Assembly: GCF_026041215.1 (NCBI RefSeq)
Contig: NZ_JAPEIQ010000004.1
Coordinates: forward strand, 124,001 to 188,000
Origin: Hoyosella sp. YIM 151337
GTDB lineage: Bacteria > Actinomycetota > Actinomycetes > Mycobacteriales > Mycobacteriaceae
Direction: 5' to 3'
Length of the DNA: 64,000 bases
Every line of letters begins with the position of its first letter. The stretch's first letter is position 1. The notes beneath the pieces are model-generated. The model searched no databases and was not told where the DNA came from. It was given only the letters and a program-made list of their open reading frames with translations. Positions 1 through 64,000 of this stretch are shown one piece after another. Both the position numbers and the translations under genes were made by a program.

Positions 1-2380
1 GACACTCAGGCCGGGGATCCCCCGGCCAATCACGGACGCGGAAGCGCTGGCCGCGAACGCCCGGTCGAGTTCCCGGTGCGTGACGTGGACGGTCGTTTCC
101 GTGATGCCGTACATGTTGACGAGTTTCGGAGCGTCCTCAGGATGCCGTTGATACCACCGCTCGAGTTGCGACAGGTCAAGCGCCTCACCACCGAAGATGA
201 CGTAACGCAGCGCGAGCTCCGCGCCACCGGCTTCGCGGTCCGCTTCGACAAGCTGATAGAACGCTGTCGGAGTTTGGTTCAGCACAGTCACGCGCTCATC
301 ACGCAGCAGTGCCAGGAAATCAGCCGGTGAGCGGGAGGTGAGGTAGTCGACGATCACCACAGAGCCGCCGTAAAGCAGGGCGCCCCAAATTTCCCACACC
401 GAGAAATCGAATGCGTACGAGTGGAACAGTGTCCACACATCCGACTCGGTGAAGCCAAACAGAGCGTCAGTGTTGGCCATCAGCGCGGTGACGGTAGCGT
501 GCGTGACCGCCACGCCCTTCGGTTTACCGGTCGATCCTGAGGTGTAGATGACGTACGCGACGTTGTCGGGACGCAGCTCGCCACGCCGGTCGACGGCGGT
601 CAGCGGCTTGTCGTCAAAGCTCTGGAGTTCCAGCTTCGTGCGCTCGTCATCCAGAACGATCCGTTCATAACCTTGTGGAAGCACATCTTGCTCCTCCGAG
701 GTTGTCAGGACAGCGACGGGACGCGCATCGCCGAGCGTGTACTCGATCCGCTCCGCCGGGTACGACACATCCACGGGCACGTATGCGGCGCCCGACTTCA
801 AGACACCCAGAATTGCGATGAGCAGTTCGTGCGAACGCGCAGTCGCCACCGCGACAAGTGACTCCGGGCCGGCGCCCTTTGCGATCAGCAGGCGCGCAAC
901 CTCGTTGGCCCGCCGGTCGAGTTCCCGGTAGGTGACGTCGACACCCCCGGCCCGGACCGCGACGTTTCCTGGTACTCGCCGCACCTGATCCTCGAACAGC
1001 GACACCAGCGTCGTTCCTGCGGGCGCTCCTGGCCCCGCAACATTCCAGCCATGCAGAACGAGTTCGCGCTCTTCGGGATCGAGAAGGTCGATCACTCCCA
1101 CGCGGCGCTGCGGATCCACAATGAGAACCTCTATCGCGCGCACGAGCCGGTCCAGCATTCTCGCGACAGCTTGCTCCCCGAGGATCGAGGGGAAGTACTT
1201 CAGCTTCAACCGCAAGTTCGGCTCGGTAAACGCGAGCAGGGTCAGCGGATAGTGAGTGGCGTCGGTGCCCTCCGCTCCGAGCAACCGCATTCCAGCGAAG
1301 TCCGCGCTCCCCTCACCTGCTTGGTCGATCGGATACGACTCGAACACCGCGAGTGTGTCGAACAGTGCCCCGGCCCCTGCGATGCGCTGGATGTCGGTGA
1401 GGCCTACATACTGGTGGTCGAGCAGCGCTCCTTGCTCCTGCTGCAATCGCACGAGTAGACCTGTGAATGACTCGGACTCATCGATGCCGACGCGTACCGG
1501 CAGAGTGTTGATGAAGAGACCGATCATCTCCTCGATGCCCGTGATTTGCCCTGGGCGGCCAGAGACGGTTGCACCGAAAACGACTTCGCTTCGGTTAAGC
1601 TGACGGCTGAGCAACAAACCCCAGGCAGCCTGCACAATCGTGTTCAGCGTTATGCCAAGGCGGCCCGCGAGCGTCGTCAGCGCCTCTGTCTGCTCGGCGG
1701 ACAGCTCGCGGACGACGTCAGAGGGCTCGCCGTGCGATCCCTCGGTGACGCCTGGTGCAACCAAGGTCGGCTCATCGACCGTCCGGAGCGCATCCCGCCA
1801 CGTATCGAGCGCCGCACCATGGTCTTGAGCTGCGAGCCACGTGAGGAAATCGCGGTACGAACGAACGGCTGGCATATGCGAGCTGTCGCCGTCCAGGACG
1901 TAGAGGGCGATGAGTTCCTTGAGCAGCAACGGCATCGACCAGCCGTCGAGGAGCACGTGATGATTAGTGATGAGGAGTTCGTACTCGTCACCGGTGACCC
2001 TGATCAGGTGCATGCGGATGAGCGGTCCCGCATCCATGCGGAAACCGGCAGCAAGGTCCGCGTCGAGTATCCGGCGGACCTCGGCTTGCGCGTCAGTCGC
2101 TGGGCGCGCGCTCAGGTCCGTGAAATGCCAGGGCAGCGGCGCCGTCCGCTGGACCACCTGAATCGCATTCCCGGCCGCGTCATGGAGGAAGCTCGAGCGA
2201 AGGTTCGGGTGCCTGTCGACGAGTGCTTGTCCGGCTCGCCGCATACGCTCCGGGTCAACGTCACCGCCCAACCGAATCTTCGTCGGCGTCGTGTACACAT
2301 CGAGGGCATCGCCGGCCAGGAGGGCGTGGAATAGCAAGCCGTTTTGCAGAGGCGTAAGCGGCCACACATCTTCGACATCG
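1..2380 (-). other. NRPS2 module 9: C(DCL)-A (partial), predicted Thr
   Basis: The C domain has [11 protein letters not shown], the post-epimerase form. A9 is cut by the window edge after its YGITETT motif. All nine pocket residues are nevertheless visible and read D-F-W-N-I-G-M-V-H, identical to the established threonine code. The fate of the module (carrier, further modules, release domain) lies to the left of base 1. Confidence 0.85.
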
Positions 2381-5300
2381 CCGTATCGCGCTTCGATGGC
2401 GTCGATGCGCGGCTGGTCAATGTCTACCAGCGGAACGTCCGATGGTGTCAGACCGCCCGCACTGTCGGACTCCGCATGCCACGCGAGACCGACGAGGGCT
2501 GCGACCCACGCGTCCGCAAGGTCACGGACCTCGGCTTCCTTGAGCACGCCTGAGGCGTAAGCGAAGGAAGCCTTGAGCTTGGGCCCAGACGGTGAGTCGA
2601 ACACCGTCGCACCGATACTCAGAGTTGACGTGGCTGGCATGTCAGCGTCCGGATCGGTAACAAGCTCGATGCTTCCGTCTGGGAGCCACCCAATGTCACC
2701 GAATGCAGCGGCGTCCGCCTGGCCGAACCGGCCGAGGTAGTTGAATGCGATCTGGGGCTCGGCAAAACGCTCGAGTTCTGCTCGACTCTCAGGATGGAGA
2801 TACCGGAGCATCCCGTAACTGAGGCCCTTGTGCGGTACAGCCAGTAGCTGCTCCTTGACCGACTTGACGAGTTCGCTCGTCTTCGGAGCGCCGGAGCTTA
2901 CTTCCGTCAGCGTGACATCTGCGGCGTCGAGGCGTACCGGATACATGCTGGTGAACCAGCCGACGGTGCGCCCAAGGTCAGCTCCTGGAAGTATTTCCTC
3001 TTCGCGGCCGTGCCCTTCGAGCGCTATGAACGCCGACGATTGCAGCACACCTCGGTCTTCGCGCCACTGTTTGAGTGCCACGGCGAGCGCGGCAAGCAGC
3101 CCGTCGTTCACGCCGCCGCGATATTTGCGCGGCAGTGTCGTCAAGAGCGATGTTGTCGCTACCTCCGGAAGCTCCACCGTGAAACGCTCGACCGTAGTCA
3201 TGGTGTCCGCTGAAGGATCAACGGGACGGCTCCCCAGCTGGGGATCTGGCGTGGACGCGATGTCCTTCCAGACGGGCAGAGTCGCGATGACGTCAGCATC
3301 ACCGGAGCGGTCCGCCAGGCCGTGTGCCCACCGGCGCACCGACGTACCCACCGGCTCCAGAGCAGGCTGTGCTCCAGCACCGATTGCTGCCCCAGCCGCC
3401 GCGAAGTCCGGTATCAGAATGCGCCACGACACACCGTCGACAGCGAGGTGGTGGATGGCCACAATCAGCTTGCCACCGCTGCCCTGCCGCGAAATCCAGG
3501 TGAAGCGCACCATCACACCGGCCTCGGGATCAAGCAGCTTCACCGCGGCTGAGAACTCGTCGAGCACAAGGCGTTCGAGCGCCGCAGTGTCTTGGAACGT
3601 CTCGTCTGGCGCCGACACTTCCGAAATAACATCGTCGGCGTGGACGTCACCGACCGGCAGGACTTCGTAGTGGAGGGTCTCACCGGTGCGGGCGAACCGG
3701 CTGCGCAGGGCATCGTGGTGATCAAGTATCGCCTGGATCGTTCGCACAACGTGCTCGCGGGTTGCTTCCGCTGGAAGCGTGAGCAAGAGGGACTGCTGGA
3801 ATCGGCGATATCCGCCGTCCGGCCCCACAAGGTCCGCGAGCCAGTGCATGATCGGCAGGGGCTCTGCCGCACCAATGCCGCCGCCCGAAAGCTCCTCCAG
3901 AACGGCGACCGCCTCGCTGCCTTCTTGGGCAACTTCGGCGAGCCCCGCGACAGTCTTGCGCTCGAAAACGTCTCGTGCGCGGATGATGACACCCTCGGCC
4001 TTCGCGCGCGCAACGAGCTGAATGGAGACGATGCTGTCGCCGCCGAGCGCAAAGAACGACTCGTCGACACCTACGCGTTCGAGGCCCAGCACGTCGCTGA
4101 ATACCCGAGCGAGCTTTGCCTCCAGATCATTTCGCGGTGCCACATACTTTCGGGTGGCAAACACAGGCTCGGGCAGCGCCCGACGATCGATCTTGCCCGT
4201 CGGCGCAATCGGGACCTCATCGATCACCATGATCGATGAGGGCACCATGTAGTCGGGCAGCTTCTCAGTGACGAACTCAGCGAGCTCAGCGTTGTCGAGG
4301 GCGGCACCCGCGACCGCTGTCACGTACGCAACGAGCACGTTCTGGCCTGTCGCGGCACGCTTGTGTCCCATTGTGATCGCGAAATCCACGTCGGGGTGAG
4401 CGCGCAGCGCAGCGTCAATCTCGCCCAGTTCGATGCGGTACCCGCGGACTTTCACCTGGAAGTCGGTGCGGCCAATGAACTCGAGCACGAGGGAGCCACC
4501 CGGATCACGCACCCAGCGGACCAGATCACCAGTCCGGTACATACGCTCACCGGGCTCGCCGTACGGGTTGGCGACGAAGCGGTCCGCCGTCAACCCGAAC
4601 CGGCCATGATATCCGCGCGCTAGCAGCGCCCCCGCGATGTAAAGTTCGCCCGGGGCTCCTGCCGGTGCCGGGCGCAGGTGCGCGTCGAGGACAAGTGCGT
4701 CGACTCCAGCGACTGGACCCCCGATATCGACCGGCCGGTCCGCCTGCATCGCACTGCTGGCGGTGCTCCAGATCGTCGCCTCGGACGGACCGTACAGGTT
4801 GAAGAGCGACGCGTGGCCCGCCCACCTCTGGACGACCTCCGGCGGACATGCCTCGCCGCCGGTGGCGATGACTGCGAGATCTGGCACCTGCGCCGGATCT
4901 ACAGTCCGCAAGGCTGCGGGCGTGATGAAAGCATGGGTGACGCGGTTGTTTCTCAGGACTTCTTCGAGGTCCTCACCACCGTGAATCCCGGGAGGTGCGA
5001 TAACCATGGTCGCACCCGCACCAAACGCGAAGAGGCTTTCGAACACTGACGCGTCAAAGCTGGGGCTCGCGAAATGTAAGACCCGGTCGTGCTCGACAAC
5101 GTCGAAGTGCTGTCGCTGCTCAGAGACCACACTGGCCAACCCGACATGCGATACGACCACACCTTTCGGCAGTCCGGTCGAACCCGACGTGTAGATGATG
5201 TAGGCGGGGTGAGCCAGATCCCGGGCGCTTCGCAGTTCCGAATCTGCTAGTGCCGTCTTCGGCAAATGCGAGACATTGATGGTCGTCTCTTGTTCACTGA

Positions 5301-8300
5301 GAACGATCCAATCGGTCGTTTCGGGGAGCTTGCCGCGCGACTCCTGCACCGCCAGCCCGAGCGTGGCTCCAGAGTCTCGAAGCATGTGCTCGATGCGATC
5401 CGCCGGATACTCCGGATCGATCGGCAGGTACGCGGCACCCGTTTTGAGAATGGCCCAAATGCCGAGTACTGATTCGACGGAGCGTGAAATACCGAGCGCA
5501 ACGTAGTCTTCAGGCCCTGCTCCCCGGCGGATCAAGTACCGCGCCAGCTGGTTTGATGTTTCGTCAAGTTCGCGGTACGTGACAGTGCGGTCGCCGCTCA
5601 CGACCGCAGCCGCGTCCGGGTTACGAGCGGCAGCTGCGCTCAGAATATCCGCGAAGTGACGTGGCTCGGCCGCAGCCGCGCCACGCACAGGAACAAGGAA
5701 GTCCTTTTCCGCGGGCGTCAATACATCGACGTGAGCAAGACGCGCACTGCTGTCCGCGACGATCTGCTCGAGTACCGATACTGTTCGGCTGGCCAGCGCG
5801 CGAATCTGCTCTTCTTCGAAGAGGTCCGGGAAGAACTTGAAACGGATATTCAGCTTCGTGTCTACGGATGACACCACACCGATCGGATAGTGTGCCGCGT
5901 CCTCGCCATCGAACCCGGTGACGCGCATGCCAGCGAGATCGGTTTCTGTGGTGAGGCCGGCCTGGTCGACGGGGTACGACTCGAACGCGGTGAGCGTATC
6001 GAACTGGGCGCCTGGCCCCACAGCCCGCTGAATGTCCGCTAGCTGCAAGAAGTGGTGATCAAGCATCGCGGCTTGCTCAGATTGCACCCGCGTCAGGAGA
6101 TCGGCAAGCGTCTCTGCCGGGTCAAGCGAGATGCGTACTGGCACCGTATTGATGAACAGGCCCACCATGTTCTCGACACCGGCTAGCTGCGGCGGGCGGC
6201 CGGAGACGGTCGCGCCGACAACGACATCCTGCCTCGCCGTTTGGGCAGCAACCACGGTTGCCCAGGCAACTTGCACCGCCGTGTTGAGCGTGACACCCAA
6301 CTGTCGTGCAACTTCCTGCAGGCGCTGGGTTTCTGCCTCAGAGAACGCGTGCTCGATTTCGCGCGAGCGAACATCGTGCTGGCGTGCCTGGTTCAGCGGC
6401 GCCAGCGTGGTCGGCTCATCGATACCGCTGAGCGCGGCCTGCCACGCACGCAGCGACTCCTCTGGATCGTGCTCGGCGAGCCACGCAAGAAAGTCCCGGT
6501 ACTGCCGCACGTCCGGCAGGTGGGTCGGATCGGCGTCGAGTACGTACAGCGTGAGCAGGTCTTTCAGCAGCAGCGGTGTCGACCATCCATCCATCAGGAT
6601 GTGATGGTTCGTCATGACGAGGCGGTACTCGCCGCCACCCACATCGACGAGCGCGAATCGCAGCAGCGGTGCCGTCGACATGTCGAAGCGCTGGGCTTTG
6701 TCCTCTGTCAGCCACGCGCTGAGCGCGGCAGCAGGATCCTGCGCGGCCGAGAGGTCGACCGTCTGGAACGGCACTGCCGCGGCGTCGTCGATGACCTGGA
6801 CGGGCCGTCCCGTGGCGTCTGGAGTGAAGGCGGCACGCAGGTTCGGGTACCGGTCGACGAGTGCTTGCACGGTTCGGCGCATGCGGTTGGCGTCGACTGT
6901 TCCGCGGAGGTGCAGCACCAGCTGCACGACGTACGCGTCGACGCTGTCTTCGGCGAGCGCGGCATGGAACAGCATTCCGCCTTGCAGCGGCGAGAGCGGG
7001 AGGACGTCCGACAGCGCGGGATAACGAGCCTCGAGCTGGTCGATCGACTCTTGACTGACGCGGGCAAGCCGAACGTCTGATGGTGTGAGGCCCGCCTTCT
7101 CGATCTCCCGGGCATACCGGGCAACCGAACCGAAAGCCCGTTGCCACGTTTCGGCGAATTCGCGCACGGCAGACTCGGTGAGGAGCGTGGACGGGTAGAG
7201 AATCAGCACCTTCATTACTGGCCCGTCAGCGCTTTCCGCCACGCGGGTCGTGATGTCGAGCGCTGCTGGCGCGGCCATGTCGGGGCTCAGCGTGTAGCCT
7301 TTTTCGCCGCCGTCCGCCGATGGCATCCAGCCGAGGTCGCGTAGTTCCTCGGGTATTTCACCCGACGCACCCCGGCCGAGGTAGTTGAACATCACCTGAG
7401 GCTTCGGCAGCGCCGCGAGCTCCTCAGCTGTGTCACTGTCCAAGTAGCGCAGCATGCCGTAACCGATGCCGCTGTCCGGCATGGACAGAAGGTGTTCCTT
7501 CGCGCGCTGTACAGCGCGCCCGGCAGCGGGACCGGCGTTGAGCGCCTCTTCGATATCGAGATCAGCCAGATCCACGCGTGCGGGAACGATCGAGGTGAAC
7601 CACGCGACCGTCCTGCTGAGGTCAGCGCCGGGGACCGCCCGTTCCTCACGCCCGTGCCCCTCCATACCAACGAGTGGCGCAGCGTTGCCGCGCCAGGCAG
7701 CAAGTGCGAGCGAAAGCGAGGCGAGCAGACCGTCGTTGACACCGCCCCGGAAAACGTCAGGAACCCGGGTGAGCAATGCCTCCGTCACATCGGCCGGGAG
7801 GTCGAAGGTGAGTTGCTCGATGGTGTCGTTCACGTCGGTCTGTGGATCGAACGGCCGGGGACCGACCGGCGCCTCGGCACGATCAAGAATCGTGCGCCAC
7901 AGGTCGAGTTCACCCTTCCGTGCCGGAGCGTTTTCCGCCAGGCCAGTTACCCAGCGGCGGAAGGAGGTGCCGACGGGCTGGAGCTGCGGCGGCTGCCCGG
8001 AACTCAGCTGGGCCCACGCCGAAGCGAGGTCAGGGATCAGGGCGCGCCACGAGACCCCGTCCATCACCGTGTGGTGCGCGACGATCCGGATCCGGCCTGG
8101 AGTCTCGGGGCCGCAATCGAACCAGGTCACCTGGACCATGACGCCGGTTTCGGGGCTGAGCCGACCGGCAGCGGCTTCGAGTTCCCGCTGTGCTAGCTCG
8201 ACGAATTCGGCTGTCCCTGGAGCGGCGTGAACGAGGTCGACCTCCACTCGCGTGATCAGGTCTTCAGCCCGGACCGCACCGGGATCAGCCACGATCATCG

Positions 8301-11300
8301 TGTGGCTGGCCACGTCAATCCGCGCTCGCAGCAAGTCATGATGGTCGAGCACCGATTGGAGCGTCGACGCGATGCCCGTCTCGTCGACTCCTGTGGGGAG
8401 CGTCAGCAGCGCAGACTGCGTGTAACGCCCGAAGCTGCCACCGCGTTCGAGCATCCACTCCATGATCGGGCTCAGCGGCATCGCTCCGACTCCCCCGCCG
8501 GGGAGTTCGTCCAGTACGGTTGGCGCGTCTTCCGCGGCGTACCGGTCAGCGACACTCGCGAGGCCCGCGACGCTGCGCTGTTCGAAGACGTCCCGCGGCG
8601 TCAGATGCAGCCCGCTGGCCTTCGCTCGCGACACCAGGTTGATCGACATGATGCTGTCGCCGCCGAGCGCGAAGAACGAGTCGTCGACGCCGACTGACGG
8701 AAGGCCGAGGACTTCCGTGAACAACTGGGCGAGGATGCGTTCGGTTTCCGACGCCGGGGCACGAGATTCGGTGACCCGTGCCGCGAAATCTGGCGCGCGC
8801 AGCGCTCGGCGGTCGATTTTGCCGCTGGCGGTCAATGGGAACGCGTCGAGCACAACGAGCAGCGCCGGCACCATGTACGCAGGCAGGAACTCGGCGACAT
8901 GGCTGATGACATCATCCGTATCGACCGGCCCCCCGTGGCGAGGGACGACGTACCCCACGATCCTGTCCGCACCGTCGCGGTTGACCACGACAGTCGCCTG
9001 CGCAACCTCGCGGTGAGTGAGCAACGCGGACTCAATCTCCCCGAGCTCAACGCGGAAACCGCGGACCTTCACCTGGAAATCTGTCCGGCCGATGTAGTCG
9101 AGTGTTCCGTCCGGGAGCCGCCGCACAAGATCGCCCGTGCGGTACATACGGGCACCTGGCGCGCCAAACGGATCCGCAACAAACCGCGCGGCGGTGAGAC
9201 CGGGCATCTTTCCGTAACCGCGCCCGACACCGGTACCTGCGACATACAGTTCACCGCTCACACCAGCTGGGACTGGGGTGAGGTCACGATCGAGGACAAG
9301 GAGGTCGATGTTCGGGATCGGGCCGCCGATCGGCACAGAACCTGCGTGTCCGCGGGCGATCTCGTGGAAGGAAACGACGTCCGACGCTTCGGTCGGTCCG
9401 TAGCTGTTAAAGATCCGGACACCCCGCCCGAGGAGCTGCTGCAGCGGCCGGGGGCGTACTGCTTCGCCACCGAGGAAAACTTGGCGGATGGCCCCAAGGG
9501 CCTGCTCTGTGTCGCTGTCGACCAGGGCCTCGAACGCGCTCGGCGACATATTCGCGAGCGCCACGCTGTGTGTCGACGCCAGCGGCAGGATTTCCGCAGG
9601 GTCAAAACCTTCAGGCGCTAAGACGATCGTCGCCCCCTGAGTCAGGGCAGCCCATACGTTCTTCTGCGTGAGGTCGAACCCTGGCGACGAGGCGATAAGC
9701 ACACCGTCCCCGGGCTCAAGATCGGTGCACTGCTGATACCAGGCCAGTGTGTTGGCGATACCGCCCATCGGAACAAGGGTGGGCTTCGGCCGCCCCGTCG
9801 AACCGGAGGTGGAAATGACGTAACCGATGCGCTGGTCGGCGCCGGGATCATGCCAGCGATCCTCGTGTTGCTGGAGCTCGACCGGCTGACCGGGTATGAC
9901 GTCAAGTGTGATGAGGCACTGTTCCGCGGCCACGCGCGCATGCTCCCAGCCTGGCAGAGCGACGACAGCGTTCGCCTCGGTGTCGTTCAGGACAGCGGTG
10001 AGGCGGTCTTCCGGGAACGTGGGGTCGACGGGCGCATACGCGGCACCCGCTTTCCAGGCCGCGACCATGCCGACGACCCATTCGAACGAGCGTGGTACCG
10101 CAAGCGCGACAACATCGTCTGGGCCGACTCCCGCCGCGATGAGGTCCCCTGCAAGAACAGAGGCGTAACCATCCAGTTCGGCGTAGGTGAGGACTCGTCC
10201 GTCGGCGACGACGGCGGCCGCAGTGGGGAGGTGGGCGGCACGCGCGGCAATCATCTCGATGACCGACTGCGCTGGCGCTGCCTGCACCATCCCCTGGGAG
10301 GCTGTGATGCTCCACTGGAGCTCTTCCTCGGTCAGCCAGCCGATTGATCGAATTGGCTGGCGGGAATCGTCCGTAATGCTTTCGAGGATTCGCACGAATC
10401 GGCTGGCGAAGGATCGGATGGTCTCCGCGTCGAAAAGGTCGGTCGCGTAGTTGAAAATCAGTTCGCGCGGTGCGCCTGAGTCCTCGGCGAAGTCGACGAC
10501 CGTCACACTGAGGTCGAACTTTGCGGTGTCGGCACCCGGATCGACGGGGGAAATTTCCAGTCCATGCAGTTCGAAGGTGGGGAATTGCTGGTTCTGGAAT
10601 GTCAGGAGCACTTGGAACAGCGGTGAGTGCGCTGTGGACCGTTCCGGGCTCAGCACCTCGACGAGCCGCTCAAATGGAACGTCAGCGTGGGTGAGCGCGG
10701 CGAGATCTGTCTCTCGCGCGTTTGCGAGCAGGTCGCCGAAGCTCGCCGAGCCGTCGACATCCGTTCGCAGGACGAGCGTATTCACGAACATGCCGACCAG
10801 GTTGTCGAGGGCGCGTTCGCCGCGTCCCGCCACTGGAGTGCCGATGGTGATGTCACGCTGACCGGACAGTTTGGCAAGCAGCACCGCGAGCGCCGCGTGG
10901 ACAACCATGAACGGAGTCGCGTTGTAGCTCGATGCGAGTTCCCCGAGCCGGCGGTAAGTATCACCGTCGATCGTGAAGTGCTCGGTAGCGCCGCGCAGGG
11001 ACTGCACTGCTGGGCGCGGGCGGTCGGTGGGCAGCTCGATGAGTTCGGGAGCGTCGGCGAGCTGCTTCTTCCAGTAGTCCTCTTGTTGCGCCGCGAGGGA
11101 GCGCGGGTCGCTCTCATCGCCGAGCACTTCTCGCTGCCAGATGGCGAAGTCAGCGTATTGGACCTCAAGCGGGGCCCATTCCGGTTCGCTGCTCTGCGCG
11201 CGGGCAGCGTATGCGGTCATCACGTCCGTGGCGAGCGGAGTCATCGAAAAGCCGTCTGCCGCGATGTGGTGTACCACGACCCCGAGGACATGATCAGCGC

Positions 11301-13464
11301 TGTCGAGACGGAATACGCGCGCCCGCACTGGCAGTTCTCGCACGACGTCGAAACCCTGGCCCGCGAATTCTCCGGCCTGCGCCGTCACACGTTCTAGGCA
11401 AGAGTCGACAAGTTCGAGCTCAGTTTCGATCTGATGCATCTCCAGCACGACCTGCGAGGGCTGGCCGGCGAACTCCGGAAATACCGTGCGCAGCGACTCG
11501 TGGCGCAACAGCACGTCGCGGAACGCTGCTTGCATCGCGGGCACGTCAAGGGGTCCGCGCAGGCGCAGGACCATCGGGATGTTGTATGCCGCTGAAGCCG
11601 GATCGAACTGGTTGAGGAACCACATCCGCCGCTGTGCGAGCGAAAGCGGAATGTGTGCGGGCCGCGGCTGCGGGAGCAACGGAGTTCGGCCCGTGCCTTC
11701 GGCAGCATCTTCGGCACGTGCAGCGAGTTCTTCAACCGTGGGCGCCTCGAAAAGCACACGCATAATCAGGTCCGTACCCATCGCCTCGTTGATGCGGGCA
11801 ATGGCGCGCGTACCCATGAGGGAGTTCCCGCCGAGTTCGAAGAATGAATCGCGAATGCTGACGTCGGAGAGACCGAGGATCTCCCCGAAGATCGCGGCGA
11901 CCTTCTTCTCGGAATCTGTGGTCGGCGGGATGATCTCGCGGTCCCCGCTCAGATCAGGCATCGGCAGCGCACGCCGATCGACCTTTCCTTGCGGAGTCAG
12001 CGGCACCTCGTCGATCGTGACAACAACACTCGGGACCATGTAGTTCGGCAGACTCTGTGCGGCATGGCGGAGCAGTTCGGCCGTATCGAGCTGAACATCC
12101 TCAGCCGGCTGCACATACGCAACCAGGATGTTTTCACCTGCGGGTGACTCGTGAGCGAGAGTGGCCGCGAATTGCACCGCATCGTGATGGCGCAGCACCG
12201 CGTCGATTTCGCCGAGTTCGATGCGATAACCGCGCACCTTGACCTGGAAGTCGGAGCGCCCGATGTAGTCGAGGTGCTCATCGCTCGTCCACCGCACCAG
12301 ATCACCGGTGCGGTACATTCGCTCCCCCGCGTCACCGTAAGGGTTCGCCACGAAACGATCCGCAGTCAGCCCTAGTCGGTCGTGATAGCCGCGCGCGAGC
12401 CCCGGACCGCCGATGTACAGCTCACCCGTTGTGCCGATGGGGACAGGCTTAAGGCGTGAATCCAGAACCATCGCGGTGGTACCGCGAATCGGTCCCCCGA
12501 TCGTCACCGGGGCGCCAGGCTGCATCGGTCCGGCGATACTCGCCACGATCGTGGTTTCCGTCGGACCGTACCCGTTGTACATTTCGCGGCCCGGCGCCCA
12601 TTGCGACACCAGTTGCGGTGGGCACGCCTCGCCACCCACGATGACAACACGGACATCTGAAAGCCCAGCCGGATCCACTGTGGCCAGGGCGGCAGGGGTG
12701 ACGAACGCGTGCGTGACGGCGTGCTCCCGCAGCAAATCAGCCAGTTCGGCGCCGCCATACACGCTGGTCGGCGCGATCACCATCGCAGCCCCGGATGGTA
12801 TCGCGAGGAGCAATTCCAGTACTGACGCGTCGAAGATCGGCGACGCGAAATGCAGGGTGCGGGCCGACGCATCGATCGAAAAACGTTCCCGCTGCTCCTG
12901 CGCGAACGCGGCAAGGCCAGAGTGGGTGACAACGACACCCTTCGGCAGACCCGTCGATCCAGAGGTATAGATCATGTACGCGGGATTCTCCGGCCGCAGG
13001 ACGCCGAGGCGATCGAGGTAGGAGATTGGGGCAGGAGGATGTGTTTTCAGCTCCGCCTTGACGGCCTCATCGTCGAGTTCGATCCACGCGATAGTGTTAG
13101 GCAGCGTCGCCCTGGTCTCGCTGGTGGTGAGTCCGATGGTCGCGCCGGAATCGGAAACGATGTGGGCGATGCGGCCTTCCGGCGCTGACGGGTCCACCGG
13201 CACGTATGCGGCCCCGCTTTTCGCGATTGCCCACAAAGCAACGACTGATTCAATCGACCGGGACATCCCGATGATCACGAATGACTCGGGGCCCACGCCA
13301 CGCGATATCAGCAGCCGCGCGAGGCGTGAGGAACGCTTGTCCAGCGCCGCATACGAGACAGTCTTCTCCCCCATGATGAGCGCCGGACCGGTGGGGTTGG
13401 CCTCCACCGCCGTCGCCATCAGCTGCGGAAGCAACTGCACACGCACGTTCGCGCCAGAGCTCAT
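1..13464 (-). CDS. NRPS2: non-ribosomal peptide synthetase, 3' end beyond the left edge
   Basis: Open frame of 4488 codons from ATG 13464 with no stop before base 1. GGAAGG at 13469-13474 sits 4 nt before the ATG. Domain order by core motifs: A6 (P-loop near residue 165), T6 (GGNS, ~545), C7 (HHIAADG, ~733), A7 (~1220), T7 (GGDS, ~1602), E7 (HHTVMDG, ~1800), C8 (HHILMDG, ~2288), A8 (~2760), T8 (GGDS, ~3140), E8 (HHLAVDG, ~3340), C9 (HHVLLDG, ~3837), A9 (~4310, cut). The protein begins directly with an adenylation domain and has no condensation domain of its own. It must receive its peptide from C6 at the end of NRPS1, whose stop is 111 bp upstream, so the two genes are almost surely cotranscribed. 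No thioesterase is in view. Family assignment is certain; the product is unknown. Confidence 0.97.
2380..7015 (-). other. NRPS2 module 8: C(DCL)-A-T-E (D-residue)
   Basis: The C domain has [11 protein letters not shown], as expected after an epimerase. A8 has [11 protein letters not shown] and TGD. The pocket code by eye is D-A-F-F-A-G-L-I-W, unassigned, with a hydrophobic pocket. The carrier is GGDSIVS. E8 has [10 protein letters not shown] and EGHGREE, so it should be active. Two D-residues in a row (positions 7 and 8) are predicted. Confidence 0.82.
7015..11690 (-). other. NRPS2 module 7: C-A-T-E (D-residue, same code as module 1)
   Basis: The C domain has HHIAADG. A7 shares with A1 the [10 protein letters not shown] variant and exactly the same nine pocket residues by eye (D-L-K-N-F-G-S-D-V), so both modules should load the same substrate. 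The carrier is GGDSIMS. E7 has [10 protein letters not shown] and EGHGREE, so it should be active. Module 7 looks like a copy of the A-T-E part of module 1. Confidence 0.83.
11690..13464 (-). other. NRPS2 module 6b: A-T (live half of the split module)
   Basis: A6 begins within 15 residues of the start codon and has [32 protein letters not shown] and the C-terminal GKVDRR Lys. The pocket code by eye is D-A-L-F-I-G-G-I-V, related to A2 and unassigned. T6 is GGNSL with no epimerase. Together with C6 on NRPS1 it completes module 6 in trans. Confidence 0.82.
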
Positions 13465-13575
13465 CGAACCTTCCCATCCCAACTAGACGGCACCACAAGG
13501 GATACCGGATCGCTGTCAGCGACTGTTACATCGTAGGCACTTCGCTGGTGCGCGTTTCCGACTCGGCACATCCGA

Positions 13576-14660
13576 TCAGCGAGATTCCGCCTGACCCCGA
13601 TCGAGGTATTCGATGACCCCGCCAGTGCCCCACCGCACTCGCACGCCAGTCCGGTACATGCGTTCACCGTGGGTATCGGTCGGATCCGGGACGAAACGCG
13701 CCGCTGTCCGCGCGGTTGCGCTCACGTAACCCCGCCCAAGCCCATTGCCAGCGAGATAAAGCTCACCTTCGCCACCTTCGGTGACTGGGCGCAGCGAGTC
13801 GTCGAGAACGACGATCTTGGCTCCTGGCACTGGTTCGCCCAGTGCTGGAGCACCATTCGCGATCGTGCTTGCGGGTGCCCCGGCAGACCCGATGATGCGC
13901 AACGCGGCACTCGGAGCGGCCACCTCGACCGGGGTGTGACGCCAGTCAGGTCCCTCCGCGGCGCCGCCGATGGCGAGCGACGCAGATGACGATGCCGCAA
14001 GCACCAGACGCAGCACGGAGTCGTGGACGTCAGCAAAATCGCTGAGTGACACGGGCTTTTCCGCAGCGGCACCGAGCCGTGCACGCAACGCGGTAACTGC
14101 TCCAGCGAGGGCACGGTGTGTTACCGCCACGGCACTCACACCCTCTGAGTCTGTGCTCAGCGCGATGTAGGCCGTGTTGTCAAGACGGACCTGCCCGAGC
14201 CGGTCATAGAACGACACCGGCGCCGGGGACATGGTCTTGAGTTGTGCCTTGACGGACTCGTCATCCACTTCGATCCATGTGCCGAGTTCTGGCAACCCTT
14301 CGCGCAGCTCCACGGCGGTGACGCCAATCGATGCGCCGATTGTGGCCAGCGCGCGAGCTGACTCGCCGGAGACCGACTGTGGATCGAGCAGGACGATCGC
14401 AGCACCGGTTTTAGCGACCGCCCACTGCGCCACCACTGCCTGGATCGACGGCGGCAGCGCCACGACTACGGAGGCCTCTGGACCAGCACCGTTCCTGATC
14501 AGCAGACGCGCGAGACGCGACGACCGTTTGTCGAGATTCATGTATGAGAGCGGCTTCTCACCGGTTAGCACTGCAGCGCCGGCCGGGTTTGCTTCAGCAG
14601 CATTGGCAAACACTTGTGCGAGCGTCTCGCTCGGTGGCGCCTCCCCACCTGTGAGCACCC
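13576..14660 (-). other. Degenerate, truncated adenylation domain (A6*) ending NRPS1
   Basis: About 350 residues that start as a normal A domain ([17 protein letters not shown]) but have lost its catalytic motifs. The ATP P-loop SGSTGxPKG reads [10 protein letters not shown], the YGPTE motif is absent, TGD reads TGV, and the chain stops right after [10 protein letters not shown], where GRxDxQVKxRG should follow. No A8-A10 part and no catalytic Lys remain. It resembles the live A6 domain of NRPS2 in detail ([16 protein letters not shown] against [16 protein letters not shown]). It is in frame with NRPS1 and ends the protein, so it is translated but cannot adenylate. A structural or docking role is possible; a dying duplicate is the simpler reading. 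Confidence 0.85.
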
Positions 14661-17600
14661 CTGCCGCAGCGGTTGCCGCGCTCAAAGCCCCGGCGCCACC
14701 GCGCACGATCGAACCGCGTTCGGACGCATCGGCAATCTCGATATCGCCGATGATCGCGTCCGCATCGGCGGTGACCGCGTGAATGACGCGTTCCAGCCGT
14801 GCTCCGAGCCTTTCGATCGATACCGCATCGAAGATGTCGGCCCGATACACGAATCTGGCTGTGAGTCCCGCCGGTTGCCCGTCATCACTGAAGTGCTGTT
14901 CGACACCGAGCAGGAGGTCAAACTTCGCGGACTCGTCACCTTCGAGCGGTGACACGGTGAGGCCGGCGAGCTGCAGCTTGCGCTGCTGCGGGTTCATCAG
15001 GGAGAGCACGACCTGAACGAGCGGAGCGTGCGCGGTGGAGCGCTGCGGCTTCAGGACGTCGACAAGCTGCTCGAACGGGACGTCCGCGTGCTCGTACGCG
15101 CCGAGATCGACGTGCCGCACGTGCTGAAGCAGATCGGTGAAGGCGGCCGCGCTGTCGACCTGCGTCCGGAGTACCAGAGTGTTGACGAACATGCCGATCA
15201 AATTGTCGAGCGCAGCCTCGCCGCGGCCTGCCACTGGGGTGCCAATCGCAATATCGCGGGTGCCGGTGACGCGAGCGAGCACGACAGCGAGGGCCGCGTG
15301 CAGCACCATGAACATCGAGCCGCTGTGATGGTCCGCGAGCCGCACCAATCCGCGGTGCTCGTCGGCCCCTAGCTCGACCGTGACGTGGCCCGCCTCGGAG
15401 CCCGCAACGGCAGGGCGTGGCCGGTCGGTCGGGAGGTCCAGCAGTTCTGGGAGTCCCGCGAGCGATTCCTTCCAGTACGCAATCTGGCGGGCCGCCAGCG
15501 AGTCCGGATCTGACGGTTCGCCCAGCACCTCTCGCTGCCACAATGCGAAATCTGCGTACTGGACATCCAGCGGCGTCCATGCAGGCGCTTCGCCAGCAAC
15601 GCGCGCCGAATAGGCAATCATCACGTCGCGTGCCATCGGGCCCATCGATTCGCCGTCACCGATGATGTGGTGCACGACGATCGCGAGCACATGTTCCTGC
15701 TCGGCTATCTGGAAAAGCGCCCCCCGCAGCGGCACTTCCTTCGTCACGTCGAAGCCCTTGGCGACGAACGCGGTGACGTGGTCGACGATGTCTGACTCCG
15801 GCACGGCGCGCGGCGCCAAGTCGACAGCGACCGCGCGCGGCGGCACAATCTCCTGCCGCGGACCAAGGTCTGCGTCTGGGAATCGTGTGCGCAACGACTC
15901 ATGCCGCGCGAGTACATCGTTCACTGCAGCTTGCAGCGCGGCCGTGTCCAGCTCTCCTGAAAGACGCAGAACCAGCGGCATGTTGTACGCCGCAGAACCT
16001 GGATCGATGCGGTTGAGCAGCCACATACGCTGCTGCGCGAGCGACAGCGGAATGTGCGCCGGACGCGGCGAGACGGGCGCGAGTGGGTGCGCGGCGCGGG
16101 CATGCGACTGCGCATGCTCGACTCGCTCAGCCAGTGCGGCGACCGTCGGCGCGTCAAACAGATCCTGCACACGCACCCGCACGCCCAGCGCTGAACTGAT
16201 TCGTGCGATCGCTTTCATCGCCGCCAGCGAACTGCCGCCAAGGTCGAAGAAGGAGGCGTCCGTGCTCACGCGATCTGCACCGAGAAGTTCGGCGTAGATG
16301 TCCGCGATGATCTCCTCGATCGGGTTTTGCGGCGCCTGGAAGGGCCCGGACTCGGCGTCGAAGGCCGGCACCGGCAGCGCTTTGCGATCGAGTTTGCCGT
16401 TCGCACTCAGCGGGAACTCGTCCAGGACAACGACCGCGGCAGGCACCATGTAGTCCGGAAGGTGCGCGGCGACCGCTGCGCGAATCTCGCCGCCATCTGT
16501 TGCGCTCCCCGCCGGCACTGTGACATACCCAATAAGCTGGTCACCGCGGTGCTCGTCTTTACGGAGCACAACCACAGCGCCCGTGACGCCGGGAAAGTCG
16601 CGCAGCGCCGTTTCGATTTCGCCGAGTTCGATGCGCTGACCGCGCAGCTTCACCTGGAAATCGGTTCGGCCGAGGTACTCGAGTGTCCCGTCTGGCAGCC
16701 ACCGCACCAGATCACCGGTGCGGTACATACGCTCGCCGGGAGCGCCGAACGGGTCAGCGACGAATCTGTCGGCGGTGAGATCTGGCCGGTGGACATACCC
16801 GCGGGCCAGCAAGGGGCCGGCGACGTACAGTTCGCCCGGCACCCCGACGGGAGTCAAGCGCAGCGCTGAATCGAGGACGAGAACTTGCGTTCCCGGCACG
16901 GCACGGCCGATCGGCACCGATTTCACGCCCTGCGAACCTTCGCGCCACAAATGCGTGTGGGTGCGGATCGTGGCCTCTGCCGGACCGTACACGTTGTATA
17001 GCCCAGCAGTCGTTGCGCGGCTGAACCGGCGAGCCAGCGCAGCGGAAAGTGCTTCACCCCCGCTGAACACGATGCGCAGGTGCTCCAGCCCCTCCCCGGC
17101 AGTCACCCCGAGGTACACCTCGAGCATTGACGGCACAAAGTGTGTCACCGTGATCTTCTGCGCGGCGATAACCTCGGCCAGGTACTCGGGATCGCGATGG
17201 CCGCCCGGCTTCGCGAAAACGATGCGAGCGCCGGTTTGCAACGGCCAGAACAGCTCGGCAACTGAGGGATCGAAGGTGACTGATGTCTTCTGCAGTACCG
17301 CATCCGTGGTCCCGATCGGGAAGTCGTGCTGATGCCACGCGATGGAGTACGCCAAAGCATGCCGACTGACTTCGATGCCCTTCGGGCGTCCCGTGGAGCC
17401 TGAGGTGAACAGGATGTACGCGGTGTTCGCAGGGTGCGTTCCCGCCGGTCGTGCCGGGTCAGTCAGCGGCTCACTGGAATACCCCGAGAGATCGAGCGCA
17501 TCGATCCGGACTTCCTGGCACGCCATCTCCGGCAACTGCGGTGACGTTTCCGCGGTCGTCAAGACGAGGTGCGGTTCCGCTGCCCCGAGCATGTAGCTAA

Positions 17601-20600
17601 TCCGGTCAGCTGGATACTCAGGGTCGATCGGCACATAAGCACCGCCCGCCTTGAGAATCGCGTAAATCGCCGCAAGCAAATCGACCGACCGGTGGATCAT
17701 GACCGCCACGCGCGTTTCGGTAGCCACGCCCTGATCACTGAGATAACGCCCGAGCCGGTTTACCTGCGCGGCGAAGTCTGCATACGAAACCTCGGCATCG
17801 CCCGCGACTACCGCGATCGCGCCGGGAGTCTTCGCCACTTGCGCATCGAACATGTGCATCACATCGAGCGGCGGCGCTTCGAGTACCTCTTCGGACGAGT
17901 TCCATTCCAGGAGCACCTGGGTTTGCTCGTCGACGGACATCACGGCGATGTCGTTCAGCGGCACTGTCGGCTCCGTGGCGACGCGCTGGATGACGCGTTC
18001 AAAACGTCGCGCGAACGTGGCCATCGACGCCTCGTCGAACAGGTCGGTCGCGTACGTCAAGCTGAGCGTCATACCTGCTGGGGCGCCGGTGTCGTCCCAA
18101 TCTTGGAGCACCCCGAAGCTGATATCGAACTTCGAAGTGTGGGTGCTGATCTCCAGCGGAGAGATCGTCATTCCCGGCAATTCAACGGTGGGCGACGCAT
18201 CGTCTTGCAGGGACAGCATGACCTGGAACAGCGGCGCGTGCGCGCGGCTGCGGGTGGGGTTCAGCACCTCGACGAGCCGCTCGAACGGTACATCCACATG
18301 GGTGAAGGCACCGAGATCGTTTTCCCGGACACGCGCGAGCAACTCCTCGAACGTGAGCGTCGGCTCCACCTCGGTCCGCAGGACGAGGGTGTTCACAAAC
18401 ATGCCAACGAGATCGTCGAGGGCACGCTCACCGCGACCCGCGACGGGCGTTCCGATCGGAATGTCCGTGGTTCCGGAAAGCCGTGCCATCAGTACGGCGA
18501 GGGCAGCATGAACCGCCATGAACGTCGTGACATTGTGCTGGCGGGCGAGCTGCACAAGCTTCGTGTGCACTTCCGGGCCGATGCGATATTCGTAGTTCGC
18601 GCCGCGCAGGCTTGCCACGGCGGGGCGGGGCCGGTCCGCCGGCAGTTCGACTAGTTCGGGAAGGTCAGCAAGCGCGGTCTTCCAGTACTCGAGCTGTTTC
18701 GCTGCGAGCGACTCCGGGTCAGTCTCATCGCCGAGCAGTTCGCGCTGCCAGATCGCGAAGTCACTGTACTGCACCTTGAGCGGGTCCCAGCTGACCTCTT
18801 GCCCCGCTGCGTGCGCGGTGTAGGCAACCATCACGTCACGGGCTAGTGGACGCATCGACTCGCCGTCGGCCGCGATGTGGTGCACCACGATGACTAGGAC
18901 GTATTCAGTGTCGGTGACTTGGTAGAGACCGGCCCGCACGGGCGGTGCGATGGTGACGTCGAAGCCGCGCTGCGCAAGCTGCCGGATCGACTCTGCTAGT
19001 TCGGCTTCCCCGCTCACGGGCTGTGGCGTAAGTCCGAGCGGCACTTCACGTGTGGCGACGACCTGCTGTACTGGCCCGTCTGGCGTCTCCGGATACATCG
19101 TGCGGAGCACTTCGTGACGCGCGACCACGTCGGTGAGCGCAGCCTGCAGCGCGGGTACGTCGACGGTTCCCGACATCCGGAGCATAAGCGGGATGTTGTA
19201 TGCCGCGGATTCTGTATCGAGTTGGTTGATGAACCACATCCGCGATTGCGCGAGCGACAGCGGGGCTGCGTCAGTGCGGGGCTGCGGCGTGAGTGCCGGC
19301 CGTGCCTGACCGTCGGCGTCGGCGGTTTCTACGACGATGGCGAGTTGCGCCACGGTGGGCGCCTCGAAGAGTTCGCGAACACCGATCGCTCGGCCGGTCG
19401 CCTCGCTGAGCCGCGCTGCGACCCGTGTAGCAGACAGCGAGTTGCCGCCGATGTCGAAGAAGTCATCGTCGACCCCGACCCGTTCGCGGCCCGTGATTTC
19501 GCTGAAAATGCCAGCAATGATTTCTTCAACCGGGCCTGACGGTGCACGGAACTCCGCGTGCATGGCACCGGCGATCTCCGGTTCGGGCAGCGCTTTGCGA
19601 TCGATTTTGCCGTTCGCGGTGAGCGGCAGCGCATCAAGCTGAATGAACGCCTGCGGCACCATATGCGGCGGCAACTGTTCCGAGAGGGCGTTCTTGACCG
19701 TGGGAACGTCCGCGGTCTGTCCGGTCGGCACCACGTACGCGACGAGGACATCACCGGCGTTGGCGTCATGGTGTACAGATGCGACAGCTTGGTCGATCGA
19801 CTCGTGCCGCGCCAAGGCTGCTTCAATTTCACCCAGTTCGATGCGCAAGCCGCGGATTTTGACCTGGAAGTCGGTGCGGCCCAGATATTCCAGGACGCCA
19901 TCCTTATTCCAGCGAACGAGGTCCCCGGTGCGGTACATCCGCTCGCCGTTGCCGCTGAACGGGTTCGCGACGAAACGATCGCTCGTTGTCCCTGCCCTGC
20001 GGTGATAACCGCGCGCGAGTGCCACGCCCGACAGATACAGCTCACCCGCGACCCCGACTGGCACCGGATGCAAACGTGAATCGAGAACCACCACGTCGGT
20101 GCCACGCACGGGACGTCCGATATCGATCGGCTGCCCGGCCACCATTGGCGTGCTACTCGTCGACCAGATGGTCGCCTCGGTGGGGCCGTACAGGTTGAGC
20201 ATGGTGCGGCCGGGTGCGAATTCGCTGACCAGTTCTGGCGGGCATGCCTCACCGGCGACGAGCAGTGTGCGGACGTCCACGACATCGCTGCGGTCGAGCG
20301 ATGCGAGCACCGATGGCGTGATCACCGCATGGGTGACGCGGTGCTCACGCAGCACCGCACCGACCGTTCCGGCAGCTTCACGTCCACCTTCGACAACGAC
20401 GAGAGTGGCCGCGGAACCATACGCCATCAGCAATTCGAAGACGGACGCATCGAAGCTCGGGGACGCGAACTGCAGCACCCGCGCGGTGCTGTCCAGTCCG
20501 AAGCGGCTGATCTGTTCATGCACCACGGAGGACAGGCCGCTGTGCGTCACAACGACCCCCTTCGGCAAGCCGGTGGAGCCTGAGGTGTAGATCATGTACG

Positions 20601-23600
20601 CGGCGGCGTCCTCGCGGATCGCGAAGCCGCGCTCACTATCGGTCAGCGGCGCCGCGCTCAGCGCATCGAGCTCGTTTTCGAACCCGCCCGAACCGAGAGC
20701 CAGCCACTCGATGCTCTCCGGGAGCTTGGTGACGTCGTCCGCACGTGCGATGCCGATCGCTGCCGCCGAGTCCGACACCATGTGGAGCACACGATCCTCG
20801 GGGTACGACGGATCGACGGGAACGAATGCCGCGCCCATCTTGGCCACCGCCCACACTGCGACGACCAGTTCCGCAGAGCGCGGCAGCGCGATCGCCACCA
20901 CTGGCTCCGCAGCGGTTGCCTGGCGTGGCAGCCGGGCCGCAAGCATCCGCGCCAGCTGGCTTGAGCGGGCGTCAAGCTGCTCATACGTCAGTGTGGTGTC
21001 ACCCGCGATCACGGCTGTGCGCTGGGGGTCAGCCGCAGCCGCGGCCGCGAAGATCTCGGGCAGCGTTTGCAGCGACGGCGCCCCGTCTCCAGCGACGGGC
21101 ACCAGCGCCGCATGCTCAGCGGAATCGAGCAGCACGGCGTCACCGACCGGCTGTGCTGGCGCGGCAACGAAATGCTGCAACAATTGGACGAACCGGCGCG
21201 CGAACGACTCGATCGTGTCCGCGTCGAACAGATCGGTGGCGTAGACGAAGTGGCCTTGGATACCGGCAGGGTCACCGGCGTCATCCCACGTCTCCGCCAG
21301 ATCAAGCATCAGGTCGAACTTCGTGGTGTGAACATCCACGGTCTGGAATTCCGCCGCGATGCCGTCGAGCTCGAACGCGATCGCCTCGGTGTTCTGGAAT
21401 GCCAGCACTACTTGGAACAGCGGCGCGTGCGCGGTCGAGCGGTGTGGCTTCAGGACGTCGACAAGCTGTTCGAACGGAACATCGCCGTGCATGAAAGCGG
21501 CCAGGTCACGGTCACGAACCGTGCTGAGCAGATCGGTGAACGACTCCGCGCCATTGACTTCAGTACGCAGCACAAGCGTGTTCACGAACATGCCGACAAG
21601 CGGGTCGAGGGCACGTTCACCACGGCCTGCGATCGGGGTACCGATCGTGACATCGTCGGTGCCGGAAAGCCTTGCCAGCAGCACCGCGTACGCGGCATGC
21701 ATTACCATGAACAGGGTCGCGCGGTTGCTGCGTGCAAGGTACTGCAGGTCCCGCTGAAGCTGGGCATCGATCGAGAAAGACATCGTTGCGCCACGCTGCG
21801 ACTGCCGCGCCGGACGGGGCCGGTCAGTGGGTAACTCGAGCAGTTCCGGAATGCCCGCGAGAGATTCCTTCCAGAACTCGATCTGCCGCCCGGCGAGCGA
21901 CTCGGGATCATTCTCGTCACCGAGCAGCTCCCGCTGCCACACCGCGAAATCGGCGTACTGGACCTGTAGTGGCTCCCACGCGGGCGCGTCACCGTTCGCG
22001 CGCGCGACGTACGCACCCACCAGGTCGGTCGCCAGTGGCTTGAGCGAAGCCCCATCTGCGGCAATGTGGTGCACCACGATCAGCAGCGTGTACTGCTCCG
22101 GCGCGGTCCGCAGCAGCGCCGCACGAATGGGCGCTTCCGCCGTGACGTCGAAACCAACCGACGCGAGCGCGAACAGCTCCCGGTGTAGCTCGGCCTCAGC
22201 GATGTCTACCGGCGAAATGTCAATGCCCACCTTCGACGCCGGGAGGACTACCTGGACCGGTCCCTGATCGGTCGCGGGGAACACAGTGCGCAGCGACTCG
22301 TGGCGGCCGATGACGTCGAGGATCGCCTCTTGCAGCGCCGAGACGTACAGTTTGCCAGTCAGCCGCAGCACCAGCGGCATGTTGTACACCGCGGATGCGG
22401 TGTCGAAGCGGTTGAGGAACCACATGCGCTGCTGTGCGAGCGACAGCGGCAGCCGGTCCGGCCGGTCACTGGCCTCAAGTTTCGGCCGGGACGTGATTCG
22501 GGAACCTTCGTGCTCGAGCATCGCGGATAGTCCCGCGACTGTCGGCGACTCAAAAAGATCCCGAAGGGTCAGTTCCGCACCGAGCGCGTCGTTGATTCGC
22601 GCCGTTACCAGCGTCGCGCTCAGCGAGTTACCGCCGAGATCGAAGAACGATTCGCTGACGCTGATGCGGTCACGTGCCGTAACTTCCGCGAAGATGCCGG
22701 CCACGATTTCTTCAACCGGCCCGGAGGGGGCGACGAAGCCCTTAGGGGAGCCGCCGAGGTCCGGCGCGGGCAGCGCTTTGCGATCGAGCTTGCCGTTGAT
22801 GTTCAAGGGCAGTTCGTCGAGCACCATGAGCGTCCGCGGAACCATGTATTCGGGCAGCTGGCTGCCCGCGTCGCGTTTCACGTCATCGAGGTCGATGACT
22901 GCGCCCGGCTCCGTTGTCAGATAACCGACGAGCTGCTCACCGCCCGAAGGATCGTTGTACAGGGTGACGACGGTCTGATCGACACCCTGGTGCGAGCGCA
23001 GCACAGCCTCGATCTCGCCGAGCTCGATGCGCAGCCCGCGCAGCTTCACCTGAAAATCGGTGCGGCCTATGTACTCGAGTTCACCCTTCGTGGTCCACCG
23101 AACGAGGTCGCCGGTACGGTACATCCGCTCACCGGGTTCTCCGAACGGATTCGCGACGAAACGGTCAGCGGAGAGATCCGGACGTCCTACATAGCCGCGC
23201 GCCAGCTGAATTCCGGCGAGATACAACTCTCCCTGCACGCCGATCGGCACGAGGCGCAGACGCGAATCGAGCACATACACCTGCGTGTTCCAGACCGGCG
23301 CACCGATTGGCACCGTGACCGTGTCGTCCGCGGTGTACTGGTGATACGTGACGTCGACGGCAGCCTCGGTTGGCCCGTACAGATTGTGCAGTTCCGCGGT
23401 GGTCAGCCGGGTCAAGCCTTCCGCGGCGGGCGGCGCGAGCGCCTCACCGCTGGCGAAAACGAGCCGCAGCGTCGCCAATTGCTCCTTACGGCCGCCTTCG
23501 GCTGCGGCCGCCACGAACACCGCGAGCATCGACGGCACGAAATGCAGCACGGTCACGCGCTGCTCGCCAATCAGGTCGCAGAGGTACGCGGGGTCGCGAT

Positions 23601-26600
23601 GCCCATCTGGCAGCGCGATCACGAGGCGCGCACCGATTTCGAGGGGCCAGAAAAACTCCCACACCGACACGTCGAACGTGAACGGGGTCTTCTGCAGCAC
23701 GACGTCGCGGGGGGTCAGCTGGTACTCGGCCTGCATCCACAACAGCCGGTTGACGATCGCCCGGTGGCTTACCGCCACGCCCTTGGGACGCCCAGTCGAA
23801 CCGGACGTATAGATCACGTAAGCGGTGTTGTCGGTATGGATCGGCCCGCGCCGCTCCCTATCAGTGATCGGTTCCGTGTCGTAGCCAGAAAGGTCGAGTC
23901 GGTCGATCTCCAGGGAATCCACGGGGCTTTGCATCGCAACGCGGTCACGGCTGGTGGTAACGACACACACGGGTTCGGCTGAACTCAGCACCCAGGCGAT
24001 GCGGTCTGTGGGGTGATCCGGGTCCACTGGGACGTAGGCACCACCGGCTTTCACGATGGCGTACATTCCCACGACCATTTCCAGGGAGCGCCGCGCAACC
24101 AGCGCGACCCGCGACTCCGGGCCGACCCCGCGGTCAATCAGCAGCCGCGCGACCTGGTTTGCCCACTCGTCGAGTTCCCGGTAGGTGAGTTCGCGCTTGC
24201 GATAGACGAGCGCCACCGCGTCGGGCGTTTTCGAGACTTGCTCTTCGAACAGCGCGACGAGATTCGAGTCCGGCACCCAGTGCGTTGTGTCGTTCCAGCC
24301 CGATGCTTCGTGCGTCCCTGCACCAATCTGCGGCAGCAGGCTCGCTGCACCGATGGTTCCGAGGGCGAGTTCCGCGTCACCAGCGACCGCGTCGAGAACC
24401 GGCAGCAAACGGTCCATCAACTGCATTGCGGCGGGCTCGCTGGCTGCGCCCGCAGCGTACGTCAGCAGGGCTAGCGCGTAGTGACCTTCGCGCCGCACCC
24501 GCTGATCACCCAGCCGCGCGCCGATGTCGCGGGCACGGGACGTCACCTCCGCATAGGTGATGTCCTGGCCTTCCACCGTGAATGCCGTGGCGCCGGGGCG
24601 CTCGTGGGCAGCGGCTTCAAGGCGATCTTCAAGGCCGCCTGCCGCTGCCTGGCGGCTGGTGAAGAGGTTCTGCTCATGCTCGCTGAGAATGTTGACGTCA
24701 CCGATCGGAACATCCGTGTCCGTGCACGCCGCGTCGAGCAGTCGCGTGTAGCGGTCGGTGTACTGCTCGATCGTTTCCCGCTTGAACAGGTCGGTGGCGT
24801 AGGTGAGCAGCGCCTTGATTCCTGCGGGCTGGCCGTCTTCGTCGTGGGTTTCTTCCAGCGTCAGCAGCAGATCGTATTTCGCGGTGTTGACGTCGATCGC
24901 ATCCGCAATCACTTCCAGTCCCGCGATGTCGAAGCGGACCGGGTCGGTGTTCTGGAAGGCGAGCATTACCTGGAAAAGCGGCGAGTGGTCAGCGGCCCGC
25001 TCGGCACCCACCTCACGCACCACGCGCTCGAATGGCACTTCCGCGTGCTGGAACGCTGCGAGATCGGTTTCCCGTGCCCGGGCGATAAGGTCAGCGAACG
25101 TCGCATCCGATTCGACGTGGGTTCGCAGCACCAGCGTGTTCACGAACATACCTGCGAGCCGCTCGAGTGTCGCTTCCCCGCGCCCGGCGATCGGTGTCCC
25201 GATGGTGATGTCCGGCGTCCCTGAGAGGCGCGACAGCAGCGCCGCGAAGGCGGCGTGCGTCACCATGAAAACCGTGGCACCACCGCGCTTCGCCACTTCT
25301 TCGATGCGCCGGTGCAGGTCAGCGTCCAAGTGGAACGCTACCGATTCCCCGCGCAGGGACTGCTCCGGCGGACGCTGATAATCGGTGGGCAGCGGCAGGA
25401 GTCCAGGGGCCCCAGCAAGCGTATGTGCCCAGTACGCGAGCTGGCGCGACACTACGCTCTTTGGGTCGGTGTCCTCGCCGAGAACGGAACGCTGCCAAAT
25501 CGCGAAGTCCGCGTACTGGATTCCCAGGGGGTCCCAGCGCGGGGCCCTTCCGTCGGTGCGGGAAGCATACGCGGTCATCAGGTCTGTCGCGAGTGGTGCC
25601 ATCGATGCGCCATCAGCCGCGATGTGGTGCATCACCACGGCCAGCACGTGGCGCTCCGGGCTGAGCTGGAACAGCGTGACGCGGATCGGGATGTCCTTTG
25701 TCACGTCGAAACCACGTGTCGCGAACGACCCAGTCGCGGTGTCGAGTTCGGCAGCGCTCACCTGCATAACAGGGATCGTGCCGACAGCCTCCTCGGGGGC
25801 GAGGATGCGCTGATACGGCCCTTCCACATCCGATGGGAAGACGGTTCGCAGCGCCTCATGCCGCGACAGCACATCATTCATGGCCGCTTGCAACGCGTCT
25901 GCGTCGAGCGTGCCGGTCAGCTCCAGCGAGAATGCGATGTTGTAGACCGCGGAGGTGGGGTCAAACTGGTTGATAAACCACATTCCCTGCTGTGCGAGGG
26001 AAAGCGGAATACGTTCCGGTCGTGGTCCAGCTGACAGTGCCGGGCGCCCACCTTCGCCACCACTGGTGGGCGCGGCCGCCGCCCGCTCGGCTAGTTCCGC
26101 TACGGTCGGCTTCTCGAACACCTCACGGACACCGAGCTGGCAGCCGAACGCATCGTTGATACGGGCGGTCACCTTCGTCGCCGTCAGCGAGTTACCACCC
26201 AGCTCGAAGAAACTGTCGTGGATTCCGGCGCGTTCGATGCCGAGCACGTCCGCGAAGATTTCTGACACCGTCGTCTCAGCCGGGGTGCGGGGGCCAACGT
26301 AGGCCTCCTGCCCTGCACCGAAATCAGGTTCGGGGAGCCGCCGCCGGTCCAGCTTGCCGTTGACGGTCAGCGGGATCTCGTCGAGCACGATCAGCGCGGA
26401 CGGCACCATATGGGATGGCAGGCTCGCAGCGACGTGTCCGGAGAGTTCGGCCGTGTCGATGTCCCGGCCGGAGACCGGCTTCACATAGGCAACCAGCCGG
26501 GTGATGTTGTTCGGTCCGGTGTGCCCGATCGTCACCGCGAAATCCACGTTCGGATGTGTGCTGAGTGCCGCGTCGATCTCACCGAGCTCGATGCGGAAAC

Positions 26601-29600
26601 CGCGCACCTTGACTTGGAAGTCAGTGCGGCCCAGATACTCGATCTCGAGGTCTCCGGATGGCCCGTCGGTGGTCCACCGAACAAGGTCACCGGTGCGGTA
26701 CAGCCGATCGCCCGCGGCACCAAACGGGTTCGCAACAAACCGCTCCGCGGTGAGCCCGGGCCTGGCGTGGTAGCCACGGGCCGCGCCGAGACCGGACACA
26801 TACAGTTCGCCGGGGACGCCGACCGGTACGGGCCGCAACCGCGAATCCAGGACGAGTGCCTCAGTACCGCGGATCGGCGGTCCGATCGTTACCGTCTTCT
26901 GTCCCGGCGACATCGGGTCGGAAATCATCACCATGATGGTGGTTTCCGTCGGCCCGTAGCCGTTGTACATGCGGCGCCCTGGCGCCCACCTCGCCACCAG
27001 GTCGGCGGGGACGGCCTCGCCACCGGCGACCACATGCTGGAAGCTGTCTAGTCCGTCGGGGTCTACTGATGCGAGCGCTGCGGGGGTGATGAAGGCGTGC
27101 GTCGCGCCGTTCTCGCGGATCACCGCGGCCAGTTCCGCACCACCGTATGTTCCCGGCGGCACGACCACCATGGTCGCCCCTGTGCCGAACGCGAGGAGAT
27201 ACTCGAGCACCGATGCGTCGAAGCTTGGTGACGAGAAGTGCAGCACCCGCGAATCCTGCGTCACGCTGTAACGCTCACGCTGTTCTGCCGCGAAGTTCGC
27301 AAGGCCGGTGTGGGTGACAACCACGCCCTTCGGGACGCCAGTCGACCCTGACGTGTAAATCATGTAGGCCGTGTTCTTCGCCCGGATGGGCTGGCGCCGG
27401 TCCGCGTCCGTGACCGGTGCCGCTGAGTAGTTCGACAGTTCCGCGGCCACCGCCGGGTCGTCGAGCACGATCCAGTCGACCGTGCTGGGCAGACTAGTCA
27501 CCTGCGCCGCGACTGTCAGACCAACACGTGTGCCCGAGTCATTCAGCATGTGCTCGATGCGTTCACGCGGATAGTCCGGGTCCACCGGTACAAACGCGCC
27601 GCCAGACTTAGCCGCCGCCCAGACGCCGAGGAGGGATTCCGGCGATCGCGCCATACCCAGAGCGATAAAATCTTCGGCGCCGATCCCCCGGTCGATGAGG
27701 AGGCGTGCCAGCTGCGAGGAGCGGTCATCCAGCTCCCGGTAGGTGAGCACGCGATCACCGTCGATCACGGCGGCGTTATCGGCTGCGGCAGCGGCGGACT
27801 GGCTGAAGATGTCTGGCAGCGGCACCGGCGGCGTCCCCGCTGGACCTGCCACCGGAGCGAGTTGAGCGTGCTCACCCGCTGTCAGCACGTCGTACGACGC
27901 GTAACGGCTGTCCGGGAACTTGGCGATCGCGGTGACAGTACGCACCAGCCGGTCGAGCATCGCCCGCAACCGGCTGCCATCCAGCAAGTCCGGGAAGTAT
28001 TTGATGATGAGCTGCAGTGCGGGCTCGGCGTGCGCAATCACCGTCACCGGATAGTGCGCGGCATCGAGACCGGAGACGCCCGTAATCCGCATTCCCGCTA
28101 GGTCGTTGTCGGCACCGAGGCCGGCACGGTCTACGGGGTACGACTCAAATACCGTCAGCGTGTCGAAGATCGCGCCCTGACCGGCAGTCCGCTGAATGTC
28201 CGCCAGCTGTACATAGTGGTGTTCGAGCAGGCCCGCCTGCTCGTGCTGGACCCGGATGAGCAAATCAGCAAACGTTTCGGTCGGCTCCAGCCGCACCCGG
28301 ACGGGCAGCGTGTTGATGAATAGGCCGATCATGTCCTCGACACCGTCGAGCTCCGGTGGCCGCCCGGAAACCGTCGCACCGAAAACGATGTCGTCCCGTG
28401 CGGTTTCCGTAGCGAGCACGATGCCCCAGGCAGCCTGGATCACCGTGTTTACAGTGACCCCTAGCTCACGCGCAACGTGCGCGATGTGTCGTGAGAGCTC
28501 GGCGGAAAACTGGTGTGTGATCTCCTGCGGCGCTGCCTCGTGCCTGCGCGCGCGTTCCAGCGGAACCAGGGTGGTCGGCTCGTCGAGACCCGACAGTGCG
28601 CCTCGCCACACGTCGAGTGACGCCTGCGTGTCCTGCGCAAGGGTCCACTCGAGATAGTCCTTGTAGGAGCGCACTGGTGGCAATTGCGCTGCGTCACCAT
28701 CGAGCACGTACAGCCCGATCAAATCCCGCAGGTACAGCGGAGTCGACCAGCCATCCATCAGAATGTGGTGGTTGGTGAGAACCATGCGGTACTGCCCGGG
28801 AGCAACCGTGAGGATCGTGACGCGGACAAGCGGTGCGTGCGCCATGTCGAAGCGCCGAGCCCGATCATCCGCGAGCGCGTCGGCCACTGCGGCGTCGATG
28901 TCTGCTGCGTTCGACACGTCCTTGAAAGTGATTACCGGCTCGACGTCGTCCAGAACCACCTGGATCGGATCGCCAGTGCTGTTCGTAGCGAACGCCACTC
29001 GCAGGTTCGGATACCGCGCAAGCACGCCATTAAGCGCGCGGCGCAATCGCCCAGCCTCGATAGTGCCCTCGATCGTCAGTACAAGCTGCACCATGTAGGC
29101 GTCGACGCTGTCCTCAGCAAGCACCGCATGGAATAGCATGCCGGCTTGCAGTGGTGAGAGCGGCCAGATATCGGTGACACGCTTGAATTGGTGTTCCAGG
29201 GCGCTGATCGTGCGCTGGTCCACCCTGGCGAGCGGCAAGTCGGAGGGCGTTAAACCGCCCGCGTCGGGGCGCTGGGCGTAACGGCTGATCGCGCCAAGTG
29301 ACCGCCGCCAGATGTCCGCGAACTCCTCCGCTTCCGCGCCGCTGAGCACGCCCGACGGATACAGCACGACAATCTTCAGGACCTGCCCGGCCGCTGTCGG
29401 CGAAATCATCGCCGTGATATCCAGAACTCCCGGTGCCGCCATGTCCGGCGCGAACGTGAACATCAGCTCGTCCGCGTCGTCAGACGGCATCCAGCCGAGA
29501 TCCTTGAGTTCGTCTGGTATCTCGCTCGTCACAAAGCGGCCGAGGTAGTTGAACATCACCTGCGGCTGCGCCTGCGAGCCCAGACGCTGCGGCCCGTCCG

Positions 29601-32600
29601 GATGCAGGTACCGCAGCATGCCGTAGCCGATGCCGCGATCCGGCACGGCCCGGAGCTGTTCTTTGACCGCCTTCAGCAGTACACCGGCAGCCGGACCCCC
29701 GGCCATCGCATCAGCGGTGTCGGAGTCAGTGGTGCCGAACCGGATCGGCGCAACGGTGGTAAACCAGCCCATCGTCCGGGTGAGGTCCGCGCCAGGCACT
29801 GCGGCTTCCTCACGTCCGTGGCCCTCGAGCCCGACAATCGGCGTGGTGGCTCCGCGCCATTCGGAGAGCGCGAGAACCAGCGAGGCGATAAGGCCATCAT
29901 CCACGCCGCCACGGATGACTTCTGGAACCCTCGTCAACAAGACGTCGGTGACGTCCGGACTGATTTCGAGAGTCAGACGCTCGAGTGTGGCGTTGATGTC
30001 GCGCGCAGGATCGAGTGGTCGCGACCCCAGTGGTTCCTCGGGTGCGTCCAGAATCGCTTCCCACAGCCCGAACTCGCTAGCGCGCGCCTCCGCTTCCTCC
30101 ACGAGTCCATGCGACCACCGCCGAAACGATGTGCCGACCGGGGCGAGTTCGGGTTCTCGGCCAGAGCTGATTTGGGCCCACGCGGACGCGAGGTCGGGCA
30201 CCACGATGCGCCAAGAGACCCCATCGATCGCAACGTGGTGAATAACCAGGAGGATCCGGCCCGGCGTCCGCGCGCCAGTGTCGAACCAGATAGCGCGCAG
30301 CATCACCCCGTTTACGGGATCAAGCTGGTCGGCCGCGGCGACGAGCTGCTGGGAAACGATGTCCTGAAACTCCGTGGTTCCTGGTGTCGCACGCACCGCC
30401 ACTCGAGTGAGAAGCGCGGCGGCGTCGACCGCCCCCGGCGCTGGCACGACGAGCGTGTGGCCCGTCACACGCGCGCGCAGCAGATCATGATGATCGATGA
30501 CGGCCTGCAAGGTCTGGGCGATGCCCGCCTCAGTGATGTCTGGCGGCAGTGTCAGCAGTGCGGCCTGCGAATACTGCCGGTAATCGCCGCCTCGCTCTGT
30601 CATCCACGCCATTACCGGCGTGAGCGCCATGTCTCCGGTGCCGCCACCTTCGAGTTCCTCGAGAACAATCCCGGCCGTGGTGTCCGCGGCACGCGCCACC
30701 CGTGCGAGCGCCGCAACCGTGCGGCGCTCGAAGATGTCCCGCGGCGAAATAATGATGCCGGCAGCTTTCGCCTGCGACACCACATGAATCGACATGATGC
30801 TGTCGCCGCCGAGCGCGAAGAACGAATCCTCCAGGCCAATCGCGGGCAGCCCGAGTGTGTCAGCGAAGATCTGCGCCAGTATGCGCTCAGTTTCGTTGGC
30901 CGGCTCCCGTGACGACGACACCATCGACCCGAAATCCGGGACGGGAAGCGCTTTGCGGTCGATCTTGCCGCTAGGTGTCAGCGGGAACTCGTCGAGCACC
31001 ACCAGCGCGGACGGCACCATGTATCCGGGGAGGTAGTCAGAGACGCCCACAAGCACATCGGTTTCGTCGATCGCTGCCGTATTCGCTACGACATATCCGA
31101 CAAGCCGGTCCGGTGTGCCATTGCCGCGGTGCACCACCGCGGCCGCCTGGGCCACCTCGGGCCGGCTAAGTAGCGCGAGCTCGACTTCACCGAGTTCGAT
31201 GCGAAAACCGCGCAACTTCACCTGATAGTCGGTGCGGCCGATGTATTCGAGTTCACCGTCCTCACGCCACCGAACAAGGTCACCGGTGCGGTAGAGCCGC
31301 GTTCCGGGCTCGCCGTATGGGCTGGCTACGAACCGGTTGCACGTGAGTTCCGGGAGTCCACCGTAACCTCGGCCAACACCAATGCCCCCGACATAAAGCT
31401 CACCAGCAACGCCGACAGGCACCGGTTCCAGACTGCGGTCGAGTACGTACAGGTCGATGTTCGGAATCGGGTGACCGATGGGCACCGACTGGGTGTCCTT
31501 CAGCGACATGGCCGCGAACGAGACGACATCTGACGCCTCGGTTGGGCCGTAGCTGTTCACGATCCGGACGCCGGAACGAAGGAGTGCTGACAGTGGCCGC
31601 GGACGGATCGCCTCACCACCGAGGAATACCGTCCGGACCTTCTGAAGTACACCGTCGGTGTCGGACTCCACGAGCGCTTCGAACGCGCTTGGAGACATGT
31701 TTGTGAGAGTCACCGCATGCTCGGTGACGGCGGGCAGGATCTCATCCGGATCGAAGCCATCCTGCGCGAGCACGATTCGGGCGCCACTCACGAGCCCCGC
31801 CCATACGTTCTTTTGGGTGAGGTCGAACCCTGGCGACGACGCAACGAGGACGCCTTCGCCGGGTTCCAGGCGCACATCTCGCCAGTACCAGGCGATCGTG
31901 TTGGCGACGCCAGCCATCGGGACAACTGTGGGCTTCGGGCGGCCGGTTGAACCCGAGGTGGAGATGACATACGCCGTACGCGCCCCCGCGTCCGGCTCGA
32001 GCCATGGGTCCGTGGGGTCCGGGTATCCAGCAGCGTGAGTTTCGCTAGCGAGGACCGCGATGTCACATTCGACGAGCAGCCCAGGCGGGACTACACCCGC
32101 GTGTTCCCAGCCGGGACGGCTCACGACGGCGGCAGCGCGGGTATCAGCCAGAACCGCTTCTAGCCGCTCCTGCGGAAACGTGGGGTCCACCGGCGCGTAA
32201 GCGGCACCTACTTGCCAGGCGGCAACCATGCCGGCGACCCACTCCCGGGAACGCGGCACCGCGAGCGCTACCACATCGTCACGCCCGACCCCGCGCGCTT
32301 TCAATTGCGCTGCGAGGGCGGCGGCACTGCGGCCGAGTTCTCCGTAGGTGAGCGTGCCCTCGGCGCTGACCACCGCGACCGAGTCGGGCGCCTCAGAGAG
32401 GCGCTGGCGAACCGCTCCGATGATCGACGCAAGTTCAGCAGGCTGCTCGGTGCGCGGGCCCTTCGCCCACGCGAGTACCGCGTCACGTTCCTCGTCATCC
32501 AGAATCGATATCGAGCGGATCGAATCGGTATCGCCAAGCTCAAGGAAGCGCTGCAGGTAGGCGCGGAAACGCGCGTGGTGACGCTCTAGTTCTGCGCGTG

Positions 32601-33846
32601 AATACCGACCTGGGTTCGCTTCGAAATCCAGGTGAATCCGTTCCGGTCCGGAACTCGGGTACAGGTTGACGGACAGATCCTCGACCGGTCCTGTACTAAG
32701 AATGTGGATCTCACCGGTGATGTCGCCGAAGCGCAGCTCCGGCTGGAACATCATGATGTTGACGGTGGGGCCGAAGAATTCGCGATCCGCCGAAACGCTG
32801 CCCATGTCTCTGCGGATGTCTTCATAGCGGTAACGCTGATGGCGCAGTGCCGCGAACAGCTGGCTCTGAACGAGATCGCTGAGCTGCTTCGGAGTGTGAT
32901 CCGGTGTTGCGGTGATGCGCAGCGGCACCACGTTAGAGACCATGCCGCCCGAGCGGCGCATCGTTTTCGTCACGCGCGCAGACACCGGGAGGCTCAGCAC
33001 GACTTCATCGTTTCCGGTGACCCGGGCCAGGTAGGCGCCGAACGCGGCGATCGTGGCGGGTGACCACGAACCGTTGTAATTTTGCGCTGATTCTTCGAGC
33101 AGCTGGTCTGTTGCTGTTCCCACGGAGGAAGACGCAACGAGGCTGTGCTTTCCGGCGGGCGCCGAACGCTGCGCCAGGGAAACTCGGTCGGGCAGACCTT
33201 CCGTATAAGCACGCCAGAAATCGCGGTCCCGGTTGAACCGCGAGGATTCGCGATACGCGGCCTCGGATTCGTAGATGGCGTAAAGCTCTTCGACGGGTGC
33301 TGCGGGGGCTGATTCGCCAGCGGCGGCGGCTGAGTAGATCTCACTCGCGCGCAGCAACGTGTTCATCGCGCCGAAACCGTCGACCGCGATGTGGTGGATC
33401 CGCTGGTACCAGAAGTAATGCGACGGGCCGACCTTGATCAGGGTAGAAACCGCGAGCCGGTCTCGCGCGATGTCGATCGGTGCCGAGTAGTCTTTGCGCA
33501 TCCACTCGCGGGCGCGGCCCACAGGATCCGCCTCACGTGTGAAATCGCGAAGATCAACGCTGTCGTCGATGGATCGGTCGACAAACTGTGCTGGTTTGCC
33601 GTTTGCGTCGACGACGCGGATATATCCGGAGCCGGTTTCGCGTCCTGCCTGCTTCGCTGAGCTGTTGAGCAGCTGGTGATCGATATCGCCGTGAATCTCT
33701 ACGTACTGCGCGATGTTGACCGGCGTCTCTGGATCTAACTGCTGCGCCATCCAGATGCTGTACTGAGCAGACGACAGAGGGAAGGCACCAGCGGCAAGCG
33801 GCTGCCCTTCCACACGGTCGATCTCCGGCACATCACTAGGACTCAC
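13576..33846 (-). CDS. NRPS1: giant non-ribosomal peptide synthetase (6756 aa)
   Basis: Builds a peptide on phosphopantetheinyl carrier domains in the cytoplasm. Start GTG 33846 with GGAG 7 nt upstream (33854-33857); an ATG at 33853 is out of frame and stops after five codons. Order with approximate residues of the active motif: C1 (HHIAVDG, 150), A1 (630), T1 (GGDS, 1015), E1 (HHVAIDG, 1207), C2 (HHILMDG, 1695), A2 (2165), T2 (GGNS, 2550), C3 (2741), A3 (3348), T3 (3737), C4 (3929), A4 (4423), T4 (4800), C5 (4990), A5 (5482), T5 (GGSS, 5870), C6 (HHIIGDG, 6060) and a degenerate A from about 6400 to the end. Five complete modules plus half a sixth. A remnant of a deleted module lies at about residues 3067-3190. 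First gene of the cluster, downstream of the tuf terminator. Confidence 0.98.
14780..16075 (-). other. NRPS1 module 6a: condensation domain C6
   Basis: Complete C domain with HHIIGDG (active His and Asp present, residues ~6056-6062) and the usual start LSLAQQRMW. It is followed only by a degenerate A domain and then the stop codon. Its acceptor carrier (T6) is therefore on the next protein, NRPS2. Condensation here must be intermolecular. Confidence 0.85.
16075..19290 (-). other. NRPS1 module 5: C-A-T
   Basis: The C domain has HHIAADG. A5 has [11 protein letters not shown] and TGD. The pocket code by eye is D-P-A-H-F-G-V-I-R, unassigned; Pro and Ala at the first variable positions are unusual. 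The body of the domain is close to the Ser-type A3 (the same LQKT and HFVPSML stretches), so it may be a Ser-lineage domain with a changed pocket. Carrier GGSSL. Confidence 0.78.
19290..22480 (-). other. NRPS1 module 4: C-A-T
   Basis: The C domain has HHIAADG and follows a non-epimerised module. A4 has [11 protein letters not shown] and TGD intact. The pocket code by eye is D-A-F-V-L-A-L-I-W, unassigned; its second half matches A8 (both read L-I-W at the last three pocket positions), suggesting a shared hydrophobic-type lineage. The carrier is GGNSL with no epimerase. Confidence 0.78.
22480..26050 (-). other. NRPS1 module 3: C-(remnant)-A-T, predicted Ser
   Basis: The LCL-type C domain has HHIAADG. 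Between it and the A domain lie about 120 extra residues (separate entry). A3 has an intact [11 protein letters not shown] and TGD. The pocket code by eye is D-V-W-H-F-S-L-V-D, which matches the established serine code family (DVWHLSLID of EntF and close variants). The carrier is GGNSL. Ser is the second most secure substrate call in the window after Thr at module 9. Confidence 0.82.
24270..24645 (-). other. Remnant of a deleted NRPS module in the C3-A3 linker
   Basis: Residues about 3067-3190 of NRPS1. They begin like the first 55 residues of an A domain ([18 protein letters not shown], then ITYAEV where a working domain has LTYREL, then HYALAL where one has FIALGM). They then change without a break into a segment like the end of a C domain ([11 protein letters not shown], then LALGTI), followed by a second C-to-A linker and the real A3. 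This is the scar expected if an A-T-C block was lost in frame, joining the start of one A domain to the end of the next C domain. What is seen is the duplicated linker pattern; the deletion is inference. Confidence 0.65.
26050..29175 (-). other. NRPS1 module 2: C(DCL)-A-T
   Basis: The C domain carries [11 protein letters not shown], the form shared by all C domains that follow an epimerase in this window, which fits a D-donor/L-acceptor domain. A2 has an intact [14 protein letters not shown] and C-terminal Lys (NGKLDRR). The pocket code by eye is D-A-L-F-V-G-G-I-M, unassigned but clearly related to A6 (D-A-L-F-I-G-G-I-V). The carrier is GGNSL with no epimerase after it, so an L-residue is expected. 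Confidence 0.8.
29175..33846 (-). other. NRPS1 module 1: C-A-T-E (loads a D-residue)
   Basis: The condensation domain resembles the first C domain of EntF/DhbF (Tyr-Gln-Arg-x-His-His-x-x-x-Asp-Gly-Phe around residue 150), a type that takes an aryl or acyl starter. A1 has the P-loop variant [10 protein letters not shown] (Pro in place of the usual last Gly). Aligned by eye to GrsA PheA, its pocket code reads D-L-K-N-F-G-S-D-V plus Lys, which I cannot assign to an amino acid. The carrier has GGDSI, the form typical before epimerases. E1 keeps HHxxxDG and EGHGREE, so the residue should be delivered in D form. Boundaries are approximate. Confidence 0.85.
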
Positions 33847-34000
33847 GCGTCATCTCCATTTGCACCAGCACAACCACAGCTGTGCGCTGCGGGGTCGCTT
33901 CTTGGCCCCAGCGGCGCAGCATGTGAATTAAATGCTCTAAGAATCTGCCAATCGTCAAGAGGCTGCAGAGAGTGAATCAATCGGCGATTAACACTCCGCT

Positions 34001-34018
34001 GGTTACATCGCTGTAACC
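34001..34018. promoter_or_regulatory. Operator-like inverted repeat GGTTACA-N4-TGTAACC
   Basis: Perfect 7-bp arms around TCGC, about 155 bp before the NRPS1 start. Its core TTAC-N6-GTAA also occurs in the repeat at 34134-34151. The size and symmetry fit a dimeric helix-turn-helix repressor such as a TetR or GntR protein; which one is unknown. Confidence 0.5.
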
Positions 34019-34074
34019 GCACCTCCTGTTACCTGTAGCTACCTAGATCAACCTACCTCCAATGACCAATACCT
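34015..34074. repeat. ACCT array with exact 10-bp phasing
   Basis: ACCT (AGGT on the coding strand of NRPS1) begins at 34021, 34031, 34041, 34051 and 34071, so five of six consecutive 10-bp steps carry it. One helical turn per repeat puts all copies on one face of the DNA, as in direct-repeat sites of activators such as SARPs. The last copy abuts the inverted repeat at 34001-34018. A regulatory role is inference. Confidence 0.5.
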
Positions 34075-34133
34075 CCCTCATGATATGGCTTCCATCCGGG
34101 CCGGAAGACACCACCACGAAAGCCGAGTGCCGA

Positions 34134-34151
34134 CATTACCCGGTGGTAATG
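34134..34151. promoter_or_regulatory. Operator-like inverted repeat CATTACC-N4-GGTAATG
   Basis: Perfect 7-bp arms around CGGT. It shares the 7-4-7 layout and the TTAC-N6-GTAA core with 34001-34018; the centres are 133 bp apart, a spacing that would allow looping. No run of T follows on either strand, so it is not a terminator. Confidence 0.45.
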
Positions 34152-34225
34152 CATCAAGAGAGCCTACCGCCTTGCGCCCCGAGAATTTGGTCAAGAACGC
34201 CCAGCATCGGGAAAACATGTCCAGA

Positions 34226-34272
34226 CAAAAAGTAACGGCACTCACCCCACATGTGAGGTGAGTGCCGTTACT
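34226..34272 (-). terminator. Rho-independent terminator of tuf
   Basis: Perfect 16-bp stem (34231-34246 with 34257-34272), itself closing a self-complementary CACATGTG core. On the minus strand it is followed by TTTTT (34227-34231). It starts 22 bp after the tuf stop and isolates the NRPS cluster from strong str-operon transcription. Confidence 0.9.
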
Positions 34273-34294
34273 CAGTAAGGGTGAGCCCGTCAGA

Positions 34295-35485
34295 TCACTT
34301 GACGATCTTGGTGACTCGGCCGGCGCCGACGGTGCGGCCACCTTCGCGGATAGCGAAGCGCAGGCCCTCGTCCATGGCGACTGGCTGGATCAGCTTGACG
34401 CTCATCTCGGTGTTGTCGCCCGGCATGACCATCTCGGTGCCCTCAGGAAGGGTAACGACACCGGTCACGTCCGTGGTACGGAAGTAGAACTGCGGACGGT
34501 AGTTGTTGAAGAACGGCGTGTGACGGCCACCCTCGTCCTTGGACAGGATGTAGGCCTGGCCCTCGAACTCCGTGTGCGGGGTGGTCGAACCCGGCTTGAC
34601 AACAACCTGGCCACGCTCGACGTCTTCGCGCTTGATACCGCGGAGCAGCAGACCAACGTTGTCGCCAGCCTCGCCGTAGTCGAGCAGCTTGCGGAACATC
34701 TCGATGCCGGTGACGGTGGTCTTGGTGGACTTCTCGCGGATGCCGACGATCTCGACTTCCTCGTTCACATTGACCTTGCCGCGCTCGATACGACCGGTAA
34801 CAACAGTGCCACGACCGGTGATGGTGAACACGTCCTCGATCGGCATGAGGAACGGCTTGTCGGTCTCACGAACCGGGTCCGGAATGGACTCGTCAACAGC
34901 GTTCATGAGCTCGAGGATCTTGCCGGTCCACTCCGGGTCACCTTCGAGGGCCTTGAGGCCGGAGACGCGGACGACGGGGGCTTCCTCGTCGAATTCCTGC
35001 GCAGCGAGAAGCTCACGGACCTCCATCTCGACGAGCTCGAGGATTTCCTCGTCGTCGACCATGTCGGCCTTGTTCAGCGCCACCAGGATGTAAGGAACGC
35101 CAACCTGACGAGCCAGCAGCACGTGCTCACGTGTCTGCGGCATCGGGCCGTCGGTGGCAGCAACCACGAGGATTGCACCATCCATCTGCGCTGCGCCGGT
35201 AATCATGTTCTTGATGTAGTCGGCGTGGCCGGGTGCGTCGACGTGCGCGTAGTGGCGCTTTTCCGTCTGGTACTCGACGTGCGAGATGTTGATGGTGATA
35301 CCGCGCTGCTTCTCTTCAGGAGCCTTGTCGATCTCATCGAACGCAAAGCTCTTGTTCAGCTCTGGGTACGTATCGCTCAGAACCTTGGTGATAGCAGCGG
35401 TGAGCGTGGTCTTGCCGTGGTCAACGTGACCGATGGTGCCGATGTTGACGTGCGGCTTCGTCCGCTCGAACTTCGCCTTCGCCAC
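34295..35485 (-). CDS. tuf: Elongation factor Tu
   Basis: GTPase that carries aminoacyl-tRNA to the ribosome. 396 aa, the normal length. G1 GHVDHGKT, G3 DAPGHADY and G4 NKAD are visible, then the two beta-barrel domains, ending GRVTKIVK. Start GTG 35485 is set by AGGAGGA at 35492-35498, 6 nt upstream; the frame continues to 35584 but the extra residues are not EF-Tu-like. Last gene of the str operon, 169 bp after fusA, with its own strong terminator. The gap to fusA may hold an internal promoter but none is clear. Confidence 0.99.
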
Positions 35486-35654
35486 TTGATGTCCTCCTGG
35501 ACTAATTAGTGCTTGCAGTTTGCAGCAGTGCGGTTGTTCTAACGAGGTGGTCGTGCCGATAACCCCGAGGCCGGGGTCCCCCAAGGGGTTCCCAGAGAAG
35601 CGGCTCCTAGGAAGGCTACCCGGAGATACTACCTATGGGCGGCGCTTGGTGAAC

Positions 35655-37772
<2,118 letters not shown>

Positions 37773-37931
37773 TGGAATCTTCCCCGCTCGTTTCTTGTCG
37801 TTATGTGCGGTTGCCTTGCCTGTACGCCGGGCCCGGTTCGGGTGATAGGCAGTGCACGGTGGTCACCGTTACTTTATCGAGCCCAGCGTGTTCTCTGGCA
37901 GTTGCCCGCTCGCGCAGACACCTGCCCAAGA

Positions 37932-38402
37932 TCACCAGCGGTAGTGAGCGAACGCCCGGTTTGCCTCGGCCATCTTGTGCGTGTCTTCACGCCGCTTGAC
38001 CGATGCGCCCAGACCGTTGCTGGCGTCGAGAAGTTCGTTCGCAAGCCGCTCAACCATCGTCTTCTCGCGGCGCTGCCGCGAGAAGGTGACGATCCAGCGC
38101 ATCGCAAGAGTCGTCGCGCGGGCCGGACGAACGTCAACGGGAACCTGGTAGGTCGCGCCACCAACGCGGCGGCTGCGGACCTCAAGGGCCGGACGAACAT
38201 TGTCAAGGGCACGCTTCAGCGTGACAACCGGATCCGTGCCGGTCTTCTCACGAGCCTGCTCGAGAGCGCTGTAGACGATGCGCTCAGCGGTTGACTTCTT
38301 GCCGTCGAGCAGGATCTTGTTCACAAGCTGAGTAACCAGCGGTGACCCATAAACAGGATCAGCGATGAGCGGACGCTTCGGTGCTGGGCCCTTGCGAGGC
38401 AT
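37932..38402 (-). CDS. rpsG: 30S ribosomal protein S7
   Basis: 156 aa, normal length. Begins [20 protein letters not shown] and ends FAHYRW, as in actinobacterial S7. It nucleates assembly of the 30S head on 16S rRNA. Its ATG overlaps the rpsL stop by one base (TAATG at 38400-38404), so translation of the two is coupled. Confidence 0.99.
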
Positions 38403-38776
38403 TAGCTCTTCTCCTTCTTCGCGCCATAACGGCTGCGTGCCTGCTTGCGGTTCTTCACACCCTGAGTGTCAAGGGAGCCGCGGATGATCTTGTAACGAAC
38501 ACCCGGAAGGTCCTTCACACGACCGCCGCGCACGAGCACCATTGAGTGCTCCTGAAGGTTGTGCCCCTCACCGGGGATGTATGCCGTGACTTCAATCTGG
38601 CTGGTCAGGCGTACACGGGCCACCTTCCGCAGCGCAGAGTTCGGCTTCTTCGGGGTGGTGGTGTACACACGTGTGCACACACCGCGACGCTGGGGGCTCC
38701 CCTTCAGGGCCGCCGTCTTGGTCTTGGCGACCTTGTCCTGGCGCCCCTTGCGGACCAGCTGTTGAATCGTGGGCAT
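38402..38776 (-). CDS. rpsL: 30S ribosomal protein S12
   Basis: 124 aa decoding-centre protein. [10 protein letters not shown] and [10 protein letters not shown] carry lysines at the two positions (classically 43 and 88) whose mutation gives streptomycin resistance, so this allele is the sensitive type. Start ATG 38776 with AGAGGAAAG upstream. First gene of the str operon. Confidence 0.99.
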
Positions 38777-39106
38777 AGACCGGCTTTCCTCTGGTGCTTC
38801 TTCACTCTCTTGGTCAAGAGCGGAACGTATTCAAAGTTTGTGGGTTCTACCGGGCTCCACAGTACAAGCCCAGCCCCCGCTATCCCGAGGTCGGGAGTGT
38901 CGCACTCCTGACCAGCGAAGACAATAACGCAGCTACCACTATGGCACCCGCACCAACACCGGCGGACAGTCTTCTGCCGCCGGAGTCACTGGATTCAGGC
39001 TTGCGATTCGACCCGAATGATCGGGCACGACCGGCAACAATACCTCTATATCACCGCCCAGGTCAAAGTGAGCGCATGGTGGACCAAAGGACTGGTCGTT
39101 CGCGCG
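38777..39106. other. 330-bp region upstream of rpsL
   Basis: Should contain the str operon promoter and leader. A hairpin with a 9-bp stem (one G-T pair) and 3-nt loop lies at 38891-38911. I see no convincing -35/-10 pair. The plus-strand frame through here (38794-39165) has no family features and no ribosome binding site. Confidence 0.5.
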
Positions 39107-39661
39107 TCAGAAGTTCATCCGGACGCTCATTTCCGCAAGCTCCAGCGCCGCATCGCAGCTGTTAACTCCCGTGCGCTGTGTCTGCGGATGCACCCACCAG
39201 GTCAGCGAGCCGCCGTCCCCCGCCCGGGTTGCGACGCCGCACGCCGACGGATCATCCGGGATCCGCACTTCGAACCCGCCCTGGCCCGCGACCGAGACGT
39301 TGGAGATCTCGTAGCCCAGTTCCTCGGTGGCGCGCCGTTCACGCCACAGTGAGCCGTCCTCAAACCACGCCAGGGTCACACCGACAGTTCCGGCCGGGCC
39401 GAACACGTCGTACCGGCAAATCGCCCCGAAAAAGGTATTCGTGACGCCGTCGGCGTCGAACACCTCCGCAATATCCTCAGCCGCCAGAAGTTCGCACTCG
39501 TTCAGGATGTTGTGGTACTGCTGCCGATCGAACACCTCGACGGAGCCATCGGCGCGCGGGTTCCCCTCGATTTCGCGTGTACACCCCAGCAGGCCCGCTG
39601 CGAGAACCGCACCCCCCGCTGTCAGGACCGCGGCACGGCACCATCTACCTCTACCCGGCAC
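39107..39661 (-). CDS. DUF3558-type lipoprotein (downstream copy)
   Basis: 184 aa. Signal peptide with Arg-rich start and a hydrophobic stretch ending in lipobox LLGC (Cys about residue 27), so it should be lipid-anchored on the outer face of the membrane. The mature part has regularly placed Cys and an aromatic-rich fold like DUF3558 lipoproteins (the LprB/LprC group in mycobacteria); function unknown. Start GTG 39661 lies 11 bp inside the end of the preceding gene, which encodes a protein of the same kind, so the two look like a coupled, diverged pair. Confidence 0.8.
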   Translation of the reverse strand: MPGRGRWCRAAVLTAGGAVLAAGLLGCTREIEGNPRADGSVEVFDRQQYHNILNECELLAAEDIAEVFDADGVTNTFFGAICRYDVFGPAGTVGVTLAWFEDGSLWRERRATEELGYEISNVSVAGQGGFEVRIPDDPSACGVATRAGDGGSLTWWVHPQTQRTGVNSCDAALELAEMSVRMNF

Positions 39662-40184
39662 GGCTCACCGTCATTTCCGCGAGAGTCTGCACACGCTCGC
39701 ACATATCGGCAGGCGGATTCAACTGGTCAAACACCACCGACCACACGAAGAAATCCGCCCCCGATTCAATTGACACCTCGCAGATCCCGGTCCCCCGGCC
39801 AGCGAAGCCCGTCAGCTGCCCAGACGCTCCCTCAACGGTGACCTCGAAAACATCACGCCCAGCGAATTCAACCAGGGTCCGCTCGCGCCCGATCGGACTC
39901 CCCCGGTACCAAGAGAATGACGCTCGTGCGCCGAAGAAGTTTGGATCCTCCCACCGGCAGCCCACCGAGTTCCGTTCAATGAGCCGGACGTTCCGAACGC
40001 CGGTTACCTCCATCAGTTCGTCCCCCGAGACGCCACCACACTCACCAAAGAAAAGGCCCGGGGGCGCACTCTGCGGGGTTTCTTGCGCCGGCTGCTCAGG
40101 CTCGTCTCCGGGGGCTGTACACGCGGCGAGGAGAACCGCGAGCACACCCGCTCCCAGCCCGCGCCGCAACCCCCGGATGTCCAC
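39651..40184 (-). CDS. DUF3558-type lipoprotein (upstream copy)
   Basis: 177 aa from GTG 40184. Signal peptide RRGLGAGVLAVLLAAC with a lipobox Cys at about residue 22, then a Pro/Gln/Glu-rich linker and a DUF3558-like domain (FFGECGGVSGDEL, NSVGCRWEDPN). Paired cysteines match the next gene, with which it overlaps by 11 bp. A palindromic repeat element sits 44 bp upstream of its start, in its leader or promoter. Function unknown; these proteins are typical of mycolic-acid bacteria. Confidence 0.8.
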   Translation of the reverse strand: MDIRGLRRGLGAGVLAVLLAACTAPGDEPEQPAQETPQSAPPGLFFGECGGVSGDELMEVTGVRNVRLIERNSVGCRWEDPNFFGARASFSWYRGSPIGRERTLVEFAGRDVFEVTVEGASGQLTGFAGRGTGICEVSIESGADFFVWSVVFDQLNPPADMCERVQTLAEMTVSRAG

Positions 40185-40480
40185 GCTACGGATGCTACCT
40201 TCCGCGGCCGATCCGCACCGGGGACGTGCTTTTCTGCTGCGTGCGCTGATTGTGTCAATCTACCTCCGGAAACCGGGGGTAGATTGACACGGACCAATCT
40301 GGGGAGAGGCAGCACCGCGGCTTCGCACGTTCCGTCCACGAGGCACCCCAGGTGCACGTTATCGCTGCTGTGGCGTGTGCGGCGCTCTACCTTCTCGCCA
40401 GGGGCTGCTCGATCACCGTCCGTGTGGCGGCATCCTGCAATTCCGGCCGGGCACGCGTGGTGCAGACCATCGGGAGCGCT
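40185..40480. other. 296-bp region between the TetR gene and the lipoprotein pair
   Basis: No gene seen. Contains repeat element copy 1 (40228-40290) and a small hairpin GCACC-CCA-GGTGC at 40344-40356. No T-run terminator for the TetR gene was found. Confidence 0.55.
40228..40290 (-). repeat. Palindromic repeat element, copy 1
   Basis: Core 40252-40290: 18-nt arm GTGTCAATCTACCTCCGG, AAA loop, and the complementary arm (one G-T pair). Read on the minus strand, the core is followed by AATC, a short variable stretch and CGCAGCAGAAAAGC (40228-40241). Copy 2 at 53585-53650 has the same core and tail; core plus AATC differ at 5 of 43 bases. No T-run follows. Confidence 0.8.
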
Positions 40481-41092
40481 TCACACATCTGCCGTCGCTC
40501 GCGCCAGCGCAATGCTCAGATGCTGTGCCCATACCGCCACGATCTGCGAACGCCGCCGCGAATCGTCAGTAAGAACATCTGCAAGCCCCAAACCGCGCGC
40601 CATGTCAAGCGTCGCCTGCACCAGACGGTGCGTATCGGGGTCCGAGTCGTCGGCACCAAGCAGTTCAATCGCGATCTGGTGGACGGTGCGGCCAAAACGG
40701 AGTTCCAGCGGAACCACGCGCTCCTTGAGTGCTGGATCCGCAGCGGCCGCCGTCCACACTTGCAGAGCCGCCTTGAACAACGTCCCGGTGAAGTAGTCCA
40801 CGAGCCGCACCACCACCGCTTCGACCCGCTCGTCGCCCTCCGGAATCACAGCGGCGGCAGCGCGAACCTCAGCCATGCGCTGATCGAAAATGAACTCCAG
40901 CGCAGAGGTGATCAAGTCTTCCCGGGTGGGAAAGTGATGCTGGATCGCGCCGCGGGACACGCCCGCCTGCTTCGCCACCACACCGACCGTCGTGCCTGAC
41001 CAGCCGCGCTGCGCCAGGCACTCAATAGTGGTTTCGAGCAGTCGCTGATGCGTTGCGCGGCTGCGCTCCTGCTGAGGTTCACGAATTGTCAC
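40481..41092 (-). CDS. TetR-family transcriptional regulator
   Basis: 203 aa from GTG 41092, which starts 2 nt after the stop of the crotonase gene. The frame extends to an ATG at 41128 inside that gene, but the coupled GTG is preferred. N-terminal helix-turn-helix TTVGVVAKQAGVSRGAIQHHFPT is typical TetR; the C-terminal ligand domain is of the kind found in regulators of acyl-CoA catabolism. Last gene of the atu/acc operon, so it probably represses that operon, perhaps through the palindrome at 50465-50500; this target is inference. Confidence 0.9.
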   Translation of the reverse strand: MTIREPQQERSRATHQRLLETTIECLAQRGWSGTTVGVVAKQAGVSRGAIQHHFPTREDLITSALEFIFDQRMAEVRAAAAVIPEGDERVEAVVVRLVDYFTGTLFKAALQVWTAAAADPALKERVVPLELRFGRTVHQIAIELLGADDSDPDTHRLVQATLDMARGLGLADVLTDDSRRRSQIVAVWAQHLSIALARATADV

Positions 41093-41094
41093 TG

Positions 41095-41898
41095 CTAACG
41101 GCCCGCCGTTTCGAACTCCCCCGCCCACCGGGGCGGACGTTTCTGCAAAAAGGCAATCATGCCCTCCCGTGCCTCTTCGGACGCAAAGAGCCGCGCGGAG
41201 AGTGCCGCAAGTTCATCGCCGCGCTGATCAATACCTGCCAGGACGTCGCGGGTCGTAAGCGCTTTCGACTCCGCGAGCCCCTGCGGGGAGCCTTTGCGCA
41301 ACTCCGCGCACCACGCCGCAACCGTCTCCGCGGGATCCGCGGAGGCTTCGGTGATCAATCCGATTCGCGCCGCCTCGGCCGAGCCGAACTTCTCACCCGT
41401 CAGGAAGTACCGCGACGCAGCGCGCGAATCAAGCTTCGGCAGCAGCGTCAGCGAGATAATCGACGCTGCCAAGCCAAGTCGCGCTTCAGTCAGCGCGAAT
41501 GTGCTTTCGGGCCCCGCCGCAACCAGATCACACGCCCCCACAAGACCCATGCCACCGGCCCGAACATGCCCGTTGACCTGCGCCACGATCGGTTTCGGGT
41601 GCGCGACGATGCCACGGAGAAGATCACGCATCTGCCGGGTGCGCAGCTTAGCGACTTCCATCGGGTCGAGCTGGTCACCCGCCGTGTCAGACGCCTCCTG
41701 AAGGTCCGCACCCGCGCAAAACGTGCCGCCGGTGTGCGTCAGAACGACCACACGGACGCCGTCATCGTGCGCGGCCTGCTGCAAACCGTCGACGACCCCC
41801 TGCACCAGCTTGGTCGAAAGCGCATTGCGGTTGTGCGGCGAGTCGAGGGTGACGGACGCTATTCCGTTATCGGCTGTGTACTGCACTAGTTCGCTCAT
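41095..41898 (-). CDS. echA7: Enoyl-CoA hydratase/isomerase family protein (methylglutaconyl-CoA hydratase-like)
   Basis: 267 aa crotonase. Oxyanion-hole segments FCAGADLQ and RAGGMG are present. The first catalytic Glu of classic hydratases (GGGxEL) is replaced by Gly (AGGMGL), while the second is kept in FALTEARLGL. Together with SIISLTLLPKL this is the pattern I associate with LiuC-type 3-methylglutaconyl-CoA hydratases. Next to an acyl-CoA carboxylase, hydration of the carboxylated enoyl-CoA is the natural role. The symbol follows recalled synteny with Rv0971c of M. tuberculosis. It lies 12 bp after the dehydrogenase gene, the only true gap besides the acc junction. Confidence 0.82.
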   Translation of the reverse strand: MSELVQYTADNGIASVTLDSPHNRNALSTKLVQGVVDGLQQAAHDDGVRVVVLTHTGGTFCAGADLQEASDTAGDQLDPMEVAKLRTRQMRDLLRGIVAHPKPIVAQVNGHVRAGGMGLVGACDLVAAGPESTFALTEARLGLAASIISLTLLPKLDSRAASRYFLTGEKFGSAEAARIGLITEASADPAETVAAWCAELRKGSPQGLAESKALTTRDVLAGIDQRGDELAALSARLFASEEAREGMIAFLQKRPPRWAGEFETAGR

Positions 41899-41910
41899 TG
41901 GCAGCTCCGC

Positions 41911-43074
41911 TCAGTACGACTTGGGCAGACCCAAGTTGGCCTGCGCGATGAAGTTCAGGATCATTTCCCGACTCACCGGGGCGATCCGCGTGAGGCGCGA
42001 CGCTGCGATCAAGGGGACCAGCCCGTATTCCATCGCCAGCCCATTACCGCCGTGCGTTTGCACGGCCTGGTCGACAGTTTTCGTGCTGACCTCACCGGCG
42101 GCGTATTTTGCCATGTTCGCCGCGGAAGCCGCACCCCAGTCGTCGCCGGAGTCATACAGCGCGGCTGCTTTCTGCATCATCAGCTTCGCCAGTTCGATCT
42201 CTATATGGCACTGCGCAAGCGGGTGCTGAATCGCTTGGTGCGCCCCAATCGGGGCCTTAAAGACCTGCCGCTCCTTCGCATAGTCCGTCGCCTTTTTGAG
42301 GGCGTACCGTGCCATTCCGAGCGCCATCGCCGACGCCATGATCCGTTCCGGATTCAGTCCAGCGAACAGCTGCATCAAACCTGCGTCTTCCGACCCGACG
42401 AGCGCGTCGGCGGGCAACCGCACGTCGTCGAGGAACAGGCTGAACTGCTTCTCCGGGCTCATGATGCCCATCTCGATCGGCTGGTACTCGAAGTTCGGCG
42501 CATCCGTGGGGACGATGAACAGCGCGGGCTTCAGCTTCCCGGTTTTCGCATCTTCGGTCCGCGAAACGACGAGCACGGCCTGCGCCTGATCGACCCCGGA
42601 AATGTACGTCTTCCGGCCACTTAACAGCCACTCATCACCATCTCGCCGCGCTGTGGTGATGATCTGGTGCGAGTTCGAGCCAGCGTCCGGTTCCGTAATC
42701 GCGAACGCCATCGTGATCGACCCGTCCGCAATACCGGGCAGCCATTTCTGCTTCTGCTCCTCGGTGCCGTAGCGAGTGATGATCGTCCCGCAGATCGCCG
42801 GGGACACGACCATCATCAACAGTCCAGTACCCGCGGCAGTCAGCTCCTCAAGCACAAGGGACAGCTCGAACATCCCGGCTCCCCCGCCGCCATACTCTTC
42901 TGGGATGTTGACGCCGAGGAACCCCAGTTTGCCGGCCTCTTCCCACAGTTCAGTGGTCTTCTCACCGGCTTTCGACTTCTCAAGCATGTATTGCCAGCCG
43001 TACTTCGAGCCGAGTTCCGTGACGGCCTTCCGCAGTTCGCGCTGTTCGTCGGTTTCCACGAAGTCCATGGTCAT
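41911..43074 (-). CDS. fadE12: Acyl-CoA dehydrogenase (second of the operon)
   Basis: 387 aa flavoenzyme forming the 2,3-enoyl-CoA. FAITEPDAGSNSH marks the substrate/FAD region. Where medium-chain enzymes have the catalytic Glu (EYPVE), this one has EYGLVP without Glu. A Glu is instead present in LNPER (helix G), the position used by isovaleryl-CoA dehydrogenase, which fits a branched substrate. ATG 43074 overlaps the biotin-carboxylase stop (ATGA). The symbol follows recalled synteny with Rv0972c; AtuD/citronellyl-CoA dehydrogenase is an alternative functional guess. Confidence 0.88.
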   Translation of the reverse strand: MTMDFVETDEQRELRKAVTELGSKYGWQYMLEKSKAGEKTTELWEEAGKLGFLGVNIPEEYGGGGAGMFELSLVLEELTAAGTGLLMMVVSPAICGTIITRYGTEEQKQKWLPGIADGSITMAFAITEPDAGSNSHQIITTARRDGDEWLLSGRKTYISGVDQAQAVLVVSRTEDAKTGKLKPALFIVPTDAPNFEYQPIEMGIMSPEKQFSLFLDDVRLPADALVGSEDAGLMQLFAGLNPERIMASAMALGMARYALKKATDYAKERQVFKAPIGAHQAIQHPLAQCHIEIELAKLMMQKAAALYDSGDDWGAASAANMAKYAAGEVSTKTVDQAVQTHGGNGLAMEYGLVPLIAASRLTRIAPVSREMILNFIAQANLGLPKSY

Positions 43075-45077
43075 TCCCCTTCACCTGATGTTGAGTCTTC
43101 TTCGCTGACGACAGCCAGCACCATGCCCACGTCCACCTGCTGGCCCGCCTGTACCGGCAGTTCGGTCACAACACCATCGGTGGGGGCCGAAATCGTGTGC
43201 TCCATCTTCATCGCTTCTAGCCACAGGATCGGCTGACCAGTGCTGACGCGGTCGCCCACCGCGGCCGCGACCCGAATCACCGATCCGGGCATGGGGGCGA
43301 GCAGGGAACCCGCGGCGACTTCCGCGGAGGGGTCGACAAACCGTGGCGCCGCCGTGAACGTGGCGTGGCCGAGCGGGGAATCCACGCAGCGCACAGCCCC
43401 GTACCGGGACACCGCGAAGCGGCGCCGCACGCCCTCTATGTCGAACACGACGGCATCCGGGGAGACTTCCACCAGCACCAGTTCCTCGTGTCCCTCCACG
43501 CTGAGACCAGTTCGGGTGAAGCGGTACTTCACTACGTGCTCGGCAGCAGGCGTGGTGTACACCCGTTTCTGATGCTGCGCAGGCAAATTGCGCCAGCCGC
43601 TGGGAATCCGGCGCTGCACCCGAGCCGCAGCCCGCGTGTGCTCAGCGTCCGCGACCGCAGCAGCTATCGCCGCCCACTCGAGCGCCTCCGGGGCGGTGAT
43701 CGGCGCGGCAAGGGCGTCGAGCCCGTGCGTTGCGAAGAACGCGGTATCGGTGTCACCGGCAAGGAAGGCGGGGTGACGCAGCACGTTCACCAGCAAGTCC
43801 CGGTTCGTCACCAAGCCATGCAGCCGCATGCCGGACAGCGCCGATGCGAGGACCTGCGCCGCCTGCCGTCGCGTCGGGCCAAACGAGATGACCTTCGCCA
43901 GCATCGGATCGTAGAAGACGCTTACCGCGGAGCCATCAACGACACCCGAGTCGAGCCGCACACCAAGTTCAGTGAGTACCTCGAATTCGGCCCGCGTCCC
44001 GGGCACGTCAAAGTGGTACACGGTGCCGCTCTGCGGCTGCCATTCGTTGGCGGGGTCTTCGGCGTAGAGCCGCACCTCGATCGAGTGGCCGCGCATCGCC
44101 GGTGGTTCCGCCTCCAGGGCCGCGCCCGCGGCAACATCGAGTTGTATCTGGACGAGATCAAGCCCTGTGGTGCATTCGGTGACCGGATGCTCGACCTGCA
44201 GGCGAGTGTTCATTTCAAGGAAGTAGAAATGCCCCGACTCATCGGCAAGGAACTCGACGGTGCCAGCCCCGACGTAGTCGATCGCTTTCGAAGCGAGCCG
44301 TGCAGCCTCGAAGAGCCGGTCGCGCATGCCGTCACCTTTGAGCCGCTCCACCAGCGGCGACGGGGCTTCCTCGACCACTTTCTGGTGACGGCGCTGGATC
44401 GAGCACTCCCGCTCACCCACTGCCCACACGGTGCCGTGCTGGTCAGCCATCACCTGCACCTCGATGTGGCGACCGGTCTCGAGGTAACGCTCGCAGAAGA
44501 CAGTCGGGTCACCGAACGCCGACTCGGCCTCCCTGCGGGCCGCCTCGATTTGATCCTGCAGCTCGCCCAGTTGGCGCACCACGCGCATCCCGCGGCCACC
44601 ACCGCCCGCGGAGGCTTTGATGAGCACGGGCAGCTCGGCTTCAGTCACCGCATCGGGATCGAGCTTGCCCAGCACGGGTACGCCCGCGGCGTCCATCATC
44701 TTCTTGGACTCGACTTTCGAGCCCATCAGTTCGATGGCTTTGACGGGCGGCCCAATCCAGGTGAGTCCGGCGTCGATGACCGCGCGCGCGAATTCGGCGT
44801 TCTCCGAGAGGAACCCGTAGCCGGGGTGTACCGCGTCAGCACCGGCTGCCTGAGCCGCCGCGATCAGCTTCTCCGCCCGCAGGTACGTCTCCGCTGGGGA
44901 GTTGCCCGGCAGGCGCACAGCCGCGTCAGCTTCTTTGACGTGCGGCGCGTCGGCATCGGCATCCGAGAACACAGCCACCGTGCCCACACCGGCGCGGCGG
45001 CACGTCGCGAACACTCGCCTGGCGATCTCGCCGCGGTTAGCCACAAGAACGCGAGTGATGTCCTTCATTTCGAGCAT
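43071..45077 (-). CDS. accA2: Acyl-CoA carboxylase alpha subunit (biotin carboxylase + BCCP)
   Basis: 668 aa from ATG 45077 (GGAGA 4 nt upstream); ATG 45092 is a possible alternative and the frame runs open to 45164. N-terminal biotin carboxylase: LVANRGEIARR, ATP-grasp loop KASAGGGGRGM, EMNTRLQVEHPVTE. C-terminal biotinyl domain with EAMKMEH at about residues 621-627, where the Lys is biotinylated. It carboxylates biotin for the AccD2-type partner directly upstream (20-nt gap). Methylcrotonyl-, geranyl- and propionyl-CoA carboxylases share this architecture; the neighbouring AtuA favours a prenoid or branched enoyl-CoA. Symbol by recalled synteny with Rv0973c. Confidence 0.92.
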   Translation of the reverse strand: MLEMKDITRVLVANRGEIARRVFATCRRAGVGTVAVFSDADADAPHVKEADAAVRLPGNSPAETYLRAEKLIAAAQAAGADAVHPGYGFLSENAEFARAVIDAGLTWIGPPVKAIELMGSKVESKKMMDAAGVPVLGKLDPDAVTEAELPVLIKASAGGGGRGMRVVRQLGELQDQIEAARREAESAFGDPTVFCERYLETGRHIEVQVMADQHGTVWAVGERECSIQRRHQKVVEEAPSPLVERLKGDGMRDRLFEAARLASKAIDYVGAGTVEFLADESGHFYFLEMNTRLQVEHPVTECTTGLDLVQIQLDVAAGAALEAEPPAMRGHSIEVRLYAEDPANEWQPQSGTVYHFDVPGTRAEFEVLTELGVRLDSGVVDGSAVSVFYDPMLAKVISFGPTRRQAAQVLASALSGMRLHGLVTNRDLLVNVLRHPAFLAGDTDTAFFATHGLDALAAPITAPEALEWAAIAAAVADAEHTRAAARVQRRIPSGWRNLPAQHQKRVYTTPAAEHVVKYRFTRTGLSVEGHEELVLVEVSPDAVVFDIEGVRRRFAVSRYGAVRCVDSPLGHATFTAAPRFVDPSAEVAAGSLLAPMPGSVIRVAAAVGDRVSTGQPILWLEAMKMEHTISAPTDGVVTELPVQAGQQVDVGMVLAVVSEEDSTSGEGE

Positions 45078-45097
45078 GTCGTCTCCGTTCATGGCGC

Positions 45098-46696
45098 TCA
45101 CATCCGGAAGACGCCGAAGTTCGCGGTGCCTTCGACTTCGTTGGTGTGAATCGCGGACAGGCACAGGCCGAGGATCGTGCGGGTATCGCGCGGATCGATC
45201 ACGCCGTCATCGAAAAGGCGACCGGACAGGAACATCGGCAGTGATTCAGCTTCAATCTGCGCTTCGACCATGGCACGCATGCCCTTGTCGGCTTCCTCAT
45301 CAAACGCCCGGCCCTTGGCTTCCGCCGCGGCGCGCATGACCAGCGAAATCACACCAGCTAGCTGCTGGGGTCCCATCACCGCGGACTTGGCACTGGGCCA
45401 GGCGAAGAGGAAACGCGGCTCGTAGGCGCGGCCACACATGCCGTAATGGCCCGCACCATAAGACGCGCCCATCAACAGCGAGATGTGCGGCACCTTCGAG
45501 TTCGATACCGCGTTGATCATCATGGAGCCGTGCTTGATGATGCCTTTCTGCTCGTATTCCCTGCCCACCATGTAGCCGGTGGTGTTGTGCAGGAAGAGCA
45601 GTGGGGTGTTCGACCGGTTAGCGAGCTGAATGAACTGCGTCGCCTTCTGTGATTCCTCGCTGAACAGGATGCCGCGCGCGTTCGCGAGAATCCCCACCGG
45701 GTAACCGTGGAGCTGCGCCCAGCCCGTCACCAGCGACGAGCCGTACAGCGGCTTGAACTCGTCGAATTCGGAGCCGTCAACAATCCGGGCGATCACCTCG
45801 CGCGGGTCGAACGGAATCTTCAGATCGCCCGGGACGACCCCCAGCAGGTCCTCGGGATCGTGGACGGGATCGGCGTAATCGGTGTTCGGCCCCGGCCCCT
45901 TTTTCTTCCAGTTGAGACGTCTGACGATGTCTCGCCCGATCCTAATCGCGTCCTGTTCGTCGAGCGCGTAGTAGTCAGCGAGACCCGAAGTGCGGGCGTG
46001 CATATCCGCACCGCCGAGCGACTCATCGTCGGACTCCTCCCCCGTCGCCATCTTCACCAGCGGCGGACCGCCGAGGAAAACCTTCGACTGTTCCTTGATC
46101 ATCACCACGTAGTCCGACATGCCGGGGATGTACGCGCCACCCGCGGTCGAGTTGCCGAAGACCAGGGAGATGGTGGGAATACCGAGGGCGGACGCGCGGG
46201 TGAGGTCACGGAACATCTGACCACCCGGAATAAAGACTTCCTTCTGGGTAGGCAGGTCAGCGCCACCGGACTCCACCAGCGAGATCACCGGAAGCCGGTT
46301 CTGGAAAGCGACCTCGTTGGCCCGGAACGACTTCTTCAGCGTCCACGGGTTGCTAGTGCCGCCCTTCACCGTGGGATCGTTCGCAACGATCAGGCATTCG
46401 ACACCATTGACGACGCCGATACCAACGACGATGCTCGCACCGACCTGGAAGTCGCTGCCCCACGCGGCGAGCGGGCACAGTTCGAGGAACGCCGAATCCT
46501 CATCGATGAGCAGCTCGATACGCTCCCGGGCCGTCAGTTTCCCGCGTTTGCGGTGCCGCTCGACCTTGTCCGGTCCACCGCCGCCAATGGCTTTGTCGTA
46601 CTCTGCCTCGACCTCGCCCAGCTTCGCCAGCATCGCGTCGCGTGACGCAACGAAGTCTTCCGACGAGGTGTCGAGGGTGGTCTGCAACACTGTCAT
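45098..46696 (-). CDS. accD2: Acyl-CoA carboxylase beta subunit (carboxyltransferase)
   Basis: 532 aa. Two crotonase-like halves: GGTSNPWTLKKS and STAGGAYIPGMSDY in the N half, SLLMGASYGAGHYGM in the C half, ending SAIHTNEVEGTANFGVFRM as in methylcrotonyl- and geranyl-CoA carboxylase beta chains. Moves the carboxyl group from biotin to the gamma carbon of a 3-methyl-enoyl-CoA, if the family assignment holds. ATG 46696 overlaps the preceding stop (ATGA). Symbol by recalled synteny with Rv0974c; exact substrate unknown. Confidence 0.93.
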   Translation of the reverse strand: MTVLQTTLDTSSEDFVASRDAMLAKLGEVEAEYDKAIGGGGPDKVERHRKRGKLTARERIELLIDEDSAFLELCPLAAWGSDFQVGASIVVGIGVVNGVECLIVANDPTVKGGTSNPWTLKKSFRANEVAFQNRLPVISLVESGGADLPTQKEVFIPGGQMFRDLTRASALGIPTISLVFGNSTAGGAYIPGMSDYVVMIKEQSKVFLGGPPLVKMATGEESDDESLGGADMHARTSGLADYYALDEQDAIRIGRDIVRRLNWKKKGPGPNTDYADPVHDPEDLLGVVPGDLKIPFDPREVIARIVDGSEFDEFKPLYGSSLVTGWAQLHGYPVGILANARGILFSEESQKATQFIQLANRSNTPLLFLHNTTGYMVGREYEQKGIIKHGSMMINAVSNSKVPHISLLMGASYGAGHYGMCGRAYEPRFLFAWPSAKSAVMGPQQLAGVISLVMRAAAEAKGRAFDEEADKGMRAMVEAQIEAESLPMFLSGRLFDDGVIDPRDTRTILGLCLSAIHTNEVEGTANFGVFRM

Positions 46697-63085: not shown

Positions 63086-63181
63086 GGCTACACCATAACC
63101 TTTGCGGTCCGTTGGGGACCTTTGCGAACTAATCACTCTGCGGTCCAGCGCTTTCCCAATACAGTTTTCTCAGCTAGCGGC

Positions 63182-63224
63182 CAGCGCACCCCACGGCGAG
63201 CGCACCCCACGGCGAGCGCATGCG
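63182..63224. repeat. 16-bp tandem repeat
   Basis: GCGCACCCCACGGCGA occurs twice back to back (63184-63199, 63200-63215), followed by a partial third copy GCGCATGCG. Lies between the mce gene and the first mam gene, directly beside the inverted repeat at 63222-63261. Confidence 0.75.
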
Positions 63225-63261
63225 AATTGGGGTCTAGCCGTCGGGCCAGACCCCAATTCGC
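63222..63261. repeat. Inverted repeat with 14-bp perfect arms
   Basis: GCGAATTGGGGTCT and its exact complement around a 12-nt loop. It starts 38 bp after the mce stop. No T-run follows on the minus strand, so it may be a stability hairpin, an attenuator between mce and mam genes, or a weak terminator. Confidence 0.7.
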
Positions 63262-63298
63262 GGGCGTACTTGCCGCCTATGAGAGGGCGGTTCGGTCG

Positions 63299-64000
63299 TC
63301 AGTTCCAGCCCACGAGTTCGAGCAGTTCGAATGCCTGCCGACCGAAGGGTGCGAGATCGGTGTGGTCACCGGCACGCTTCGGATTGTTGTCCCATGGCTG
63401 GGGAACGGTCGGGTCCGCGAAGATCGCCTTGTTCGAGCTCCGCACACCGGTCGGATTGCCCTGAGGCGTACGGCAACCCACTGTCGTGTCCCACTGCCAA
63501 TCGGTAAGGGCACCGTTGATTCGGGGGTCTCCCGTCGGCCCTGCGGGCAGCCGCTGGTACGTGCCTTCGTATCCGACGGTACACGCGGGCGGGTTGTTCA
63601 CCTCGAGGACAAGCCCGAAGTGTGCCGTCCCATCGCCCGGAGCGACAGTGTACGCCGCGGCACCTAGTGCAGGCAGCGCTTGGAGCACTGGCCGAATGAA
63701 TCTGCCGCGCTCGCCGAGCGCTTGCGCGACCGGTTCGGTAGTGCGCAGGAACTCTGTGAGCCCGGGCCCGCCGCGTTCGAGCAGCGCGGAGACTGCTGCA
63801 CCGGCGTCCGTCGACGTGTCGATAATGCGCCGAAGGTCCTGATCACTCTGCTGTAACTGGTCGGTAATCAGGGTGAGGTCCCGCGAGAACGACCTGATTT
63901 CGCCGGACTGCACGGCCTGGGTTCGCAACACAACGCTGCCGTCACGAAGCAACTGCAGTGTCTCCCCCATCGACTCGTTGGCTTCCTGGGCGAAGAGGTC
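63299..64000 (-). CDS. Mce family lipid-transport protein (MceF-like), C-terminal part
   Basis: 234 codons seen; the frame is open to the right edge, so the signal peptide and MlaD domain lie outside. The visible part is the helical region (coiled SFSRDLTLITDQLQQSDQDLRRII) and the cholesterol-uptake-porter-like domain with VEVNNPPACTVGYEGTYQR-type wording (here LVLEVNNPPACTVGYEG). A C-terminus of this kind plus two mam genes downstream suggests MceF, the last of six Mce subunits forming a lipid channel across the periplasm. The Mce family is sure, the F position likely. Confidence 0.88.
   Translation of the reverse strand, partial: DLFAQEANESMGETLQLLRDGSVVLRTQAVQSGEIRSFSRDLTLITDQLQQSDQDLRRIIDTSTDAGAAVSALLERGGPGLTEFLRTTEPVAQALGERGRFIRPVLQALPALGAAAYTVAPGDGTAHFGLVLEVNNPPACTVGYEGTYQRLPAGPTGDPRINGALTDWQWDTTVGCRTPQGNPTGVRSSNKAIFADPTVPQPWDNNPKRAGDHTDLAPFGRQAFELLELVGWN

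What the first reader, a model, noticed from the sequence alone, without database searches (positions are those of the whole stretch)
11690..16075. Split NRPS module with a dead A domain facing its live copy
NRPS1 ends C6 then an adenylation domain without a P-loop, YGPTE motif, TGD Asp or the whole C-terminal part. NRPS2, 111 bp on, starts with an intact A-T. Dead and live domains match closely ([16 protein letters not shown] against [16 protein letters not shown]; both [12 protein letters not shown]). This looks like a tandem duplication in which the copy fused to C6 decayed while the live one moved to a new protein. The dead domain may be kept as a C-A platform or docking surface for NRPS2, a way to split an assembly line without classical docking domains.
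Basis: partly seen in the sequence, partly recalled or inferred. Interest (0 to 1): 0.85.

Follow-up and report, generated by a model that had tools for sequence, protein, structure and literature searches.

The report
Dead domain joining two peptide synthetases
A giant peptide-making enzyme is cut into two proteins inside one module, and the first protein ends in a catalytically dead copy of the next protein's first working domain; similar dead end-domains turn up in most Nocardia genomes searched, so dead domains may serve there as connectors.

Summary
NRPS1 (13576-33846, minus strand) ends C6-A*. A* is 350 aa of an adenylation core with no P-loop, YGPTE, TGD Asp, C-terminal subdomain or carrier. 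NRPS2 starts 111 bp on with an intact A6-T6. It is no sequencing error: split plus A* occur in 6 of 7 genomes of Hoyosella and Lolliginicoccus; the seventh has C6-A6-T6 fused, without A*. A* lies in the A6 clade (support 99), is under purifying selection (dN/dS 0.14-0.31), loses catalytic residues and keeps structural ones. AlphaFold gives an intact A-core fold, but not the canonical C-A packing that a control (C4-A4) shows.

New here: similar dead-A ends match in 139 of 150 Nocardia genomes and occur in seven further genera. 50 of 50 inspected loci end in a dead A; with five named Nocardia loci, 51 of 55 are followed directly by a gene starting with a live A. Those A* are acidic (median -22), the partner tails Arg-rich (median +7). 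Hoyosella A* is no closer to them than live A domains are, so it may be a separate origin.

Best reading: A* is a retained non-catalytic docking or adaptor domain. Binding is inferred, not shown.

The parts
14710..16056 (-). C6, last condensation domain of NRPS1, HHIIGDG motif present
   Evidence: Pfam PF00668 8.9e-91; sequence
14629..14709 (-). C6-A* linker, longer than e.g. the C4-A4 linker; also long in the fused species G063
   Evidence: sequence; AlphaFold pLDDT 32-51 in its middle, about 90 in the C4-A4 linker
13579..14628 (-). A*: dead adenylation core, ends just before the A8 hinge; no P-loop, A5, TGD Asp, C-terminal subdomain or carrier
   Evidence: fold matches A-domain cores (8www: Z 37.3, rmsd 2.5 over 341)
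14497..14541 (-). A* segment [15 protein letters not shown], invariant in 6 of 6 orthologs
14167..14250 (-). A* segment KAQLK..P.P.SFYDR.G..R..NTAY, its spelled residues invariant in 6 of 6 orthologs
13576..13578 (-). TGA stop of NRPS1
13465..13575 (-). 111 bp intergenic, with a Shine-Dalgarno-like GGGAAGG at 13469-13475
13435..13464 (-). NRPS2 N-terminus [10 protein letters not shown]: the A domain starts directly after it
   Evidence: sequence
11983..13413 (-). A6, intact adenylation domain of NRPS2
   Evidence: Pfam AMP-binding 2.6e-79 and AMP-binding_C 1.5e-10; motifs intact
11716..11904 (-). T6 carrier domain (FFELGGNSL)
   Evidence: Pfam PP-binding 1.8e-14

Best explanation
Module 6 is split between two proteins: C6 on NRPS1, A6-T6 on NRPS2. 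The C-terminal A* of NRPS1 is a pseudo-adenylation domain: a copy of the A6 core that lost catalysis and its mobile C-terminal subdomain plus carrier, and is kept as a folded, non-catalytic terminal domain. Its most likely job is to hold NRPS2 to NRPS1 (docking or adaptor), so that the in-trans T6 can reach the acceptor site of C6. Since A* is not predicted to sit in the canonical A position on C6, live A6 could take that place while A* acts as tether. Shown: dead, folded (model), constrained, tied to the split in the seven genomes compared, and a junction of the same kind recurs widely. Inferred: physical binding, its interface, and that A6 docks on C6.
For: Conserved split plus A* in 6 of 7 genomes of two genera, absent where fused. 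dN/dS of A* 0.24, 0.14, 0.31 in three species pairs, against 0.05, 0.07, 0.17 for C6. Of 85 near-invariant A-domain columns, 29 are kept and 28 lost in all six A*; losses concentrate in catalytic motifs. Intact A-core fold in the model. Residues fixed in A* but not in A6, in both genera (Q129, F140, Y141). Similar junctions elsewhere: 50 of 50 loci end in a dead A; 51 of 55 have a live A starting the next frame; P-loop pattern in 0 of 55 A* and 50 of 51 partners; of 12 further loci 12 end in a dead A and 8 are followed directly by a live A-first gene (at least two repeat loci counted before). 139 of 150 Nocardia genomes match at E<=1e-70. Nocardia-type A* acidic (median -22), partner tails basic (median +7); A* more acidic than the partner in 50 of 51. 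E12 is in 6 of 6 A* and 5 of 5 A6 but 0 of 26 other A domains (A2, A3, A4, A8), and in all 53 distinct Nocardia-type A* and all 54 live A compared (49 partners, 5 A6).
Against: No binding was tested and no complex was modelled. Hoyosella/Lolliginicoccus A* changes two to four times faster at the protein level (dN) than C6. The acid/base pattern is weak there: A* -6 to -15 over 339-352 aa, A6 -6 to -8 over 270 aa, tail [10 protein letters not shown]. These A* do not score above live A domains on the Nocardia A* profile (86-104 against 141-165 for A6), so the two cannot be called one family and may need separate explanations. Pairing is not exclusive: three Nocardia loci (L064, L069, L083) have an A-first gene with nearly the same Arg-rich tail after a thioesterase-ended gene, while the A* of those genomes has its own A-first neighbour; basic tails also occur on A-first genes with another signature (SPLFGQLL). 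Some dead-A ends have no A-first gene found nearby (L174, L180, L192; L202-L205). The fused species manages without A*; 11 of 150 Nocardia genomes gave no match at 1e-70.
Confidence: 0.55

Rival explanations
1. A* is a structural cap: C6 needs an A-core neighbour for folding or stability, so the dead core is kept, without any role in recruiting NRPS2.
For: A* keeps the A-core fold and A-fold columns; the C-A linker and interface form a stable platform in NRPS structures (passage in PMC8097286).
Against: The C6-A* model has no canonical C-A packing (pTM 0.59, rmsd 15-19), while control C4-A4 does (pTM 0.85, rmsd 3.5-4.9 to the best 15 rows). Nocardia-type A* end still earlier (median 270 aa) yet persist.
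Confidence: 0.18
2. A* is a relic of a tandem duplication, decaying slowly because loss of the terminal part is only mildly harmful.
For: Faster evolution than live domains; internal deletions; module 3 of the same protein carries another degenerate A fragment.
Against: dN/dS below 1 in all pairs computed (0.14-0.31; 0.10-0.87 over 255 Nocardia-type pairs, the high values between genera); no stop or frame loss in six orthologs; A*-specific conserved residues in 53 distinct A* of eight genera; matches in 139 of 150 Nocardia genomes.
Confidence: 0.14
3. A* and the split control expression: two proteins with separate starts are easier to make than one 11,000-aa chain, and A* is a by-product of how the gene was cut.
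For: A 111-185 bp intergenic region in all six genomes with A*, similar in sequence within Hoyosella; the fused species has an 11,190-aa open frame.
Against: Does not explain retention of a folded 270-350 aa dead domain; in one Nocardia locus the genes nearly overlap (L078/L154, gap -8).
Confidence: 0.08
4. A* binds another factor, for example the single MbtH-like protein of the genome.
For: All seven genomes searched have one MbtH-like match, away from the cluster.
Against: No evidence that A* keeps an MbtH interface; not tested.
Confidence: 0.05

Closest known systems
PCP-like adaptor domain BN of TomB (tomaymycin NRPS), PMC11186497
   Same: A PCP-like extra domain at a subunit terminus recruits the partner subunit's loaded carrier (abstract and passages read).
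   Different: PCP fold of about 75 residues at an N-terminus, recruiting the donor carrier; here an A-core of 260-350 residues at a C-terminus after the C domain. Binding shown there, not here.
Inactive A domain complemented in trans by a stand-alone A-T (albicidin, cystobactamid; also ramoplanin, enduracidin), review PMC8949500
   Same: Dead A domain in the assembly line and live A-T on another protein (passages read).
   Different: Here the A6-T6 protein is the downstream synthetase itself, and NRPS1 has no T after the dead A, so the acceptor carrier must come in trans.
Partial A domains: glidonin A* (PMC10587159) and fungal dA of SidD/Nps6 (PMC10192304)
   Same: Truncated, non-activating A domains kept in an NRPS (passages read).
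   Different: Those lack the N-terminal part (glidonin A* keeps only Asub), inside one protein; A* here keeps the N-terminal core and ends the protein.
NRPS docking domains (COM domains and others), review PMC9113145
   Same: Would do the same job, subunit pairing (passages read).
   Different: Described as short terminal regions; none of the passages seen is an A-fold domain between C and A.
Acore as recombination unit, hinge at A8, PMC8097286
   Same: A* is an Acore unit, so its birth fits this known exchange unit (passages read).
   Different: The passages describe exchange of Acore, not a surplus dead copy at a subunit end.

Membership tests
NRPS adenylation domain (AMP-binding, PF00501) | A-core sequence and fold | tested here: met
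   PF00501 4.1e-25; 8www Z 37.3, rmsd 2.5 over 341 aligned
NRPS adenylation domain (AMP-binding, PF00501) | ATP and catalytic motifs (P-loop, A5, TGD Asp) | tested here: not met
   A5, TGD Asp and most P-loop columns lost in all six orthologs; P-loop pattern in 0 of 55 Nocardia-type A*
NRPS adenylation domain (AMP-binding, PF00501) | C-terminal subdomain carrying the A10 Lys | tested here: not met
   no PF13193 in A*; ends at model position 396-399 of 503
Inactive A domain complemented in trans (albicidin type) | dead A inside C-A-T, the T on the same protein | tested here: not met
   no PP-binding after A*; protein ends
Nocardia-type A* (defined here) | scores above live A domains on the profile of five Nocardia A* | tested here: not met
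   Hoyosella/Lolliginicoccus A* 86-104 bits, A6 141-165, live partners 104-178, A* of seven other genera 182-264
Nocardia-type A* (defined here) | junction C-A* at a protein end, next gene starting with live A | tested here: met
   window; 51 of 55 loci
Classical NRPS docking domain (COM, beta-hairpin, helical) | dedicated short docking element at both termini | tested here: inconclusive
   NRPS1 ends in an A-fold, NRPS2 has about 10 residues before A6; docking-domain profiles were not searched separately
Docking or adaptor domain by function | binds the partner subunit | not testable with these tools
   needs a binding assay or a complex model

The most novel reading that the evidence does not exclude
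Pseudo-adenylation domains are a new class of NRPS subunit connector. Dead A cores at the C-terminus of a synthetase (C-A*) pair with the live A domain, and in Nocardia-type pairs with an Arg-rich tail, at the N-terminus of the next synthetase. This splits a module between C and A. The type arose at least twice, after different C domains, in mycolic-acid actinobacteria, and makes many A-first synthetases there elongation proteins rather than initiation proteins.
Probability: 0.43. Interest if true: 0.86.

Novelty: new variant of a known kind. Interest (0 to 1): 0.72.

Why it matters
Collinearity predictions usually treat a synthetase that starts with A-T as the initiation module (recalled). 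If C-A* // A-T is a standing junction, gene order and products of many Nocardia and related clusters are misread. It would also add an A-fold to the known docking devices, give a natural way to cut a module between C and A for engineering, and be a further case of a dead catalytic domain reused as a connector. The claim is directly testable with two purified proteins.

Tried and rejected
Assembly error: rejected (same end in six genomes, different stops and frames). A* as a decayed A2: rejected (p-AU 0.00027). Fused gene ancestral, or re-fused: not decided. In favour of ancestral, A2 (support 67), A3 (86), C3 and C4 of the fused species G063 fall outside the others; against, its C5 and C6 group with its own genus (0.86, 0.87) and its flanking fusA/tuf proteins are 96-99% identical to two congeners. 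Common origin of Hoyosella and Nocardia A*: not decided (p-AU 0.45, 0.51, 0.51; the 75-support grouping sits on long branches); the C domains before A* are in different clades. Nocardia A* as a copy of its own partner A: not shown (31-37% identity to the partner, 34-39% to Hoyosella A6). First genome-contig scan with the single window A* found nothing. Literature: ten full-text searches gave no description of a C-terminal dead A core at a C/A split in what I saw (listings, and passages of the papers opened); term searches inside one Nocardia and two Rhodococcus NRPS surveys found no mention. Only open-access papers are held, so this is weak evidence of novelty.

Rows dropped: for the AlphaFold alignment 36 of 42 C-A hits plus the window were used; L065, L096 and L100 were left out as near copies, and L126, L074 and L078 because their frames ended early. 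Those three later proved to be Nocardia A*. The control alignment held the same 37 rows plus C4-A4. Of the matches, 50 loci were inspected: the 30 best returned (all g23) and 20 that I chose to cover the other genera (19 from seven genera, 1 from g23). Two of 55 A* are sequence duplicates, leaving 53. The 1e-50 and 1e-52 cut-offs lie near what live partner A domains can reach (up to 178 bits on this profile), so matches close to the cut-off are not each proven A*; in large searches only the best few candidates per genome were scored. Names of the seven other genera are not known (unnamed handles).
Full report
OBSERVATION. The window holds a 6756-aa NRPS1 (13576-33846, minus strand) and the start of NRPS2 (ATG at 13464; open frame of 5015 aa in the genome). 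NRPS1 ends with a condensation domain (C6) followed by 350 residues that match only AMP-binding; NRPS2 begins, 111 bp later, with AMP-binding, AMP-binding_C and PP-binding. The last 350 residues (A*) stop at position 399 of a 503-column A-domain model made from the cluster's own A domains, that is, just before the A8 hinge (motif names recalled). They lack most of the P-loop, the A5 block, the TGD Asp and everything after.

CONSERVATION. The A* query finds orthologs in 3 of 3 Hoyosella genomes, the window's own included (the other two 67-69% identical), and in two genomes of another genus at the first threshold. A profile of six A* gives 6 of 401 family genomes at E<=1e-66, all six at 1e-156 or lower. 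In the second genus 3 of 4 genomes have it; the fourth, G063, has one 11,190-aa open frame in which C6 runs straight into an intact A6-T6. Contig lengths identify G001 as Hoyosella altamirensis, G022 as Lolliginicoccus levis, G047 as L. lacisalsi and G079 as Hoyosella rhizosphaerae. A* ends at model position 396-399, with TGA, TAG or TAA, 111-185 bp before NRPS2; NRPS2 is in another frame in three of the six. So A* goes with the split: present in 6 of 6 split genomes, absent in the one fused.

ORIGIN. In a tree of 62 A-core sequences A* forms one clade (100) inside the A6 clade (99). Moving A* to the A2 clade is rejected (p-AU 0.00027), but whether A* branches before, after or with the fused species' A6 is undecided. 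A* is a complete Acore unit, and Acore is the usual exchange unit in NRPS recombination (PMC8097286, passages read). G063 carries a divergent NRPS allele at the same place after tuf, with flanking fusA and tuf proteins 96-99% identical to L. levis and L. lacisalsi. Its A2 and A3 fall outside the others with supports 67 and 86, likewise C3 and C4, but its C5 and C6 group with its own genus. Polarity of split and fusion is therefore open.

SELECTION. Nei-Gojobori dN/dS of A* is 0.24 (G001/G002), 0.14 (G000/G001, dS saturating) and 0.31 (G022/G047), against 0.05, 0.07 and 0.17 for C6, and 0.05 and 0.085 for A6 in the two pairs where A6 was available: relaxed, but clearly purifying. Of 85 columns near-invariant in 31 live A domains, 29 are kept and 28 lost in all six A*; the losses concentrate in the ATP-binding and catalytic motifs. 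Two segments stand out: [15 protein letters not shown] and KAQLK..P.P.SFYDR.G..R..NTAY. Q5, E12, K34, K131 and P135 are shared by all six A* and all five A6 (K34, K131 and P135, like Q5 and E12, in 5 of 5 A6) and by none of 26 other A domains compared (A2, A3, A4, A8); Q129, F140 and Y141 are fixed in A* but absent from the five A6.

STRUCTURE. AlphaFold2 on C6-A* (37 sequences) gives pLDDT 83 and pTM 0.59, with the linker down to pLDDT 32-51. A* matches solved A cores (8www Z 37.3, rmsd 2.5 over 341 residues). The two domains do not adopt the arrangement of any C-A structure listed (TM 0.44-0.52, rmsd 15-19 in rows covering both domains). The control, C4-A4 of the same protein with the same rows added, gives pTM 0.85 and rmsd 3.5-4.9 to the 15 best rows (teixobactin and LgrA), and up to 7.7 in other C-A rows. 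This speaks against the canonical C-A platform, with the reservation that the long linker may contribute.

WIDER OCCURRENCE. While checking loci fetched for other purposes, I found five Nocardia loci where a protein ends C-A* and the next gene starts with a live A. A profile of these five A* hits 75 of 401 family genomes at E<=1e-52 in 8 of 31 genera, 139 of 150 Nocardia genomes at E<=1e-70, 12 of 14 genomes of genus g10 at 1e-50, and, in 348 genomes drawn from the order (80 genera), 10, all of the same family. Genus g23 is Nocardia: A* of two of its genomes are identical to those of the named loci L063 and L078, and two of its matches have the coordinates found in the genomes of L062 and L064. 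In 50 of 50 inspected loci the upstream frame ends in the degenerate A. With the five named loci, 51 of 55 have a live A starting the next frame; by genus that is Nocardia and five of the seven others. Of the four others, L182 has a second degenerate A and then a live A in the next frame; L174, L180 and L192 have none found in the stretch. P-loop pattern: 0 of 55 A*, 50 of 51 partners. Twelve further loci from seven Nocardia genomes (at least L194 and L197 repeat loci already seen) all end in a dead A; in 8 the next frame starts with a live A behind an Arg-rich tail, in 4 (L202-L205, a shorter A*) none lies in the stretch. In three of these genomes another A-first gene with nearly the same tail follows a thioesterase-ended gene (L064, L069, L083), so tail and A* are not strictly paired. 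dN/dS over 255 pairs has median 0.35 for A* (range 0.10-0.87) and 0.23 for the first 300 residues of the partner; pairs are not independent and many have high dS.

SIGNATURES. Nocardia-type A* are acidic (median net charge -22, median 270 aa) and the partner tails Arg-rich (median +7, for example MTRPARVRPTRTRRPRVTTLPQLM); A* is more acidic than the partner in 50 of 51 over 250 residues. Fifty-three distinct A* share residues rare in the live A compared (D13, P17, G50, E175, G182). Hoyosella A* lack the strong charge pattern and do not score above live A domains on the Nocardia profile, and the C domains before A* differ, so I treat them as a separate, possibly independent case of the same kind of junction.

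MECHANISM. A plausible job for a folded, dead, constrained domain exactly where a module is cut between C and A, and absent where the cut is absent, is to connect the two proteins. Step by step: T5 on NRPS1 donates at C6; A6 on NRPS2 charges T6; A* holds NRPS2 so that T6 can enter the acceptor side of C6 (all inferred). The contact may involve A*-A pairing, the basic tail, or A6 taking the canonical place on C6 that A* appears to leave free. None of this binding is shown.

NOVELTY. Dead A domains, trans-acting A-T proteins and adaptor domains made from a carrier fold are each known. A C-terminal Acore as the end piece of a C/A split, recurrent across a family, was not found in ten searches of open-access papers. 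I rate it a new variant of a known kind.

Noticed in passing
24268-24636, minus strand, NRPS1 module 3: Between C3 and the intact A3 lies a scar: about 60 residues of an A-domain start, then a stretch that by eye reads like a C-domain end. The A fragment (model positions about 3-58) is found in all 7 genomes compared, also in the fused one.
   Followed up: partly
   Followed up: no
L202-L205 (Nocardia genomes): A further, shorter dead-A end (about 243 residues) after a different C domain, with no A-first gene in the stretch fetched.
   Followed up: partly
   Followed up: partly
13465-13575: The intergenic region is similar within Hoyosella and holds TACGATGTAAC; Lolliginicoccus has TAGCATGTAAA in its gap. 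Possibly a -10-like element, so NRPS2 may have its own promoter (by eye).
   Followed up: no
34295-37772: The NRPS cluster sits directly after fusA and tuf; matching neighbours are found in all seven genomes compared.
   Followed up: partly
NRPS2 module 7 (A7): A7 of the window is only 45% identical to A7 of H. altamirensis although A6 is 82%: likely A-domain exchange, hence perhaps a different residue at that position.
   Followed up: no
L079, L080, L082, L088, L091, L094, L095, L099, L104, L105, L117: A second group of Nocardia A-first synthetases with basic tails and another signature (PLF.QLLTAAVE), with no A* found just upstream.
   Followed up: no
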